Program-made: the position numbers and the translations under genes
Part shown: in pieces, positions 1 through 64,000 of the stretch
Layout: the number at the start of each line of letters is the position of its first letter
How positions within the stretch are numbered: the first letter of the stretch is position 1
Notes under the pieces: model-generated
Databases searched by the model: none
Told to the model about the DNA's origin: nothing
The model's input: the letters and a program-made list of their open reading frames with translations, nothing else
Source of the DNA: Maribacter aestuarii
GTDB lineage: Bacteria; Bacteroidota; Bacteroidia; Flavobacteriales; Flavobacteriaceae
NCBI RefSeq assembly: GCF_027474845.2
Contig: NZ_CP107031.2
Span: forward strand, 3,611,001 to 3,675,000
Length of the DNA: 64,000 nt
Direction: 5' to 3'

Positions 1-113
1 TTTTAGGTTGTACCGAAATTCCCTTACTAATTTCACAAGAAGACTGTGATATTGCAGTCATTGACACAACCAAAGAGCACGTTAATGCCGCGCTCAATTT
101 TGCTTTATCTTAA
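1..113 (+). CDS. Asp/Glu racemase-like protein, C-terminal end (partial)
   Basis: An open frame enters from the left edge (codons in phase from base 3) and stops at 111-113. The 36 readable residues begin with LGCTEIPLLI, the motif around the second catalytic cysteine of aspartate/glutamate racemases (PLP-independent, two-cysteine mechanism), followed by a DTTKEHVNAAL helix typical of the end of that family. It lies 25 nt before hisIE on the same strand and could be co-transcribed. HisF was considered because it usually precedes HisIE, but the GCTE motif does not fit it. The N-terminal part is outside the window, so substrate cannot be judged. Confidence 0.6.
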   Translation, partial: LGCTEIPLLISQEDCDIAVIDTTKEHVNAALNFALS

Positions 114-138
114 ATAGGTTTCAACAAGAATAATAAAG

Positions 139-738
139 ATGAAAATAGATTTTAATAAGAACAATAATGGCTTAGTACCTGCCATCATCCAGGATGTCCG
201 AACCAAAAATGTTTTGATGTTGGGCTATATGAATTTAGAAGCATTGGATAGGACCAAGAAAACCGGTAAGGTTACTTTCTATAGTAGATCTAAAAAACGC
301 TTATGGACCAAAGGGGAGGAAAGTGGCAATTTCTTGAATCTGGTGGATATAAAAAATGATTGTGATAATGACACTTTGCTCATTTCGGTCAATCCGGTAG
401 GCCCAACCTGCCATAAAGGTACAGCTACCTGTTGGGCCGAGGATAATGATTCCAATTTTGGCTTTTTCTCTACGCTTGAAGAGACCATCGAACAGCGTAG
501 AACTTCATCAGATGGCGATCAATCCTACGTAGCGTCTTTGTTTGAAAAAGGCATTAATAAAATTGCTCAAAAGGTAGGAGAAGAAGCCGTGGAGACGGTC
601 ATAGAGGCTATGGATAATAATGATGAGCTATTTCTCTACGAAAGTGCCGATTTATTGTTTCACTATATGGTACTGCTTCAAGCCAAAGGTTTTAAACTCC
701 AGGATATTGAATCGGAATTAATGAAAAGAAAAAAATAA
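139..738 (+). CDS. hisIE: Bifunctional phosphoribosyl-AMP cyclohydrolase / phosphoribosyl-ATP pyrophosphatase HisIE
   Basis: This 199-residue protein performs steps 2 and 3 of histidine synthesis in the cytoplasm. The N-terminal HisI half (about 1-105) shows MLGYMN, FYSRSKKRLWTKGEESGN and CDNDT metal-binding segments plus the zinc motif CHKGTATCW. The C-terminal HisE half (about 108-199) shows EQRRTS and KVGEEAVE, the MazG-like metal site. Its length is typical of the fused enzyme. The other his genes are not visible; they may lie to the left, with the racemase-like gene between, or elsewhere. Confidence 0.96.
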   Translation: MKIDFNKNNNGLVPAIIQDVRTKNVLMLGYMNLEALDRTKKTGKVTFYSRSKKRLWTKGEESGNFLNLVDIKNDCDNDTLLISVNPVGPTCHKGTATCWAEDNDSNFGFFSTLEETIEQRRTSSDGDQSYVASLFEKGINKIAQKVGEEAVETVIEAMDNNDELFLYESADLLFHYMVLLQAKGFKLQDIESELMKRKK

Positions 739-788
739 TCTGATTAGCGGCTGGAATAAATCACAACGGTTATGCGGGTGGCCCAGCA

Positions 789-1235
789 TTATTTTGGAGA
801 GCTTTGCCAAATGATGTTCATGATTTTCCATTGTCCGTCCACTTTAGCCAGGTGGAATAAATCTATTCCCCATTCAGCCGTAAGTTTGGCCGTTGCGGTC
901 TTATCGTTTACTTCATAAATTAAAATTTCCTTAGGCGAGTCGGGAGTTATCCGGTTCCCATCTTTGTTCCATGAACCTGCCAAATCATACAACTGTTGAT
1001 AGGTCATCGGCAAATTATCCCTGTAGGCACTAGACTTGTCATCATACCAATAACCAATTTTTCGTAGTGTGGTATCCACGCTGCGTTCAATTTTAGAAGG
1101 GTCTACCTCATATAGCGCGTTTACGTAATCTTCGATTGCAGATTGTACCGAAGCTTTGTCAGTATTTTGACTTGAAACTATTGAAGTGCAACAGACCAGG
1201 ATGGCAAATAATATAAGCTTAGCGTAGTTTTTCAT
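789..1235 (-). CDS. Secreted NTF2-like (SnoaL / lumazine-binding type) protein
   Basis: A 148-residue protein with an N-terminal signal peptide (KLILFAILVCCTSIVSS, cleavage likely before QNTDK). The remainder has the alpha+beta pattern of NTF2-like proteins: an initial helix (VQSAIEDYVNALYEVD), an HPTLxKIG-like segment here reading DTTLRKIGYW, and a final WKIMNIIWQ strand. This resembles the putative lumazine-binding / DUF4440-like group common in Flavobacteriaceae. No catalytic residues can be assigned, so substrate and role are unknown. It is transcribed convergently with hisIE. Confidence 0.7.
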   Translation of the reverse strand: MKNYAKLILFAILVCCTSIVSSQNTDKASVQSAIEDYVNALYEVDPSKIERSVDTTLRKIGYWYDDKSSAYRDNLPMTYQQLYDLAGSWNKDGNRITPDSPKEILIYEVNDKTATAKLTAEWGIDLFHLAKVDGQWKIMNIIWQSSPK

Positions 1236-1359
1236 TTCGATTTTAAATAGGACTTTAAAATTACAACAATTAGCATGTGTATCAAAGTGTTACAATTTAT
1301 GCATTTAGAACACTGATGGTCAAAGGCCCATTATGGTTCACCTTTCAATAATTTTTAAA

Positions 1360-2166
1360 TCACCACCAAACCACAAAGAATTTCTCAAAAGTATTTTCGG
1401 ACTTTTTCACCCAGACCATGGGTGCATTTTCTTTCAGCATTTTTAGATTGATGTCCATTAATGTTTGAAAATGGGAACACCACTGCACATCCCCATGTGG
1501 TGTTACCACCCATTCGGATTTGAAGGGAATATAATACTGATACGGTTTAAACTCATTTGTGTTAAACTCATCAAATTTTAGCCAATATCCTTCTATACAC
1601 CCTTTTTCAAGAGGTCGTATATGAACTTTTTTAGTACCATAGGGCGAGAAGAGTTGGGCTTTGTAACAGGTTCGCTGCTCAATATCATTGCTATTTAATC
1701 CTTGTATAGCCAACGCGTCCCTTCCTGATTCAGAATAGATTAAGGCAAACTGCTCATCCCGTATTTTTTCCATTTTGGTAAAGAACATATCCCGTTTGTT
1801 AGGGCCCATTAGCTGATGAATGGGCTCCGTTATCTCTGGATTTATAATGTAAAACTTATAGGTAAGTTCAATATGGAGCAAAACTTGAGTCGCCAAATCG
1901 CGAATTATAAAATCTATTTCACCTATTGTTCTTTTGCCAATTTTGACGGGAAGATTGTGTATTAAAACCTCGTACGTATAAGAACTCTCTAAGAGCTGCT
2001 TGAAAACATATTCCATCTGATGTCCCAATCGAATGTTTTGGGGAATCGCTGTTGTTGTAAGTGCTTTTGTATCAATTTCCGGAAAATTAAATTGTTTTAT
2101 TCCAAACTGCTCGTTTTTCCAGAGTGCAGGCGTATTTAAAAATCCAATACATTGTTCAAATACCAT
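1360..2166 (-). CDS. DUF1853 family protein
   Basis: A 268-residue soluble protein with no signal peptide. It matches the DUF1853 pattern: an early FLNTPALW segment, a central VGKRTIGEIDFIIRD-like core (residues ~75-100) followed by IELTYKFYI, and GPNKRDMFFTKM. The acidic and lysine residues in GEIDFI and IELTYKFY look like a PD-(D/E)XK nuclease-type core (E/D...ExK), which is an inference. It stands alone between two opposite transcription units, divergent from the VWA gene by 77 nt. Biological role is unknown. Confidence 0.75.
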   Translation of the reverse strand: MVFEQCIGFLNTPALWKNEQFGIKQFNFPEIDTKALTTTAIPQNIRLGHQMEYVFKQLLESSYTYEVLIHNLPVKIGKRTIGEIDFIIRDLATQVLLHIELTYKFYIINPEITEPIHQLMGPNKRDMFFTKMEKIRDEQFALIYSESGRDALAIQGLNSNDIEQRTCYKAQLFSPYGTKKVHIRPLEKGCIEGYWLKFDEFNTNEFKPYQYYIPFKSEWVVTPHGDVQWCSHFQTLMDINLKMLKENAPMVWVKKSENTFEKFFVVWW

Positions 2167-2243
2167 AGGAGCGAAGTTAATACAAACCTTTAAGTTTTCT
2201 TAAAATCAGTTATTGTCACTCTCAAATAACTTATTTTTATACT

Positions 2244-3404
2244 ATGGCTATGAATATGAGAAATGGGTTTCGATTTGTCCCCTATGAAGCTCCGGAACAA
2301 ACTCCCTTTGATAAACTGTTTGATATTTTTCAGGAATTGATCACCCATACTTCGGGTGATTTCGATGAAGCTATTGATTGGTTGCGAGAATTGGACAAGG
2401 AATACGAATTAACGGACGAGAATTACACTATAGATGACTTTATAGAAGACCTGAAGGCCAAGGGCTATATCCGCGAAGAATTTGAGGATGGTGGTGGCGA
2501 AATGGGTGAAGAGGGAGATGAAGGAGATGGTAAAGGAAACGGTACGATTTCTATTACCGCTAAAATGGAACGCATCATACGTCAGCGTGCACTAGACCAA
2601 ATTTTTGGAAAATTGAAGCGTAGTGGTGCAGGAAACCACAAAACAGGTAAGTCCGGGTTAGGCGATGAGCATACGGGTGACTTAAGGGAATATCGATATG
2701 GAGATGGTTTGGAGCATATTTCGATGACGGAAAGTCTGAAAAACGCGCAAGTAAATCATGGTATCGGCAGCTTTCATCTCAGTGAAGAGGATTTAGTAGT
2801 AGAGGATACGCAGTACAAGGCACAGATGAGCACCATACTTATGATTGACATTAGTCATAGTATGATTTTATACGGGGAGGATAGGATTACACCTGCCAAA
2901 AAAGTAGCCATGGCCCTTTCTGAGTTGATTACAACGCGTTATCCGAAGGACACTTTAGATATCTTGGTTTTTGGTAACGATGCTTGGCCTATTCCAATTA
3001 AGGATTTACCCTATTTAAAAGTAGGGCCCTACCATACGAACACCGTAGCCGGACTTCAGTTGGCCATGGATATGCTACGAAGAAAACGCAACACGAACAA
3101 GCAGATTTTCATGATTACCGACGGTAAGCCTAGTTGTTTGCGCATGCAGGACGGGACCTATTATAAGAACAGTGTAGGGTTAGACGATTATATCGTTGAG
3201 AAATGCTATAACATGGCACGCCAAGCGAGAAAGCTCCATATTCCCATAACAACGTTCATGATTGCCCAAGACCCCTATTTGATGCAATTTATTAGGCATT
3301 TTACCGAGGCCAATAAGGGTAAAGCATTTTTCACAGGTCTAAAAGGCTTGGGAGAAATGATTTTTGAGGATTATGAATCTAATAGACGAAAAAAATTGAA
3401 ATAA
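2244..3404 (+). CDS. VWA domain-containing protein (MoxR/Mg-chelatase partner)
   Basis: A 386-residue cytoplasmic protein. The N-terminal half is acidic and glycine-rich (about residues 75-100). The C-terminal half (about 190-375) is a von Willebrand A domain with a MIDAS motif DISHS, a downstream threonine and DGKPS. It is followed after 60 nt by a MoxR-type AAA+ ATPase on the same strand, the classic arrangement in which the ATPase and metal-binding VWA protein act together as a remodelling or metal-insertion chaperone (as in ChlI/ChlD). No client gene is adjacent, so the target is not known. Confidence 0.85.
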   Translation: MAMNMRNGFRFVPYEAPEQTPFDKLFDIFQELITHTSGDFDEAIDWLRELDKEYELTDENYTIDDFIEDLKAKGYIREEFEDGGGEMGEEGDEGDGKGNGTISITAKMERIIRQRALDQIFGKLKRSGAGNHKTGKSGLGDEHTGDLREYRYGDGLEHISMTESLKNAQVNHGIGSFHLSEEDLVVEDTQYKAQMSTILMIDISHSMILYGEDRITPAKKVAMALSELITTRYPKDTLDILVFGNDAWPIPIKDLPYLKVGPYHTNTVAGLQLAMDMLRRKRNTNKQIFMITDGKPSCLRMQDGTYYKNSVGLDDYIVEKCYNMARQARKLHIPITTFMIAQDPYLMQFIRHFTEANKGKAFFTGLKGLGEMIFEDYESNRRKKLK

Positions 3405-3464
3405 TTTAGGATTAGCTATAAAAACGTTATTCGATTATTGAAATAGAAAAAAGACTAAAAAAAT

Positions 3465-4934
3465 ATGAAATTGAATCACAATAAAATCAATACCCTCGGC
3501 GCGTTAAAAGAAGCGGGTTACGAAACCAAAAGCATAAAGGATGAACTCCGTGATAACCTGCGTGAAAAGATAAAGAACGGGGGAGAAACGTTTACCGGGG
3601 TATGGGGCTATGAAAATTCCGTTATTCCAGAATTGGAGCGTGCCATTCTCTCACGACATAACATTAACTTACTTGGGCTCCGCGGACAAGCAAAAACACG
3701 TTTGGCCAGATTAATGGTCAATCTTTTGGACGAGTGGATTCCCGTGGTGGAGGGTTCGGAAATAAACGACGACCCGTTAAAGCCTATGTCTAGATATGCC
3801 CGGGAACTTATTAAAGAAAAGGGAGACAAAACTCCCATCTCATGGTTACACCGGGATGAACGGTTTTACGAGAAGTTGGCTACGCCAGATGTTACCGTGG
3901 CCGATTTAATCGGGGATGTAGACCCTATTAAAGCAGCCAACTTAAAGTTATCCTATGCTGATGATCGAGTCATCCATTTTGGGATGATACCAAGAGCTAA
4001 CCGTTGTATTTTCGTCATAAACGAACTTCCGGATTTGCAGGCAAGGATTCAAGTATCACTCTTTAATATTTTGGAAGAAGGTGACATTCAAATAAGAGGC
4101 TTTAAATTGCGATTACCGTTGGATATTCAGTTTGTATTTACGGCAAACCCAGAGGATTACACAAATAGGGGCAGTATCGTGACGCCTTTAAAGGATAGAA
4201 TTGGTTCTCAAATATTGACCCATTACCCGGATGATATTAATACGGCCCGAAAGATAACGGAACAGGAGTCCAAATTGGACATCAGACAATCTGAGGCGGT
4301 ATATGTCCCGGACATTGCCAAGGATTTATTGGAGCAAATCAGTTTTGAAGCAAGGAATAGCGAATATGTAGATGCTAAAAGTGGCGTGAGTGCTCGGACA
4401 TCCATTACGGCCTTTGAGAACTTATTAAGTACGGCAGAAAGAAGGGCCTTATTGACTGGAGCGGATAAAACCATGGTCCGTCTAAGCGATTTTCTTGGGG
4501 TTATCCCTGCTATTACAGGAAAAATTGAGTTGGTATATGAAGGGGAGCAGGAGGGAGCGGACGGAGTCGCCGCAATCTTAATCGATGATGCCGTAAAATC
4601 CCTTTTTCCTGAGTATTTCCCCAAAATAAATAAGTTGGAACGAAAGGATGACGAAACACCCTATGATGAACTGCTTCATTGGTTTTTTCAAGGGGAAGGT
4701 TTTGAACTTTTGGATGATTTTACGGATGAGGAATACAAAAGGACATTGGATAGTATTCCTGAACTAAACGCGTTGCTTAAAAGACACCAGCCAGATTTCC
4801 CTGAGGAAGACACGTATTTCTTGAAGGAACTAGTGCTTTGGGGTCTAGTTGCTTATAAAAAACTAAATAAAAATCGGTTTACCGAAGGTTATCAATTCAA
4901 AGATCTATACGGGAGTTTTATTAGCGGACTGTAA
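3465..4934 (+). CDS. MoxR / magnesium-chelatase-type AAA+ ATPase
   Basis: A 489-residue ATPase. Walker A reads GLRGQAKT (residues ~71-78), with the alanine usual in MoxR proteins; Walker B-like segment CIFVINELPDL and sensor 1 in FVFTANPEDYTNRG follow, and PLKDRIGSQI is the arginine-finger region typical of ChlI-like proteins. It forms a pair with the upstream VWA gene. A clear intrinsic terminator follows 10 nt after the stop codon, so the two genes probably make a complete transcription unit. The exact substrate is unknown. Confidence 0.88.
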   Translation: MKLNHNKINTLGALKEAGYETKSIKDELRDNLREKIKNGGETFTGVWGYENSVIPELERAILSRHNINLLGLRGQAKTRLARLMVNLLDEWIPVVEGSEINDDPLKPMSRYARELIKEKGDKTPISWLHRDERFYEKLATPDVTVADLIGDVDPIKAANLKLSYADDRVIHFGMIPRANRCIFVINELPDLQARIQVSLFNILEEGDIQIRGFKLRLPLDIQFVFTANPEDYTNRGSIVTPLKDRIGSQILTHYPDDINTARKITEQESKLDIRQSEAVYVPDIAKDLLEQISFEARNSEYVDAKSGVSARTSITAFENLLSTAERRALLTGADKTMVRLSDFLGVIPAITGKIELVYEGEQEGADGVAAILIDDAVKSLFPEYFPKINKLERKDDETPYDELLHWFFQGEGFELLDDFTDEEYKRTLDSIPELNALLKRHQPDFPEEDTYFLKELVLWGLVAYKKLNKNRFTEGYQFKDLYGSFISGL

Positions 4935-4944
4935 AATAACAGAG

Positions 4945-4969
4945 CCCTTCCAAATGGAAGGGTTTTTTC
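4945..4969 (+). terminator. Rho-independent terminator after the MoxR ATPase gene
   Basis: A 7-bp perfect stem (CCCTTCC/GGAAGGG) with an AAAT loop is followed directly by six T residues. It begins 10 nt beyond the stop codon of the ATPase gene. Confidence 0.85.
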
Positions 4970-5154
4970 TTAGCACTAATACTTCCCATCCTAAGCTCAA
5001 TAATCTAGGGTGTCGCAATAAAAGGACTTCATCAAAAATTGTTTGCTTAGCATTTCAAGCCCAAAATCGATTAGCGGTAGTACGAAAGAGGGACTACTTA
5101 GAAAAGGAAGATTAAATTTAAATTGAATTCGGGTTTATGCAAAGGATACCGTAC

Positions 5155-5637
5155 CTACTTCCAGCTATCTACGTGTTGGTTCATATCGTCAAAAAGATAA
5201 TTACCAACTACTTCTTTCCGATAACTAAAAGCCAATAAAGTGAGGCCAATAAGGAATAGATGCAACGTAAAAATGAGTATTCCTAAAGGGAGAAAGGTGC
5301 CAGGTATGAGGTGATTTTCAAATTCACCATAGGAAATAAGAATGAAGAGATTATCAAACAACTTATAGGCATAAACAAAAAGAATAATGTATAGGGAATA
5401 TTCCAAATTCCGCATGGGAGGATCACTCAATTCATCCTCCTTAATCTTGAACCATAGAACGTAAAGGAAAATGAAGTGCACTATGGTAAGAATTGGAAAT
5501 ATATAATTGTCTATTTTGAAGAAATAAAATTTATTGGTGTAAAGGCCATAAAAACTAAAGATATTTAAAATAACAAGTACCGCTATTGAGATGAACAAAG
5601 TGCGTTTCCAAGGTAAAATTCCTTTAATGAAATTCAT
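5155..5637 (-). CDS. Hypothetical four-helix membrane protein
   Basis: A 160-residue protein with about four hydrophobic segments (residues ~11-32, 43-63, 82-102, 113-138), separated by a charged loop KIKEDELSD. I do not recognise the family. Many of its codons are AT-rich, like its neighbours. It lies 146 nt downstream of the DUF418 gene on the same strand and might be its distal partner, but the spacing argues against tight coupling. No function is proposed. Confidence 0.6.
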   Translation of the reverse strand: MNFIKGILPWKRTLFISIAVLVILNIFSFYGLYTNKFYFFKIDNYIFPILTIVHFIFLYVLWFKIKEDELSDPPMRNLEYSLYIILFVYAYKLFDNLFILISYGEFENHLIPGTFLPLGILIFTLHLFLIGLTLLAFSYRKEVVGNYLFDDMNQHVDSWK

Positions 5638-5782
5638 ATTAAAAAGTTTCGCGGTCTTGGGGAACCAATTGTGGAGCTCTAAGAACGCATACCGAATTGA
5701 ATTATTTTAAAAATTTCGACGAAAAACCTCTTATACCGAACATCCTTCCTTCAGGCACTTCGCAGTCTTTCAAAAATACAAT

Positions 5783-6997
5783 TTAAGCCTTTTCCTTTCG
5801 AATTTTAAACCATTTAAAGTAGGTGGCACTTCGCCATAACCATTCCAAGGGACCGTAGGTAAAATAAGAGAGCCACAATTTGCTAAATATTACCTGCAGC
5901 CCAATAATCAACAGTGCTAAAAGAAAAGCAGAACTATTGGGTATTGTTCCTAAATAACCCAAACCCCACCCAAAAAATATGAACGTACCGATAATACTCT
6001 GGATAAAATAATTCGTCAATGCCATTTTACCATAGGGTACAAAAATATTTAGCACTCGTTCTCCCCAATTTTTGCGGTATGCAATCACAAAAACACAAAT
6101 CAATATAAAAGTCATAAAGATATTGTTCAAATCCACAAACGTCAGACCCAACATGCTCAACCAATTGTCAAACTTTACTTCAGGACCCAGCTGTGAAAAC
6201 ACTAGAATTACCAAACCAAGGGAAACGAAGAAACCAACGATCGAGTAAATGAGCACCTTTTTTGTTTCACTTGTCAATTCCCTGAAATTTTCAAAAAATC
6301 TTAAACGACCTACCACCATTCCCAAAAGGAAAAAACCGAAGGTAATATAGCCACGTGAGAATACCCCGAGTTGAAAGTCCATTTTCATCAAGTGCCCTTC
6401 CACCGCATTGGTTTTAAAAACATCCCAAAGACTTCCATGCTGTATAGCTTCAAAATATGACAGCACTAGGGGACTATTGGGGCTAAAATCTCCAGGAATG
6501 AAAATATTACCCCCGTGGGTTATAAGAAATACGGTAAATCTGCCAAGTCCTATGAACATTAAACCTGTAAAAATTAATACCCATTTATTGGAAACTTTAT
6601 AAAAGAGTACCAGAAAAACACCCAAAAGCGCATAAACCGTTAAAATATCACCCCGATAAAACAAGCTGTGGACGTAGCCAATTAGGAATAATAACACCAG
6701 TCGCCAGATGAAGCGACCAATAAAGTTATCTTCTCCTTCTTTTTTGCGATTCAACTGCAAGTAAAAGCTAAGTCCAAACAGAAAGGAGAACAGGGCAAAG
6801 AACTTACCCCTCAAAAAAAGGAAAATAAACCCATCGACGATACTATCCAAAATTCCTATATGCGTTCCTTGCATCGTATTTTCTGGGGTAGGAGCGCCCA
6901 CGTAATTTTCTACAATATGAACGATTACGATTCCGGCCAAGGCAAAACCACGGAGCGCATCTACTATGTTGATACGCTGATTAACAATTGCTTTCAT
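5783..6997 (-). CDS. DUF418 family integral membrane protein (YeiB-like)
   Basis: A 404-residue polytopic protein that starts INIVDALRGFALAGIVIVHI, the signature opening of the DUF418/YeiB and acyltransferase-3-like families. It has about ten transmembrane segments, and the conserved C-terminal region (WGLGYLG... PLEWLWRSATY) is the DUF418 domain proper. Members are thought to sit in the inner membrane and may transfer or move acyl groups, but no reaction is proven. Its length is typical. The stop lies in the 146-nt spacer before the 160-residue membrane gene. Confidence 0.85.
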   Translation of the reverse strand: MKAIVNQRINIVDALRGFALAGIVIVHIVENYVGAPTPENTMQGTHIGILDSIVDGFIFLFLRGKFFALFSFLFGLSFYLQLNRKKEGEDNFIGRFIWRLVLLFLIGYVHSLFYRGDILTVYALLGVFLVLFYKVSNKWVLIFTGLMFIGLGRFTVFLITHGGNIFIPGDFSPNSPLVLSYFEAIQHGSLWDVFKTNAVEGHLMKMDFQLGVFSRGYITFGFFLLGMVVGRLRFFENFRELTSETKKVLIYSIVGFFVSLGLVILVFSQLGPEVKFDNWLSMLGLTFVDLNNIFMTFILICVFVIAYRKNWGERVLNIFVPYGKMALTNYFIQSIIGTFIFFGWGLGYLGTIPNSSAFLLALLIIGLQVIFSKLWLSYFTYGPLEWLWRSATYFKWFKIRKEKA

Positions 6998-7082
6998 GAT
7001 TGATTGTTTATGATTGATGTCCTAAAACTAAATTAACGTTGACTAACTAGACTTAAAGGCCTGGCTGGAAACATTTTAAAAT

Positions 7083-7105
7083 AAAAAGGGAGCTTTTGCT
7101 CCCCT
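7083..7105 (-). terminator. Rho-independent terminator for the 7.1-kb membrane gene
   Basis: Read on the minus strand, GGGAGC-AAAA-GCTCCC forms a 6-bp GC-rich stem with a four-base loop followed by a run of T. It starts about 20 nt past the stop of the gene ending at 7126. Confidence 0.75.
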
Positions 7106-7125
7106 TACGAATTTTTTAAGAACAA

Positions 7126-7563
7126 TTAATTGAGCCATTGTTCTGCCGATGCCTTTCTCGCGAAAAAAACGAGTGCGATTCCAATTACTATTACCACAAT
7201 TGGCATTACCATTGCGCCAGGACCATAAACCTCAAAGCTATTGCTCATAAAGAAAGCATAAGACATTTGCCCCAATATGCCGACCAAAGAAATTATAAGT
7301 ATGGGAACGGCCCACTTCTTTCGTAATAATAAGGCAACACTACCCAAAGCACCGCCCCAAACGGCTAGTGCGAACGCACCTGTAACCCATACGGGTTGGG
7401 ATTCAATAAGCAAGCGTTCCGCCTCTGGCATTTTTCCAATATCCTCAGGAGTCATGAAAGCTTGAGCGAGATAAGCTACAACTCCCGATAAATTCCAAAG
7501 TAGCGCCAACACGCTAACGACCCAAAACCACGCCGGTGGTTTAATTCTTGTTTCAGTTGTCAT
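7126..7563 (-). CDS. Small polytopic membrane protein
   Basis: A 145-residue protein with four predicted membrane helices (about 11-33, 57-78, 84-108, 115-138). It opens with a tryptophan-rich segment PPAWFWVVSVLALLWNLSGV. Similar proteins are common in Flavobacteriaceae, and some carry loose labels such as sugar transporter; nothing here supports a transport substrate. It has its own terminator downstream and stands alone. Confidence 0.65.
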   Translation of the reverse strand: MTTETRIKPPAWFWVVSVLALLWNLSGVVAYLAQAFMTPEDIGKMPEAERLLIESQPVWVTGAFALAVWGGALGSVALLLRKKWAVPILIISLVGILGQMSYAFFMSNSFEVYGPGAMVMPIVVIVIGIALVFFARKASAEQWLN

Positions 7564-7663
7564 AATTAATTGGTTTAGATTGTTTTACACGGTAAAGTAC
7601 AAAAAAAGTGGTAATTGATATTTATTATGAGAATGCACCTATTTTTACCACAAATCTGTTTTT

Positions 7664-8455
7664 ATGAGTAAAGAATACTTTAACTATATAGTGCGAATTC
7701 AATATCTCGGTTTTCGATATAGTGGATGGCAAATTCAACCGGGACAACGCACGGTCGAAGGTATGCTCATCAAGACATTGAAATTTATACTTCCGGATGT
7801 AGAAGTAAAAATTTTAGCTTCAGGTAGAACGGACGCCAAAGTATCGGCTCTGGATGCTGTATTTGAATTATTCGTTGCCGACAACCCCTTAACGAAATTG
7901 GAACAACTTTTAAAAACATTCAATGACAACCTTCCACCGGATATTCGGATAATGGAAATAAACCTAAAGGATTCCGATTTCAATATCATTCAACATGCCA
8001 AAAGAAAAGAGTATCTGTACCTATTTTCCTTTGGGGAGAAAAACCATCCATTTTGTGCGCCGTTTATGGCAAACGTAATAGACGAATTAAATATTGATGT
8101 AATGATAGAAGCCGCCACCTTATACGAGGGCGAACATAATTTCTCCTCCTATACCGCAAATTTGAAGCCCAATACCCAAGTGGTCAGACACATCGATACT
8201 TGCCGAATTGAAGAGAATACCATCCTGACGGCTAATTTCTTTCCAAAAAAGAGCTATGTTCTTAGAATAGTGGGAGCGGGATTCATGCGCTATCAGATTA
8301 GAATGATTATGGGAGCGCTACTGGAATTGGGCAAAGGCCATCTTACTTTAGACCAAATCAAAGATTCTCTCAATCCAGAAAAAGGTATAGTGCTAAACTC
8401 GATTGCCCCTGGCTCCGGACTCATCTTAAACAGTGTGAAATACACAAAGGGATAG
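7664..8455 (+). CDS. TruA-family tRNA pseudouridine synthase (divergent paralogue)
   Basis: A 263-residue protein with the TruA fold. The catalytic aspartate is present in SGRTDAKVSAL (residues ~50-60), the conserved tyrosine in KRKEYLYLF, and the RNA-binding C-terminal region GAGFMRYQIRMIMGALLELGKG matches TruA well. Canonical TruA has GRTDxGVHA, whereas this protein has AKVSA, losing both the glycine and the histidine. It is either the only TruA of the genome or a second, retargeted paralogue. The enzyme would modify uridines of the tRNA anticodon arm. corA follows after 37 nt. Confidence 0.8.
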   Translation: MSKEYFNYIVRIQYLGFRYSGWQIQPGQRTVEGMLIKTLKFILPDVEVKILASGRTDAKVSALDAVFELFVADNPLTKLEQLLKTFNDNLPPDIRIMEINLKDSDFNIIQHAKRKEYLYLFSFGEKNHPFCAPFMANVIDELNIDVMIEAATLYEGEHNFSSYTANLKPNTQVVRHIDTCRIEENTILTANFFPKKSYVLRIVGAGFMRYQIRMIMGALLELGKGHLTLDQIKDSLNPEKGIVLNSIAPGSGLILNSVKYTKG

Positions 8456-8492
8456 GTATGGGTTTTAGTATATTTAAACAAATTTTTTAACA

Positions 8493-9587
8493 ATGGCCAG
8501 AAAACGGAAACTTGCAATTCCTAAAATAAAGAGAAAAACCTCCCGTGTACAAGGAAAAATGGGAAAAGCCCCAGGTACCGTTAGTTACCTGGGCACTAAA
8601 GAAAAAACACCTAGTATCATCTATGCTACGGAGTATGACAGTGAAGGTTTCGAACTCACGGAACTTACCGATATTGGAGAGATAGTAAAACTCAAAAATA
8701 CGGAGCGGACCGATTGGATAAACGTTGTTGGTATAACCGATGAACCGTTCATTGAGGAATTGGGAAAGGCCTTTGGCTTGAATCCTTTGGTCATGGAGGA
8801 TGCCATTAATACAGAACAGCGCCCTAAAATAGATGAGTACGAAAACTACATTTTTGGGGTATTCCGGATGCTGTACTTAAATACGGACGATCAAATTGTT
8901 GGGGAACACATCGCCATGGTGCTTTTAGACAATTGTGTACTGGTCTTTCAAGAAGTAAGGGAAGATGTTTTTGACGGGGTACGAAACCGTATCCAGTCCA
9001 AGTTGGGAAGGATACGCTCCAGGGGTGCGGACTATTTATTTTTCGCCCTTTTGGACGCCATCATAGACAATTATTTCTTGGTTCTGGAGCAAATCAATCA
9101 TAGGATAGAGGTGTTGGAGGAAGAGGTCTACTCCAATCCCAAGCCTGAGGTCGCACAGCGAATCCAACAATTAAAGAAAGAAGTCCTAAAAGTGAGACGT
9201 TGGATTTTTCCGGTCAAAGAACTCATTAGTCGACTTATAGATTCCGAACACCCATTAATTCAACAGGATACCAAGCTCTTTCTAAGGGATGCCTTGGACC
9301 ATACCTTGGAAATCAATGAAAGTCTTCAAATTTATAGGGAAATGAGCATGAGCCTTATGGAAATGTACATGAGCAACATGAGTAATAAGATGAACGAGGT
9401 AATGAAGGTGCTTACCATTATGGCATCCATCTTTATTCCCTTAACCTTTATCGCCGGTATTTACGGGATGAACTTCGACCATATTCCAGAGCTTCATTGG
9501 GAGTATGGCTATTTCTACGTGTGGGGGCTGATGATTGCTTTGTTCTTGGGGATGTTAATTTATTTTAAGAAAAAGGATTGGCTTTAA
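8493..9587 (+). CDS. corA: Magnesium/cobalt transporter CorA
   Basis: A 364-residue inner-membrane protein with a long cytoplasmic alpha/beta N-terminal region (to ~300) and two C-terminal transmembrane helices. The signature YGMNF of CorA channels sits between them (residues ~326-330), and the short C-tail ends in basic KKKDWL. CorA forms pentameric Mg2+ channels. The first ~35 residues are strongly basic, which is usual in flavobacterial members. It lies 37 nt after the truA-like gene and may share its transcript. Confidence 0.94.
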   Translation: MARKRKLAIPKIKRKTSRVQGKMGKAPGTVSYLGTKEKTPSIIYATEYDSEGFELTELTDIGEIVKLKNTERTDWINVVGITDEPFIEELGKAFGLNPLVMEDAINTEQRPKIDEYENYIFGVFRMLYLNTDDQIVGEHIAMVLLDNCVLVFQEVREDVFDGVRNRIQSKLGRIRSRGADYLFFALLDAIIDNYFLVLEQINHRIEVLEEEVYSNPKPEVAQRIQQLKKEVLKVRRWIFPVKELISRLIDSEHPLIQQDTKLFLRDALDHTLEINESLQIYREMSMSLMEMYMSNMSNKMNEVMKVLTIMASIFIPLTFIAGIYGMNFDHIPELHWEYGYFYVWGLMIALFLGMLIYFKKKDWL

Positions 9588-9611
9588 CATAATTTAAGTT
9601 AAATTAATTCC

Positions 9612-9641
9612 TCAAGGGTTAAACACCGTTAAACCGCTTGA
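9612..9641. repeat. Imperfect palindrome downstream of corA
   Basis: Bases 9612-9641 form an imperfect inverted repeat: TCAAG at the left pairs with CTTGA at the right, and GGTTAAAC pairs mostly with GTTAAACC. No T-tract follows directly, so it may be an operator or mRNA-end hairpin and not a classical terminator. Confidence 0.35.
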
Positions 9642-9799
9642 CTTTTCCGGTCTCATTGTTTAAAATTTAAAAGTTAGGATGAGGCAATTACACATAACCT
9701 ACATCGGCATTTACCAAATTTGTGAATTTTCTTTTGACATGCCATAACACTCATCCTAACGATTTCAAATAATTTTTAATTATAAAAAACTAAGTATAA

Positions 9800-10327
9800 A
9801 TGAACATCAAAAAAATTACACTATCACTAACGACTATTTGTTTAATTGCAGGAGTTTCCTTAGCGCAGGACAAATCGAGTGAAAGTTTAGAAATTACGAC
9901 CGTAAAGACCTATAAAATAAATATGGGAGATGAAAGGGAGATGAGAACCGTAGAGGTAAACACAAATATAAATTCTGAACTAATGATGAAAGATTCAGAT
10001 AAGGATAATGTAAACCAAGCAAGAGTTTTGGACAGTATGCCCAAGATAACCAAGACCGTGAAAATAGACAACGATAAGGATGATGCGTTTGACGAAAAAA
10101 TAGTCTTTACGTACAATTCTAATACTCCCGAAGATTTCGTATTGGTCTCAAAAGATAAAAATCTGTTGGTGGCCATTGATAAAGGGGAAAACCTTGAAAT
10201 TATTGAGGATATGACCTTGAAATCAAAAAATGAAGCAAATAATAAATCTACCTATATTTTTACCGATGAAAATGGAAAAGAGATTGAATTTTTGGTAGAA
10301 GAACATACTAATATGACCAATCAGTAA
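9800..10327 (+). CDS. Hypothetical secreted acidic protein
   Basis: A 175-residue protein with a signal peptide (about residues 1-22, ending SLAQ/DKSSE). The mature part is highly charged, rich in D, E, K and N, with a VKTYKINMGDEREMRTVEVNT segment and a C-terminal LVEEHT stretch. I do not recognise a domain. It stands alone, 212 nt after corA, with a terminator 30 nt beyond the stop. A periplasmic or secreted structural role is possible but unproven. Confidence 0.6.
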   Translation: MNIKKITLSLTTICLIAGVSLAQDKSSESLEITTVKTYKINMGDEREMRTVEVNTNINSELMMKDSDKDNVNQARVLDSMPKITKTVKIDNDKDDAFDEKIVFTYNSNTPEDFVLVSKDKNLLVAIDKGENLEIIEDMTLKSKNEANNKSTYIFTDENGKEIEFLVEEHTNMTNQ

Positions 10328-10355
10328 AAACCGAGTAAATAGCTAGCCGTAGATT

Positions 10356-10383
10356 AAAAAGACCTTTCTAAGGTCTTTTTTCT
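10356..10383 (+). terminator. Rho-independent terminator
   Basis: The sequence AAAAGACCTT-TCT-AAGGTCTTTT makes a 10-bp stem that runs into a T-tract. It ends the 175-residue secreted protein gene. Confidence 0.85.
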
Positions 10384-10426
10384 TTCTACATCTAATATAT
10401 CTTGATTTTTCGTACATTGAAATCAG

Positions 10427-11305
10427 ATGTTTTCTGATTTAAATTGGACATATATATTGACGCTTGTGGCGGTCATTTATCTTGTAATAAATATTTTAGT
10501 ATATTTTTTGCAGGATTTTTTAATGTTCAAACCTGAGAAACTGGCCAAGGACTTTCAATTCTACTATGAGAATCAGGAAATTGAGGAATACAATATAGAG
10601 ACCAGGGATGGAGCCATCATCAACGGGTTGCGATTTAAGACAAAGAATCCCAAAGGCGTTGTTTTCTACCTTAAGGGAAATTCCAAGAGCATAAAGGGGT
10701 GGGGTAAATTTGCGGTGGACTTTACCAGGCACGGATATGATGTTATAATGGTAGATTACCGTGGTTTTGGAAAGAGTACCGGAAGACGTACCCAAAAAGC
10801 CATAAAAAGGGACCTTCAGGTGGTTTACAACAAGATAAAGCATAATGTGGAAGAAAAGTATATCATTCTCTACGGACGTTCTTTGGGATCCGGCTTTGCC
10901 ACCAAATTGGCTTCCATGAACCATCCGCGTATGCTCATACTGGATGCACCTTACTACAGTCTAAGTAAAGTAGCCAAAAAGTATGTTCCGTTCATGCCCT
11001 TGTCCTTATTGATTAAATTTCCAATGCCTACTTACAAATGGTTGAAATATGTGGAATGCCCCATCCATATCATCCATGGTACGGATGATCGCTTAATTCC
11101 CTATAAAACTAGCGTAAAGCTATCCCGTATTAAACCAAAATTAACGACGCTGCATACTGTCATTGGCGGAGGGCATAAAGATTTGAATACCTTTGAAGCC
11201 TACCACAAAATGTTAGCGGACATTATTACTTCACGACCAAAACCGGTAAATTTAGAGGGCTCCAGTATAGCTGTAAAACACTCCTCAAAAAGATCACATG
11301 CGTAG
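10427..11305 (+). CDS. Membrane-anchored alpha/beta hydrolase (first of a tandem pair)
   Basis: A 292-residue protein with an N-terminal membrane helix (about 8-28) and an alpha/beta-hydrolase domain. The nucleophile elbow is YGRSLGSG (serine ~152), followed by the acid in HGTDDRLIP and the histidine in GGGHKDL. The oxyanion region usually HGN reads LKGNSKSI. It resembles the ABHD13/ABHD17 (BEM46-like) group of serine hydrolases. The next gene starts 8 nt before its stop and encodes a paralogue, so the two are co-translated. The natural substrate is unknown; lipid or thioester substrates are typical. Confidence 0.85.
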   Translation: MFSDLNWTYILTLVAVIYLVINILVYFLQDFLMFKPEKLAKDFQFYYENQEIEEYNIETRDGAIINGLRFKTKNPKGVVFYLKGNSKSIKGWGKFAVDFTRHGYDVIMVDYRGFGKSTGRRTQKAIKRDLQVVYNKIKHNVEEKYIILYGRSLGSGFATKLASMNHPRMLILDAPYYSLSKVAKKYVPFMPLSLLIKFPMPTYKWLKYVECPIHIIHGTDDRLIPYKTSVKLSRIKPKLTTLHTVIGGGHKDLNTFEAYHKMLADIITSRPKPVNLEGSSIAVKHSSKRSHA

Positions 11306-12095
11306 AGTTAAAAAAATCGGGATAGTTCTATTCGTAATCTATGTTTTGCTCTTAGGGGTCACCTATGCTTTCCAAGAAAAATTGATTTTCATTCCGCAGC
11401 AGATGCCGGCCAACCATACTTATGAGTTTTGTCAAGAATTTGAAGAATTTTGGTTAACTGCTGACGATGGGGCCAGATTGAACGCCGTGCATATTAAAAA
11501 CGACTCACAAAAAGGTGTTATTCTATACTTTCATGGTAACTCCGGTAACATCTCCCATTTAACACACGTCGCCAACTTGGTTACCCGTTATGACTACGAT
11601 GCCATTTTTGTGGATTACAGAACCTATGGAAAAAGTATGGGCAAAATGAGCGAGGCGGCCATAAAAAAGGATGCGCAGCTTTTTTACGACTATACTAAAA
11701 ATCTGTACGATGAGCATAAAATTATCATTTACGGCCGCTCTTTTGGAACGGGAGTAGCGTCCGGTTTAGCTGCCAATAACGACCCCTACAAGCTTATTTT
11801 GGAATCCCCGTTTTATAGCGCCGTAGAGCTGGGAAAACATCGTTTCCCCATTTTTCCTATTGATCTATTATCTGAGTACCGCTTCCCCTCCTACAAATAT
11901 GTACAGCAAGTAAAGTGCCCCATTTATGTTATTCATGGGACGGATGACAGCATCATACCCTTTGAACAGGCTGCAGACCTTTACGAGAAAATTCCCGAAG
12001 GCCAAGGCACGTTCTATACCGTAGAAGGCGGAGGACATAACTACTTACAAGATTTTAAGGCTTTTAATAAAGCAATGGACGAGGCTTTCAAATAG
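11298..12095 (+). CDS. Membrane-anchored alpha/beta hydrolase (second of a tandem pair)
   Basis: A 265-residue paralogue of the upstream hydrolase with the same layout: an N-terminal helix (IGIVLFVIYVLLLGVTYAF), the oxyanion motif HGNSGN, the nucleophile elbow YGRSFGTG, the acid in HGTDDSIIP and the histidine in GGGHNYL. It overlaps the first gene by 8 nt, a sign of translational coupling and an ancient tandem duplication. Unlike its partner it keeps the canonical HGN loop. Likely a cell-envelope esterase or thioesterase; substrate unknown. Confidence 0.87.
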   Translation: MRRVKKIGIVLFVIYVLLLGVTYAFQEKLIFIPQQMPANHTYEFCQEFEEFWLTADDGARLNAVHIKNDSQKGVILYFHGNSGNISHLTHVANLVTRYDYDAIFVDYRTYGKSMGKMSEAAIKKDAQLFYDYTKNLYDEHKIIIYGRSFGTGVASGLAANNDPYKLILESPFYSAVELGKHRFPIFPIDLLSEYRFPSYKYVQQVKCPIYVIHGTDDSIIPFEQAADLYEKIPEGQGTFYTVEGGGHNYLQDFKAFNKAMDEAFK

Positions 12096-12100
12096 GGGCG

Positions 12101-12244
12101 AGGTTTTGTTATCGGGATTGTATTTGAAAAGTAGTGTGCTAAGAAGCGCTAAATTTCGGGTTTAGAACTGATCTTTATTTTTTTATTAATCTTTTATTTA
12201 ATCACTTTAGCCGCTAATTTTTTTCTACGTTGTTGGCAAACGTT
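12101..12244. repeat. Left boundary of a cassette-like unit
   Basis: This spacer starts with AGGTTTTGTTATCGG (12101-12115), which recurs exactly at 45900-45914. It ends with GTTGGCAAACGTT (12232-12244), which is inverted at 15685-15697 with one mismatch. The same two-part arrangement is found next to the 46.1-kb gene. The element contains no gene and begins 6 nt after the hydrolase stop codon. Confidence 0.5.
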
Positions 12245-12259
12245 TTACTCATTTAAAAA

Positions 12260-13044
12260 CTACAAATTGATGCCTGCAAAAAATTGGAATTGCGGTTGAG
12301 TTCCCCAATGCAACATCGAATATTGAGGTTCTATAAAACAATTAAATACGGTATTACCAATTTTAATTACTTTGCCTATTCCCAACGCCATCGGCACTGA
12401 ATAGGATTCGTTTTCAAAATTAAAAAAGCAGGCAGGAGCTCCACGGAGGTACGTACCTATACCCAATTGCCAGAAATAAAATGGCTGAATGATGGTATTG
12501 TTTTGTTCTCACGATTATTTTCTCCAGCGATTGATGTTTGCCAAGTCACGAGGCCGCCTAATTGAAATTGAGGCGACTTAACTACAAATGCTACTAGTGC
12601 CAGCCCTGCTTGCCATTTCCCGGATCCCAATTCATCATTTGAAGCTGTAGGAGCTGTTATTATTGGCCCTATGCCAACAGTAGCAGTTGGCTTGGAAATA
12701 AAGTTGTACGTTAATAAGGCATTAATGTCTCCGAGACCATTTTCAGCATTAACACTACCCGTGCCATCTGGAAAAGCCACTGTGTTGAAGGGTGCCGATA
12801 CTCTTAACAAAAGTCTGCCTCCAGAAAATGGTTTTGCAAAACGCAACCATGAAGTATTCAGATAAGCATCATTCGGTGCATCTGTGAGCTTTGGTATATA
12901 GTAATTGTGAATGTTGAAAGCAGTCATATTTGCCAACGGATTATTGGCTTGTGCCCCGCTTGAACGGCTTCTATCTTGTTCTTGAGCTACAAGGGATGTT
13001 AAAGAAGCCCCTAACAGTATCCAAACAAGTAGTAAATACTTCAT
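12260..13044 (-). pseudogene. Outer-membrane / transporter-like protein, frameshifted
   Basis: Two overlapping frames make one protein of about 260 residues. The first part starts at 13044 (signal peptide KYLLLVWILLGASLTSLVAQ) and covers an extracytoplasmic beta-rich region (NPLANMTAFNIHNYYIPKL, GRLLLRVSAPFNT, GPIITAPTAS). The second part continues in another phase with FYFWQLGIGTYLRGAP and ends INL at 12260. A single missing base near 12509-12510 would join them. Beta-barrel-like alternating strands suggest an outer-membrane protein. It ends a unit with DUF2490 and alkylsulfatase genes, all exported. True pseudogene and sequencing error are both possible. Confidence 0.65.
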
Positions 13045-13078
13045 AATTATTTGGAATATTATTACCGTAATATAAAAA

Positions 13079-13747
13079 CTATAAATTAACCCGCAGCGAA
13101 ATTGTATTTCCCTCGGTCCCAAAGCTATCACTATTTAAAAGGAAGACCTCTCTTATATATCCAAGCTTGATTTTTATGTCTTTTAAGTTTCTGGATATAA
13201 AGAGTGAAAATTCCCTTGAGTTTGAGTAGCGTTCCTGAGAAATTGGATCTTTTAGAAAATACCATTCAAATGATGGCAGCAAGCTCCAACTTTTGGAGCT
13301 GTCATTGTGCTTACTGAAGTTATAGGTAAGGGCTATTTTATACCGAGCTCTTAAATAATGCTGGTGTTTAGAAAGAAAAAAATTTCTCCACTCTCCAAGT
13401 ATTCTTTGCTTTAGGCTTAAATTTTTTATCATTGGTGTAATTAATTGAAACCCAACTTTTGGTCTTAATTCATAAAAATTTCCAAGCTCTTGGTCAAATC
13501 GATAATAATTAACAATACCACCAAAAAGCATCCAGTTTGAATTTAGTTTTCTCTGTAAACCAATATCAATCCCAAGTCTGCGCCATTTGCTGTCTTGATA
13601 AGCATGCTTATAATTACCTTCTAAAATAACAGACAATCTGTTTTTAGAAAAAACCGCTTTTTCAAGACCAGCTTCGCTAAAAAATTCCTGCTGTGCAAAG
13701 CCTGTCAAACTGATGAAAAGGCAAAAAATCACTAATGAATTTTTCAT
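13079..13747 (-). CDS. DUF2490 domain-containing outer-membrane protein
   Basis: A protein of 222 residues if translation starts at the ATG at 13747 (MKNSLVIFCLF), which puts a normal signal peptide ending FAQQ at the N-terminus; a longer frame begins at 13777. The mature part shows the DUF2490 pattern of amphipathic strands (WRRLGIDIGLQRKL, YELRPKVGFQL, LKQRILGEWR, HYLRARYKIAL), predicted to form an outer-membrane beta barrel. It lies between the alkylsulfatase gene and the frameshifted outer-membrane gene. Function is unknown. Confidence 0.75.
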   Translation of the reverse strand: MKNSLVIFCLFISLTGFAQQEFFSEAGLEKAVFSKNRLSVILEGNYKHAYQDSKWRRLGIDIGLQRKLNSNWMLFGGIVNYYRFDQELGNFYELRPKVGFQLITPMIKNLSLKQRILGEWRNFFLSKHQHYLRARYKIALTYNFSKHNDSSKSWSLLPSFEWYFLKDPISQERYSNSREFSLFISRNLKDIKIKLGYIREVFLLNSDSFGTEGNTISLRVNL

Positions 13748-13779
13748 AGCGCATGGAATGAAAGCGAAAACATTCAATT

Positions 13780-15671
13780 TTATCTAGACGAAAGATTGAT
13801 ATCCGATTTCTTAAAATCAAAGAAGCTAGCAAAGACTTCTAGCTGGTCAAGATCACCTTTGACAGTTCCTTTTCCATTATTTATGGCATCTTTTACTCGA
13901 CCTTTCCCCAAGACGAAATCATAAACTACGCTGCTTGGAATATCAACCACTATATCCGAATTTTCAGGGATATATTCGTAGAAGGCTGCAATACCATTCC
14001 GCACGTGGAAACCATATTTCTCATTACGGTCTGTAATGTTAAATCCTATTTTAAAATCGGAGTCAATTGCCTTAGAGGCATCAATTTTTACTCTTAGGTT
14101 TTCCAGAATTGTTCCAATTCCGAATTGTTGAATTATGACCGGATTTGCAAAGTCAAAGGCACCAGACTTGTCCAGTGCACCATCAAGTTCCTTTGCTCCG
14201 GACAGCGCAAAATTCCTATAATAGATATTGGCCTGATCGTAACCCCAAGCCTGCATTGCTTTGGCTTTCACTTTTCGTGCGTCAGAATCTTCTGGATTAG
14301 ACCGTGTTAAGTGAGTAGTAATTTCCATCGCCCATCCATAGTCTTCTGCGTCAATGGCTTGATTGGCAATTTTAAGGACATTTTCGCGTCCACCCATCGC
14401 CGAAACATAGAGTTCTGCCTTTCGCTTAAAAGAAGGGGTTGCAAGTTCTGTGGCGTCACCGGAATACCAACCCAAATAACCATTATAAACATTTCTGACA
14501 ACGTGCTCCACACTACCGTAAAACTCCTGTAGCCATGGGTCGTTTTTGAGATTTTCAGGTAACTTCACCAGTTCTACTAATTCTTCCGGAGTTGCTCCCT
14601 GATTCATGTAGTAAATAGACTGGTCGTGGGTGAATTGAATGGCATCTCTATAGTTTTGGATTCGTTCTACGATAAATTCATTTCCAACCCATGATCTCAT
14701 ATGCGAATGGCTGTAACTATCACTCTGCTTGGCGTATTCCAATAGGTTGTCAACTCCTTTATACCACTTTACCAGGTCTCGGTATTTTGTTCCCCTTAAC
14801 GTATAAAGGTTCGGAAACGATTCTCCTTGAACAGTCTCAGAACCGTGTACGTGCTTCAGGTCAGGAAAATAAACATCTATTTCGTCTTCTGCATCACCAT
14901 AAGCTTCAAACAATACTATTTTTACTCCAGCAACTTCTGTTTCTAATGCACCTTTTACAATATCAGTAGGACGGTAAAAAGAAATTTTACCTCCAGCGAA
15001 GGTAGGACCTAAACCTGCATGTACGAGCCCCTTTTCATTCTGGCCTAAATAGGTTGCCCCCCGTAAGCCGTGCGCTCTGTAAGAATTGAACCAACCACAC
15101 TGGCATCATTGGCCAGATACTCCATGAATTGATGATGGGCAAATATCTTAACTTCCCCATTGTTGACTTGCTCTTGAGTAACGCCCACTCCGGCAGAGCC
15201 AAATGAGTGATCAGGATGTCTGTGCGTATAAACCACAGCTTTTACAGGTAGTTGGATACTTGTTTCTTTCCTAAAATCACTTAGAATTCGCCCTGAAGCC
15301 TCGTCACTTTCTCCCGGATCTACCACAATCAATCCATTATCTCCCACTACAATTAAAGTAGATGTTAACTGCCAACCGGCCATTAAAAAGGCTTTATCCT
15401 TTACCGGTTCATAAATGGTTTTGGGCATTTGCTTACCAAAAGAAGTCATTCTATCGTTTATGAATTCACTGTCTTCTGTAATAGCATAGTTCTCAAACCG
15501 GGCACGAATGGGAGCCAGATTCTTCAATATTCCTTCATCGGCATAGGGTTCGATTTCCAATGGAACATTGTGGTCAATTACTTCAGGATCAAGCAAGCTA
15601 CTGTTGAATGACTGTTTTTTTTGACATCCTGAAATTACCAGAATTAAGATTAAGAAAGTGAATTTTTTCAT
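13780..15671 (-). pseudogene. Alkylsulfatase, metallo-beta-lactamase fold, frameshifted
   Basis: A lipoprotein signal (LILILVISGCQ) opens the first frame, which contains the metal motif THRHPDH (HxHxDH) and stops at 15045. The remaining 377 or more residues continue in another phase: LVHAGLGPTFAGG, a second metal segment DVYFPDLKHVHGSE, the helical dimerisation region, and a C-terminal SCP2-like domain (residues ~500-625). This is the full layout of SDS hydrolases of the SdsA/BDS1 type, about 629 residues in total. The break lies at six C residues (15057-15062); one more base gives GGATYLGQNEKG and restores the protein. It would release sulfate from alkyl sulfates at the cell envelope. Confidence 0.85.
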
Positions 15672-15684
15672 TTGATTTTTTTTA

Positions 15685-15697
15685 AATGTTTGCCAAC
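15685..15697. repeat. Right boundary repeat of the alkylsulfatase unit
   Basis: The sequence AATGTTTGCCAAC matches the reverse complement of 12232-12244 at 12 of 13 bases. It lies 14 nt upstream of the alkylsulfatase start codon, so the pair of inverted copies encloses the three-gene cluster. The spacer to 15918 holds no gene that I can see. Confidence 0.45.
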
Positions 15698-15918
15698 GGC
15701 CTTGGTGATGAATTACATCGTTAGTTCAATACGTGTAGCGTTTCGTGTCGTTACGAAAATGTACAGAAGAATTGTTCCTCTGATGTGAGCGAAGCGACGG
15801 TCGAAATATACTATAAACATAGCAAAAAGGCTCGAAATCCTGATTAGGAAATAAACCGTTGTGAATTATAACTCTTGTTTAAGGTACTTGTTAATTTAAA
15901 ACAGTTTTTAAATTAAGT

Positions 15919-15952
15919 AAAAAAGAGAAGTGATTTAACTTCTCCTTTTTTT
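15919..15952. terminator. Bidirectional terminator
   Basis: The arms GAGAAGT and ACTTCTC form a 7-bp stem with A residues on the left and T residues on the right. It therefore works in either direction; on the minus strand it ends the 16-kb gene 16 nt beyond its stop. Confidence 0.75.
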
Positions 15953-15967
15953 GAAAAAAGCATCCTA

Positions 15968-16462
15968 TTAGAATTCAAATAAGACCCCAATATTAAGGTT
16001 TCCCCAAGTGGCCGCATCTGATATATTTTCATAGGAAGCATTAATTTCTATAGCATCTGCTATGTCAATGCCGACTACAGGTCTAAAATAGAATCCTCCA
16101 TCTAAACCATCAGAAATACCTAGTGCATATCCTGCATCAACTCCTCCTGATAAAATTCCAAATAATTTTAATCGTGCTGCTGCTGCTATTGGTAAAAATC
16201 GGGCATCCTCAAAATCTACATTTTGACCTAATACTTCAATCTCATCACCAAAGAAATTCCTGAATCCAGCGTTTAAACCAAATTCAATTGGTGCGTCAAT
16301 ATTAGTGAAGTAATAATATGAGTCTACCCCTAAAACAAAGGAAGTAAGATCTGATGCATCAGCGGCAGGTAACCCCAGAGAAGCCCCGATCTTAAATGTT
16401 TGGGCATTCATACTTGTCAATGACAATGTGGCGAATGAAATAATTAGTAGTAATTTTTTCAT
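15968..16462 (-). CDS. Hypothetical outer-membrane beta-barrel protein
   Basis: A 164-residue protein with a clear signal peptide (KKLLLIISFATLSLTSMNA, mature from QTFKIG). The mature chain alternates hydrophobic and polar residues and ends in phenylalanine (NLNIGVLFEF), the usual C-terminal signal of outer-membrane beta barrels. Glycine-rich turns (GLNAGFRNFFGDE, GVDAGYALGIS) fit an 8-stranded OmpW/OmpX-like barrel. It stands alone, has its own terminator, and is followed upstream by a long spacer with repeats. Confidence 0.7.
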   Translation of the reverse strand: MKKLLLIISFATLSLTSMNAQTFKIGASLGLPAADASDLTSFVLGVDSYYYFTNIDAPIEFGLNAGFRNFFGDEIEVLGQNVDFEDARFLPIAAAARLKLFGILSGGVDAGYALGISDGLDGGFYFRPVVGIDIADAIEINASYENISDAATWGNLNIGVLFEF

Positions 16463-16820
16463 TTCTTCTTATTTAATGTTCACTTAAAAATTACAAAAAA
16501 AATAGAACATAGTTTTAAAGATGAAAAAGTCATTATAAGTTTTTAGAATTTTTATACTTGATTAGTATCTGAAATTTTGAGCTTTTTCAGGGTTGGTCTG
16601 AAATAAGTGAATTAGTACTAAAAGATTTAATTTTTAATCAACCCATTTAAGGAAAGTGATTCTGTCTTGTTTTTGTCCACGTTTTGGATATAAATCGGTT
16701 TCAATCGTCTATATCTGCCGATACTGAGGCAAGTTCAGCACTAGTAACGAATTTCGAAGTTTCCAAAATGCATTGCAAGTCTTTCCCACTAAGGTTTTTG
16801 AAAGTTTTTAGCAAAAAACA
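16463..16820. other. Spacer without a recognisable gene
   Basis: About 360 nt upstream of the beta-barrel gene and before the tandem repeat array. I see no open frame with start, length and composition typical of a gene on either strand. The promoter of the beta-barrel gene probably lies near 16470-16560. Confidence 0.4.
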
Positions 16821-17270
16821 CAGAACCCTCCGTCCAATTATATTGGACACCTCCCTTTAACTAAAGGGAGGAGCTAAACTCCCGCACTTTTTAAGCTCCC
16901 CTCTTAAATTTAATAGGGGAATGAATTCTTAACGAAGTGACGGAAGAAAGGGGAGTTCCGTTATACATATTGCCGTTTTGATTCCAGAACCCTCCGTCCA
17001 ATTGTATTGGACACCTCCCTTTAACTAAAGGGAGGAGCTAAACTCCTGCAATTTTTTTAGCAACATAATAAATTTAAGAGGGGAATGAATTCCGAACGAA
17101 GTGATGGAAGAAAGGGGAGTTCTGTCATAGCTTTTGCTGTTTATTTCAAAAACCTCCGTCCAATTGTATTGGACACCTCCCTTTAACTAAAAGGAGGAGC
17201 TAAGCCCCAACACTTTTATAGCTACTTAATATGTTGAATGGGAAATGAATGTCAAACGATGTGACTTTGT
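16821..17270. repeat. Three tandem copies of a ~163-bp hairpin-rich repeat
   Basis: Copies begin at 16821, 16985 and 17147. Units 1 and 2 are 164 and 162 bp long; unit 3 is truncated and degenerate after about 70 bp. Each starts CCTCCGTCCAAT and contains two strong hairpins: TCCAAT(T/A)(G/A)TATTGGA and CCTCCCTTTAACTAAAGGGAGG (the right arm has one change in unit 3). Units 1 and 2 also end in AAAGGGGAGTT, which can pair with the internal AACTCC. The array ends just beyond the cysM stop codon. There is no coding frame and no spacer structure as in CRISPR. Confidence 0.85.
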
Positions 17271-17277
17271 AGTTGCG

Positions 17278-18162
17278 TTAATCAAACAAATCCGAGGATA
17301 GATAACGGTCACCACGGTCACAAACTATGGAAACGATAACACCGCTTTCCAGTTGTGCAGCCAGTCGAAGCGCTATCGTTGCTGCGCCACCACTGCTCAT
17401 TCCAGAAAATATACCTTCTTCTTTGGCGAGCCTAATGGCCATTTCTTTAGCCTCCGCTTCGCTCACTTCCATGATCTGGTCTACCTTTTTTGCATCGAAT
17501 ATTTTAGGAAGGTACTCCTTAGGCCATTTACGTATACCGGGAATTTTGGCGTCATCGGTAGGCTGTACGCCAACTATCTGTACTTGGCTGTTCTTTTCCT
17601 TCAAATAGGTAGAGGTCCCCATGATGGTTCCCGTAGTTCCCATGGAAGAAACGAAATGGGTTATTTTACCTTCGGTGTCCTTCCAAATTTCAGGACCTGT
17701 AGTCTTGTAGTGGGCTTTCCAATTATCGTCATTAGCAAACTGGTTCACCATAACGTATCCCTCTTTTTCCACTTTGTTTTCAGCATAATCCCTAGCGCCT
17801 TCGATACCAACATCCGCAGAAGTGAGCGTAACCTTGGCGCCATAGGCCCGCATGGTCTGTACCCGCTCTTTGGTGGAGTTTTCCGGCATTACGAGTTCAA
17901 TGTCAAGTCCGTAGATTCCCGCGATCATAGCAAGGGCAATTCCTGTATTGCCACTGGTTGCTTCAATCAATTTGTCTGAAGTTTTTATTTTACCGGTTTC
18001 CAGTCCGTTTTTAATCATATTATAGGCAGCCCTATCCTTTACACTTCCTCCGGGATTATGGCCTTCCATCTTAAAGTAAAGCCTCACATCGGGATTCGTA
18101 TTTAGAACCCTAGATTCCACAAGGGGCGTGTTTCCGATTAAATCTAGAATACTCTTAGGCAT
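17278..18162 (-). CDS. cysM: Cysteine synthase B
   Basis: A 294-residue PLP-dependent enzyme that makes cysteine from O-acetylserine (or O-phosphoserine) and sulfide or thiosulfate. The PLP lysine is in [13 protein letters not shown] (residues ~37-49), the substrate loop in [12 protein letters not shown], and the PLP phosphate loop in [11 protein letters not shown]. Its length and the CysM-type GISSGGA-like GMSSGGAA near the end fit. Its start overlaps the serine acetyltransferase stop by 8 nt, so the two consecutive steps of cysteine synthesis are translationally coupled. Confidence 0.93.
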
Positions 18163-18946
18163 CAGTAGTTGTTTTTATCTGAATTTCCGGGGTGTGGTAC
18201 ACCGTAGAATGGGGAGGTATGGAGGAAGTCAGCCAGGCATTACCGCCAATGACACTATTCGCACCAATTACCGTATCGCCACCTAGAATGGTAGCATTGG
18301 CATAAATGGTTACGTTATCCTCTATGGTCGGGTGCCGTTTGGTTTTCTGTAAATGTTTAGCCACGTACAATCCCCCTAGCGTTACGCCTTGGTATATTTT
18401 TACATCGTTCATTATGATTGCTGTTTCTCCAATAACCACCCCGGTCCCATGGTCTATATGAAAAGATTTACCGATTTGTGCCCCTGGGTTTATGTCCACG
18501 CCGGTTTGGCGGTGCGCATATTCCGTCATTAGTCTTGGGACCAAAGGAAATCCTACCTCATAGAGTTCATGTGCCAGCCTATAGATGGCAATGGCATAGA
18601 AACCGGGGTAAGCCATGTAAACTTCTTCAATGGATAGCGAAGCAGGGTCGCAATTCACCGTAGCCTCTGCATCCAAATTTAGGCTTTCCAATATACGGGG
18701 AAGCTTTTGTACATAATTTTCCCATATCTTTTTGCATGCCTTTTCACTGTCCCAACAAGCAAGGTCCACAAGATTATCAAATTGCTTTTCCAAGACTTCT
18801 AAATTATCGGAAACCGGGGTTTCTATATCAAAAAGGGTATAGAAAAGTAAATTGGTAAAGATTTCCGTATCCCTTTTCAACCGAAACCGAAGGTTGGGCT
18901 GCTTCTTGTGTTTATTGATGCGATCAATTATTTGTTGCTGTTTCAT
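18155..18946 (-). CDS. cysE: Serine O-acetyltransferase (EpsC/CysE type)
   Basis: A 263-residue cytoplasmic enzyme. The N-terminal helical part (~1-140) is followed by left-handed hexapeptide repeats: [28 protein letters not shown], with the catalytic His-Asp in HIDHGTG. It acetylates serine with acetyl-CoA to give O-acetylserine, the substrate of the downstream CysM. It is the first gene of the two-gene unit. A TAATTTTG box lies 18 nt upstream of the start codon. Confidence 0.92.
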
Positions 18947-18964
18947 GGCTGTTGCTTACGTTCC

Positions 18965-18972
18965 CAAAATTA
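18965..18972 (-). promoter_or_regulatory. Putative -7 promoter box of cysE-cysM
   Basis: On the minus strand TAATTTTG matches the Bacteroidota -7 consensus TAnnTTTG and lies 18 nt upstream of the cysE ATG. A TTG lies roughly 26 nt further upstream, slightly beyond the preferred spacing. Confidence 0.4.
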
Positions 18973-19040
18973 ACCAATAAAACGTATTGCCTTTTAGGCA
19001 AATGGTTAACTTTAGCTTAAAATCACAAGAGCTAGGTCGT

Positions 19041-19721
19041 ATGTTAAATCCAGTAATTACCAAAGAAACCCTTCAATTTTTAAATGAACTGAAAAAGAAC
19101 AATACTAGAGAGTGGTTTACGGAACATAAAAAGACCTTTAAAGTACATGAAGCGAATGCCAAAGCCTTTTTTAACGGACTCTTGGAACGACTGAAATCCC
19201 ACGATGAAATTGAAAAACTGAAAGTATTCCGGATTTATAGGGATGTACGCTTCTCCAAGGACAAAACACCTTATAAATTTAATTTTTCGGCTTCGTATTC
19301 ACGTGCTGGAGCCCACCGACGCGGAGGATACTACGTTCATATACAACCCGAAGGAAGCTTTATAGCCACTGGTTTTTGGGCTCCGGAAAAGGAAGACCTT
19401 TTTAGGATTCGAAAAGAATGGGAGATAGATGCTTCCGAATTGCGCACCATAATCGACAAAAAAGAATTTAAATCCGTTTGGGGTGAAATGGCAGGGGAGG
19501 AGCTTAAAACTTCTCCCAAAGGGTTTAATAAAGAGGACCCAAATATTGATTTGATCCGCAAAAAGCAGTTCATCTTTGTAAAGAACTTTACGGATAAAGA
19601 AGTAATTGCGCCCGATTTCGCTGAAAAAATCAACGATGATTTTAAGGCCATAAGGCCCTATTTTGATCTGATGAGCTCCGTACTTACAACAAACCTGAAC
19701 GGGGAGTCGCTTTTAGACTAA
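19041..19721 (+). CDS. DUF2461 (TIGR02453) family protein
   Basis: A protein of 226 residues from the ATG at 19041 (MLNPVITKETLQFLNEL). That start matches the family, which begins close to FLxxLxxNNxREWF; the longer frame from 18987 would run through the cysE promoter region. Typical motifs are NNTREWFTEHK, RIYRDVRFSKDKTPYK and GGYYVHIQPEGSF. The family is conserved in Bacteroidota but has no known reaction. It converges with the next gene and overlaps it by 9 nt. Confidence 0.82.
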   Translation: MLNPVITKETLQFLNELKKNNTREWFTEHKKTFKVHEANAKAFFNGLLERLKSHDEIEKLKVFRIYRDVRFSKDKTPYKFNFSASYSRAGAHRRGGYYVHIQPEGSFIATGFWAPEKEDLFRIRKEWEIDASELRTIIDKKEFKSVWGEMAGEELKTSPKGFNKEDPNIDLIRKKQFIFVKNFTDKEVIAPDFAEKINDDFKAIRPYFDLMSSVLTTNLNGESLLD

Positions 19722-20120
19722 GGCCACTTTTTCAAAAAATTGGATTTGGTCCTGCAGCCTTTTAATAACCATATTCATCATCCGTTTGTTCAGTGCCGAA
19801 GAGTTCTGGATGTAAAGTTCGTACTCTTCCAGAGTAAACTGTCCGATGAGCATTCCCTTTAAAGAATTTCGGAATTTGATGTCTTTTTGGATGGCATTGG
19901 TGATGAAGTCCATCCGACTTTCCAGTTTCAACTCGTAAAAAGCATTTTTCGTTTTCACGATATAATTTTGGAAAGAGGCCAATAACAAATTGTTCTGCAA
20001 TTTAAGAACCGGACGTAAGGTCATGTTCTGAAAATGCTCTTCGGAACTCATATGAGGAAGTATTTTAGCGGAAGGGATTTGGGGACGTATCTGAATCAAC
20101 TTTTCGGATCGGTCGTTCAT
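19713..20120 (-). CDS. Conserved hypothetical protein
   Basis: A 135-residue helical, soluble protein without signal peptide. It contains LKLQNNLLLASFQNYIVKTKNAFYELK and a C-terminal amphipathic helix MVIKRLQDQIQFFEKVAL. The pattern suggests an all-alpha fold. I do not recognise the family. The 3' end overlaps that of the DUF2461 gene, which lies on the other strand, by 9 nt. No function is proposed. Confidence 0.55.
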   Translation of the reverse strand: MNDRSEKLIQIRPQIPSAKILPHMSSEEHFQNMTLRPVLKLQNNLLLASFQNYIVKTKNAFYELKLESRMDFITNAIQKDIKFRNSLKGMLIGQFTLEEYELYIQNSSALNKRMMNMVIKRLQDQIQFFEKVALV

Positions 20121-20266
20121 TTTATGTGGTTTTTATAAAGGTAAGGATTAAGAATGCCTAAGATTATAAGAAGGAGATTAGTTTTCAACGGGGTTATAAA
20201 CAGGAATGATTAGTGAACTCAAAAGTTTTCAATAATTACCTACTTTTAAAGAAATAAGTAGCGTAG

Positions 20267-21160
20267 ATGAAATTTGGAAAAGTAGAACAACCAGAGTTAA
20301 TAGATTTTTCCTTGCCCAAGGACCATCCCGATACGGAAGTGGTTTTAAGGAGATTGGAAGATAAAAGTCCTTTTCACATACAAGTTGGATGTGCCAAATG
20401 GAACAAAAATGACCTTAAGAATTTTTATCCCAGAGGTACCAAAGATGAACTCGCTTATTATTCTACACAATTTAATTCTATAGAGCTCAATGCTACCTTT
20501 TATCGTATTTTTCCCGTGGAAACCTATCAAAAATGGAAGGAAAAGACACCTGAGAACTTTACGTTCTTTCCCAAGATAGTGCAAAATGTGAGTCATTTAA
20601 GGCGTTTGAACGATCACGCGTATCCTGTATTAGACCGCTACTTGGAGGTTACTACACAACTTGGCGATAAGCTTGGAACATTGTTTTTACAGATGCATAA
20701 TAACTTTGCGCCTAAGGATTTGGATAGGGTAGTCCGTTTCGTTGAAAAATGGCCAAAGGAGCTTCGGTTGGCCATGGAATTTAGACATACGGATTGGTTC
20801 AATGATGAAAAAGTAGCACAGGAATTATACCATCTATTGGAGAAAAATGGTATTGCCAATATTTTGGTGGATACTGCTGGCAGAAGGGATATCATGCATA
20901 TGCGTCTCACCAACAACGAAGCTTTCATTAGATTTGTGGGTGCGAATCATGAAAGTGACTATACGCGTTTGGATGAATGGGTGACACGAATTGGGGAATG
21001 GCAAGAACAAGGATTGAAAAAAGTGAATTTCTTTATTCACCAAAATATGGAACTAGAGTCGCCCTTACTTTCCGCGTATTTTATTAAGAAGCTTAACGAA
21101 CGTTTTGATTTAGGACTTACGGTACCTAAAACATTAATCGATGCCCCATCTCCCTTTTAA
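20267..21160 (+). CDS. DUF72 domain-containing protein
   Basis: A 297-residue soluble protein with the DUF72 TIM-barrel pattern: HIQVGCAKWNKNDLKNFYPRG at the start of the domain, YSTQFNSIELNATFYR, FTFFPKIVQNVSHLRRL, LGTLFLQM, LAMEFRHTDWF and FIRFVGAN. These residues surround a putative active site near E (IELNATFYR) and the arginines, but no reaction is proven. Its length is usual. Its stop overlaps that of the convergent phosphatidylserine decarboxylase gene by 4 nt. Confidence 0.88.
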   Translation: MKFGKVEQPELIDFSLPKDHPDTEVVLRRLEDKSPFHIQVGCAKWNKNDLKNFYPRGTKDELAYYSTQFNSIELNATFYRIFPVETYQKWKEKTPENFTFFPKIVQNVSHLRRLNDHAYPVLDRYLEVTTQLGDKLGTLFLQMHNNFAPKDLDRVVRFVEKWPKELRLAMEFRHTDWFNDEKVAQELYHLLEKNGIANILVDTAGRRDIMHMRLTNNEAFIRFVGANHESDYTRLDEWVTRIGEWQEQGLKKVNFFIHQNMELESPLLSAYFIKKLNERFDLGLTVPKTLIDAPSPF

Positions 21161-22008
21161 TAGCACATCCCCACTTCTACGAAGGTGTTTTTTGTATGAT
21201 AGCGAGGTGACCTGGGACCAGCGATACAACAGGTTGAGCCCAAATAGAACATGGCCAATTGCTGTAACTTTTTGACGCTGGCTCCAACCGCTATTCCATC
21301 TTGCAGGGCAATGGTACCAACTGCCGGGCCTCCGATTATAGACAAATACCAAGTTTTATTATCGGTATCTAAAATGTCAATATTATAGCGTTCATTGCGA
21401 AAGGCCGGTAAGGAGGGGTTTTGCTTGTAAATCCATGGTCTAAGTACAATCAAATCTCCCGGAACATGCTGTACTCTCGTTATTTTACCTGAGATGGGGG
21501 CGTGAATGCGGTGATAGTTTTTGTTATGTAAAAAAACATTAGAAAATGAATAACCCGGGGGAATGGTACCTTGGGAGACCCCAAAAATAGTATGGATATT
21601 TCTTCTGTCCGATTTTACACATACGTCTTTGAATTCACCAACATTGCCCATATCACATAGCAATCCTTCACAGGGCCAGACCTCTGTATTCTTTGTTATT
21701 GGCAGCGTCTTGAATTCGCGAACAAAAAAGTCTTGAAAGCTATCAAAATCGGGTTTTCCAAAGGGTGGTTTAAACTTTTCCAAGTAATTTTTATTCCTAT
21801 AATTGACTTGTACGTAGGGCCTAATTATAAATTTAGAAAAAGGCTTGTTGTACATATTAGCGTAAAAAGCGGAGAGCCTTTTTTGAATAGTGCTTGGAAT
21901 GGAGCCCCATAAGTTAACGGATAGAAATTTATAAAAGTAGGCCCGCCAATGGGGTACCTTAAAAATATGAAAATAAGCGTCGTAAGAATAGTTGATTGAT
22001 GAATCCAT
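21157..22008 (-). CDS. Phosphatidylserine decarboxylase-family protein
   Basis: A 283-residue protein that shows the PSD landmarks: the aspartate in CDMGNVGEF, the histidine in YHRIHAPISGK, and the self-cleavage motif LGST (FYLGSTCC, near residue 258) that gives the pyruvoyl prosthetic group. It would convert phosphatidylserine to phosphatidylethanolamine at the inner membrane. Unusual points are an N-terminal extension with little hydrophobic character and a short, cysteine-rich stretch after the LGST. It may be a second, divergent member and not the housekeeping Psd. Confidence 0.78.
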   Translation of the reverse strand: MDSSINYSYDAYFHIFKVPHWRAYFYKFLSVNLWGSIPSTIQKRLSAFYANMYNKPFSKFIIRPYVQVNYRNKNYLEKFKPPFGKPDFDSFQDFFVREFKTLPITKNTEVWPCEGLLCDMGNVGEFKDVCVKSDRRNIHTIFGVSQGTIPPGYSFSNVFLHNKNYHRIHAPISGKITRVQHVPGDLIVLRPWIYKQNPSLPAFRNERYNIDILDTDNKTWYLSIIGGPAVGTIALQDGIAVGASVKKLQQLAMFYLGSTCCIAGPRSPRYHTKNTFVEVGMCY

Positions 22009-22170
22009 TCGTTGCGATTATAGTTAGATTGAATCCTTTTAAATTATCAAATTAAACAAATAGGAGCCGCATGTATTAAGAAAAGTTTATTATGAGCTTA
22101 ACATACTTTATAATTTGACAAAACCGTAGGTTAAAACAGTCCAAGATGTAGATTCTATCGTATTTCATTA

Positions 22171-22178
22171 TAATTTTG
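22171..22178 (+). promoter_or_regulatory. Putative -7 promoter box of the thioesterase gene
   Basis: TAATTTTG matches TAnnTTTG and is 18 nt upstream of the preferred ATG at 22197. Its position argues against the earlier in-frame ATG at 22176, which would overlap the box. Confidence 0.4.
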
Positions 22179-22196
22179 ATATTAAATTATACTGCT

Positions 22197-22592
22197 ATGA
22201 GATTTCATACAAGAAAATTAGTGAAGCCTGAAGACCTAAATTCCAACGGAACCCTTTTTGGCGGAAAAGTATTGGCTTGGATTGATGAAGAGGCCGCCCT
22301 ATATACCATCATACAACTTGAAAACTCTAGAATTGTAACCAAGTACATCTCGGAAATTAATTTTATGAGTGCCGCCAAGCAAGGGGATATTGTTGAAATT
22401 GGTATGGATGTAGCGAAATTCGGGAAGACTTCGTTAACCCTGAACTGCGAAGTAAGGAATAAAATGAACCATGAAACTATCGTAACTGTGGACAATATTA
22501 TCATGGTGAATTTAGGGGAGGACGGTAAACCCAGTCCACATGGCAAAACAAAAATTGAATTTGTTAAAGACCGACTAGCGGCAGCTGAATAA
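22197..22592 (+). CDS. Acyl-CoA thioesterase (hotdog fold)
   Basis: A 131-residue protein from the ATG at 22197, resembling YciA/BFIT-type acyl-CoA hydrolases. The motif NSNGTLFGGKVLAWIDEEAAL contains the glycine-rich helix start and the active-site acid of the hotdog domain; EINFMSAAKQGDIVEI is the second typical segment. It hydrolyses acyl-CoA esters to free acid and CoA in the cytoplasm. The 24-residue space downstream is followed by the convergent dipeptidase gene. Confidence 0.87.
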   Translation: MRFHTRKLVKPEDLNSNGTLFGGKVLAWIDEEAALYTIIQLENSRIVTKYISEINFMSAAKQGDIVEIGMDVAKFGKTSLTLNCEVRNKMNHETIVTVDNIIMVNLGEDGKPSPHGKTKIEFVKDRLAAAE

Positions 22593-22615
22593 AAGCTTAG
22601 CTGATTTTACATCGT

Positions 22616-23898
22616 TTATGACAGGGTCTTGGCCACCGCCTGTACCTCATCTAGCACTCGTAAAAGGTTGCCACCCCACAATTTCTCTATTTCTTCTTGG
22701 GTATACCCACGTTTTATCAACTCTAAGGTCACGTTAAAGGTTTCCGAAGCATCCGACCATCCCTCGATGCCACCACCGCCGTCAAAATCTGAACTTATAC
22801 CCACATGGTCTATACCAATAAGCTTTACCATGTAGTCTATATGGTCCACAAAATCGGACACATTTACCGCTTCTGGAGCATCTGACCTATCGGCCACGAG
22901 TTCTTTTCCGATATTGATTACCTTGGGATAGTTTTCCATAAAGGCCTCTTTCTGTTCGTCCGTCAAACTTCCAAATTGGGAACGCTCGTGCAATTGAATA
23001 CCTAGGGAATCTGCAACTTCTTCGTAAATACCTTTCATATATGCCGCTCTGGCCTCGTGCTTTTCGGTATTTAAATAGGAACTAAAGGCGACTGTTTGTA
23101 CTACGCCACCATTTTCTTTTACTAATTGTAATTGTTCGTCATCTAAATTTCTACTGTGATCGCAAAGTGCCCTCGCTGAGGAATGGGAGGCGATTAAAGG
23201 AGCTTTAGACAGCGTTATCATTTGTTTCATAGCCTCTTTTGAAGGATGTGAAATATCAATCATCATTCCAAGTCTATTCATCTCACTTACAGCATCTTTT
23301 CCTAAATCACTTAAACCATTGTGTAACCACACGGAATCCGCTTCTCCGGTATTGGAATCGCTAAATTGACTATGGCCATTGTGGGACAGGGAAATATATC
23401 TGGCACCCATTTCGTGATACTTCTTGAAATTGGATAAATTCTCACCAATGGGATAGGCATTTTCCACTCCGATCATGGCCACTTTTTTTCCCGAGGCAAC
23501 GATTCTCCTAACATCATTTGAAGTAAGGGCAAGTTCTATTTGGTCCGGAGCAATCTCTTCGCAAAGTCTGTGGATCGCCTCAAACTTGGCCATGGCATTC
23601 TCTTTTGCTTTTTCATATCCGCTGGCGTTCAACGAATCCTGTCCGGTATACACGATCAACCATGAAACATCCAAGCCTCCTTCTTCCATCTTGGGAAGAT
23701 TTACTTGGGTCTCTAAGCGTTGAGAGTAGTTGACGCTGTCCGTGAAATTTTTAACGTTGATATCGTTGTGCGTGTCAATGGTTATGACGCCATCATGAAT
23801 TCTTTCGGCTATCGCCTCTGACGTTTCTACTGATTTTTTTCTTTTTCCGTACAGGAGAATAACGCGACAATACAGAAAATACAGACAAAATGCTTCAT
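22616..23898 (-). pseudogene. Membrane dipeptidase (peptidase M19), frameshifted near the N-terminus
   Basis: From the ATG at 23898 a lipoprotein signal (FVCIFCIVALFSCTEKEK) is read, but this frame stops after 23 residues at an A7 tract (T7 at 23834-23840). With one added base the frame continues with SVETSEAI and the zinc motif DTHND, then joins the long open frame (start 23689). That frame has all other M19 landmarks: GVENA, LSHNGHSQFSDS, DISHPS, SHSSARALCDHSRN, SSDFDGG, WGGNLLRV. Without the shift the protein lacks HxD and the secretion signal. It would hydrolyse dipeptides in the periplasm. Confidence 0.85.
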
Positions 23899-24042
23899 TG
23901 CTAATTATTTTATACCTACAAATAAAGGGTATTCACAACAAAAAAAGAAGGGTAGGGAACATTTACTTGCCAGCGCTAGGCGAAAGAGGGAATTTTAAAG
24001 GTATTTGAATTACTAAACCTAGCCTAAAAAGGAATTTAACTT

Positions 24043-25818
24043 ATGTCCGTTATCAACACGAAAGACTTATTAAGCCAATTATCACAATTGGAAAGGTCCC
24101 TGAAAAAGTTCTCTTTTGAAGAATTAAGCGCTGAAGAAGCCAGCTCCTTGGGTTCGTCTTTTAAAGACTTTAAAGAACTGTTGGAAACTAAAATTTTCGA
24201 CCCGAATGCACGGATAACAGAGGTGCAAAACGAAAAGAAATTAAGACAGCCGAAATTTACAAACGAACAATCCAACAATGCAGCGCATCTTATTGCTCAT
24301 GTAAGTCATGAAATCCGCACCCCATTGAACGGGATAATCGGATTTGCCAATTTATTAAGTGAAGAGGAGTTAAGGCCTGGTCAACTCAAAAAAGTGGAGG
24401 CCATACAGTCTACCTCCTATGCGCTGATGGAGATTATCAATGAAGTACTAGAATATTCAAAGCTTACTTCTGGCGTAGATGATTTCAATGAAATCGATTT
24501 TAATTTTAAGGCTTTGGTACAGGATGTTATGTTTTTATGCCAAACTTTAATGTTGGACAAAAACGTGCATTTACAAGCCACAATAGACCCAGAAATACCA
24601 CATACCTTACTTGGGGACCCTTCCAAGCTTTCTCAGATATTATTGAATCTAATGGGCAATGCGATAAAATTTGTAGAAAAGGGCCATATAAAATTGACCA
24701 TTGACCTGAAGCAAAAAAAGGGTACGGCGTATGTTCTAAATTTTAAGGTGGCAGATACCGGTATCGGTATTTCCGAGCCCCAATTGAAAACCATTTTTGA
24801 GAGCTATAAACAGGCGGATACCAGTACATTCTCCAAATATGGTGGCTCTGGCCTTGGATTAAGCATAGTACGGGAGATAATTGAGAAACAAGGTGGTCAC
24901 ATAGAAGTCCAAAGCGAATTAGGGGTAGGCACAACATTCCAATTTACCATTCCTTTTAAAGTGGGGAATCACCTTAACATACCTAAAAAGGGTGCTAGCA
25001 CCATAAATGTACAGAAGGGAAAGGAACTTTTACGAGGAACACGGTTTTTAGTCTTTGAGGATAATCTTCTTAACCAGCATCTGATTAGTGAGCAACTGAA
25101 TAAATGGGGATGCAAGGTGCATGTTACCGCTGATGCCACAAAAGGTCTTAATATCCTTAAATCACATTCCGTCGATATTGTTCTAATGGATCTGAAGATG
25201 CCCGGTATGTCCGGTTTTGAGGTGACCGAAAAAATTAGACGTATTGACGACAGTCGAATAAAAACTATTCCCATCATTGCCATTAGCGCAGACTTTACGG
25301 CGCAGGATCAAGAAAGCTGTGTAACCTCTGGAATAGACGACTTTATCTTAAAGCCTTATACGCTGGATGAATTATTGCTAAAAATCCTGAAACAAAAGAG
25401 GGAAAAAATGCTTACTACAGAAAGCAAGGCCCTTTTAAAGAGAAAAACAATTGTCGTAAAGAGACCTATTGAAATTGATCTGGACAAAGTATACGAGGAC
25501 TGTTTTGGTGAAATTGAGATTTTGTCCGAACTGATCAGGTTGTTTAAACAGAACGTCTTCGAATTTATCGGAGCCGTTAAAATAAACCTGAAGCACAATG
25601 ATTTAAAAGAAGTTTCATTATCGGCTCACAAGCTCAAGGCCGGATTGGCAATGATGAACGCCAAACATTTACTTAATCTGATAATTGCCATAGAGGCTAG
25701 TTGTAAAAATAATGATGAAGTGGAAGTTGAGCGACTCTATCAAGAATTCTTGGATGCTTATCCAGGTAATGAAAAAGCAATAGACCGACAATTGACTGAA
25801 TTAAAGAAAAAGATATAA
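24043..25818 (+). CDS. Soluble hybrid histidine kinase with REC and Hpt domains
   Basis: A 591-residue protein with no membrane segment. The N-terminal ~85 residues are helical and lack a known sensor domain. HisKA has the phospho-histidine in HVSHEIRTPLNG (~88-98). HATPase shows LLNLMGNAIKF, VADTGIGIS and GGSGLGLSIV. A receiver domain follows (~335-455) with phosphoacceptor MDLKMPG and lysine ILKPY. The C-terminal Hpt domain has LSAHKLKAGLA (~529). It could run a His-Asp-His relay within one chain and pass the phosphate to the next gene's product; the start of that gene shares one base with its stop codon. Confidence 0.92.
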   Translation: MSVINTKDLLSQLSQLERSLKKFSFEELSAEEASSLGSSFKDFKELLETKIFDPNARITEVQNEKKLRQPKFTNEQSNNAAHLIAHVSHEIRTPLNGIIGFANLLSEEELRPGQLKKVEAIQSTSYALMEIINEVLEYSKLTSGVDDFNEIDFNFKALVQDVMFLCQTLMLDKNVHLQATIDPEIPHTLLGDPSKLSQILLNLMGNAIKFVEKGHIKLTIDLKQKKGTAYVLNFKVADTGIGISEPQLKTIFESYKQADTSTFSKYGGSGLGLSIVREIIEKQGGHIEVQSELGVGTTFQFTIPFKVGNHLNIPKKGASTINVQKGKELLRGTRFLVFEDNLLNQHLISEQLNKWGCKVHVTADATKGLNILKSHSVDIVLMDLKMPGMSGFEVTEKIRRIDDSRIKTIPIIAISADFTAQDQESCVTSGIDDFILKPYTLDELLLKILKQKREKMLTTESKALLKRKTIVVKRPIEIDLDKVYEDCFGEIEILSELIRLFKQNVFEFIGAVKINLKHNDLKEVSLSAHKLKAGLAMMNAKHLLNLIIAIEASCKNNDEVEVERLYQEFLDAYPGNEKAIDRQLTELKKKI

Positions 25819-26186
25819 TGCGAAAACGGATTTTATTAGCAGATGATGATGAATTACTGGCTTCCTTATTAAATTTTAGATTGGAAAAAGGAGGTTATGA
25901 TGTGCACCATTCCTGTAATGGGAAGGAAGTAAAGGAATATCTGGCTACAGAGATGCCGGATATTATCGTAAGTGACATTATGATGCCCTATTTCTCTGGG
26001 ATTGAATTAATAGACTATGTAAGGAACGAACTATCGTCCAAAACCCCCATAATCATAATTTCTTCCGCAGGAAACGAAGAAAATGTTCTAAGCGCTTTTG
26101 ATTTAGGCGCCAATGATTTTATTTCCAAACCGGTTAGCCCATCTGAACTATTGGTCCGTGTAGCGAGAGAGTTAAATAAAATATAA
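25818..26186 (+). CDS. Single-domain response regulator
   Basis: A 122-residue CheY-like receiver with nothing attached. The acidic pocket is ADDDELL, the phosphoacceptor is in VSDIMMPYFSG, the threonine/serine switch is IIIISSAGN, and the lysine is in SKPVSP. It overlaps the kinase gene by one base (TAATG) and is 6 nt from the next gene. It has no DNA-binding domain, so its output is probably a protein partner. The HEAT-repeat protein encoded next is the obvious candidate, by position. Confidence 0.93.
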   Translation: MRKRILLADDDELLASLLNFRLEKGGYDVHHSCNGKEVKEYLATEMPDIIVSDIMMPYFSGIELIDYVRNELSSKTPIIIISSAGNEENVLSAFDLGANDFISKPVSPSELLVRVARELNKI

Positions 26187-26192
26187 TCTAAT

Positions 26193-28625
26193 TTGTCAAT
26201 AACCCCCAAGACATATAAGATAAATGCTTTGCTTAGTGCCCCAAAAATCGATACCGATTTGCTTTGGGGCCTTTCTGCTTTATTTGTCTTGTTGGCATTA
26301 ATTTATTTCGTTTCCGTATTCTATTTCAGAAATAAGATTTCAAGGAAGGGACGTAAGGTGAAGGAGAAAAAGAAAGAGCTTTCTCCAATGATCAGTGAGT
26401 TTTTGTTCTATGACCAATCAGCTAACAAAAGTGAAAAGATGAACTATATCGATTTGAAAATACAAATACGGGAGTTGATCAAGAACGATTTTGACCGCAA
26501 GGTTTTAACGGAAGTCTTAATGGACCTTAGGAAAGATGTTTCCGGAAATACAAGAGATGAACTATTCCATATCTATCAGGATTTGGAACTGCATAAGGAC
26601 GCTTACGAAAAGCTAAAGAGCTGGCGTTGGGAGGTGGTTTCTAAAGGCATATTTGAACTTACCCAAATGAACGTCGTAGAATCCTACGGACTCATCACTA
26701 AATTCATAAACGATAAACGACCAACCATAAGAAAACAGGCAGAATTGGCCGCCGTTACCCTAAAGGAAGAGGGTATTTCATTTTATCTGGACCATACAAA
26801 GTTTAAGATTTCGGAATGGCAGCAATTAAAATTATTGGATGTAGTTCGAAATAAGGAAGATTTCATTCCACCGCCCTTCCGCCTATGGCTTACCTCCAAG
26901 AACAACTACGTGGTCCTATTTGCCCTAAGGTTGATCAAACATTACAACCAGAATGATGCTAGTTCCTCTTTAATAGAATTGGTAAAACATAGAAATAGTC
27001 ATATCAAGAAAGAAGCCATCCATTGCATACGTGAGTTTAATGTCACCGATGCCTTGCCTACAATGAAAGCAGTATTCCGAAAATGCAGTACGGATGTTAA
27101 GATGTCCATCTTGGATACGATAGCGCAAATTGGAAGTAAATCCGATGTCGATTTTCTTACGTCGGTTCAGCAAAAAGAATCTGGCTTCACCATTAAAAGC
27201 AAAGCTCTAAGCGCGCTCAACACTATTACACCCGAATCTATTTTACCGTCAAAAGATGTAGAGGAGACAGAGGATTGGGAAGTGGTCGAAAATATGCAAG
27301 AGCAAACAAAATCAAAGGAACTACCTACTGAAACTTTTGATGAAGTTAATGACAATATTGAAGAGGCCATAGCTATTGATAATTTGGAAGTGATTGCTGA
27401 AGTTGTAGATAATGCCCCGGTAGATAAAGAGATAACAAGTTCGGAATCAAATCTGCATGAAATTGACATGACTTTCTTGCCGATTGTGCTGGATGAGGAA
27501 AAGACGGAGTCCAGAACTCCAATCGCGTCAGAAATCGAGCCTAATGAAAAAACCACTTCATTCAATGACCTGGATGTTATCTCTGAGGAAATATGCATTG
27601 AAACAATTCCACCAACCATAAATATTGACTTTCTTCCATTGATTGTTGAACAAGAGGAGACCATAGTCCCCGAGCTTAGGGAGTATAAAATAGTCTACGA
27701 AGAAGTTTTGGATGTACCTCATTTCGATATTAGAACCGTAGATTTTGATAAAGACAAAGAAGATGATCAGACGGTACAAGATGACGTTCCAAGACCAATG
27801 TGTATTGCTGATATAGATGTTGCAAGTTTAGTTGAAATGGAGGTTGATTGCGAAGAAATAAGACCAGAACAGATTGGCGAAGAGCAAGTCATAGAGATAG
27901 ATTGGTCAAACGCATTTTCTAACAAAGCGCCATTAGAAATTTCATCACTCATTGAAATGACTACTGAAGTCGAGATCAATGCCATTGAAAAAAATAAAAA
28001 TGATTTAAACATACCTAGGGCAGCGTTTTACGAGAACGGAGTGTTAGAAACTATGGTCCTTCTGGAAAATATTTCGGAATTGGGTGACCACAGAGAAATA
28101 CCGTTCTTGAAGCATTTATATGAGACCGAAAGTTCAATCGATGTTCGGGAAAGAATTTCAGAATTAATCGAACGTTTTAAAGAGGAATACCAAGGAATTG
28201 AATACTTCAAAATCACACAATTTGAGGCAGTGGATAGTGTTTTTAATGAGCTAATGGAAAGGGGCGATTTAGAATCCAAACTAATTCTATTACAAGAAAT
28301 AATAGCGGTGGGTGATGAAAAGGAAATTCCCCTATTGCGGTTAATGATCCAATCTGATGATGCCATCATTCGTAAAAAAGCGACTTCTGCATTAAAAAAA
28401 TTAATGGAACGCTTGGCATCTGAACATAGTCAGGAAATTGATAACAAAGCTGTAGGGAGCGGATTGGAACAGTCGGATATTTTTGAGGTAGATTTTGAAC
28501 TACAAAAATCAAAACCACTGGCTAAAAGCAAATACGGATCGGCTAGCAGTGATACCAACGGTAATACACTGTTCGACCATCTGTGCTCCATGTCTAGCAA
28601 ACTTTACGATAAATTTAATGGGTAG
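26193..28625 (+). CDS. Membrane-anchored HEAT-repeat protein
   Basis: An 810-residue protein; the start codon is TTG at 26193, chosen because no in-frame ATG precedes the membrane helix. One transmembrane segment lies at about 25-46, followed by a lysine-rich stretch (KGRKVKEKKKE). Residues ~80-350 form HEAT/armadillo-like repeats (DASSSLIELVKHRNSHIKKEA is one), and a second repeat block lies at about 610-760. Between them (~360-600) is a long acidic, low-complexity region. It overlaps the glycosyltransferase start by 8 nt. I infer a scaffold or regulator of the synthase; no catalytic site is seen. Confidence 0.75.
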   Translation: MSITPKTYKINALLSAPKIDTDLLWGLSALFVLLALIYFVSVFYFRNKISRKGRKVKEKKKELSPMISEFLFYDQSANKSEKMNYIDLKIQIRELIKNDFDRKVLTEVLMDLRKDVSGNTRDELFHIYQDLELHKDAYEKLKSWRWEVVSKGIFELTQMNVVESYGLITKFINDKRPTIRKQAELAAVTLKEEGISFYLDHTKFKISEWQQLKLLDVVRNKEDFIPPPFRLWLTSKNNYVVLFALRLIKHYNQNDASSSLIELVKHRNSHIKKEAIHCIREFNVTDALPTMKAVFRKCSTDVKMSILDTIAQIGSKSDVDFLTSVQQKESGFTIKSKALSALNTITPESILPSKDVEETEDWEVVENMQEQTKSKELPTETFDEVNDNIEEAIAIDNLEVIAEVVDNAPVDKEITSSESNLHEIDMTFLPIVLDEEKTESRTPIASEIEPNEKTTSFNDLDVISEEICIETIPPTINIDFLPLIVEQEETIVPELREYKIVYEEVLDVPHFDIRTVDFDKDKEDDQTVQDDVPRPMCIADIDVASLVEMEVDCEEIRPEQIGEEQVIEIDWSNAFSNKAPLEISSLIEMTTEVEINAIEKNKNDLNIPRAAFYENGVLETMVLLENISELGDHREIPFLKHLYETESSIDVRERISELIERFKEEYQGIEYFKITQFEAVDSVFNELMERGDLESKLILLQEIIAVGDEKEIPLLRLMIQSDDAIIRKKATSALKKLMERLASEHSQEIDNKAVGSGLEQSDIFEVDFELQKSKPLAKSKYGSASSDTNGNTLFDHLCSMSSKLYDKFNG

Positions 28626-30048
28626 CGGAGTCTTTGATATCGTACTGGAGTACATAAACATCGTTTTTCTGGTGTTTACGGTGATCCTGTTTACCATGTT
28701 CACGGCCATGGGATACCTCTCCACCAGAAATTCTATCCATTACCGTAACAAGAATAGTTTTGGGGACATGTCCAAACTAATGGCATCACCTTTGGCACCC
28801 AGTATTACTATCATTGCACCTGCCTATAACGAAGGTATGACCATTGTGGAAAATATTCGTTCCCTAATGTCCTTGCGCTATGTGAACTATGAAGTAATGG
28901 TGGTTAATGACGGTAGTAAGGATGATACGCTTCAAAAAATGATTGACGCTTATGACCTCGTTAAGATAGAACAGGAAATTGATCCAGAATGGAGATCAAA
29001 ACCCATACGTGGAATTTATAAATCACCGCATAAGGCATTTTCAAAATTAACGGTCATAGATAAGGAGAACGGGGGCAAGTCCGATGCATTGAATACCGGT
29101 ATGGCACTTTCCACGAACCAATATGTGGGTTGTATAGATGTGGATTGTTTGCTTTTGCCCGATGCCTTGCTGCATGTGGTGAAATCGTTCTTTCAGCGGT
29201 CCGAGAAAAGAGTAATTGCCGTTGGTGGTGTTATTCGAGTGGCTAATTCATGCGTTATCCAGGGTGGACAATTGGAGGAAATCAGACTTCCAACGAACTG
29301 GTTGGCAAGGTTTCAGCTTTTGGAGTATACACGCAGCTTTATTCTAGGCCGTATGGCATGGGGAAGAATAGACAGCTTACTCATTATATCGGGAGCCTTT
29401 GGTTTTTTTGATCGTGAAATAGCTTTGGCCGTTGATGGCTATGACACCAATACTGTCGGTGAGGATATGGAAATCGTTTTTAAGATGAGACGGTACATGC
29501 ACGAGCGGAAACTGCCCTACACCGTAGAATATATCCCAGACCCTTTATGTTGGACAGAGGTTCCGGAGGATACCAAAATCTTAATAAATCAGAGAGATCG
29601 TTGGGCTCGGGGTAACTTGGAAACATTGTACAAGCATAAGGACATGTTCTTTAACCCCAAGTTTGGACGTTTGGGAATGTTAAGTTACCCGTACTGGTTC
29701 TTTTATGAATGGTTGGCACCTATCCTGGAATTTTTCGGTTTTTTCACCATTATACTTTTTTACTGGCTAGGAATTTTGAATTGGGACTTTTTCGTGGCCA
29801 TTACGGCCACCGTATATGTGTTTTCCATTATGTTCTCGTTCTATGCCATTCTATGGGACGTTTATTCATACAACGAATACAAAAAGACCAAGGACATACT
29901 TATACTTATGTTCTGCGCTATTATTGAACCCGTAACGTTCCATCCGCTAGTCGTGTGGTCCGCTATAAGGGGTAATTATAAAAAATTATTTAAGGTAAAA
30001 TCCGGGTGGGGATCGCAGGTCCGCAAAGGATTTGCCAAGGCAACGTAG
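28618..30048 (+). CDS. Processive family-2 glycosyltransferase (exopolysaccharide synthase)
   Basis: A 476-residue inner-membrane enzyme from the ATG at 28618 (MGSGVFDIV); a longer frame from 28495 would run far into the previous gene. Helix ~8-32 is followed by the GT-A domain: APAYNEG, VVNDGSKDDT, the D..D motif DVDCLLLPDA, GEDMEI (catalytic base) and QRDRWARGN (QxxRW). Three or more helices follow from ~365 on. This set is that of cellulose, hyaluronan and poly-GlcNAc (PgaC) synthases, closest in feel to the PgaC type. The sugar is unknown. It overlaps the HEAT gene by 8 nt. Confidence 0.88.
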   Translation: MGSGVFDIVLEYINIVFLVFTVILFTMFTAMGYLSTRNSIHYRNKNSFGDMSKLMASPLAPSITIIAPAYNEGMTIVENIRSLMSLRYVNYEVMVVNDGSKDDTLQKMIDAYDLVKIEQEIDPEWRSKPIRGIYKSPHKAFSKLTVIDKENGGKSDALNTGMALSTNQYVGCIDVDCLLLPDALLHVVKSFFQRSEKRVIAVGGVIRVANSCVIQGGQLEEIRLPTNWLARFQLLEYTRSFILGRMAWGRIDSLLIISGAFGFFDREIALAVDGYDTNTVGEDMEIVFKMRRYMHERKLPYTVEYIPDPLCWTEVPEDTKILINQRDRWARGNLETLYKHKDMFFNPKFGRLGMLSYPYWFFYEWLAPILEFFGFFTIILFYWLGILNWDFFVAITATVYVFSIMFSFYAILWDVYSYNEYKKTKDILILMFCAIIEPVTFHPLVVWSAIRGNYKKLFKVKSGWGSQVRKGFAKAT

Positions 30049-30050
30049 AG

Positions 30051-32438
30051 ATGCACGAGATACAAGACATAAAAATTGACCCTAGGTCCAAGAAATTGAA
30101 GGATTTTATTCCTTTGGTTATTTCCTTCTTTTTGGGGTTGGTGGTTTTGTCCGTATATCAAAATACGTCATTATATTTTTCTGGGGTTCTGGATAGTATT
30201 GTGAACAAGAGTTTTTTTATCCTACTGTTGCATCATTTAGGGTTTGCATCGGTATGTGCACTATTCCTAGCTTTCCTTTTTAATATTTTAGAGAACTGGA
30301 GACCAGGCAAAGGATTTTTAACCGTAAAAATCATCATTGGCATACTCTTGCTTGTTGAGGTGGTTCTCGTTAATTATTACGTGAGGAACTATGAGGTACT
30401 TGGCGCCAATTTTTCGGGATGGTCAAGTTTAAGTGGGACAAGGAATTCATTTTTTCAGGTAATAGGCATCTTAACACTGTGCATACTGGTAACTCATTAT
30501 AGTTACAAGTACATCACATCGTTTTACCGACTTATCAGTAGGATGTACCCATTTACAATCATATTATTCAGTCTATTTCTCGCTACCCTGTACTCTGAAA
30601 AAAAAGCTGTTAATGAAAATAAGACCCAACACCTATTGGAGCGCATTGGTAAAAATCTATTCGATACCAATGTTTATGAAGGTGATGCTGAATATCCGTT
30701 GTTAAAGGAGACCGACTATACGACTGACCTGCACAAATACTTCCATTTAAAATCGGACAGACCATCCATAAAGATAATCGTGGTAAACGGGTTGGGTAGT
30801 TCCTTTGTTAATGAAGGCGGTGCGTATATCAATTTTATGCCTTATCTGTCGTCCCTAAAAACAGAATCCCTCTATTGGAACAATTTCTTGAGCAATACAG
30901 GTGAAGACCATGGGGCATTACCCTCTATCGTTGGATCCTTACCTTTTGGTCAAAATGGGTTTACACATATAAATGAGCTGGTACACAGGAATACGTTATA
31001 CAGTATTCTACAAAAAAATGGCTATCTGACATCCTTTGCCTATGGAGGCAATAGTGCACTTAATGCCTATGATAAATTTCTGTACGAGGAAGGGGTAGAG
31101 CAAATTTTGGACAAAAATGCTTTTGGTAAAGAATATACAATGCAAACTGAGGATGCAGCGGGTATTTCACTTGGATATCCGGATAAGCAACTTTTTAAAA
31201 AGTATCATTCGAATATGTCGTCAGATACCATTCCTAGTTTAGATGTTTTGGTAACCCTAAGTACCAAGGAGCCCTATCAAATACCGATGATGGAGCATTA
31301 TTTGGAAAAGGTAGGGCTCAGCTTGTCAAATTCAAGATTTGGTGGGAGGACAAAACGAATAATCAATAAAAACGCAGCCCTATTTGCAAGCTTCCTATAT
31401 ACGGATGAGGCTATTGAAGAATTTATGGCCGCCGAGCAAAATCTTTCCAGTTATGACAATACGATTTACATCATCACAGGAAGTCATCATGCTACGGACC
31501 TACCACAGGAGAATACGCTCTCCCGTTACAGGGTCCCATTAATAATTTACAGCCCTCTACTAAAATCAGAGCAGGTTTTTAATGAAGTTGCTTCCCATGC
31601 GGACATCGTACCTACCTTACTTTCCTTGCTAGACAAGCAATACGGCATTGATGCACCAAAAGATGTGGCGTGGTTGGGTAGTGGTTTACAGGCACAAAAG
31701 AATCTCTTTAATAAAAAGCAAATCCCATTATTAAGAAGCACGAATAATATTCAGGATTATATCGATGGTTCTCATTTTTTAACGGACGGTGATGTATACG
31801 AGCTTGATCAAGATTTAAAATTTCTAGAGGCCGAAGAAGACAGTGAAATAGAGGCGATCAAAAAAAGTTTTGACCAGTTTAAGGCCATTAATGCCTATGT
31901 CACCACAGAAGATAAAATTCTCCCAAAGGATATTTCACTTATCACTTATACTGAAAATACGTTTACAAAGGAGCAAGAAATATGGATTCAGAGTGTGTTT
32001 AATGGACAAAACTTTGACGAAGCCTATGGTACGGCTCGTAGGCTGGCCCTGGATAATGATTGGAGCAGGTCTTTGTTGCTCTGCAAGTATATTTTAAGTG
32101 AAATCCCTAGACATGCCGACACAGAAATTTTAATGGGTAGACTCTATGCCTGGCAAGAAAACTATGAGAAATCCATATCGATTCTCGAAAAGGTTGTACA
32201 GAAATATCCAGACTATGAGGATGGTTATTGTGCGCTTTTGGATGCTTATTATTGGGCAGATAAGGATGAAAACGTCTTTTGGATAAAAGAATCTGTTGCA
32301 AAACATAAATTAACTCAGGACCTTTTAACGGAGAAGATTGAACGTTCGTTGCAAAAGGTTCAAGAAAAAAGAACCCAAGAATTACAAGAAGCTGTGAAAG
32401 AGGATAAAGGTGCAGTGGTCAAAAACAATACGAAATGA
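30051..32438 (+). CDS. Membrane LtaS/sulfatase-fold protein with TPR tail, probably inactive
   Basis: A 795-residue protein from the ATG at 30051, 2 nt after the glycosyltransferase stop. Five predicted membrane helices (to ~190) precede an extracytoplasmic alkaline-phosphatase-superfamily domain (~220-590). By comparison with LtaS, the metal Glu reads G/N (VVNGLGSS), the Thr nucleophile region reads NTGEDHGALPS without the Thr, the LSxHxPY-like motif reads LSTKEPY, and the GDH motif reads GSHH. YRVPLIIYSP and HADIVPTLLSLL still fit the fold. A C-terminal TPR region (~640-780) follows. It may bind or modify the polysaccharide. Confidence 0.75.
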   Translation: MHEIQDIKIDPRSKKLKDFIPLVISFFLGLVVLSVYQNTSLYFSGVLDSIVNKSFFILLLHHLGFASVCALFLAFLFNILENWRPGKGFLTVKIIIGILLLVEVVLVNYYVRNYEVLGANFSGWSSLSGTRNSFFQVIGILTLCILVTHYSYKYITSFYRLISRMYPFTIILFSLFLATLYSEKKAVNENKTQHLLERIGKNLFDTNVYEGDAEYPLLKETDYTTDLHKYFHLKSDRPSIKIIVVNGLGSSFVNEGGAYINFMPYLSSLKTESLYWNNFLSNTGEDHGALPSIVGSLPFGQNGFTHINELVHRNTLYSILQKNGYLTSFAYGGNSALNAYDKFLYEEGVEQILDKNAFGKEYTMQTEDAAGISLGYPDKQLFKKYHSNMSSDTIPSLDVLVTLSTKEPYQIPMMEHYLEKVGLSLSNSRFGGRTKRIINKNAALFASFLYTDEAIEEFMAAEQNLSSYDNTIYIITGSHHATDLPQENTLSRYRVPLIIYSPLLKSEQVFNEVASHADIVPTLLSLLDKQYGIDAPKDVAWLGSGLQAQKNLFNKKQIPLLRSTNNIQDYIDGSHFLTDGDVYELDQDLKFLEAEEDSEIEAIKKSFDQFKAINAYVTTEDKILPKDISLITYTENTFTKEQEIWIQSVFNGQNFDEAYGTARRLALDNDWSRSLLLCKYILSEIPRHADTEILMGRLYAWQENYEKSISILEKVVQKYPDYEDGYCALLDAYYWADKDENVFWIKESVAKHKLTQDLLTEKIERSLQKVQEKRTQELQEAVKEDKGAVVKNNTK

Positions 32439-33655
32439 ATCCTAGAAAAATAGTTTCCTTATTATTGATTTTCTGGATGTGCATTTCCAATGCCCAAGAA
32501 ATAGCCTATTCTGGAGATCCAGATGCTTCCTTTCTTGCCGCACGAGATTTGGCATTTGCGGGAGAGCGGCAAATTGCCAGGGATACCTTAAGGCAAATTC
32601 TTGCTGTATATCCGGAGTATACGGATGTTCGGTGTCTTTTGGCCAAGACCTATAGTTGGGACAACGAATTTGAAGAGGCCCGCCTGCAGTTCAACAGAAT
32701 TACAAGTGAAGACAAGAATAATAAGGATGTTTGGATTGGAGCCATAAAGAACGAACAATATGCAAAAAACTTCCATATTGCCCTAGGGCTTTGCAATAAG
32801 GCACTCATCTATTTAGAGGACGATTCCGAGCTTTTGAACTTAAAAGCTCAAATCTTAGAACAAATAGAGGCCCAACAACTACTTCAAAATGTTTTGAAGG
32901 AAACCAAAATTGAGGACCCAACGACCCAAGCCATAACCCTCTACACTCAAGGTGAGGTTTTTGACGAGCAGCTAGACCCAATGTATTACGGGGCACTAGA
33001 GTACAAAAAAGAAGCGAGTTGGGGCGTGTTGATTCCGAGATTAAATTTCAACCGTCGCTTCAATATCAACGGAGTACAGGCAGAGGTGGATGCATATCCG
33101 AGGTTTAATAAAACCCTTAGTGGCTACATAAATTATGGTTATTCCGCCTCTCAGATATTTCCCCGTCATAGAATAGGAGGGGAGGTCCTAAAGGAACTGC
33201 CTAAGGCAATGGAAGTATCTTTAGGATTTAGGCATTTGTCCTTTGATACCGATGATGCTACTATCCTCACGGGTACGTTTGGAATTTATAGGGGTAATTA
33301 CTACGCAGTAGTACGACCCTACATTATACCGGATAGTAGAAAAGGTTTAGGGGTTTCCGGAAATTTGTTGGTGAGACGTTATTTAAAAGACGGAAATAAT
33401 TTTCTAGGTATGAATTTGGTCTATGGTTTTGATACAGAACTCAACCAGTTTATTGTAGATGGGGAACTACTGGCGGAGACGCTGCTTTATTTGGAGGCAC
33501 AACGATTTAGGTTGGAGTATCAATTCAGTAATGGTGACGGAAACAACCTTTATAAGGCCAATATAGGCGTCAACCGGCAAGAACTTGCATTTAGCTCCGG
33601 TAACTTCTTTTTATCGGTTACCGCTGGACTGGCGTATTCCATTAAATTCCGTTGA
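32435..33655 (+). CDS. YaiO-family TPR / outer-membrane beta-barrel protein
   Basis: A 406-residue protein with a signal peptide (SLLLIFWMCISNAQ). Residues ~25-150 are TPR-like repeats (ARDTLRQILAVYPEYTDVR, KTYSWDNEFEEARLQF). The rest (~190-406) is a YaiO-type beta barrel ending LAYSIKFR, with strands such as VSLGFRHLSFD and YYAVVRPYIIP. Its start overlaps the preceding stop (ATGA). The TPR-plus-barrel plan is that of polysaccharide export proteins such as PgaA; YaiO proteins are linked to exopolysaccharide loci. I infer an outer-membrane exit pore. Confidence 0.85.
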   Translation: MNPRKIVSLLLIFWMCISNAQEIAYSGDPDASFLAARDLAFAGERQIARDTLRQILAVYPEYTDVRCLLAKTYSWDNEFEEARLQFNRITSEDKNNKDVWIGAIKNEQYAKNFHIALGLCNKALIYLEDDSELLNLKAQILEQIEAQQLLQNVLKETKIEDPTTQAITLYTQGEVFDEQLDPMYYGALEYKKEASWGVLIPRLNFNRRFNINGVQAEVDAYPRFNKTLSGYINYGYSASQIFPRHRIGGEVLKELPKAMEVSLGFRHLSFDTDDATILTGTFGIYRGNYYAVVRPYIIPDSRKGLGVSGNLLVRRYLKDGNNFLGMNLVYGFDTELNQFIVDGELLAETLLYLEAQRFRLEYQFSNGDGNNLYKANIGVNRQELAFSSGNFFLSVTAGLAYSIKFR

Positions 33656-33859
33656 AATATTAACAAATCTGGCTAACGGAATTCACGGGAAGCCTTTGAA
33701 ACAGTAGGTTCTTGATTATTTTATAGCTTAACCTCCAACTTTTTACATTTTTACAACAAAAATTAATGGGTACACCACAATTAATTGTGACGACTTTACC
33801 TTTTAAGTACATTCACAATGTAAAATTATATGACCCAAATCATATTAAAACCATAATAA
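33656..33859. other. Spacer between the polysaccharide operon and the micro-ORFs
   Basis: About 200 nt of AT-rich spacer with no open frame of note. A promoter for the two micro-ORFs most likely lies here; no box could be matched with confidence. Confidence 0.4.
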
Positions 33860-33958
33860 ATGCTTTACGATACCTACGGAGAAGAGTACTTGGTATTCCT
33901 TCAAGATTTAAACGAAATTTTAAGCCTTAACGAATTAGCGGAACTAGACTACATGTAG
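33860..33958 (+). CDS. Micro-ORF 1 (32 residues), FLQDLNEIL type
   Basis: A 32-residue open frame starting with ATG. It contains FLQDLNEILSLNELAEL, an acidic amphipathic stretch. A second small frame 36 nt downstream repeats the F-x-QDLN-x-IL pattern. Such duplicated patterns are hard to explain by chance, which supports real small proteins. No signal peptide or membrane helix is seen. Function is unknown. They follow the exopolysaccharide operon by 204 nt on the same strand. Confidence 0.45.
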   Translation: MLYDTYGEEYLVFLQDLNEILSLNELAELDYM

Positions 33959-33994
33959 TCAAGCCCACTAGCAAACCCGACAAAACTGAAAGAC

Positions 33995-34096
33995 ATGGCA
34001 CATCAAAATCAAGACAACACCTCTTATCAAAATTTTATTCAAGATTTGAACAGTATTTTGGTAGATTACAATATCAACAAACTAACATATTCTTAG
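33995..34096 (+). CDS. Micro-ORF 2 (33 residues), FIQDLNSIL type
   Basis: A 33-residue open frame beginning MAHQNQDN with the segment FIQDLNSILVDYNI. It is related to micro-ORF 1 (F-x-QDLN-x-IL) and precedes the strong bidirectional terminator by about 20 nt, as a real last gene of a transcript would. It has no known domain. The pair may be small regulators; this is not shown by the sequence. Confidence 0.45.
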   Translation: MAHQNQDNTSYQNFIQDLNSILVDYNINKLTYS

Positions 34097-34117
34097 TGTT
34101 TTAGTGTGTATTAATTA

Positions 34118-34152
34118 AAGAAGCGCCTGCAATAAAATTGCGGGCGCTTCTT
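34118..34152. terminator. Bidirectional terminator between micro-ORFs and rpoD
   Basis: A 16-bp stem (one G-T pair) with an AAA loop: AAGAAGCGCCTGCAAT pairs with ATTGCGGGCGCTTCTT. It lies between the convergent micro-ORF transcript and rpoD and can serve both. Confidence 0.85.
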
Positions 34153-34176
34153 ATATGAGACTGTTGTACTGGGAAA

Positions 34177-35040
34177 CTATCCCAAATACGTCTTTAATAA
34201 TTTACTTCTAGAGGCATGGCGCAGTTTGCGAATTGCCTTTTCCCTAATTTGACGAACTCGTTCCCGAGTCAAATCAAAGGTTTGGCCAATTTCTGCCAAG
34301 GTCATTGATTGTTGATCGCCAATGCCGTAGTAAAGTTTTACCACATCCGCTTCCCTAGGCGAAAGTGTCTCTAAAGCCCTATTGATCTCCGTATTCAAAG
34401 ACTGTTGCAACAACTGGTTATCCGGTCTGGGTGATTCCCCAGAACGTAGAACGTCATATAGGTTAGAATCCTCACCCTCCCTTAACGGCGCATCCATGGA
34501 TACATGTCTTCCAGAGTTTTTTAGGGATTGCTTGACCTCTGTTACGGTCATTTCCAGTTCCTTTGCGATTTCTTCGGCAGAAGGTGGTCGCTCATGGGCT
34601 TGCTCCAAATAGGAAAACGTCTTTTTAATTTTATTGATGGAACCGATTTTGTTCAACGGTAGGCGTACTACCCTAGACTGCTCGGCCAAAGCTTGTAAAA
34701 TGGATTGTCTAATCCACCATACGGCATAGGATATAAATTTAAATCCACGAGTTTCGTCAAAACGCTTCGCAGCCTTAACCAACCCTAAATTTCCTTCGTT
34801 AATTAAATCCGGAAGTTTTAATCCTTGATTTTGATATTGTTTTGCCACAGAAACTACGAACCTAAGGTTGGCAGTGGTCAATTTTTCTAATGCTATTTGA
34901 TCTCCCTCACGTATTCTTTGGGCTAATTCTACTTCTTCATTTGCAGTAATTAAATCAATCTTACTGATATCCTGCAGGTATTTGTCCAATGATTTTGATT
35001 CGCGATTGGTAACCTGCTTGATAATCTTTAGTTGCCTCAT
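34177..35040 (-). CDS. rpoD: RNA polymerase primary sigma factor RpoD/SigA
   Basis: A 287-residue sigma-70 factor of the short type normal for Bacteroidota, without a long region 1.1. Region 1.2/2.1 starts [15 protein letters not shown]; region 2 has [30 protein letters not shown] and [15 protein letters not shown] (2.3-2.4); region 3 has [12 protein letters not shown]; region 4.2 has [29 protein letters not shown]. It directs housekeeping transcription from TAnnTTTG promoters. It has its own unit, ending at the strong terminator at 34118-34152. Confidence 0.96.
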
Positions 35041-35192
35041 ATATATCTATGTGTTAAAAATTAGAAGTTGTACAAGTTTACATAATACATTTTTATTACG
35101 TCTTTTCCAAAGGGATACCGATAATCTTTTACATAAATTATGAGTATTTAAGAAATATTAAGACCCTTGTAAGCTTTTAGCGCTACTTATTC

Positions 35193-35200
35193 TATTTTTG
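35193..35200 (+). promoter_or_regulatory. Putative promoter of the DUF6155-ghrA unit
   Basis: TATTTTTG fits TAnnTTTG; a TTG lies 23 nt upstream at 35167-35169, within the allowed spacing. The start codon follows 16 nt downstream. Confidence 0.45.
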
Positions 35201-35216
35201 AATTAATTGTTGTTGC

Positions 35217-35726
35217 ATGAGCAAAAGAGCATTAAAGACCTATTTGTCGGAATTGTCCAAAAAAGACCTGGAGGAGCAACTTATGGATTTATACACTCGC
35301 TTTCCTTCGGTAAAGACCTACTACGACTTTGTTTTTAATCCCAAAGAAGAAAAGCTGGTTCAGGAGGCCAAAGCGAAAATTTCCAATGAATACTTTCCGG
35401 TAAAGCGAAGAAGGCCAAAGGCCAGGCGTTCCGTAGCTCAAAAATACTTGAAACACTTTCTGAAACTGGGTATGGACCCGCATATGGTGGCCGACGTTAT
35501 GTGCTTTAATTTAGAAATTGCCCAAACCTTTGCCATGGACCGCAACGTACCGGACGCCTTTTATAAAAGCATGGCCAATTCCTTTACGGAAATGACTACT
35601 TATATTTCACAGAATGGCCTTTTGGCGGATTACCGGGAACGCATGCTTAAAATTTACAAAGAAACACAAGAACAAAACTGGCTCTTTGAGGAGGATTTCT
35701 CCCGAGCCCTAGATATCATTGATTAG
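35217..35726 (+). CDS. DUF6155 family protein
   Basis: A 169-residue soluble, basic protein. The opening MSKRALKTYLSELSKKDLEEQLMDLY, the FVFNPKEEKL segment and the VKRRRPKARRSVAQKYLKHF stretch are features of the DUF6155 family found in Bacteroidota. The arginine-rich centre could contact nucleic acid, which is an inference. The ghrA-like gene starts directly after its stop codon with no gap, so they are co-translated. Confidence 0.72.
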   Translation: MSKRALKTYLSELSKKDLEEQLMDLYTRFPSVKTYYDFVFNPKEEKLVQEAKAKISNEYFPVKRRRPKARRSVAQKYLKHFLKLGMDPHMVADVMCFNLEIAQTFAMDRNVPDAFYKSMANSFTEMTTYISQNGLLADYRERMLKIYKETQEQNWLFEEDFSRALDIID

Positions 35727-36656
35727 ATGGCAATTGTTATAATTAGACAGGACGGAAAAATAGACCTTTGGAAGGACGCCCTTTTAGAGGCAGATCCTTC
35801 GATAAAGGTTTACAATTACTTGGAAGAACATCCTAAAGAGGGGGTGAGCATGGCCCTCACATGGAAACACCCCGAAGAAAGCTTATCCGTTTACCCTAAT
35901 CTTAAATGTATTGCCTCGGCAGGTGCAGGGGTAGATTATATTTTTGAGGACGAAACTGTTCCAAAAAACATTCCCATCACCCGTATTGTAGACCCCTATT
36001 TGGCCGGTGATATGTCCGAACATGTTTTAGCGGTAATCATGGCGCATATTAAGAATTTGAACGCCTATAAATTGAATCAAGTTGCCGGTATATGGAAAAC
36101 CATAGCTTATAAGCGTATAAAGGACGTAACCGTGGGTATTATGGGACTTGGAGAACTAGGTTCGTTAACCGGGTCGGATTTATATCGTTACGGATTTACC
36201 GTACAGGGCTGGTCCAGAAGCAAAAAAAGTATTGAAGGCGTCAAAACTTTTGCTGGGGATGCGGAACTCAAGCCCTTTTTAAATACAACGGATATTCTGG
36301 TTTGCTTGCTTCCGTTAACTCCGGAGACCACGGGAGTTTTAAACGCTTCGCTATTTCGGCAATTACCTGAGCATGCATATGTAGTTAATGTAGCCAGAGG
36401 TGGTCATCTGGTGGATGAGGATTTAGTGCAAGCCCTGCAAATTGGTCACCTCTCAGGTGCCTGCTTGGATGTTTACCATCAAGAACCGTTGCCTAAAGAC
36501 CATCCCTTTTGGAGCCATCCTAAAATTCACATGACGCCCCACTACGCCAGCGTTTCGGACACCGCATCGGTTATACCACAGATCATAGAAAATTATCATC
36601 GGATAGCAAAAGGACATCCTTTGCTCAACGAGGTCGATCGCAAGAAAGGCTACTAA
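35727..36656 (+). CDS. ghrA: Glyoxylate/hydroxypyruvate reductase A-like D-2-hydroxyacid dehydrogenase
   Basis: A 309-residue NAD(P)H-dependent enzyme of the GhrA type. The Rossmann motif is GIMGLGELG (~140-148), with the catalytic arginine in NVARGGHLVD, the glutamate in VYHQEPLP and the histidine in MTPHYA. It reduces glyoxylate and hydroxypyruvate to glycolate and glycerate. The N-terminal substrate domain shows SAGAGVDYIF, normal in this group. The gene follows DUF6155 without a gap. Confidence 0.88.
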   Translation: MAIVIIRQDGKIDLWKDALLEADPSIKVYNYLEEHPKEGVSMALTWKHPEESLSVYPNLKCIASAGAGVDYIFEDETVPKNIPITRIVDPYLAGDMSEHVLAVIMAHIKNLNAYKLNQVAGIWKTIAYKRIKDVTVGIMGLGELGSLTGSDLYRYGFTVQGWSRSKKSIEGVKTFAGDAELKPFLNTTDILVCLLPLTPETTGVLNASLFRQLPEHAYVVNVARGGHLVDEDLVQALQIGHLSGACLDVYHQEPLPKDHPFWSHPKIHMTPHYASVSDTASVIPQIIENYHRIAKGHPLLNEVDRKKGY

Positions 36657-36815
36657 TTAGGCCCGGAATCCAATTAGCGAGCTGCGTTCAGCGCTTTGTG
36701 CAAAATGTGTTTTTAAGCACTTCCATATGAGCGCATTAGCAAAATCAGTTGGAACTGTTCCGATTTTTTATGAACGTTTTTGAGGTGTATATTTCTATCA
36801 TGAGTAAAAATCCTC

Positions 36816-36858
36816 TAATTTTGTAAGGTTTTTTATGAATTAACCCTGTCAAACCTTA
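36816..36858 (+). promoter_or_regulatory. Putative promoter box and leader hairpin of the helicase gene
   Basis: TAATTTTG (36816-36823) fits the TAnnTTTG -7 consensus. Immediately after it, TAAGGTTT (36824-36831) can pair with AAACCTTA (36851-36858), giving an 8-bp hairpin in the start of the leader. No good -33 box was found. Confidence 0.35.
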
Positions 36859-36867
36859 GCGATTCTT

Positions 36868-38379
36868 TTGAGCCTAGAAAAAGAAATTACAGAAAAGACA
36901 TTATACGATTATCAGGAGGAAGACCTTAAGGCCATATTTAAATACCTGAAGGAAAATCCGGATAGCTCCAATCTTCTTTATCAACTGCCTACGGGTGGGG
37001 GTAAGACCGTCGTTTTTTCTGAAATCGCACGTAGGTATATCGAAAAGACCAACAAAAAGGTCGTTGTGCTCACCCATCGTATTGAACTAAGTCTTCAAAC
37101 TTCGAAAATGCTCCACGGTTTTGGGGTAAATAATAAAATCATCAATAGCGATGTAAAAGAGCTCATCGATCAAGATGAGTTCATGTGTTTTGTGGCGATG
37201 GTAGAGACCTTGAACAATAGGCTGCAAGAAGAGAAGGTAGAAATTTCGAATATTGGGCTTGTAATTATCGATGAGGCACATTACAACTCTTTCCGCAAAC
37301 TGTTCAAATATTTTGAGGATGCCGTAATTTTGGGAGTTACCGCGACCCCCTTAAGTTCCAACATCAAACTCCCGATGAAGGACAACTATAAAAAGCTAAT
37401 TATAGGGGAATCCATCGCATCGCTCATTGAAAAAAAGTTCCTGGCCAAGGCCAACATGTACAATTATGATGTAAGCCTGCAATCCCTGAAATTGGGTATT
37501 AGTGGCGATTACACCGTAAAGTCTTCCGACGAGCTCTATGGGAATCATAGCATGTTGGGTAAGCTACTCAATGCTTATACGGAAATTGCCCAGGGCACCA
37601 AAACGTTGATTTTCAACAACGGTATCAACACCTCCAGGTACGTGTATGAGACCTTTAAAAAGGCCGGATATAATATCCGTCACTTGGACAATAAGAATAC
37701 GGCTTCGGAACGAAAAGAGATTCTGGAATGGTTCTCCAATACGCCAGATGCCATTCTCACCTCGGTAAGTATTTTGACCACGGGTTTTGACGAACCATCT
37801 GTGGAGACCATCATATTGAATCGCGCTACGCGTTCGTTAACACTCTACTTCCAAATGATCGGTCGTGGTTCGCGCTACTTGCCGAACAAGGAAGAATTTA
37901 CCGTGGTGGATATGGGGAACAACATTGCCCGTTTCGGTATGTGGGAAGCCCCGGTGGACTGGCAAGAAATTTTTCACTTTCCGGATTTTTACTTGGAGAA
38001 TATTAAGAACGACGAAGAGATTGAACGGGAATTCGTTTATGAAATGCCACAAGAGCTACGGGATGAATTCTCAAAATCGGAAAATATAGAGTTCGATATC
38101 AAGGCGGAATATAAAAAGAGTTTTGCCAATGGCGAGAAATCGAAATTAGTACTGGAAAAAAGCATTGAGCAGCATGCCCAAATTTGTGTGGAGAATGCCG
38201 AGGATGTGTTTGATGCCCGGATACTAGCCAAAAAATTAAAGGAAGAGATTTCCTATCGGGTGCGTCAATATTCCTATTGCATCATGAACAATACGAAGAA
38301 CTACAAAGAGTGGTTGGAAGAGGATTATGAGCGAAAACTGCGTTCCAAAATCTCCAAAAAGTTCGCTGCTCGGATGTAG
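36868..38379 (+). CDS. DEAD/DEAH-box superfamily-2 helicase
   Basis: A 503-residue ATPase with start codon TTG (no in-frame ATG upstream of the Q-motif-like YDYQEEDL). Motif I is PTGGGKT (~43-49), motif Ia VVLTHRIELS, motif II DEAH, motif III TATP, and motif VI QMIGRGSR. The C-terminal ~120 residues are specific and rich in charged helices. It fits the group of SF2 helicases related to the type III restriction/RadD-like family. It is not flanked by methylase or nuclease genes, so a restriction role is not indicated. RNA or DNA repair work is possible. Confidence 0.88.
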   Translation: MSLEKEITEKTLYDYQEEDLKAIFKYLKENPDSSNLLYQLPTGGGKTVVFSEIARRYIEKTNKKVVVLTHRIELSLQTSKMLHGFGVNNKIINSDVKELIDQDEFMCFVAMVETLNNRLQEEKVEISNIGLVIIDEAHYNSFRKLFKYFEDAVILGVTATPLSSNIKLPMKDNYKKLIIGESIASLIEKKFLAKANMYNYDVSLQSLKLGISGDYTVKSSDELYGNHSMLGKLLNAYTEIAQGTKTLIFNNGINTSRYVYETFKKAGYNIRHLDNKNTASERKEILEWFSNTPDAILTSVSILTTGFDEPSVETIILNRATRSLTLYFQMIGRGSRYLPNKEEFTVVDMGNNIARFGMWEAPVDWQEIFHFPDFYLENIKNDEEIEREFVYEMPQELRDEFSKSENIEFDIKAEYKKSFANGEKSKLVLEKSIEQHAQICVENAEDVFDARILAKKLKEEISYRVRQYSYCIMNNTKNYKEWLEEDYERKLRSKISKKFAARM

Positions 38380-38419
38380 TTTTGTTTTCAAAAGACGATT
38401 TTAGCTTTTAGAAAAATTA

Positions 38420-39655
38420 ATGGACCTCAAGAAACTCCTTGTCATCGGTTACCACTGGCCAGAACCGACTTCCACGGCCGCAGGGGTGCATATGATGCAG
38501 TTGTTGGACATTTTTTTGGAAGAGAATTATCATATCACCTTTGCTTCTACAGCCGCCGTTTCGGAACATTCAGCCAATCTTCAGGAATTAGGTATTGAAA
38601 CACAATCTATTGAACTTAACAGCGAGACATTCGATGAATTTATAACAACACTAAACCCAGGTATGGTCCTTTTTGACCGATTCCTGGCCGAAGAACAGTT
38701 CGGTTGGCGGGTGGCAGAACAGTGTCCGAATTCGCTCCGGATGCTAGATACCGAGGACCTGCATTCCCTTCGTCATGTCCGAGAGGAACTTTTAAAAGAA
38801 GGTAAACCTTTCACAGTTGATGCCTGGCTACAAAACGACAAAACCAAACGGGAAATAGCCAGCATTTACCGTTGCGACTTGTCGTTGATCATTTCAACTT
38901 ATGAAATGGAATTGTTAACCGAGATGATTAAAATGGATGAAAGTCTCGTGTTACATCTTCCTTTCTTACTAGACGAGATTCAGGATACCAAACAACTTCC
39001 TTCTTTTGAAGATCGAAGGGATTTTATCTTTATCGGGGGTGGGAAGCACAGTCCGAATATTGATGCCATCAAATGGCTGAAAACTGCTATTTGGCCTAGA
39101 ATAAAATCCCAAATACCAGAGGCAAAGCTACAGGTTTACGGAGCCTATTTACCACAGCAGGTACTAGAACTACATAACGTAAAGGAAGGATTTTTGATAC
39201 GGGGTAGGGCGGAAGCGGTGGATGATGTAATGCAATCCGTGAAGGTGTGTTTGGCACCGCTGCGCTTTGGTGCAGGAATTAAAGGCAAATTGATCAACGC
39301 TATGCAAAATGGCACCCCCAGCGTTACAACGGACGTAGGGGCGGAGGGCATGCACGGAGATTTACCTTGGTGCGGTAGTGTTGCGAAGAATGCGGAAGAC
39401 TTTGCAAAAGCTTCTATAGTGTTATATACCAATAAGTCGGATTGGCAAATAGCGCAAGAGCAGGGATTTGAAATTATCAATACGCTTTATTCCAAGCCCG
39501 ATTTAAAAACAAGATTTCTGTCTAAGCTAGAAGTGTTGAACAATAATCTCAAACAACACAGAACTCAAAATTTTATAGGCGCTTTACTTCAGCAGCAAGA
39601 GTTTGCCAGTACCAAATACATGGGAAAGTGGATTGCCGAAAAAAACAAAAAGTAA
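38420..39655 (+). CDS. Glycosyltransferase (GT-B, family 1/4 type)
   Basis: A 411-residue soluble protein with two Rossmann-like halves. The N-terminal half opens LLVIGYHWPEPTSTAAGVHMM, and the C-terminal half has FIGGGKHSPNIDAIKWL and VCLAPLRFGAGIKGKLINAMQNGTPSV, the usual nucleotide-sugar motif of GT4 enzymes with the E replaced by K or A. It lies 41 nt after the helicase gene. Donor and acceptor are unknown. It is not linked to other polysaccharide genes here. Confidence 0.82.
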   Translation: MDLKKLLVIGYHWPEPTSTAAGVHMMQLLDIFLEENYHITFASTAAVSEHSANLQELGIETQSIELNSETFDEFITTLNPGMVLFDRFLAEEQFGWRVAEQCPNSLRMLDTEDLHSLRHVREELLKEGKPFTVDAWLQNDKTKREIASIYRCDLSLIISTYEMELLTEMIKMDESLVLHLPFLLDEIQDTKQLPSFEDRRDFIFIGGGKHSPNIDAIKWLKTAIWPRIKSQIPEAKLQVYGAYLPQQVLELHNVKEGFLIRGRAEAVDDVMQSVKVCLAPLRFGAGIKGKLINAMQNGTPSVTTDVGAEGMHGDLPWCGSVAKNAEDFAKASIVLYTNKSDWQIAQEQGFEIINTLYSKPDLKTRFLSKLEVLNNNLKQHRTQNFIGALLQQQEFASTKYMGKWIAEKNKK

Positions 39656-39667
39656 ATCGAATCATTC

Positions 39668-40966
39668 TTATTTAATCACCAGTATCCTAGGATTAATAGG
39701 GTACAACCATTCTATACCACGCTCGGTAATGACGGCGTCGTCCTCCAAAGGAACGCGTAGCTTTTTGCCACCCCATTCCGGAACTTTGGTATAAGCGAAC
39801 AATTCTATGGAAATTAAGTTGGAAGGCTTTAGCTCATATCCCAATCGGACCGGATTAAAAAAGGCAATGGATGGACCAATACCGTGCCCCCAGTTTCCAA
39901 CGGAGTGACAGCCGATAATGACATCGGTTTTATCCAAATCCGTGTATTTATTAAAGCCTTCCATTTTATTGAACCCGGCTTCGGTCAATGCCGCATAAAC
40001 GGCATCCTCCGCTTTTTGTGCCGTAACGCCCGGTTTTATCGTTTTTTTGATGATATCCCTGACTTTCACCCCTTGCTCAAAGGCATTTTTTATACCTACC
40101 GGCACTTCGGTTTCCCCTTCTTTCAATACATAGGCCATTCGCTTCATGTCCGTAAACATGTTCATAAGCCCAACGCCCCAATCCAGCATAAGAACATCAC
40201 CACGTTGGATGATACGGTCGGTGGAAGTGGCGATGACCCCATCGGGACCGGTAACATATACGGAAGGCATTCCAAAAGAGGAGCCCAAATTGTTTTTAAA
40301 CTGTTGTTCTTTCATAAACCAGGCCACGTCCTCTAAGGTGGTGACCCCTGGAGTGATGACATCGTTGGCAAAAGCTTTTTCCGCAATGGTATAGGACAGT
40401 TCACCCGCCTCGCCGTAAATCGCGATTTCACTCGCCACACGTCTGGAACGGAAATCGGATACCAACTTTTCGGCGGAAACAAATCGCTTTGCATATTCCT
40501 CCCCCAGGATTTCGGTAAGCTCTAGATAGGCCGAATGTGTGAGTCCGTCCGCCCCTCCAAAATTTTTGGAAATATTGAGTCCTATGGTTTTGGGATTTCG
40601 TTTCTTAACAAATTCCTTCAACTCGTCCGCCGACCCAAAATAGTCATAGGTGTTACCCTCTTTCAAAAGATAGCCACCCACTCCTAGCGCTGCCCGTTCT
40701 ATACGTTCTCCCCCGGCATCGTAGAAAATGTAATAAGCATTGCTACCTACGTACCCTTCACCCATATCGGTATACAAGGGGTCCAGATTGCCCTCCCTGT
40801 TGGTCACGATCCACATATCAATATTGTTTTCTCGCATGGCAGTGGGCAATACCAAATCAAATTTATCCTGGCGCACTTGGTTCAGCTTCCGCCAACGACG
40901 CAAGGCTTCTTGTGTAAAAACATTCGTGCAAATTAGTAGAAGTAAAAAAAGCGGAATTCTTTTCAT
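39668..40966 (-). CDS. Secreted M24-family metallopeptidase (Xaa-Pro aminopeptidase type)
   Basis: A 432-residue protein with a signal peptide (IPLFLLLLICTNVFTQ). The pita-bread metal ligands are all visible: Asp in MLDWG, Asp in MFTDMKR, His in GNWGHGIG, Glu in SIELFAY and Glu in PLEDDAV. It would cleave residues preceding proline from peptides, in the periplasm. The N-terminal creatinase-like domain covers ~30-180. It converges with the glycosyltransferase gene. Confidence 0.88.
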   Translation of the reverse strand: MKRIPLFLLLLICTNVFTQEALRRWRKLNQVRQDKFDLVLPTAMRENNIDMWIVTNREGNLDPLYTDMGEGYVGSNAYYIFYDAGGERIERAALGVGGYLLKEGNTYDYFGSADELKEFVKKRNPKTIGLNISKNFGGADGLTHSAYLELTEILGEEYAKRFVSAEKLVSDFRSRRVASEIAIYGEAGELSYTIAEKAFANDVITPGVTTLEDVAWFMKEQQFKNNLGSSFGMPSVYVTGPDGVIATSTDRIIQRGDVLMLDWGVGLMNMFTDMKRMAYVLKEGETEVPVGIKNAFEQGVKVRDIIKKTIKPGVTAQKAEDAVYAALTEAGFNKMEGFNKYTDLDKTDVIIGCHSVGNWGHGIGPSIAFFNPVRLGYELKPSNLISIELFAYTKVPEWGGKKLRVPLEDDAVITERGIEWLYPINPRILVIK

Positions 40967-41012
40967 AAAAACGGATTCTGATTCAAATTAAAAATAACAA
41001 TAAAATGTAGCC

Positions 41013-42719
41013 CTATTCCAACACTTGTTCCAATTCTGCAAGAGTCTCTTTAAGTGCATCGTACGGTATATCCTGCACGGCTCGCCCTTGGTCTATGGCC
41101 ATGCTCGCAATTACTCCGGAACTTTGACCAAGAACCATAAAGACCGGTTCCATCCGAATGGACCCAAATGCAATATGTGATGCGCTCAAGCAGACAGGAA
41201 CGACTAAATTGGAACATTCTATTTTTTTGGGAACTATAGAGCGGTAACTAATGGGAAAGGGAGCTTTGACATGGGCCTCTACATTTCCCTCGTTGGCTAC
41301 GTAGCCTTCGGAAGTTACGTATCGCTTTATATGATGGGAATCCATGCCGTAGGCCGCCATACCTATGGGGTCATTGACTACGTCAATTCGTTCGCAGTTT
41401 TTTTGGGTCATGACATAATCACCTATCATACGGCGCGCTTCCCGTATGTACAATTGTTGTTGCCAGCCATCTTCACGTTCGTATTCATCTTTGCAAGTAC
41501 CCCATTGGGACACCCTGTCCCTTACTTTTTTCGGAATTCGTGGATGATAGGCCAATGTCCACATTAAACCCTGTTGGTAGTCCCGATGCCGAGCTATAAT
41601 TTTCTCACGCTCCTCATAGGAAGCCTCAGGATAGTCCCAATTTTGTCCAATAAAATCGGTTGAAAAACCTTTTTGGTTGTTGGTATCCGTTTTTCTGTTC
41701 GGCATGGCCGCATTGATCCAAGGAAGTATAGGGTCGCCATACGAATACATTTCTTCTATAGGCCCGTTGGCGGCTTCATAATTACGGAATAGCAGTTCAT
41801 AGTCCAATTCATTATAATTTTCGGGCTTCGTAAACGGAATTCGATTATCAGGATGGTTGGTTAGGGTCATGCGGAAACAGAACGCCTGTATGCCTTCATC
41901 GGCTTGCCCATCTAAACCAGGGCCACCTGGATTGATAAAAGGCAAGAGTCCGCTCAAGGAATCACCTTTGACAACGTAGGGATCAACACCGTCTACAAAA
42001 TTATGGTACACGCTGTTGTTGGAAACAGTTCCGCTTAGGGTTGTGGCAAATTTGTTGGCCTGAATGCCATTTAAGGTTTCTCCGTACTGGGAATTGGATT
42101 CTCGGCCTACCGTATAGGATATTCCTGCGGCGGCCATTAGGTCGCCCTCATAGGTGGCATCTATAAAAACGGTTCCCAAGTAGGTATCCGCAGATTTTGC
42201 GGTGATTGACGTAATGGTATTAGCAACTTTTGATACGCCTGTTTCGCGATTAAGTTTTTGGTTATAGACTATTTTAATATCGAGGTCTTTTAGCATTTCA
42301 TTGTACACTTCCAAAGCGGCCGAAGGCTCAAAAGTCCACATGGCATCCTCATCTTTACCGGATTGTGTTTGTCCGCCGTCCTTATATTCCGAACTGCGTT
42401 GCCAGACCCAATTGGTGGAATCATTATAATGCGACTTAATACTCCTATAAAACTCCCGGGCCAGTCCTCCGATGACCTGTTTGTTGCCAATATCCGTCTG
42501 GCCTAAACCACCCGTGGTTAATCCTCCCAATCTGTTTGTGGGTTCCAGTATTATGACCGATTTCCCAAGCCGAGCAGCTTGTATCGCGGCAGTTATGCCA
42601 GCAGAAGTTCCTCCGTATATAATAACATCAGCCGAAACTGAACGGTCTTTGGTGCTACAACCACTACTTAAAAGCAGTAGTAGTGCAAACAAAGGAAGTA
42701 CTGTTAAAAATCTAAGCAT
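41013..42719 (-). CDS. FAD-dependent oxidoreductase (lipoprotein)
   Basis: A 568-residue protein with a lipoprotein signal (LLLLLSSGC). The FAD-binding start is [21 protein letters not shown] followed by [17 protein letters not shown], the signature of the FAD-dependent oxidoreductase family PF12831. The Y..HPRIPK region and a [15 protein letters not shown] stretch are typical of its members, often found in polysaccharide-use loci. The substrate is not known. A 17-bp sequence 27 nt upstream is shared with the SGNH hydrolase gene. Confidence 0.82.
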
Positions 42720-42745
42720 GTTTTATTGATATTTGATAAGCTGTT

Positions 42746-42762
42746 GGACTAAAAATAGGGAA
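42746..42762 (-). promoter_or_regulatory. Shared 17-bp upstream element, copy 1
   Basis: On the minus strand this reads TTCCCTATTTTTAGTCC, 26 nt upstream of the FAD oxidoreductase ATG. An identical 17-mer lies upstream of the SGNH hydrolase gene (44862-44878). The core TATTTTTA resembles the -7 box TAnnTTTG. Confidence 0.5.
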
Positions 42763-42859
42763 TTAAAGGCATGTGCACCGCTACTTTAGAATTTAATAAG
42801 CAGACAAATGCTAGTAGCTTGAATCACAATAAGTTGTCAATTTTTTATATCTTAGAAGT

Positions 42860-43009
42860 ATGGACTTGCCAAACGAAGTTTTATATATAATGGTTCCCGT
42901 TATTTTACTTGCTGGAGCGATAGCTTTAGTCGGTTATTTAACTAAAAGCAGTAGGAATTTTAGAAGCAGCAGAAATAGACGGGCGAGGCGACAACATCAC
43001 GATCTTTAA
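42860..43009 (+). CDS. Small single-helix membrane protein
   Basis: A 49-residue open frame. Residues ~9-27 (YIMVPVILLAGAIALVGYL) make one membrane helix, and the C-terminus is very rich in arginine and serine (RNFRSSRNRRARRQHH), as for a small inner-membrane protein with a positive cytoplasmic tail. It lies between divergent and convergent genes, with stop 20 nt before the next stop on the other strand. The composition supports a real gene. Its function is unknown. Confidence 0.5.
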   Translation: MDLPNEVLYIMVPVILLAGAIALVGYLTKSSRNFRSSRNRRARRQHHDL

Positions 43010-43028
43010 TTTTTCCATGGGGCAGGTT

Positions 43029-43598
43029 TTAGGGTTGCTTGGCATTTTCGCTATGCTGATATAATGCTATGGCTTTCACGTAATTTAAAGCACCCTCCAT
43101 GGTCAGGTCATTAACAAAGTCATCCATTTCCGGATGGTTCTTCGCCACCCAATTCACCAAAGAATTTACTTGTTTCTGCCATAGCACCCAATCGGCATCG
43201 GGACAATCCAATTCGTCAATTTTAAAGATTTTTCCCGATTCCAAATGAAACCGATAGTTACAGGTCAGAGGGTTATTCTTTAAAAATGCCAATTTTGAGG
43301 AACGTACGGTTACTGTGGCAACAGGGTACTTTCCCTTCGTATCTATCGCAATCAATTCGTATTCGGGTTTAAAGATTGAATCCCATTTAAATTTCTCGTA
43401 GTAGCTCTTTCTGGAGAACTCCATGATATAGTCTCCCGCGGTGGTGACCAGACTGTCCGCAAGCGTTCGTTTTATTTTTTCGTAATCGGAGTTTTTAAAG
43501 CCTTCGTAATAGGTGGTAATTGGCTCCGTTGGGGTACTGCTCTTCTCGGTACAACTATAACTGAGTAGTAAGAGTAGTAATAGTGTAATTTTCTTCAT
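43029..43598 (-). CDS. Hypothetical lipoprotein
   Basis: A 189-residue lipoprotein: ITLLLLLLLSYSC gives a lipobox. Residues ~25-125 have the pattern of an NTF2-like domain (YYEGFKNSDYEKIKRTLADSLVTT, ELIAIDTKGKYPVATVTV), and the C-terminal part is helical (KQVNSLVNWVAKNHPEMDDFV). No catalytic residue can be named. It lies alone between the small membrane gene and the SGNH hydrolase gene, 145 nt beyond the latter's stop. Confidence 0.65.
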   Translation of the reverse strand: MKKITLLLLLLLSYSCTEKSSTPTEPITTYYEGFKNSDYEKIKRTLADSLVTTAGDYIMEFSRKSYYEKFKWDSIFKPEYELIAIDTKGKYPVATVTVRSSKLAFLKNNPLTCNYRFHLESGKIFKIDELDCPDADWVLWQKQVNSLVNWVAKNHPEMDDFVNDLTMEGALNYVKAIALYQHSENAKQP

Positions 43599-43742
43599 CT
43601 ATTTTAGGTTGATTTGAATAGGTGCTGCAACTCATGTAATGGGCAACAAATTACACTATTTCTTTAAAAGTGTGTGGCTTGCTGTTTTGAATAATCACTT
43701 GTTAGAGACGATTACCAACTAAGTGAACTATAATAATGTTTT

Positions 43743-44843
43743 TCAATCTTCAGTTGTAGTAATAAGGCCAAATTCCTTGAACTTTGCCATTAGAAAATCG
43801 GCGTACCTCATGAATCCCAAGTCAGTAAAATGAACGCCATCAACCGATCCTTCATGGTCGTCACCCGTAGCATTATTACTATCTATATAAAAAATATGCT
43901 CAAATCCACCATCCATCATTTTTGTGTATTCCGTTTTTAGGGACGTATTTCGATCCTTAACCATATTGCTCCAGTGTTTACTTAGGGCGGACTGTTCATA
44001 TTTGAAATTTTCGACAAAAACAATGGCCGTTTCAGGATGCTTCTCCCTAATTGTTTTTACTAGTGGTATGGCCCTATCCGTAATTTGTTCGGGATTCATG
44101 TTAGGCAAGCATTCAATCACATAGAAAGCAGGGTTCAATTCCGATATCAATTCATTTATGGGTTGCTCCATCCTGCCATTGCCACTAAAGCCATAGTTGA
44201 TACAGTCCATATTTAATTTTCTGGAAATAATATTGGTATGTGCCATACCAGGGCGAGATGCGCAACCCCCTTGTGTTATGCTGGTTCCGTAAAACACTAT
44301 TGAGGAATCGTTGTTCTTGGTCGGTTTTTTAATCACGCTATTCCGATCGATACCCACTTCAAGATGAACAACGCCATCGTAAAGAGGTAAATACATTTTA
44401 TATTCCCGCATTTCATCGGTCATGGTGTTTATGAGCATAGATTCATTATCCATATCCGTTGGGCGAGCGGTATTTAGGTATTGCCAATTCCCATTATTTT
44501 TAAAGTAAAGATCAAGCCCCTTAATTCCGGTTTCGGCCATGTGATTCATGGTATTGTTATTTAAAAGTGTCCACTTTACACTAATACTTGTTGAATTGGA
44601 AAAAAACCGAATGGACATTCCTGCCGAAGCCTTGGACAAGTCCCACACCGGTTTTCGAACAATATCTTTGAGGGATACCGGTAACCTGTCATAGCGGTTT
44701 TCTTTTAACGAATCGGCAATTGCAGTGCCTTCCAATAGAAAATAATCCTTGCCGAAATAAGTGGTTGTTTCTAGTTCTTGTGAAATTCCCCAGACCGGAA
44801 TACTCATGAAAACGAATAATAAAAAGTAGTAATAATTGTGCAT
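43743..44843 (-). CDS. Secreted SGNH/GDSL hydrolase
   Basis: A 366-residue protein with a signal peptide (YYFLLFVFMSIPVWGISQ). An N-terminal carbohydrate-binding-like domain (~25-180) precedes an SGNH domain: block I FYGTSITQGG (Ser), block II in NYGFSGNGRM, block III in NMNPEQ and block V DGVHFTD (Asp, His). This layout fits the SGNH proteins often found in Bacteroidota polysaccharide loci as acetyl- or methyl-esterases. The substrate is not known. The upstream 17-mer is shared with the FAD oxidoreductase gene. Confidence 0.85.
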   Translation of the reverse strand: MHNYYYFLLFVFMSIPVWGISQELETTTYFGKDYFLLEGTAIADSLKENRYDRLPVSLKDIVRKPVWDLSKASAGMSIRFFSNSTSISVKWTLLNNNTMNHMAETGIKGLDLYFKNNGNWQYLNTARPTDMDNESMLINTMTDEMREYKMYLPLYDGVVHLEVGIDRNSVIKKPTKNNDSSIVFYGTSITQGGCASRPGMAHTNIISRKLNMDCINYGFSGNGRMEQPINELISELNPAFYVIECLPNMNPEQITDRAIPLVKTIREKHPETAIVFVENFKYEQSALSKHWSNMVKDRNTSLKTEYTKMMDGGFEHIFYIDSNNATGDDHEGSVDGVHFTDLGFMRYADFLMAKFKEFGLITTTED

Positions 44844-44861
44844 TTTAGAAAGTTAGAAATG

Positions 44862-44878
44862 GGACTAAAAATAGGGAA
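44862..44878 (-). promoter_or_regulatory. Shared 17-bp upstream element, copy 2
   Basis: It is identical to 42746-42762 and lies 18 nt upstream of the SGNH hydrolase ATG. The core TATTTTTA may be the -7 box, which suggests that both genes use the same regulator or promoter class. Confidence 0.5.
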
Positions 44879-45019
44879 TAAAATAGATAGGTATTCCTGC
44901 AAACTGTGCCTAAAAAGAGAAAAGCGAAAAGAAACGTAATGACCAATAGCTTCAAATATCTTACTTGGGCTCAGGCCTATGGGTCACCTAAGTGTGCTAT
45001 CCGAGCCCCGTATTATTTT

Positions 45020-45427
45020 TTATAAATCTTTATAGGGTTCCAAGACCGAAGTTTTACCCGCCCCATAGCGCTCTATTCCTATAAAAAATAAAGCACCAGC
45101 GAAATATAAAAGAACATCAATGGTATCGGCGGTGTAGCGAACATTGAATTTGGGCAACAGCAACTCAAAATAAAGGGCGTATAACACGGTAAGTGTCAAG
45201 GCAAGAGTAATGGGGATTTGAAGACCGCGGTCACTTTTGAATTGCCGGACCAAATATTGACAAATCTTCAAGACGATGGGCATACAGAGTAAATCGTTCA
45301 AATAATTATTTACAAGCAGAGGTAAGTCTATAGCAGTTTGTTGCGCCACATAAACGAATATCGCTATCGTAACGAAAACCGGAAAATAAAAACGTTTGAG
45401 GTAGGTGAGGAGCATAGAATAAAGCAC
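45020..45427 (-). CDS. Hypothetical membrane protein
   Basis: A 135-residue protein with about three or four hydrophobic segments (FYFPVFVTIAIFVYVAQ, ITLALTLTVLYALYFELLL, VLLYFAGALFFIGIE). It begins immediately after the zinc-ribbon gene's reading frame (overlapping or 7 nt away, depending on the frameshift) and is probably co-transcribed with it. I do not recognise the family. Confidence 0.6.
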   Translation of the reverse strand: MLYSMLLTYLKRFYFPVFVTIAIFVYVAQQTAIDLPLLVNNYLNDLLCMPIVLKICQYLVRQFKSDRGLQIPITLALTLTVLYALYFELLLPKFNVRYTADTIDVLLYFAGALFFIGIERYGAGKTSVLEPYKDL

Positions 45428-45748
45428 TTATAGATTAAGCAGCAATATAACCGAACAGCAAAGCCAAAAAAGAGCCGATAGCGATGACAACGATCCAAAT
45501 GGAATAAAAGAAACGTGCGGTGTACTTGATAAAAGGGTTTTGATGGTCCTTGGAGTTTTCCAAAAAAATCGTGACTGCGCTTTTTTTTTGGGAGTGGCTG
45601 CTTCTAGTTGCTTTTTGGCCGCTTTTTCTTTCCTAGCCAGTTCCCGTTTTAAGGTCGTATTGATGATACTGCCGCAAGCGGGACAGTAATCTTGGTTTAA
45701 GGACATTTTACCGCAGTTGGGGCATTTTCTATAGGTTTTCTCCGCCAT
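45428..45748 (-). CDS. Zinc-ribbon membrane protein, probably frameshifted
   Basis: The N-terminal part is a zinc ribbon with two CxxC pairs (CPNCGKM and CPACGS) followed by a lysine-rich helix. The open frame runs on to 106 residues, but the tail is poor in sense. If one A is added to the A9 tract (T9 at 45581-45589), the frame continues SAVTIFLENSKDHQNPF and ends in a good membrane helix, IWIVVIAIGSFLALLFGYIAA, with a stop at 45435. This second version is a normal zinc-ribbon plus membrane-anchor protein. Function is unknown. Confidence 0.7.
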   Translation of the reverse strand: MAEKTYRKCPNCGKMSLNQDYCPACGSIINTTLKRELARKEKAAKKQLEAATPKKKAQSRFFWKTPRTIKTLLSSTPHVSFIPFGSLSSLSALFWLCCSVILLLNL

Positions 45749-46110
45749 AGGTTTGTTTTATCTCTAAATAATATAGCAAAAGGCATATTAACATATTACC
45801 CCGTTCACTGAGTTTATAAAAAATTTAACAAGTATTGGTTGGCTGAAAATTACGGACGGGGTTAGCCCAATTTAGAAAGTGATTTTTCTTTAAAAATTAA
45901 GGTTTTGTTATCGGTTGTGTATAAAAACCGTAAGGCGAAAAATGAGCGACTACCATTCTGTTGAGCACAAGCCGTATTTTTAAATTTTTCTTATTATCTT
46001 TTCATTGTCAATAAGCCAAATTTAAAAATTTGGCGACTTCGCAAATATGCCTGAACCTCGGGTTTTGCTACAATTGTCCTATTGTTTTTATTAGATGTTA
46101 GGCAAAGGTT
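45749..46110. other. Spacer: distal part of the cassette-like unit
   Basis: No gene is seen. It contains AGGTTTTGTTATCGG (45900-45914, also at 12101), a long partial palindrome around 46015-46035 (CAAATTTAAAAATTTGG), and TGTTAGGC (46096-46103) 7 nt beyond the stop of the membrane gene. It may carry the promoter for the zinc-ribbon gene near its left end. Confidence 0.45.
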
Positions 46111-46980
46111 TTACAGCGTTTCGTCTATCGCAATAACCATAAGTCCTTCTAATGTGTATCTACGATAAAACTTCATAAAAGCCATAAAAGATAAATACGA
46201 TATTCCGGATAAAATTAATATGATTAAAACATTTTTAAAATCAAATTGCAAATAAACCCATACCCTTATAAATGTATAAATCGCTAAAATGTTAAATATA
46301 AAACACAAAGTTCGTAAAAATCCATAAAGTGCTACATAGTTACTCATTTTTGCTTGATGATTTTTACTGTTTTCATAAGCATAGTGAGTAGCAATTCGAT
46401 GAAAGTCAGCATCATTGGCTCTTCCATTTTCAAATTGAGTATAACCTTCAATTTCCTGAATACCAAGTTTAATCAGCAGTTTGTTTAGTTTGTGAACAAT
46501 CAAATCCTGAAGTAATTGGTCCAACTTTTTTGTGTAGAATCGTTTAAATCCAAGAAATTGACCAAATAACAAATCCAATAAAATACAAGGGAGTAAAATC
46601 ACTATTATTATAATTCTCCAAATAAAGTCTTTCCAGCCAGATATTGATTTCCAGAAAGTTTTAAACCGCATATCTAACAAATATTTTGATGGATAACTGT
46701 AAGTCCAATTTGCATATTTCTCAACAGTTACGGAAGATGTAAAACTTATTATATGTCCTAAGGTATAAGATAAAATCACAAAGAAAAATATCCCCTCAAA
46801 TTTTAAATCAAGAAATTCGTCAGTAAATTCCTTTAATACAAATTCCGAATGTTTTTTAGCATAGTCAACAATTAAATAAGAGTAAATAACTATTGAACCA
46901 GGAACTAAATACCCTAAGAAATCATATACGGAAAATGGATTTTGTTTTATCATTTGGTTTTTTTCAACTTGTGCCTAACA
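46096..46980. repeat. Perfect 8-bp inverted repeats around a single gene
   Basis: TGTTAGGC at 46096-46103 and GCCTAACA at 46973-46980 flank the 280-residue membrane protein gene with only 7 and 19 nt between the repeat and the coding sequence. These match GTTRRRY and RYYYAAC, the core forms of integron attC and attI sites, but no full attC fold was found. Confidence 0.5.
46111..46953 (-). CDS. Hypothetical membrane protein inside a cassette-like unit
   Basis: A 280-residue protein with four hydrophobic segments (~12-27, 51-69, 112-134, 205-270 with two) and a long central cytoplasmic stretch with IEGYTQFENGRANDADFHRIATHYAYEN. I do not recognise a characterised family; it looks like the stand-alone membrane proteins found as isolated accessory genes in Bacteroidota. 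Base use is more AT-rich than for its neighbours. It is bounded by TGTTAGGC and GCCTAACA, 8-bp inverted repeats, and no other gene shares the unit, which suggests horizontal acquisition. Confidence 0.55.
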   Translation of the reverse strand: MIKQNPFSVYDFLGYLVPGSIVIYSYLIVDYAKKHSEFVLKEFTDEFLDLKFEGIFFFVILSYTLGHIISFTSSVTVEKYANWTYSYPSKYLLDMRFKTFWKSISGWKDFIWRIIIIVILLPCILLDLLFGQFLGFKRFYTKKLDQLLQDLIVHKLNKLLIKLGIQEIEGYTQFENGRANDADFHRIATHYAYENSKNHQAKMSNYVALYGFLRTLCFIFNILAIYTFIRVWVYLQFDFKNVLIILILSGISYLSFMAFMKFYRRYTLEGLMVIAIDETL

Positions 46981-47278
46981 TTTATGGATATGAACCTGTT
47001 ATCAATAGTTTGTATCCTCAGATAACGAAGTTCGAGGTTTTAAAGCGTTCTTTTCGTTTGTGTTATCATTAGTTTTTAACACTAAAATTAATACAACGGG
47101 TAGGGTAGGCCTTACGAAATAGTATTTGTGGTTTGAGGTTTGTAGTTCGTGGTTTGTGAGTATTGCCTTTTAAAAAATATGAATTCTTTGCCGTTACACT
47201 TTGGAATAGCGCTCCAATCATTGGTTAAAATCCCAAAGAGAGTATTATTTTTAAGGCTCAATCTAAGGAATCACTAAT
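46954..47278. other. Spacer upstream of menB
   Basis: It holds the right inverted repeat of the cassette-like unit, two TGTTATC copies (46998 and 47061 region), and a low-complexity stretch near 47129-47158 in which GGTTTG recurs three times. No gene is seen. The menB promoter must lie in the right half. Confidence 0.4.
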
Positions 47279-48121
47279 ATGCAAGCACCCAATTGGCAAA
47301 CTGCCCTGGAATTTGACGATATCACCTATAAAAAAAGTAACGGGGTGGCCCGTATTGCCTTTAACCGGCCCAACGTACGAAATGCCTTCAGACCGCATAC
47401 GACGAGCGAGCTTATAAAAGCTTTTTATGACGCTCAGGAAGATACGTCCATTGGCGTCGTGCTACTTTCTGCAGAGGGTCCCTCTACCAAAGACGGTATT
47501 TGGTCCTTTTGCAGCGGTGGCGACCAAAAGGCGCGGGGAGAGCAGGGGTATGTAGGCGCAGATGGCCAGCACCGCCTTAATATCTTAGAAGTACAAAGAA
47601 TGATCCGTTTTATGCCCAAGGCTGTCATTGCCGTGGTGCCCGGTTGGGCGGTAGGTGGCGGTCATAGCCTGCACGTGGTCTGTGATATGACCTTGGCGAG
47701 CAAGGAGCACGCCATTTTTAAACAAACAGATGCCGACGTCACCAGTTTTGACGGGGGATACGGTTCGGCCTACTTGGCCAAAATGGTGGGACAGAAGAAG
47801 GCCCGAGAAATTTTCTTTTTAGGGCGCAACTATTCGGCACAGGAGGCTTTTGAAATGGGTATGGTAAACGCCGTTGTGCCCCATGATGAATTGGAGGCCA
47901 CAGCCTACCAATGGGCACAGGAGGTACTGGAAAAATCTCCGACCTCTATAAAAATGCTGAAATTCGCCATGAACCTCACCGATGACGGAATGGTGGGGCA
48001 ACAGGTCTTTGCTGGGGAAGCCACGCGACTGGCCTATATGACCGAAGAGGCCAAAGAGGGCAGGAACGCCTTTTTGGAAAAACGTAAGCCGAATTTCGGT
48101 AAAAATAAGTGGTTGCCTTAA
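47279..48121 (+). CDS. menB: 1,4-dihydroxy-2-naphthoyl-CoA synthase
   Basis: A 280-residue crotonase-fold enzyme of menaquinone synthesis. It opens FDDITYKKSNGVARIAFNRPNVRNAFRP; the oxyanion-hole glycines are in FCSGGDQKARG and VPGWAVGGGHSL, and the active-site region TDADVTSFDGGYGSAYLA is specific to MenB. The C-terminal EKRKPNFGKNKWLP ending is usual. It closes the ring of o-succinylbenzoyl-CoA. Other men genes are not in the window. A strong terminator follows about 115 nt after the stop. Confidence 0.96.
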   Translation: MQAPNWQTALEFDDITYKKSNGVARIAFNRPNVRNAFRPHTTSELIKAFYDAQEDTSIGVVLLSAEGPSTKDGIWSFCSGGDQKARGEQGYVGADGQHRLNILEVQRMIRFMPKAVIAVVPGWAVGGGHSLHVVCDMTLASKEHAIFKQTDADVTSFDGGYGSAYLAKMVGQKKAREIFFLGRNYSAQEAFEMGMVNAVVPHDELEATAYQWAQEVLEKSPTSIKMLKFAMNLTDDGMVGQQVFAGEATRLAYMTEEAKEGRNAFLEKRKPNFGKNKWLP

Positions 48122-48127
48122 TACTGG

Positions 48128-48177
48128 GTTCACTGAGCGTAGTCTTAATTCGTTAACTGAGCGTAGTCGAAGTGAAC
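48128..48177. repeat. Two ACTGAGCGTAGTC repeats with a palindromic outer pair
   Basis: The 13-mer ACTGAGCGTAGTC occurs at 48132-48144 and 48156-48168. The outer ends GTTCACT and AGTGAAC can pair. The same palindromic word, TTCACTGAGCGTAGTCGAAGTGAA, is a frequent intergenic repeat in Bacteroidota genomes. It lies 7 nt after menB. Confidence 0.55.
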
Positions 48178-48235
48178 TAAAAAATAGCCTATTCCCTATC
48201 CAGTCAGGATTGCCGAATAGAACCGAAACAAACTA

Positions 48236-48270
48236 AAAAGAGTCCGATCTAAGAAGACCGGACTCTTTTA
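48236..48270 (+). terminator. Rho-independent terminator of menB
   Basis: AAAAGAGTCCG and CGGACTCTTTT form an 11-bp stem with a 12-nt loop, ending in T residues. The region from here to 48499 shows no gene. Confidence 0.8.
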
Positions 48271-48499
48271 CGAGAACACTATATGAAAATGAAAAATTAT
48301 ACTTCGTTTTTATTACATAGTAAATGTACAGGTAGACTTCGAAATATTGAAACTATTGTTGTCAGCTAAGGAATTTTTGTGGTGAAAGTGTCTTTTGGTG
48401 TGGTATGGTAAGAAATATCCTATAAATTCTCCTAATTTTTATACTGTAAGCATAGCTATATTTCTTAACCTGTCCCAAAGTTCAAAAACATCCAATATT

Positions 48500-49840
48500 T
48501 TAATCTATGGCGCTAAGCACTTCTTTTAGAAAGGTATTGACTTCAAACTCGGGGTCTTCGGCCAGTCCCGTACGGACAACGACCAAATCTTTGGATGGGA
48601 TGATGAACACATACTGCCCTTGAAATCCGTTGGCGGAATATAGGTCCCGCGGTACATCCGGGTATTTCCCGTTCGCATTCAACCAAAAGTGTGCACCGTA
48701 TACTCCGTCCGAATGTGCGGTAGGTTCGGATACATAATCGACCCAATCAGCTGCAAAAAGTCGCTCCCCGTTCCACATACCCTTGTTCAGGTACAGCAAG
48801 CCGAACTTGGCCCAATCACGGGTTGTGGCCCAGGCGTAGGAAGAACCTACAAAGTTTCCGGTCAGATCGGTTTCAATGATCATGGAATGCATTCCAATTT
48901 TATCGATTAAAGACGAATAAGGAAAATCCAAATATTCTTGATGTGTTTTGAACTGCTCCCGCAGAATTCCCGATAGCAGGTTGGAGGTGCCAGAGGAGTA
49001 GTTCCAGACCTCTGTGGGTTGTGCAATGACTTGCTTATTCCGTTGTATCTGTGGCATATCGGACGAAAGGAACAGCATTTTGGTGACATCGGAAATTTCA
49101 AAATAGTTCTCTTCCCAAGCCAACCCGCTCTGCATACGCAATAAATGGTTAATCGTGATGGCGGATTTCGAACCCTTCATACGTATTTCCTTTTCAAAGG
49201 GCCGGTAGGAATGGATGTCTATCTTTCCCTCATATTGCATCATCCCATAAAGGGTCGCCAAAACACTTTTGGTAATGGACCAGCCCAGCATAGGCGTGTC
49301 TTTCGTAAAACCCTTTAAATAGCGCTCCCCGATGATGTGGTTTTTGTAGGCTACTAAAACCGTTCTGGTTTTCTGTTCCGAAGGTCGGGCAAAGGCATTG
49401 TCTATCGCCTTTTCCAATAGCTCATAGTCCACATTTTCAAAAAGGGTATCGGTTACACCCGCATTTCCGTAGGGAAAGGGGAGGGTATCCTTGTCAATAG
49501 TTCTATTTGGGGCTATAGTAAAGCTATGCGTGTCATGCTCCTCGTTCGTTAAGGCAGCGCCGACACCGTCTTTATAGACCGCTTTGCGTTTCATCAATCC
49601 GTAGACCGACGCCGTTGCGGCAGAATCTTGAATTAGCAATTGGGCATCCGCCAATTTCACCAAGGGCATGTTATTGTCAAAAGTAGTCACGGAATCGGGC
49701 GCTCTTTTAGCTAAAAAAACCTGCGATGCCATGTTCTTGGAGGCCACGCCGGATATGAGGTTCAGTTTCGGGTAATTTAGATAAACCCCTACCAACAGGG
49801 CTATGAGTAGGATGAACAGGATGATTCTAATTTTTTTCAA
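48500..49840 (-). CDS. Serine hydrolase (class C beta-lactamase fold)
   Basis: A 446-residue protein if translation starts at the TTG at 49840 (MKKIRIILFILLIALLVGVYL), which gives an N-terminal membrane anchor and avoids overlap with the divergent pirin gene; an ATG farther upstream would overlap it. The beta-lactamase-type motifs are SITK (~210), YSS in WNYSSGTSN, and GFQGQYVF near the end. Typical members cleave peptides or esters in the periplasm. The substrate cannot be told. Real catalytic function is likely as all three motifs are present. Confidence 0.82.
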   Translation of the reverse strand: MKKIRIILFILLIALLVGVYLNYPKLNLISGVASKNMASQVFLAKRAPDSVTTFDNNMPLVKLADAQLLIQDSAATASVYGLMKRKAVYKDGVGAALTNEEHDTHSFTIAPNRTIDKDTLPFPYGNAGVTDTLFENVDYELLEKAIDNAFARPSEQKTRTVLVAYKNHIIGERYLKGFTKDTPMLGWSITKSVLATLYGMMQYEGKIDIHSYRPFEKEIRMKGSKSAITINHLLRMQSGLAWEENYFEISDVTKMLFLSSDMPQIQRNKQVIAQPTEVWNYSSGTSNLLSGILREQFKTHQEYLDFPYSSLIDKIGMHSMIIETDLTGNFVGSSYAWATTRDWAKFGLLYLNKGMWNGERLFAADWVDYVSEPTAHSDGVYGAHFWLNANGKYPDVPRDLYSANGFQGQYVFIIPSKDLVVVRTGLAEDPEFEVNTFLKEVLSAID

Positions 49841-49886
49841 TGCATCTTTTTTTAGGATTGTCGTAAATTTATCAAAAACGAAAAGC

Positions 49887-50765
49887 ATGTCAAACATAGG
49901 CTTAATTATTGAGGAACGGAGCAGGGATATTGGGGATTTCTTAGTGGGAAGATTATTACCCTTTCGCAAAAAAAGGATGATCGGACCCTTTATTTTTATT
50001 GACCATATGGGTCCTACCCAGTTGGGTCCTGAAAAGTATATGGACGTTGACCAGCACCCACATATTGGCCTATCTACCCTTACGTTTATGTTGGAAGGAG
50101 AATTACTGCATGAAGACGGTTTGGGTACTTCACAGCTTATAAAACCGGGGTCCGTAAATTGGATGGTAGCCGGGAAAGGGGTTTCCCATACCGAACGTAC
50201 GCCTAACCATCTCAGAAACGGAAAAACCTTTACCGCGCATGGTTATCAGATATGGGTCGCCCTTCCCAAAGAATTGGAAGATATGGACCCCGAATTTCAT
50301 CACTTTGATCAGGAGGAATTGCCCAAATGGCTAGACGGGGAAGCTTCGTTTACGCTCGTCGCCGGAGAAGGTTACGGCAAAAAGTCGCCCGTGCCCGTAC
50401 ATTCCCATTTGTTTATGATCGAAGTCAAGACTAAAAATGGCACGCACCGCTTAGATGCCGAAAAGCAGTTAAAAGGCGAAATCGGTATCTGCGTAGTGGA
50501 AGGTAACATTACAGCTTGTGGGGAAACGGTTCCCAAAGGTAATATCTTGGTGAGTAAGGTGGAGGATAGTTGTAAGGTCACCTTAGGTCCAAATACCCAT
50601 GTGCTTTTGTTCGGTGGGGAACCGTATGCAGAGGAACGCCACATTTATTGGAACTTTGTGTCCTCTGACAAGGATAAAATAGAAAAAGCTAAAACCGACT
50701 GGGCCGCTAAAACCTTTCCCATGATGGAAAACGATGACAGTTATGTCCCTTTACCGGGTTCATAG
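49887..50765 (+). CDS. Pirin family protein
   Basis: A 292-residue protein from the ATG at 49887 (MSNIGLIIEERSRDIGDF). The double cupin fold shows the iron-binding motif FIFIDHMGP, then HPHIGLSTLTFMLEGELLHEDGLG and VSHTERTP, with H, H, H and E in the usual spacing. Pirins include quercetin dioxygenases and regulators, and the precise activity is open. It diverges from the serine hydrolase gene and converges, with an overlap of 6 nt, with the DUF2452 gene. Confidence 0.9.
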   Translation: MSNIGLIIEERSRDIGDFLVGRLLPFRKKRMIGPFIFIDHMGPTQLGPEKYMDVDQHPHIGLSTLTFMLEGELLHEDGLGTSQLIKPGSVNWMVAGKGVSHTERTPNHLRNGKTFTAHGYQIWVALPKELEDMDPEFHHFDQEELPKWLDGEASFTLVAGEGYGKKSPVPVHSHLFMIEVKTKNGTHRLDAEKQLKGEIGICVVEGNITACGETVPKGNILVSKVEDSCKVTLGPNTHVLLFGGEPYAEERHIYWNFVSSDKDKIEKAKTDWAAKTFPMMENDDSYVPLPGS

Positions 50766-51161
50766 CTTCTCCCATATTTTATCCGGACCCAGGGTAAAAG
50801 AACCCAAATAATCAAAATTACATTCCGTAGGGGCTATTAGGGATAGAAATGTACTCTGGTCCTTTGCTTTATAAAGGTGGTACGTTTTACCAACGATAGG
50901 TTCAAAATTAAATTTGGACCCATACACCAAATCGTTGTATTCGTAAGCCTGCATCATTCGCTGGTATTCCTTTTGAATAGACTCATATTTGGCCTTAAAT
51001 TGGTTGTTGGCGCTTACGATATGGGAATTTTTCCAAGAGGTTACATCGGGCGGCGTTATTTTTGGAGCCGACAAACTACTGGAATAAGGGAGTATTTTCC
51101 CATTATAGCTTTGGGTTTCCTCATCAAAAACTACATAATCCGGTTTCTTTTCTTTTTTCAT
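50760..51161 (-). CDS. DUF2452 domain-containing protein
   Basis: A 133-residue soluble protein in which KPDYVVFDEETQSYNGKILPYSSSLSAPKI opens the domain and FNFEPIVGKTYHLY and SLIAPTEC mark the centre, as in the DUF2452 family of Bacteroidota. No cysteine pairs or catalytic residues were seen. Its 3' end overlaps that of the pirin gene by 6 nt. Confidence 0.8.
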   Translation of the reverse strand: MKKEKKPDYVVFDEETQSYNGKILPYSSSLSAPKITPPDVTSWKNSHIVSANNQFKAKYESIQKEYQRMMQAYEYNDLVYGSKFNFEPIVGKTYHLYKAKDQSTFLSLIAPTECNFDYLGSFTLGPDKIWEKL

Positions 51162-51322
51162 AGCGGTACAAATTTACAGAAAACCCTTTAACTATTTTTA
51201 TTTGAGAATGTAGGTACGAACAGACTTCACTATCAATTGTTTCCAATGAAATTGAAAAAGAACGGAAGGCAGATATTTAAGATATGCGTATCTTGGAACA
51301 TATTTTACACTAAGTTCGAAGC

Positions 51323-51742
51323 TTGAGAAATATTCTTATTCTACTTTTTATCTGGACTACGTTTAGCTGCAAAAACAAGGTAAAGGATGCCGTGGTGTAC
51401 GAATGGATTCCCATGGAAGTTACAGCTACCGCCTATAATTCGGTCGCATGGCAGACTTCTTACGAACACCCACAGATTACCGCTTGGGGCGATTCCATCA
51501 AACCCGGGGTAAAATGGATTGCGGTTTCACGGGATTTGTTACGCAAGGGTTTGAAGCATAACACGATGGTTAAAATTGACACTTTTGAAGGTATTTACTT
51601 GGTAAAGGATAAAATGCATTACCGCTGGAGAAACCGGATTGATATTTACATGGGCAAGGATATTGAAAAGGCAAAAGAGTGGGGCAGGAGGAAAGTTCAA
51701 ATCGAATATGCAGTTCCAAAAGACACCATCACGCAACCTTAA
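51323..51742 (+). CDS. 3D domain-containing lipoprotein
   Basis: A 139-residue protein with a TTG start at 51323, and a lipobox near ILLFIWTTFSC. The 3D domain covers about 35-130: METATAYNS-like EVTATAYNSVAW, WIAVSRDLL, YLVKDKMHYRWRNRIDIYMG, with the three conserved aspartates (D..D..D, in DKM, DIYMG and one upstream). The fold is that of MltA-type lytic transglycosylases and RlpA. It is the first of three exported cell-wall-related genes; the next start is 2 nt after its stop. Confidence 0.82.
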   Translation: MRNILILLFIWTTFSCKNKVKDAVVYEWIPMEVTATAYNSVAWQTSYEHPQITAWGDSIKPGVKWIAVSRDLLRKGLKHNTMVKIDTFEGIYLVKDKMHYRWRNRIDIYMGKDIEKAKEWGRRKVQIEYAVPKDTITQP

Positions 51743-51743
51743 A

Positions 51744-52400
51744 ATGAAAACTGTACTACCCATCGGCATAATGCTGCTTCTATTAATTTCCTGCGGAAGT
51801 ACGGGAAACATTCTAGATAAGCCCATTACTTTTAACGAAGAGCGCAATTCGTTGACCTTGGAATACCTGTCCGACAGATATGGACTGGACCGGGATACTC
51901 CTCAAATTGATCCCAAAATGATCGTGCTACATTGGACGGTTATCCCAACGTTTGAAAAATCGTTCGAAGCTTTTGATGCACCTACTTTGCCCAATTGGCG
52001 TCCGGAAATAAAAGATTTAAGCGGATTAAACGTATCGTCCCAGTTCATGGTAGACCGTGATGGCACCATTTATCGATTAATGCCAGAAACCACTATGGCC
52101 AGGCACGTCATCGGTCTTAACCATTGTGCCATAGGGGTAGAAAATGTGGGCGGGGCCGCCGACCAACCCTTGACAAAAGCGCAACTCAGATCCAACGTTT
52201 GGCTCATTCGCTATTTGGCCGAAAAATATCCTATCGACTATTTAATAGGACACTATGAATACCAACGCTTTGAAGACCACCCGTTGTGGTTGGAAAAAGA
52301 CGATAGTTATCGTACCAAAAAGACAGACCCCGGCGTAGATTTCATGACCAAAGTCCGAAATAAAGTAAAAGATTTAAATTTTAAAGAACTACCAAAATGA
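51744..52400 (+). CDS. N-acetylmuramoyl-L-alanine amidase (Amidase_2 fold, lipoprotein)
   Basis: A 218-residue protein from the ATG at 51744, with a lipobox IMLLLLISCG. A longer frame from 51639 would run into the previous gene. The zinc-binding residues of the Amidase_2 fold are visible: His in VLHWT, His in ARHVIGLNHCAIGVE, and Asp in KTDPGVDF. It cleaves the amide bond between muramic acid and the stem peptide. It overlaps the next gene by 4 nt. Confidence 0.87.
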   Translation: MKTVLPIGIMLLLLISCGSTGNILDKPITFNEERNSLTLEYLSDRYGLDRDTPQIDPKMIVLHWTVIPTFEKSFEAFDAPTLPNWRPEIKDLSGLNVSSQFMVDRDGTIYRLMPETTMARHVIGLNHCAIGVENVGGAADQPLTKAQLRSNVWLIRYLAEKYPIDYLIGHYEYQRFEDHPLWLEKDDSYRTKKTDPGVDFMTKVRNKVKDLNFKELPK

Positions 52401-53899
52401 TGATTGCACCTCGTTTCTTTTTCAGTTTAATATTGGTGATTTTTATCTGTATAAACTGCTATGCACAAGAAGATGACATTACAACACAACTCTACGAAAC
52501 CTATGAAAAATACAAAGAGCCAACTTTAGGAAAAAGACGCATTAAGCGCAGCGATATCCAGCCGCTAATTGCCAAATACCGTACAAACTCCAAATTCAAC
52601 GTTACAAAGGTTGGCGAGTCCATAGGAGGAAAGCCTCTTAATTTGATAAGCATAGGTTCGGGTAGTACCAATGTTTTTTTGTGGTCACAAATGCATGGGG
52701 ACGAACCTACCGCTACCCAAGCCATCTTTGATATTTTGAATTTTTTGGACAGTGATGACTTTACTCAGGCAAAGTCATCCATTCTAGATAGCCTAACGGT
52801 GCATTTTCTACCGATGTTGAATCCCGATGGTGCGGAGCTCTTTCAACGAAGAAACCTCTTGGGCGTGGACATTAACAGAGATGCGTTGCGTCTGCAGTCC
52901 CCAGAAAGCCAAACGTTGAAAAGGGTACGGGATAGCCTACAAGCTGATTTTGGCTTTAACCTGCATGACCAGAGTACTTATTACAATGCGGAACGGACCG
53001 AGAAACCCGCTACCATTTCCTATTTAGCGCCTGCCTTTAATTATGATAAAGATATCAATGAGGTGCGGGGCAATGCCATGAAGATTATCGTCTTTATGAA
53101 CAATATCATTCAAAAATATGCACCTGGACAGGTGGGCAGGTATAACGATGATTTTGAACCAAGGGCTTTTGGGGACAACATCCAAAAATGGGGTACAAGT
53201 ACTATTTTAATCGAGTCGGGCGGATACCCCGAGGATATAGAGAAGCAGGAAATACGTAAGTTGAATTATGTATCCATCCTTTCCGCTATTTTCACCATTG
53301 CAAAACGGAATTATGTTGATATCCCCATCCCAGAGTACGAAAAAATTCCGGAGAACGACCGTAAGTTTTTCGATTTAAAAATTATAGGAGCAACATACGA
53401 GCTGATGGGCGATGAATATATTATCGATTTAGGAATCAATCAGGTGGAAGTGGATTACGAAGACCACAATGATTTTTGGTACAGTAGCCGTATTTGGGAT
53501 CAAGGGGACCTTTCTACCTACTATGGCTACGAAACGCTAGACGCTACAGGATATAAAATTAAAGCAGCAAAAGTTTATCCTGAAACCCTAAGTTCCATAA
53601 AAAACCTGGATACTTTTAATTTCAAAGACGCCTTACAATCGGGCTATGGTTATCTTCGGGTGGATAGTATACCCGTTTCAATTTTAAATACATCGTCTCC
53701 CATGCATATTGTAGGGAAAGATTATAAACTATCGGAACTACGTTTAGAACCAGGTATGAACCCTACTTTCCTTTTAGAAAAAAATGGTAAGGTGGACTAT
53801 GCCGTCATTAATGGTTTTCTCCTCGATCTATCCAAGGAAGAAAGTAAAATGCTTCATGATTTTGAACGTCAAAAAGGAAATGCGATGATTTTCCGTTAG
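52397..53899 (+). CDS. Secreted M14-family zinc carboxypeptidase
   Basis: A 500-residue protein with a signal peptide (FFFSLILVIFICINCYAQ). The zinc motif is WSQMHGDEPT (HxxE), the second His lies in NLHDQST, and the catalytic Glu is likely in ILIESGGYP. The C-terminal ~170 residues form an extra domain. It overlaps the amidase stop (ATGA). With the 3D protein and the amidase it suggests peptide and glycan remodelling of the wall, although M14 enzymes also cut other peptides. Confidence 0.86.
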   Translation: MMIAPRFFFSLILVIFICINCYAQEDDITTQLYETYEKYKEPTLGKRRIKRSDIQPLIAKYRTNSKFNVTKVGESIGGKPLNLISIGSGSTNVFLWSQMHGDEPTATQAIFDILNFLDSDDFTQAKSSILDSLTVHFLPMLNPDGAELFQRRNLLGVDINRDALRLQSPESQTLKRVRDSLQADFGFNLHDQSTYYNAERTEKPATISYLAPAFNYDKDINEVRGNAMKIIVFMNNIIQKYAPGQVGRYNDDFEPRAFGDNIQKWGTSTILIESGGYPEDIEKQEIRKLNYVSILSAIFTIAKRNYVDIPIPEYEKIPENDRKFFDLKIIGATYELMGDEYIIDLGINQVEVDYEDHNDFWYSSRIWDQGDLSTYYGYETLDATGYKIKAAKVYPETLSSIKNLDTFNFKDALQSGYGYLRVDSIPVSILNTSSPMHIVGKDYKLSELRLEPGMNPTFLLEKNGKVDYAVINGFLLDLSKEESKMLHDFERQKGNAMIFR

Positions 53900-53911
53900 T
53901 GTATACCAGTT

Positions 53912-54079
53912 CTAGTAGCCAAAATGTATGGTCATATGGGAACCGTGGGTTAGCAGTATTACTAGCATGGCGCTGAGCATGGTTACTATGGTAGAGAACA
54001 GTAACAATACCATGCTCTTATAGAATTTGGACAAGGGTCCAATTGCGCTGTTTTGAATAATTTCGTTGATTACATCCAT
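53912..54079 (-). CDS. Small single-helix membrane protein (55 residues)
   Basis: The open frame starts ATG at 54079 and stops at 53912, just beyond the M14 gene stop on the other strand. The first ~20 residues are soluble (DVINEIIQNSAIGPLSKFY), and ~22-44 form one membrane helix (MVLLLFSTIVTMLSAMLVILL). Its composition is typical of a small inner-membrane protein. No domain is known and no function is assigned. Confidence 0.5.
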   Translation of the reverse strand: MDVINEIIQNSAIGPLSKFYKSMVLLLFSTIVTMLSAMLVILLTHGSHMTIHFGY

Positions 54080-54235
54080 AATTTCTTTCTTTAAAGCCTT
54101 TCTGTTGATTGGCTTGATTAAACTTCTTCATAGTCTTTAGGATGTGATTCGTTAGTATTATTTGGGGGCTGTTGTATATATAACAAGCAAATTGACAAAA
54201 ACCCTACCATAATAGATGACGAGCAAAATTCAGCT
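54080..54235. other. Spacer between the small membrane gene and the OmpA gene
   Basis: No gene is visible. It probably contains the promoter of the 55-residue membrane protein gene, but no clear TAnnTTTG box was found. Confidence 0.35.
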
Positions 54236-54270
54236 ATAAAAAAAGGGGAAGCACTGGCTTCCCCTTTTTC
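54236..54270. terminator. Bidirectional terminator after the OmpA gene
   Basis: AAAAGGGGAAGC and GCTTCCCCTTTT form a 12-bp stem with a 4-base loop ACTG. It lies 22 nt beyond the OmpA stop codon and has A and T tracts on both sides. Confidence 0.85.
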
Positions 54271-54292
54271 GATATATTGTTATAATGAAATA

Positions 54293-55117
54293 TTATAGAC
54301 TAGCCGTGTCTAAAAGTGCGAAGAACTTATCCAAATTTGGAAGGATAACGATTTTGGTTCTTCTATTTTTGGCCATATTTTCCTTTGTGTCGTTTTCCAC
54401 TAATGGTAGATAGCTACTTCTACCGGCAGCAATCAATTGCGTTGGGTCAACATCATACTTGTTTTGTAACTCACGTACAATAGAGGTGGCCCTTTTAACG
54501 CTTAAATCCCAATTATCTTGGAACATTGCAGTGTTGATGGTTCTAGAATCGGTATGACCTTCTACCATTACCTCCATGCTTGGTTCGGATTTAATCACCT
54601 CGGCTAGTTTATTTAAGATTTTTTCTGCCTTGTTGCTTACTTTATAGCTGGCCGTGTTGAATAATAGCTCATCAGAAATATTGATCATAACCACAGTTTT
54701 ATCAATACTTACTTCAACATCCGCATCATCGTCGGAGATGGATTGCTTTAATTTGTACGATACCGCCAAGTTCATTGAATCTTGTAGGGTTCTAGCTTCT
54801 GCCAATTTAGCCGCATCTACCTTTTCCAAGGTTTTACGCATATTTGCTTTTGTATTATTGCTCATAACCGCTACATCATTTACGGTATATTGACTATCGT
54901 TTAGTTCCTGTAGGGAGTTGATTTTTGAATTGTACTCTTCAACACGGGCCTCAATTTTGGCCATTTTGCTTTCCAATTCCTCTTTCTCTACCTGCGTTTT
55001 GGTCAACCTGCTCTGCGTCTGTGAAAGATTGTCTTCCAAAGCCACATATTTCTTTTTAGAAACACATGAGGACAAAAGCGCTACTGAAAGTATTGCGATT
55101 ACTGATAATTTTTTCAT
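54293..55117 (-). CDS. OmpA-family lipoprotein
   Basis: A 274-residue lipoprotein: SVIAILSVALLSSC gives a lipobox. A coiled coil (~25-75, with repeats like QSRLTKTQVEKEELESKMAKIEA) is followed by an OmpA C-terminal peptidoglycan-binding domain (~150-265): VMVEGHTDSRTI, WDLSVKRATSIVREL, AAGRSSYLPL and NRRTKIVI. It links the outer membrane to peptidoglycan. It stands alone with its own terminator. Confidence 0.93.
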   Translation of the reverse strand: MKKLSVIAILSVALLSSCVSKKKYVALEDNLSQTQSRLTKTQVEKEELESKMAKIEARVEEYNSKINSLQELNDSQYTVNDVAVMSNNTKANMRKTLEKVDAAKLAEARTLQDSMNLAVSYKLKQSISDDDADVEVSIDKTVVMINISDELLFNTASYKVSNKAEKILNKLAEVIKSEPSMEVMVEGHTDSRTINTAMFQDNWDLSVKRATSIVRELQNKYDVDPTQLIAAGRSSYLPLVENDTKENMAKNRRTKIVILPNLDKFFALLDTASL

Positions 55118-55273
55118 TTTAAAAATGCTTTAAATTTATATTAGTGTTATCGCTTTCATTTACGGATAAAATCGATGAATGGATGTTCTTTCCCCATCCA
55201 ACAACACCTGTATGACCCACATTAGCGTATGCAATAAAATGACAATCAATAGATTACAACGGTCGAATAAAGT

Positions 55274-55300
55274 CAAAAAAAGAAGCACCGAAGTGCTTCT
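55274..55300 (-). terminator. Rho-independent terminator of the VWA lipoprotein gene
   Basis: Read on the minus strand, AGAAGCAC-TTCG-GTGCTTCT forms an 8-bp stem with a UUCG tetraloop and a T7 tract. Confidence 0.85.
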
Positions 55301-55324
55301 AAATACATGAGGAATTAAATTTCG

Positions 55325-56416
55325 TTATTCACATCCGCCTGTAAATCCTTTGGCATCAAACTTGGTTTGTACGGCACCCTGTCTTGAACCTGTGCTTACT
55401 TGGATAGCAAGATTGTTTTCTCCACTACCGTCACGCTTTGGACTGCAATACTCAAAAAGGTAAAAGCTATTGGCCCGTTCGGAAACCTTCTCGGAAATAT
55501 CGCGGAACGTATCTTCCAATTCGTCCGCGTTCCCCGCAAAAACACTAAAGGTTTTGCCTATATCCTGCAATACTTGGGTATCTATTTCCCCGCCAAGACC
55601 GATGGTGAAGAAGGAGATGTTAGGATCGGCTTCGTTCACTTTCTTCAACGCTGCATCTTCTGTAAAACGAGAGGCTTGATCGGTGCCATCCGTAAAAATT
55701 ACTACGGAAGCAGCTCCAATACTTCCACCGGCTGTAGTTTCCTGTATCAGATTGGAAGCAATATCGGTCGATTTGATGACCGCTCCGTATAAATCCGTAG
55801 AAGGGTCGTTACTTATGTCATCCGTAATACCGTCAATAGAATTGATTAGTTCCTGCTTAGAGGCTGTCAATGCATTCAGCAGGTGTAACTCATTTTCACC
55901 ATCAAACCAGTAAATAGCCATTTTGAAGGATTCTTGGGTGGTTGCTGGCATCACATTATTTACAAAACTGGTACTCGCCACCTTAAGTTCGTTTAAACTA
56001 CTACTTAACACACTATTACTTAAATCCAGCACCAATAATGTATTGTTACTAAAAATCTGGGAGTTGGGAGAAATACGTGCAAAAGATTCTGAAGTAGATA
56101 TGGTATTGAAACAATCATCGTTCCTACCTTGCTCGTAAATGGTAAATTGATTCGCGGTTAAACCAGAAACAGGATTACCATCCGTGTCCGACACCTTAAA
56201 GAAAATGGAAACCTTTCCGGGAAGCGTCGTAAATTGTTCCTGAATAGAGAGCACGAGTTCGCCATCATCCAGTCCAAGGCAATCATCTACCGGTTTTCCC
56301 TTACCCAATCCATCGCCAAAATTCAGGTTAAGGTCCACATCATCGTCCGCATTTCCACAGGATATTACTAAGGATAGTAAAAAAAGAAAACCGAAAGTTT
56401 TCAGAAACATTTTCAT
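55325..56416 (-). CDS. VWA domain-containing lipoprotein
   Basis: A 363-residue protein from the ATG at 56416 (MKMFLKTFGFLF); the longer frame starts at 56455. The lipobox is LLSLVISC. An N-terminal ~90-residue beta domain (residues ~45-95) precedes a VWA domain: MIDAS in LLVLDLSNSVLSSS (D-L-S-N-S), then FYGAVIKS-like DLYGAVIKS, VVIFTDGTDQA and IGLGGEID. The final region has a cysteine pair (EYCSPKRDG... GGCE). It is probably an outer-membrane-attached adhesion or scaffold protein. Confidence 0.82.
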   Translation of the reverse strand: MKMFLKTFGFLFLLSLVISCGNADDDVDLNLNFGDGLGKGKPVDDCLGLDDGELVLSIQEQFTTLPGKVSIFFKVSDTDGNPVSGLTANQFTIYEQGRNDDCFNTISTSESFARISPNSQIFSNNTLLVLDLSNSVLSSSLNELKVASTSFVNNVMPATTQESFKMAIYWFDGENELHLLNALTASKQELINSIDGITDDISNDPSTDLYGAVIKSTDIASNLIQETTAGGSIGAASVVIFTDGTDQASRFTEDAALKKVNEADPNISFFTIGLGGEIDTQVLQDIGKTFSVFAGNADELEDTFRDISEKVSERANSFYLFEYCSPKRDGSGENNLAIQVSTGSRQGAVQTKFDAKGFTGGCE

Positions 56417-56546
56417 AATCATATCGTATTTGAGTTCAACAAGCAGAACGCACAAAGTTTATATAAATTATCGGGTAATTTAAAATTTATGTTAAAGAAT
56501 GTTAAAGAACCCGTAAGATGCCAAATAATCAGGCCGGAAATGGGTA

Positions 56547-56574
56547 ATTTTCACCTGAGACCATAGGTGAAAAT
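56547..56574. repeat. Inverted repeat in the divergent spacer
   Basis: The 9-bp arms ATTTTCACCT-type and AGGTGAAAA-type (TTTTCACCT / AGGTGAAAA, perhaps extended by one base) enclose 8 nt. It lies between the VWA gene and the plus-strand genes, and it may be an operator. Confidence 0.4.
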
Positions 56575-56595
56575 ACTGAAGTAGCCACAAGCCAA

Positions 56596-56694
56596 ATGAC
56601 ACAGGAATTAAAACACGATTTTCAAGATTATATCTCTGATGACACAATGGAACGCCATCATTTGATGGTGAACACTGCTGGCCTTATTAAATAA
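56596..56694 (+). CDS. Possible 32-residue micro-ORF
   Basis: An open frame from ATG to TAA with charged sequence MTQELKHDFQDYISDDTMERHHLMVN. It lies 19 nt before the TTG start of the MobA-like gene. It may be a leader peptide or chance. It has no known domain. Confidence 0.25.
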   Translation: MTQELKHDFQDYISDDTMERHHLMVNTAGLIK

Positions 56695-56713
56695 AAACTA
56701 AGAGAATCCACTA

Positions 56714-57325
56714 TTGAATAAGGAACTTAAGATAGCAATTTTAATCATGGCTGCGGGAGAATCGCGAAGAATGAATGGCATTAAACAATTATTGCCTTGG
56801 AAAGGGACCAGCTTATTAAATCATACCATCAACGTACTCAAAGGTGTACAAAAGGAATCTATTTTTGTAGTGCTTGGCGCCTATAGCGAAGAAATACGAA
56901 AAGCAATTGATTTTAGGGTAGAAGAGGTGACCATTTTGGAGAATCTTGATTGGAGAAATGGCTTGGGTAGTAGTATAGCTTATGGAATTCGTCATGTTTT
57001 GAATCTAAAGAATAATTTTGATGGTGTCCTGATATGTCTGGCCGACCAACCTTTATTGCACAGCGATTATTATAAAAAAATGATTATGGAATTTGGGTCG
57101 GGCATTAATCCTATCGTAGCTTCCCGTTACAAAGATAAAATTGGGGTCCCGGCATTATTTGCAAGGCAAATAGCTTCAGAATTAATGGAATTGAAGGAAG
57201 ACCATGGCGCGAAACATATTTTGTCAAAATATGAAGCCCGGACAACTATAGTGCATCCAAAAGAACTTATAAAGGACATCGATACTACCGAAGAATATTT
57301 AGAAATCTACAATCAATACAATTAA
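56714..57325 (+). CDS. MobA-like nucleotidyltransferase
   Basis: A 203-residue protein with a TTG start. The nucleotide-binding motif is LIMAAGESRRMNGIKQLLPWKG (GxS.RM..K), with ICLADQPLL as the metal-binding D and VASRYKDKIGVPALF as the substrate loop. The fold is that of MobA/MocA/CobU-like enzymes that activate a phosphorylated ligand with CTP or GTP; molybdenum cofactor cytidylyltransferase is the nearest idea, but no other cofactor gene is adjacent. It is 6 nt before the amidohydrolase gene. Confidence 0.8.
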   Translation: MNKELKIAILIMAAGESRRMNGIKQLLPWKGTSLLNHTINVLKGVQKESIFVVLGAYSEEIRKAIDFRVEEVTILENLDWRNGLGSSIAYGIRHVLNLKNNFDGVLICLADQPLLHSDYYKKMIMEFGSGINPIVASRYKDKIGVPALFARQIASELMELKEDHGAKHILSKYEARTTIVHPKELIKDIDTTEEYLEIYNQYN

Positions 57326-57331
57326 TACCGC

Positions 57332-58432
57332 ATGAACTCAATGACAACCTATTACAAATTTACTTTAGTGGCGCTTCTGTGCTTTGCAACGAAAACTCAT
57401 GCTCAGGAAATGAGTTTTGAGGAGTATAACCCGACGTCCACTTTAGTGGTACCTGGTGCCGAAATAGAGCGTGCCAAATTTCCATTTGTAGATGTACACA
57501 GTCATCAGAGGGATATGTCAGTCTCCAGACTTGGTGAACTTGTTGCTGAAATGGATGCTTTGAACGAAGGTGTGATGGTGAATTTGAGTGGAGGTTCCGG
57601 GGAAAGCCTTAAGGCCAAAATCGATAATATCAATAAGAGTTATCCAAACCGATTCGTAGTATTTGCCAATGTGGATTTTGATGGGGTGGGAAAACCTGGA
57701 TGGGGAGAACAGGCCGCAACACAGTTGGAAGCGGATATAAAATATGGTGCAAAAGGCCTTAAAATTTATAAAAGTTTAGGGTTGCGCTATAACGACGTCG
57801 ATGGTAACCGATTGGCCGTAGACGACGAACGACTAGACCCCATTTGGGAAAAATGTGCGGAGATGGGCGTACCCGTACTTATCCATGCGGCGGACCCGAA
57901 GTCGTTTTGGGACGACATGGACAGTGACAACGAACGATGGTTGGAACTCAAGACACATCCAAGAAGAAAACGTTCCGCCACTGACCCTGCACCTTGGGAA
58001 CAAATCATACAAGAACAACACAATATGTTCAAAAGAAATCCCAAGACCAAGTTTATTAATGCCCATATGGGCTGGTACGCCAATGATTTGAGCAAACTTG
58101 GAAAACTGCTGGATGAAATACCCAATATGTCGGTAGGTATTGCTGCAGTTATCGCTGAATTAGGACGGCAGCCCCAGAACGCCAGAGCCTTTTTCATTAA
58201 ATACCAAGACCGGGTCTTATTTGGCAAGGATAGTTGGAGGCCTGAGGAATTCCCTACCTATTTTAGAGTTTTGGAAAGTAATGACGAGTACTTTCCCTAC
58301 TACAAAAAGTACCATGCTTTTTGGGCCATGTACGGATTAAATCTTCCGGATGAAGTTCTAAAAAAGCTGTATTACAAAAATGCCTTGGAGCTTATTCCAG
58401 GTCTGGACAAAACTCTTTTCCCACAGGAATAA
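57332..58432 (+). CDS. Secreted amidohydrolase family protein (Amidohydrolase_2)
   Basis: A 366-residue protein with a signal peptide (FTLVALLCFATKTHAQ). Metal ligands are in DVHSHQ (HxH), LIHAADP and INAHMGW, and the aspartate in FGKDSW. This TIM-barrel family includes decarboxylases and lactonases. Given the 6-nt gap from the MobA-like gene, they are co-transcribed, but the pathway is not evident. Confidence 0.85.
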   Translation: MNSMTTYYKFTLVALLCFATKTHAQEMSFEEYNPTSTLVVPGAEIERAKFPFVDVHSHQRDMSVSRLGELVAEMDALNEGVMVNLSGGSGESLKAKIDNINKSYPNRFVVFANVDFDGVGKPGWGEQAATQLEADIKYGAKGLKIYKSLGLRYNDVDGNRLAVDDERLDPIWEKCAEMGVPVLIHAADPKSFWDDMDSDNERWLELKTHPRRKRSATDPAPWEQIIQEQHNMFKRNPKTKFINAHMGWYANDLSKLGKLLDEIPNMSVGIAAVIAELGRQPQNARAFFIKYQDRVLFGKDSWRPEEFPTYFRVLESNDEYFPYYKKYHAFWAMYGLNLPDEVLKKLYYKNALELIPGLDKTLFPQE

Positions 58433-58571
58433 CCGGAATCATTGAGCTCAAAATAATTTGAATTCGAATGGGGTGTCTGAATTCATTTTTATAGGAATCT
58501 TAACGTAACTATCCGCATTTAGAACTTAAAAGTTGTATAACTTGTAGGAATAAAACCTTAATTCTTGCATT

Positions 58572-59588
58572 ATGTGCAACATGCCCCACTGCCATATTGT
58601 TCCTCCACATATCTTAGAGGCTTTGGCCAAAAGAGGAAACGTCAGTTGTAAAAAGACACTGAACGATACCCACAGAATTCTTGAAAAACGAAATACCGCG
58701 CTTAACCAGCTTCTTGTACAGGAACGTTTGGCGGGTAATGGAGAGCGCTTTATTTACGACAGTCAGAATAAAAATCGACAAAGAGTGGCGTTGGTCCGTA
58801 AAGAGGGAGCTGCACCTGTAAAGGATAAAGTGGCGAACGATGCTTATGAAACCTCTGGGTTTGTGCGTGAATATTTCAAGAAAACGTTCGAACTCAATTC
58901 CATAGACGGAAATGGTTTGGACATCATTTCCAATATACACTATGGTGTAAAATATAACAATGCTTTTTGGGACGGGGATGAAATGACTTATGGCGATGGA
59001 GATGGAAAGGAATTCAAGAATTTCGCGAGTGCCATTGATGTTGTCGCACATGAACTTGTTCATGGCATCACACAGTTTTTGGCCAATCTGGAGTACCGAA
59101 GTCAGTCCGGAGCATTAAATGAACATTTCTCCGATGTTTTTGGAACGGTCATCAAACAAAATTTTTTAAAACAAGATATTTCCGAAGCTGATTGGTTGAT
59201 AGGAGATACTGTGGTGACCGAACAATTTCCGGGAGTGGCCATTCGTTCGCTAAAGGCTCCCGGTACCGCCAATGATTTTGACAGGCAGCCGGATCATATG
59301 GATAATTACTATTCTGGAAGTGCAGATAATCAAGGAGTTCATATCAATTCTGGCATCCCAAACAAGGCTTTTTATTTATGCTGCATGGAAATTGGTTTGG
59401 ATGAATCGGCCCTTATTTGGTTTGAAACACTAAAGGCACTATGGCGGACTGCCGATTTCTACGATATGTTGGATGTGATACTAATTACTGCTGAGCGCTT
59501 ACAAAGTGACGGAAAGGTTTGTGATACTGCCGTGGAAGCCGTAACGGCAGGTTTTGCAGCAGTTGGACTTGTAAAAGTTGTAGCATGA
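58572..59588 (+). CDS. Protealysin-like M4 metallopeptidase
   Basis: A 338-residue thermolysin-family protease without a signal peptide. The zinc motif is VVAHELVHGIT (HExxH), the third ligand Glu is in GALNEHFSDVFG, and the catalytic His is in GVHINSGIPNKAFY. The N-terminus PHCHIVPPHILEALAKRG is the short propeptide characteristic of protealysin-like enzymes, and it is much shorter than the FTP-PepSY propeptide of thermolysin. Protealysins act inside or near the cell and are paired with an inhibitor. The next gene overlaps by 4 nt. Confidence 0.9.
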   Translation: MCNMPHCHIVPPHILEALAKRGNVSCKKTLNDTHRILEKRNTALNQLLVQERLAGNGERFIYDSQNKNRQRVALVRKEGAAPVKDKVANDAYETSGFVREYFKKTFELNSIDGNGLDIISNIHYGVKYNNAFWDGDEMTYGDGDGKEFKNFASAIDVVAHELVHGITQFLANLEYRSQSGALNEHFSDVFGTVIKQNFLKQDISEADWLIGDTVVTEQFPGVAIRSLKAPGTANDFDRQPDHMDNYYSGSADNQGVHINSGIPNKAFYLCCMEIGLDESALIWFETLKALWRTADFYDMLDVILITAERLQSDGKVCDTAVEAVTAGFAAVGLVKVVA

Positions 59589-59845
59589 AATATTCAATCT
59601 TTATCAATGGTGGATTTGTAGGTATCCCAAGGGAATACGAGGGAACCGTGCAATTAGACGAAGAGTTCAGTAAGGAATTGATACAAGCCTTGAAAAAAAA
59701 AGTACCACTTTCTAATGAAATACGGGATGGTTTTACATATCACATCAAAATAGAAGATGAGGAGCAGGAATACAAAGCTGTTTTTGACGATAAAAATCTA
59801 CCCGAACCTGTCCTCAAAATGATTCGGAAAATTACCGATAGTTAA
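59585..59845 (+). CDS. Emfourin-like M4 protease inhibitor
   Basis: An 86-residue protein directly downstream of, and overlapping (ATGA), the protealysin-like gene. It contains NGGFVGIPREYEGTVQLDEE, matching the GGFxGIPR start of emfourin, the small protein that inhibits protealysin in Serratia. The rest is charged and has no signal peptide. The genomic pairing is the same as in the known operon, so inhibition of the partner protease is likely. Confidence 0.85.
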   Translation: MKYSIFINGGFVGIPREYEGTVQLDEEFSKELIQALKKKVPLSNEIRDGFTYHIKIEDEEQEYKAVFDDKNLPEPVLKMIRKITDS

Positions 59846-59876
59846 TTTAAGAATCGGACTTCTTCACATTCACATT

Positions 59877-60002
59877 CTACACCTGTTTTGACCTCCGTTC
59901 TCCATAGTCTTGAAAAATACCACAAGAGTTTTCATGTTTCACCAAAGATTCCGTTTTAATCCTTCTTGTGAGAAATTCTATTTCCTCATTTAAAAACTTC
60001 AT
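59877..60002 (-). CDS. Possible 41-residue small protein
   Basis: An open frame from ATG at 60002 to TAG at 59877 with segment MKFLNEEIEFLTRRIKTESLVK and a C-terminal CGIFQDYGERRSK. It may be a small regulatory protein or a remnant of a longer one. Composition is compatible with coding, but no relative is recognised. Confidence 0.25.
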   Translation of the reverse strand: MKFLNEEIEFLTRRIKTESLVKHENSCGIFQDYGERRSKQV

Positions 60003-60131
60003 GTCTTTTTTCTTTACAACGGATTATATCTGGGACTTATGTTTATTACTAAAAAGTAATAAATATAAATTTTTTTGACCTTGATGTGATAATTTCATGG
60101 AATGACATACTTATTAGTAAAATAGGGTTGA

Positions 60132-60620
60132 ATGGCGAAAGAAACCGAGTTTGCTGAATTGATACGTAAGCACCAGGGACTCTTGTTTAAAGTGACCTCT
60201 ATCTATACCGACAACAAAACGGATCGTGAGGATTTGTTCCAGGAGGTGGTGTATCAGTTGTGGAAGTCTTTTGATTCCTTTAGAAATGAGTCTAAAATTA
60301 CAACCTGGATGTATAGGGTGGCGATGAATACTGCGATTTCACAATTAAAAAAGCGCAAGCGACGCCCGGATGCCGTCCCAATTTCGGACACCGTACTAAG
60401 CTATAGCGAAAATTCAAACGAGGAATATGAAGAGCGTCTTCGAAGTTTGTATAAACATATTGAACGGTTAAATGTCTTAGAGAAAGGTTTGATGCTCTTA
60501 TTGTTGGAAGGAAAAAGTTATAAAGAAATAGCAGAAATTACGGGTTTGAGCGATTCTAATGTAGGAACTAGGATTTCCCGAATAAAAGAGAAATTAAGAA
60601 CCAATATGACAAAATCATAA
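60132..60620 (+). CDS. ECF-type RNA polymerase sigma factor
   Basis: A 162-residue sigma-70 family protein. Region 2 has LIRKHQGLLFKVTSIYTDNKTDREDLFQEVVYQLWKS-type helices (DLFQEV), region 2.4 has TWMYRVAMNTAI, and region 4 has GKSYKEIAEITGLSDSNVGTRISRIKEKL. It has no extra domains. The gene 3 nt downstream encodes a membrane protein that may be its anti-sigma partner. Confidence 0.9.
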   Translation: MAKETEFAELIRKHQGLLFKVTSIYTDNKTDREDLFQEVVYQLWKSFDSFRNESKITTWMYRVAMNTAISQLKKRKRRPDAVPISDTVLSYSENSNEEYEERLRSLYKHIERLNVLEKGLMLLLLEGKSYKEIAEITGLSDSNVGTRISRIKEKLRTNMTKS

Positions 60621-60623
60621 GTT

Positions 60624-61217
60624 ATGGAATTAGAAGAATTACAATCCGCATGGGCGCAAATGAGCCGTGAATTGGAAAAACAAAAAGAACTCACAAACGA
60701 AATCATTATGGACATGACTAAGGAAAAATATAGGGCAAAATTTAAAACCATAACCAACTATGAGAAAGCAGGTACCATTGTCTGCCTAATATCTGCATTA
60801 TATATTGGCCTCAATATCCTTAAGCTAGATACGTGGTATTTATTGCTTTGTGGTCTGTTCGCTATTCTATTTAGTGTTCTAATGCCTGTACTCGTATTGC
60901 GCTCACTAAAGAGAATTAGAAAACTTAATATCATTGACCTAAACTACAAGGATGCCTTACTTCAATATACCAAAGCAAAGAATCATCTTCTCAGAGTACA
61001 GCGGTATGGTTTGTATGCTAGTTTCTTATATCTGATGACCTTTCTACCAGCCATTGCCAAAATCGTAAATGATAAAAATCTTTTTCTGGAACCATCGACT
61101 TTGGTATGGAAATTATTAATTATGGCTGTTTTCCTGGCGCTTTTTGCCCAGTGGGGGTATGGCCAATACAAACGTATCACCAGCTCAGCTGAACAATTGA
61201 TAAAGGATTTGGAATAG
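60624..61217 (+). CDS. Membrane protein paired with the ECF sigma factor
   Basis: A 197-residue protein with an N-terminal coiled-coil-like cytoplasmic part (LEELQSAWAQMSRELEKQ) and three or four membrane helices (~53-70, 74-96, 128-146, 155-175). It follows the sigma gene by 3 nt. This placement fits an anti-sigma factor, but no zinc (ZAS) motif or typical FecR domain is seen, so the role is inferred from position only. Confidence 0.6.
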   Translation: MELEELQSAWAQMSRELEKQKELTNEIIMDMTKEKYRAKFKTITNYEKAGTIVCLISALYIGLNILKLDTWYLLLCGLFAILFSVLMPVLVLRSLKRIRKLNIIDLNYKDALLQYTKAKNHLLRVQRYGLYASFLYLMTFLPAIAKIVNDKNLFLEPSTLVWKLLIMAVFLALFAQWGYGQYKRITSSAEQLIKDLE

Positions 61218-61228
61218 CTGCATTTGGG

Positions 61229-61858
61229 TTATTCCGTAAGCTTCTTTTGAATATAGTTCAAAATCAACATCCAGTTCATTTTTAGTAGGAGGGAAGCGGT
61301 GGGAACGTTATCATCGGCTATTGCCGAAATAATGGAATCGTGTTGATTGTCAGACTTGTTGTAGAAGGTATCTTCTTCCATAAAAGCACGTTCGTAAAAG
61401 AAAATACGGGTCCTTAAATCGCTCAATATTTGCAGCGCCAACTCGTTGTCGTATCCTTTTGTCAAAATATGGTGAAAGTCCAAATCGGCCTGAATTCGGG
61501 AGAGTGCGTCCTGTGCATTTTCAAAAATTTCCTGTTGTTTTTTAAGCTGGTCTATCGTGTCTTGGTCAAATTCGGTATTTTCAATAGCCATTACCTCCAA
61601 ACTAGCCACCAAATTGTACAAGTCCTCTGCCTCCTTTACATCTAAATCTGAAATTATAAAGCCTCTATTTGGGACTGCTTTAATGATATGGGCCTGTTGC
61701 AATTGTGTCAGTGCCTCGCGTATAGGGGTAACGCTAACATCTAGACGTCTGGAAAGTGCTGCTAAATTTATGGTCCTGCCAAGTTGTAAGGACCCTTTTT
61801 TCATTTCTGCCAAAAGATGGTCTCTAACCTGATCCCTTAAATTGATTTTTGTCTGCAC
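61229..61858 (-). CDS. GntR-family transcriptional regulator (FCD/FadR type)
   Basis: A 209-residue DNA-binding protein. The winged helix-turn-helix is at ~5-70 (LNLAALSRRLDVSVTPIREALTQLQQAHI). The C-terminal ~130 residues form the helical FCD ligand-binding domain (ALSRIQADLDFHHIL, with a metal-binding His pattern). It probably regulates a metabolic operon; no target adjoins. It converges with the membrane protein gene, leaving 11 nt. Confidence 0.88.
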   Translation of the reverse strand: MQTKINLRDQVRDHLLAEMKKGSLQLGRTINLAALSRRLDVSVTPIREALTQLQQAHIIKAVPNRGFIISDLDVKEAEDLYNLVASLEVMAIENTEFDQDTIDQLKKQQEIFENAQDALSRIQADLDFHHILTKGYDNELALQILSDLRTRIFFYERAFMEEDTFYNKSDNQHDSIISAIADDNVPTASLLLKMNWMLILNYIQKKLTE

Positions 61859-62004
61859 GTTTCAAATATAGAATATCGTATACGATTTAACTAAAAACGG
61901 AGCCTTATTATTGTGATAAGGCTGTGAACTTATTTTTTTACCTTTAAAATCATTCTATTGTTTCCAATTGTAAAAGGTTTCTTTGGGACATGAAATTTTG
62001 AAAA

Positions 62005-63249
62005 ATGAATGCCGTAGACATCAAGGAAATGAGCGCTATTCAAAAATTTAGACTATTTCTACTGATTTTTCCGTGTGTGTTACCTTTTTTGGTAACAGGG
62101 CAAACCGGGTGCACCACATTGAATACACCTTTGGATGGTGCCACCAACGTGGCGGTCACCACCAATTTACAATGGATGCCAGCCCCCAATGCAGTTGGTT
62201 ATCGCGTAACCGTAGGTACGACGAGTGGTGGAAGTGATATTTTAAATCTTGAAGATGTTGGCAATACAACTGATTATACGTTTGCAACTCCTTTAGATGG
62301 GCTTACCACATATTATGTTACGATAACGCCCCGTACCAATACTGGAAACATTACAAATTGTGAAGAGGAATCCTTTACGACAAGGGCAGAAGGTTTCCCT
62401 GGCTGTACGGAAATCATCAATCCTTTTAATGGTGATATGTTGGTATCTACAACAGCAAATATTACCTGGATTCGTGATTTCTCGGCCACTGGATATCTAA
62501 TGACCGTTTACGAACGTGATCCCAACGGTATTTTAATACTAGACAGGGTAGATGTAGGCAATGGAACGAACTACAAGCCGCCCGATTTTAAGCCCAGAAC
62601 GCGATACTACGTTACGATTATTCCGTATAACGATATCGGTGCAGCCATGGGTTGCTCCCCAATTACATTTGTAACAGGAGATGGGCCACCTTTACCAGAT
62701 TGTACCGCCATTGGTGACCCTATTCCCGATGAGACTGGAATCATAAGAGATCCTTTATTAGAATGGGACGACGTAAATGGTGCGGATGGTTACATTTTAT
62801 CCATTGGTACGACCCAAAATGGTGATGAACTGTTCAGTGGTGACGTCGGCAATATACAATCCTTCCAAACCGATGGCCTTCCGTCGAATACAAGAATTTA
62901 TGTACGCATTACACCCTATGACGGAGAATTACTGGCGGAATCTTGTCCAACAGTATCCTTTACCAATATAATAATGAACAATAATACGTTTAATGGCCTG
63001 GTGCCTAAATTCTTTACCCCGAATAATGATGGTTTCAATGACTATTGGAGCGTTAGTTCAACGGATATGGTAGTGGTCGAATCCATTTTGATTTTCAATC
63101 GCTATGGAAAATTATTACAGCAATTACTTCCCGATCAAAAATGGGATGGCACTCATAATGGAAGCGCACTCCCTTCAGACTCTTACTGGTACTTAGTGAA
63201 AACCGCAGAGAAGAATAGCATTAAAGGATTTTTTGCTCTTAAGAGATAG
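62005..63249 (+). CDS. T9SS type B sorting domain-containing secreted protein
   Basis: A 414-residue protein with a signal peptide (FLLIFPCVLPFLVTGQ). Three fibronectin-III-like modules of about 95 residues follow, each starting with a GCTxIxxP-like motif (GCTTLNTP, GCTEIINP, DCTAIGDP) and ending YYVTITPxxxxG-like strands. The C-terminal ~85 residues (VPKFFTPNNDGFNDYW ... NSIKGFFALKR) are the CHU_C/T9SS type B signal. It is exported by the type IX secretion system and remains on the cell surface or is released. Confidence 0.93.
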   Translation: MNAVDIKEMSAIQKFRLFLLIFPCVLPFLVTGQTGCTTLNTPLDGATNVAVTTNLQWMPAPNAVGYRVTVGTTSGGSDILNLEDVGNTTDYTFATPLDGLTTYYVTITPRTNTGNITNCEEESFTTRAEGFPGCTEIINPFNGDMLVSTTANITWIRDFSATGYLMTVYERDPNGILILDRVDVGNGTNYKPPDFKPRTRYYVTIIPYNDIGAAMGCSPITFVTGDGPPLPDCTAIGDPIPDETGIIRDPLLEWDDVNGADGYILSIGTTQNGDELFSGDVGNIQSFQTDGLPSNTRIYVRITPYDGELLAESCPTVSFTNIIMNNNTFNGLVPKFFTPNNDGFNDYWSVSSTDMVVVESILIFNRYGKLLQQLLPDQKWDGTHNGSALPSDSYWYLVKTAEKNSIKGFFALKR

Positions 63250-63319
63250 TGGGTAACACATTTTCCATACTAAACCAACCGATTCTACGTTTATATGGCA
63301 CACCCACAAACAAAAAAAG

Positions 63320-64000
63320 ATGAAAACATTTGTATCTGTATTTAAAAAGTTAAGCTTATTTAGCATCATTACACTGATAACCTATAGCTGTAGTGATGAT
63401 GAGGGATTAATGGACAAAGAAACCCTTACCCAAACTGAATTAAAGACCATATTGGAATCCGATGACATTTCCGGAGTTGCGGATACGGTCCTTTCGGAAT
63501 TATATATGAACAATGGTTCAACCGGTAAATCTGCCAAAAATAATGACTGCTATAGTGCCGAATATTCCGATAGTGGTTTTATTGCCACATTTAATAATTG
63601 TGTGCTAAATGGAACGGATAATGTGAATGGAACCGTAACGGTCGCCTACAATCTAGAAAGCGAAACAGCTTCATACACGGCAACTTATACCAATTTCTAT
63701 GTTGGTACGATTAAGATTAACGGAACCCGAACTTATGTGTTAAGCGGTAATTCAAATGAAAATTCAGTGTCCTTCTCCGTAACCAGTACTATGAGCTTGG
63801 AAATGGAGGATGGTGAGACAATTTCTGAAAACGGAACAAAAACGTTCACTATTACATTTGGCGACAGCTTGGAAACGAGTACCTTGACCATAGACGGAAA
63901 TTGGACGCTTAATGTGAATAATGATACGTACACTGTGAATGTAAACAATACTTTGGAAGGAAACTTAAGTTGTGCTTATTTAACGACTGGGGTTATGACC
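63320..64000 (+). CDS. Hypothetical lipoprotein, partial (runs off the window)
   Basis: From ATG at 63320 the frame is open to the end of the window, so 227 residues are visible. A lipobox is in SIITLITYSC. The mature part has DDEGLMDKETLTQ and then repetitive, beta-rich sequence with many N, T and S residues and strands such as VTVAYNLESETASYTATY. No domain is recognised. It follows the T9SS gene by 70 nt, and the two may be co-transcribed. Confidence 0.7.
   Translation, partial: MKTFVSVFKKLSLFSIITLITYSCSDDEGLMDKETLTQTELKTILESDDISGVADTVLSELYMNNGSTGKSAKNNDCYSAEYSDSGFIATFNNCVLNGTDNVNGTVTVAYNLESETASYTATYTNFYVGTIKINGTRTYVLSGNSNENSVSFSVTSTMSLEMEDGETISENGTKTFTITFGDSLETSTLTIDGNWTLNVNNDTYTVNVNNTLEGNLSCAYLTTGVMT

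Follow-up and report, generated by a model that had tools for sequence, protein, structure and literature searches.

The window analysed here is a 64,000-nucleotide stretch of the genome of the marine flavobacterium Maribacter aestuarii, a genome that is a single contig of 3,864,851 bases. Six open reading frames (ORFs), all on the plus strand, fill positions 24043-33655 of this window (Table 1). The hybrid histidine kinase (HK) and response regulator (RR) genes overlap by 1 nt, and 6 nt separate RR from the gene for the HEAT-repeat protein (HEAT). HEAT overlaps the GT2 synthase gene by 8 nt; after a gap of 2 nt comes the LtaS-like gene, which overlaps the YaiO gene by 4 nt. The initial annotation had read six plus-strand genes with these overlaps and gaps, and the ORF coordinates bear it out; its product assignments are matched by the Pfam domains of all six proteins.

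Table 1. Genes of the six-gene operon in the Maribacter aestuarii window.
Gene product	Position	Strand	Length and basis
Hybrid histidine kinase (HK)	24043-25818	+	591 aa; HisKA-HATPase-REC-Hpt by Pfam
Single-domain response regulator (RR)	25818-26186	+	122 aa; REC by Pfam; phospho-acceptor D53
HEAT-repeat protein, membrane-anchored	26193-28625	+	810 aa; TTG start; Pfam HEAT_2; hydropathy
GT2 synthase, processive-type	28618-30048	+	476 aa; ATG start; Pfam GT2 families
LtaS/alkaline-phosphatase-fold membrane protein, C-terminal TPR	30051-32438	+	795 aa; ATG start; Pfam Sulfatase
YaiO-family outer-membrane protein	32435-33655	+	406 aa; Pfam and NCBIfam above cut-off

Hydropathy gives HK no transmembrane (TM) segment, making it a soluble kinase, and gives HEAT a single TM segment at 27-45. 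Pfam places HEAT_2 at 260-342 of the latter, with a weaker HEAT match, below cut-off, at 713-740. The GT2 protein is an inner-membrane, processive-type synthase with intact motifs (NDGS, DVD, GED and QRDRW); QRDRW lies at 325-329, and its Q, R, R and W are invariant in all 14 aligned members. Its profile matches chondroitin, cellulose and hyaluronan synthases, the hyaluronan synthase match covering positions 15-397 of 474 (E 6e-5). The initial annotation had named PgaC-type GT2 synthases with a TPR/barrel exporter as a known core of poly-GlcNAc secretion; against the PgaC/IcaA model TIGR03937 the window GT2 scores 137.1 bits, with an equivalog cut-off of 422.3. Because the score falls so far below that cut-off, the sugar is not assignable to poly-GlcNAc.

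The YaiO protein belongs to its family by wide margins (PF19413, 200.5 vs 23.9 bits; TIGR04390, 177.5 vs 32 bits). Its AlphaFold model (mean pLDDT 92.1, pTM 0.61) combines a signal-peptide-like N-terminus, TPR helices at 29-160 and a 14-strand barrel at 165-405. In Foldseek searches the best E-value goes to BcsC, at low TM-scores of 0.33/0.26 and an rmsd of 19, and PelBC ranks ninth; the barrel alone best matches FadL, OmpG and CymA types. Comparison of the YaiO sequence profile with PDB sequences returned TPR matches alone among the best 60 of 102. The operon has a periplasmic TPR element: the YaiO TPR exceeds the Pfam cut-off and forms helices in the model, and the LtaS-like protein carries TPR-like helices. 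Synthase-dependent exporters are described as having an outer-membrane barrel of 16 to 18 strands (PMC9601211), and the YaiO barrel is predicted to have 14, a count taken from a model and not from a solved structure. Since this modelled strand number departs from the definition, the operon is a candidate member of synthase-dependent secretion; that it works like such secretion is the better-supported claim.

The LtaS-like protein scores 73 bits against Pfam Sulfatase and, by its AlphaFold model and structural matches, is predicted to share the fold and N-terminal membrane helices of the LtaS/OpgB phosphotransferases. Its Pfam TPR match is below cut-off; the TPR-like helices of its AlphaFold model lie at the C-terminus, and this TPR resembles that of YaiO. 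In the window it has N246, D286, K406 and S478 in place of the E, T/S, H and D of intact relatives, at positions that we take to be catalytic, partly from familiar LtaS motifs and partly from alignment with those relatives. Among 112 LtaS-like sequences, 91 (two of them outgroup sulfatases) keep the catalytic residues and 21 have lost at least two. The nineteen of these 21 that are in the tree form one group, that of the window (outgroup L060 and L061; L044_2, L152_3 and L123_9, the last from the same genome as L032, were omitted). The closest relatives of the window protein are found in flavobacteria of Maribacter and Eudoraea type. Catalysis thus appears to have been lost once, in a protein that was retained and whose intact sister group still exists. 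The 'pseudo-LtaS' of the initial annotation is apt for the window, where four residues have changed; it does not extend to the family, which is mostly intact and degenerate in one group only.

The gene set around GT2 is a conserved core of many Bacteroidota and no local accident. At thresholds of E 1e-60 for GT2 and 1e-6 for YaiO, with the best few candidates per genome scored in each single-protein search, GT2 is present in 70 of 296 Bacteroidota genomes and YaiO in 69. The two coincide in 69 genomes, with GT2 only in 1, YaiO only in 0 and neither in 226, counts for which p-values would overstate the association, the genomes being kin. LtaS-like matches above 200 bits occur in 28 of the 296 genomes searched (31 surrounding regions mapped), every one of which also has GT2, so the LtaS-like part is found in 28 of the 70 GT2 genomes. 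Around 77 GT2 loci outside the window, to which eight genomes contribute two copies each, a HEAT gene adjoins GT2 upstream on the same strand in 76. Of these, 72 were called by HMM and 4 by Pfam (L095, L084, L107 and L109, the last below the Pfam cut-off), the HEAT and YaiO HMMs having been iterated on the same ORFs that they then called; 41 of the 72 overlap GT2 by 1-8 nt. The sole miss, L110, has a split GT2 beside IS-type genes. RR lies upstream of GT2 in 50 of the 77 loci, and YaiO is at most six genes away in 62. Nine loci have GT2 fused to an LtaS-like gene, and 19 have such a gene close by. GT2 and LtaS form a single polypeptide in ten ORFs, and this fusion state changed at least five times on the tree. 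In L084 and L107 the length of the GT2 frame suggested HEAT-GT2 fusions, which were rejected: the extra N-termini overlap a separate, out-of-frame HEAT gene.

The same order emerges when loci are recruited by the LtaS-like family alone. RR-HEAT-GT2-LtaS-YaiO is contiguous on one strand in 68 of 80 named-record loci; these 80 are the top-ranking ones among 540 confirmed, a choice that favours nearer relatives. A kinase lies directly upstream in 41 of the 68. Seven of the other 12 are contig-end or short-contig cases (L117, L120, L125, L148, L152, L175 and L186); in L167 genes are fused, L177 and L188 are rearranged, L183 has GT2 on the opposite strand, and L151 has the other genes and no recognised RR. 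This conserved order of five genes speaks against a chance operon. It also answers the check set by the initial annotation, which would have yielded to genes scattered among relatives: such scatter was looked for, and the set around GT2 proved to be kept. What does not survive is a fixed six-part machine: only HEAT-GT2-YaiO is near-obligate, RR and the LtaS-like part are each missing from many loci or genomes, and the kinase domain is dispensable. The form seen in the window is best read as the one carried by a Maribacter/Eudoraea/Zeaxanthinibacter/Cellulophaga group. No description of this gene set was found among titles and abstract openings of the open-licence literature, and the excerpts of PMC12419801 and PMC8072126 contain neither the term YaiO nor LtaS.

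Control of the synthase appears to depart from the usual pattern. In the Gram-negative synthase systems that have been well studied, those for cellulose, poly-GlcNAc, Pel and alginate, c-di-GMP is the switch. Signs of such control would be PilZ on the synthase or a genomic diguanylate cyclase; Pfam finds no PilZ in the GT2 protein, and a GGDEF search of the window genome at E 1e-10 yields no match. At this threshold 148 genomes have a GGDEF match, none of them from the window's own family, and GGDEF is absent from 47 of the 70 GT2 genomes and present in 23. Of 126 stand-alone RR-like ORFs of 105-170 aa from the window and the loci, 124 retain the phospho-Asp (D53) and all 126 retain K104. Three loci, L136, L159 and L164, have RR preceded by a gene whose kinase is gone and of which a segment at the N-terminus and an Hpt-like end remain; Pfam scores this end over its cut-off in L136 and under it in L159. 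The retained phospho-Asp, the retained Hpt-like end and the absence of GGDEF together make protein phosphotransfer a likelier input than c-di-GMP in the HEAT-GT2-YaiO family. The suggestion of the initial annotation that a phosphorelay replaces c-di-GMP is therefore favoured for the window and most GT2 genomes, with the 23 GGDEF-bearing genomes as its limit. HEAT, by its fixed place and membrane anchor, is the probable relay to GT2, and RR may act on the synthase through it.

The operon is interpreted, with a probability of about 0.65, as a synthase-dependent surface-glycan machine gated by a phosphorelay through HEAT. The observed features are the gene set, its order and co-occurrence, the predicted folds, the catalytic-residue states and the fusions; we infer how each part functions, which sugar is used and which way regulation runs. 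The cytoplasmic hybrid kinase would pass phosphate along a His-Asp-His (Hpt) route to the single-domain RR. Phosphorylated RR would dock on the HEAT solenoid, anchored in the membrane next to GT2, and turn the synthase on after translation. GT2 would then polymerise an activated sugar and extrude the chain, which the periplasmic LtaS-fold domain might meet where it leaves the synthase. In most relatives this domain would attach a lipid-derived phospho-substituent; in the window it may be a non-catalytic binding or guide domain. Its TPR would hand the chain to the TPR-barrel YaiO, which would pass it through the outer membrane, and the product would be an exopolysaccharide.

The role given here to the degenerate LtaS-like protein has two competitors. 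That it is a decaying gene without function could be argued from its faster divergence: at a GT2 identity of 75-80%, median LtaS-like identity is 44.8% in the degenerate group vs 71.2% in the intact sister group, and the L152 frame is broken into ORFs of 484 and 290 aa. Decay is nevertheless highly improbable, for the other 20 of the 21 members are full length (775-811 aa) and dN/dS is 0.08-0.18 in the six of seven degenerate pairs for which it was computable, with dS near saturation (three of five intact pairs were computable). The replacement residues are also shared: among 18 degenerate sequences (all 21 except L123, L151 and L152), R480N occurs in 16, H406K in 13, R285E in 13 and H494 to R or K in 15. 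These shared replacements, together with H479 retained in 18/18 and Ser at the nucleophile position in 12/18, could instead speak for an altered enzyme with other active-site chemistry. Against this stand the Asp at the nucleophile position in the window and the joint replacement of D478 and H406 in 18/18, and we give such an enzyme little chance.

For the operon as a whole, the product might instead be a periplasmic or envelope-bound glycan, as with OpgH/OpgB, and the YaiO barrel might serve as an anchor or in remodelling rather than in export. The OpgH-OpgB combination, which makes osmoregulated periplasmic glucans, likewise pairs a GT2 synthase with an LtaS-fold transferase; phosphoglycerol transferase I is the second-best NCBIfam model for the LtaS-like protein (36.6 vs a cut-off of 572 bits), and the predicted 14-strand barrel with its FadL/OmpG/CymA-type matches is in keeping with a role other than export. 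This reading is nonetheless rather unlikely, given YaiO in 69 of 70 GT2 genomes, a TPR-plus-barrel layout whose best Foldseek E-value is BcsC, and no OpgG-type domain among the Pfam matches of the six proteins. Less likely still is that the phosphorelay genes merely share the operon and serve other targets, GT2 being constitutive or otherwise controlled. The loci without an upstream RR, the case of L151 and the relatives lacking the kinase domain would fit this; it accords poorly with an RR that has no output domain by Pfam and keeps its phospho-Asp almost throughout, and with RR-HEAT-GT2 contiguous within the 68 of 80 loci recruited by another protein. The phosphorelay-gated surface-glycan machine thus remains the preferred reading.

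A broader proposal is more tentative and falls somewhat short of even odds: HEAT-GT2-YaiO may define a class of its own among Gram-negative polysaccharide secretion systems, spread across Bacteroidota. Such a class would have a 14-strand TPR-barrel exporter, a phosphorelay via HEAT in place of c-di-GMP, and interchangeable decoration modules, one of which, the LtaS-fold module, would be non-catalytic in the window's group. The locus matters on three counts: it offers, in marine bacteria, a testable answer to how bacteria whose genomes, like the window's, show no GGDEF control polymer synthesis; it links YaiO, a family of which little is known, to one synthase type (69/69 YaiO genomes in the sample); and the apparent single loss of catalysis in a retained LtaS-like protein can be compared with an intact sister group.

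Among known systems, Bcs, PgaABCD and Pel share with the window set an inner-membrane GT2 synthase, a TPR element and an outer-membrane barrel. The window set differs from them in its predicted 14-strand YaiO barrel, in HEAT plus phosphorelay, in an LtaS-fold partner that is sometimes fused to the synthase, and in showing neither a PilZ domain in GT2 nor a genomic GGDEF match. The nearest named locus is yaiS-yaiP-yaiX-yaiO of E. coli K-12, of which we know no characterisation; it holds the GT2 YaiP and YaiO in one cluster, YaiP being 23.5% identical to the window GT2 over 293 aligned positions (E 1e-10). As annotated, it is without HEAT, phosphorelay and LtaS-fold genes and has in their place a putative deacetylase and a putative acyltransferase that is interrupted by IS2. 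PbgA/YejM/LapC has been assigned a role in cardiolipin/barrier function. The LtaS-like protein was considered for this family and rejected: the NCBIfam YejM model gives 26.9 vs 825 bits, and DUF3413 is not among the Pfam matches. To our knowledge, PbgA/YejM/LapC has no GT2 partner. In OpgH/OpgB and BcsA/BcsG an LtaS/alkaline-phosphatase-fold transferase works on the GT2 product, and the window shares with them such a transferase fold beside GT2. There, however, the two are separate proteins without TPR, whereas the window's group has lost the catalytic residues.

Two unannotated micro-ORFs lie downstream of YaiO, the last gene of the operon, with YaiO on one side and a convergent sigma-factor-like gene on the other, and they share an F[LI]QDLN motif. 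One or both occur in 54 of the 112 sequences scanned (the window and 111 loci). Micro-ORF 1 is near-invariant and stays close to the sigma gene even where a ~430-aa gene separates that gene from YaiO, as in L134, at a distance of ~2 kb. A G+C-rich inverted repeat, read by eye, separates the operon from the sigma-like gene and is possibly a terminator.

Features downstream of YaiO (window coordinates)
Feature	Position	Strand	Length	Annotation
Micro-ORF 1	33860-33958	+	32 aa	none
Micro-ORF 2	33995-34096	+	33 aa	none
Inverted repeat	34120-34153			
Sigma-factor-like gene	34177-35040	-	287 aa	

In L034, L136, L159 and L164 the gene ahead of the response regulator (RR) is shorter and consists of an N-terminal part and an Hpt-like end; by length comparison, similar-sized genes occupy this place in L140 and L162. 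The GT2 reading frame of L110 is broken into pieces beside transposase- and IstB-like genes. In the Eudoraea-type loci L151 and L152 the catalytic positions of the LtaS-like protein are the most changed; no RR was recognised before the HEAT gene in L151, and the LtaS-like frame of L152 is split.

Nine loci (L040, L046, L047, L048, L051, L052, L053, L055 and L058), all with the LtaS-like protein, encode close to YaiO/GT2 a ~390-aa protein with a single N-terminal TM-like stretch; the three members scanned gave no Pfam match, and none was seen adjoining the window's operon. A ~740-aa protein, assigned to DUF4838 (Pfam) in L037, lies close to GT2/YaiO in that locus and in L035, L073, L075, L077, L085, L099 and L100 (eight loci). 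The LtaS-like part is also present at three of the nine GT2 genes with this protein nearby, and the ~740-aa protein is possibly an alternative module.
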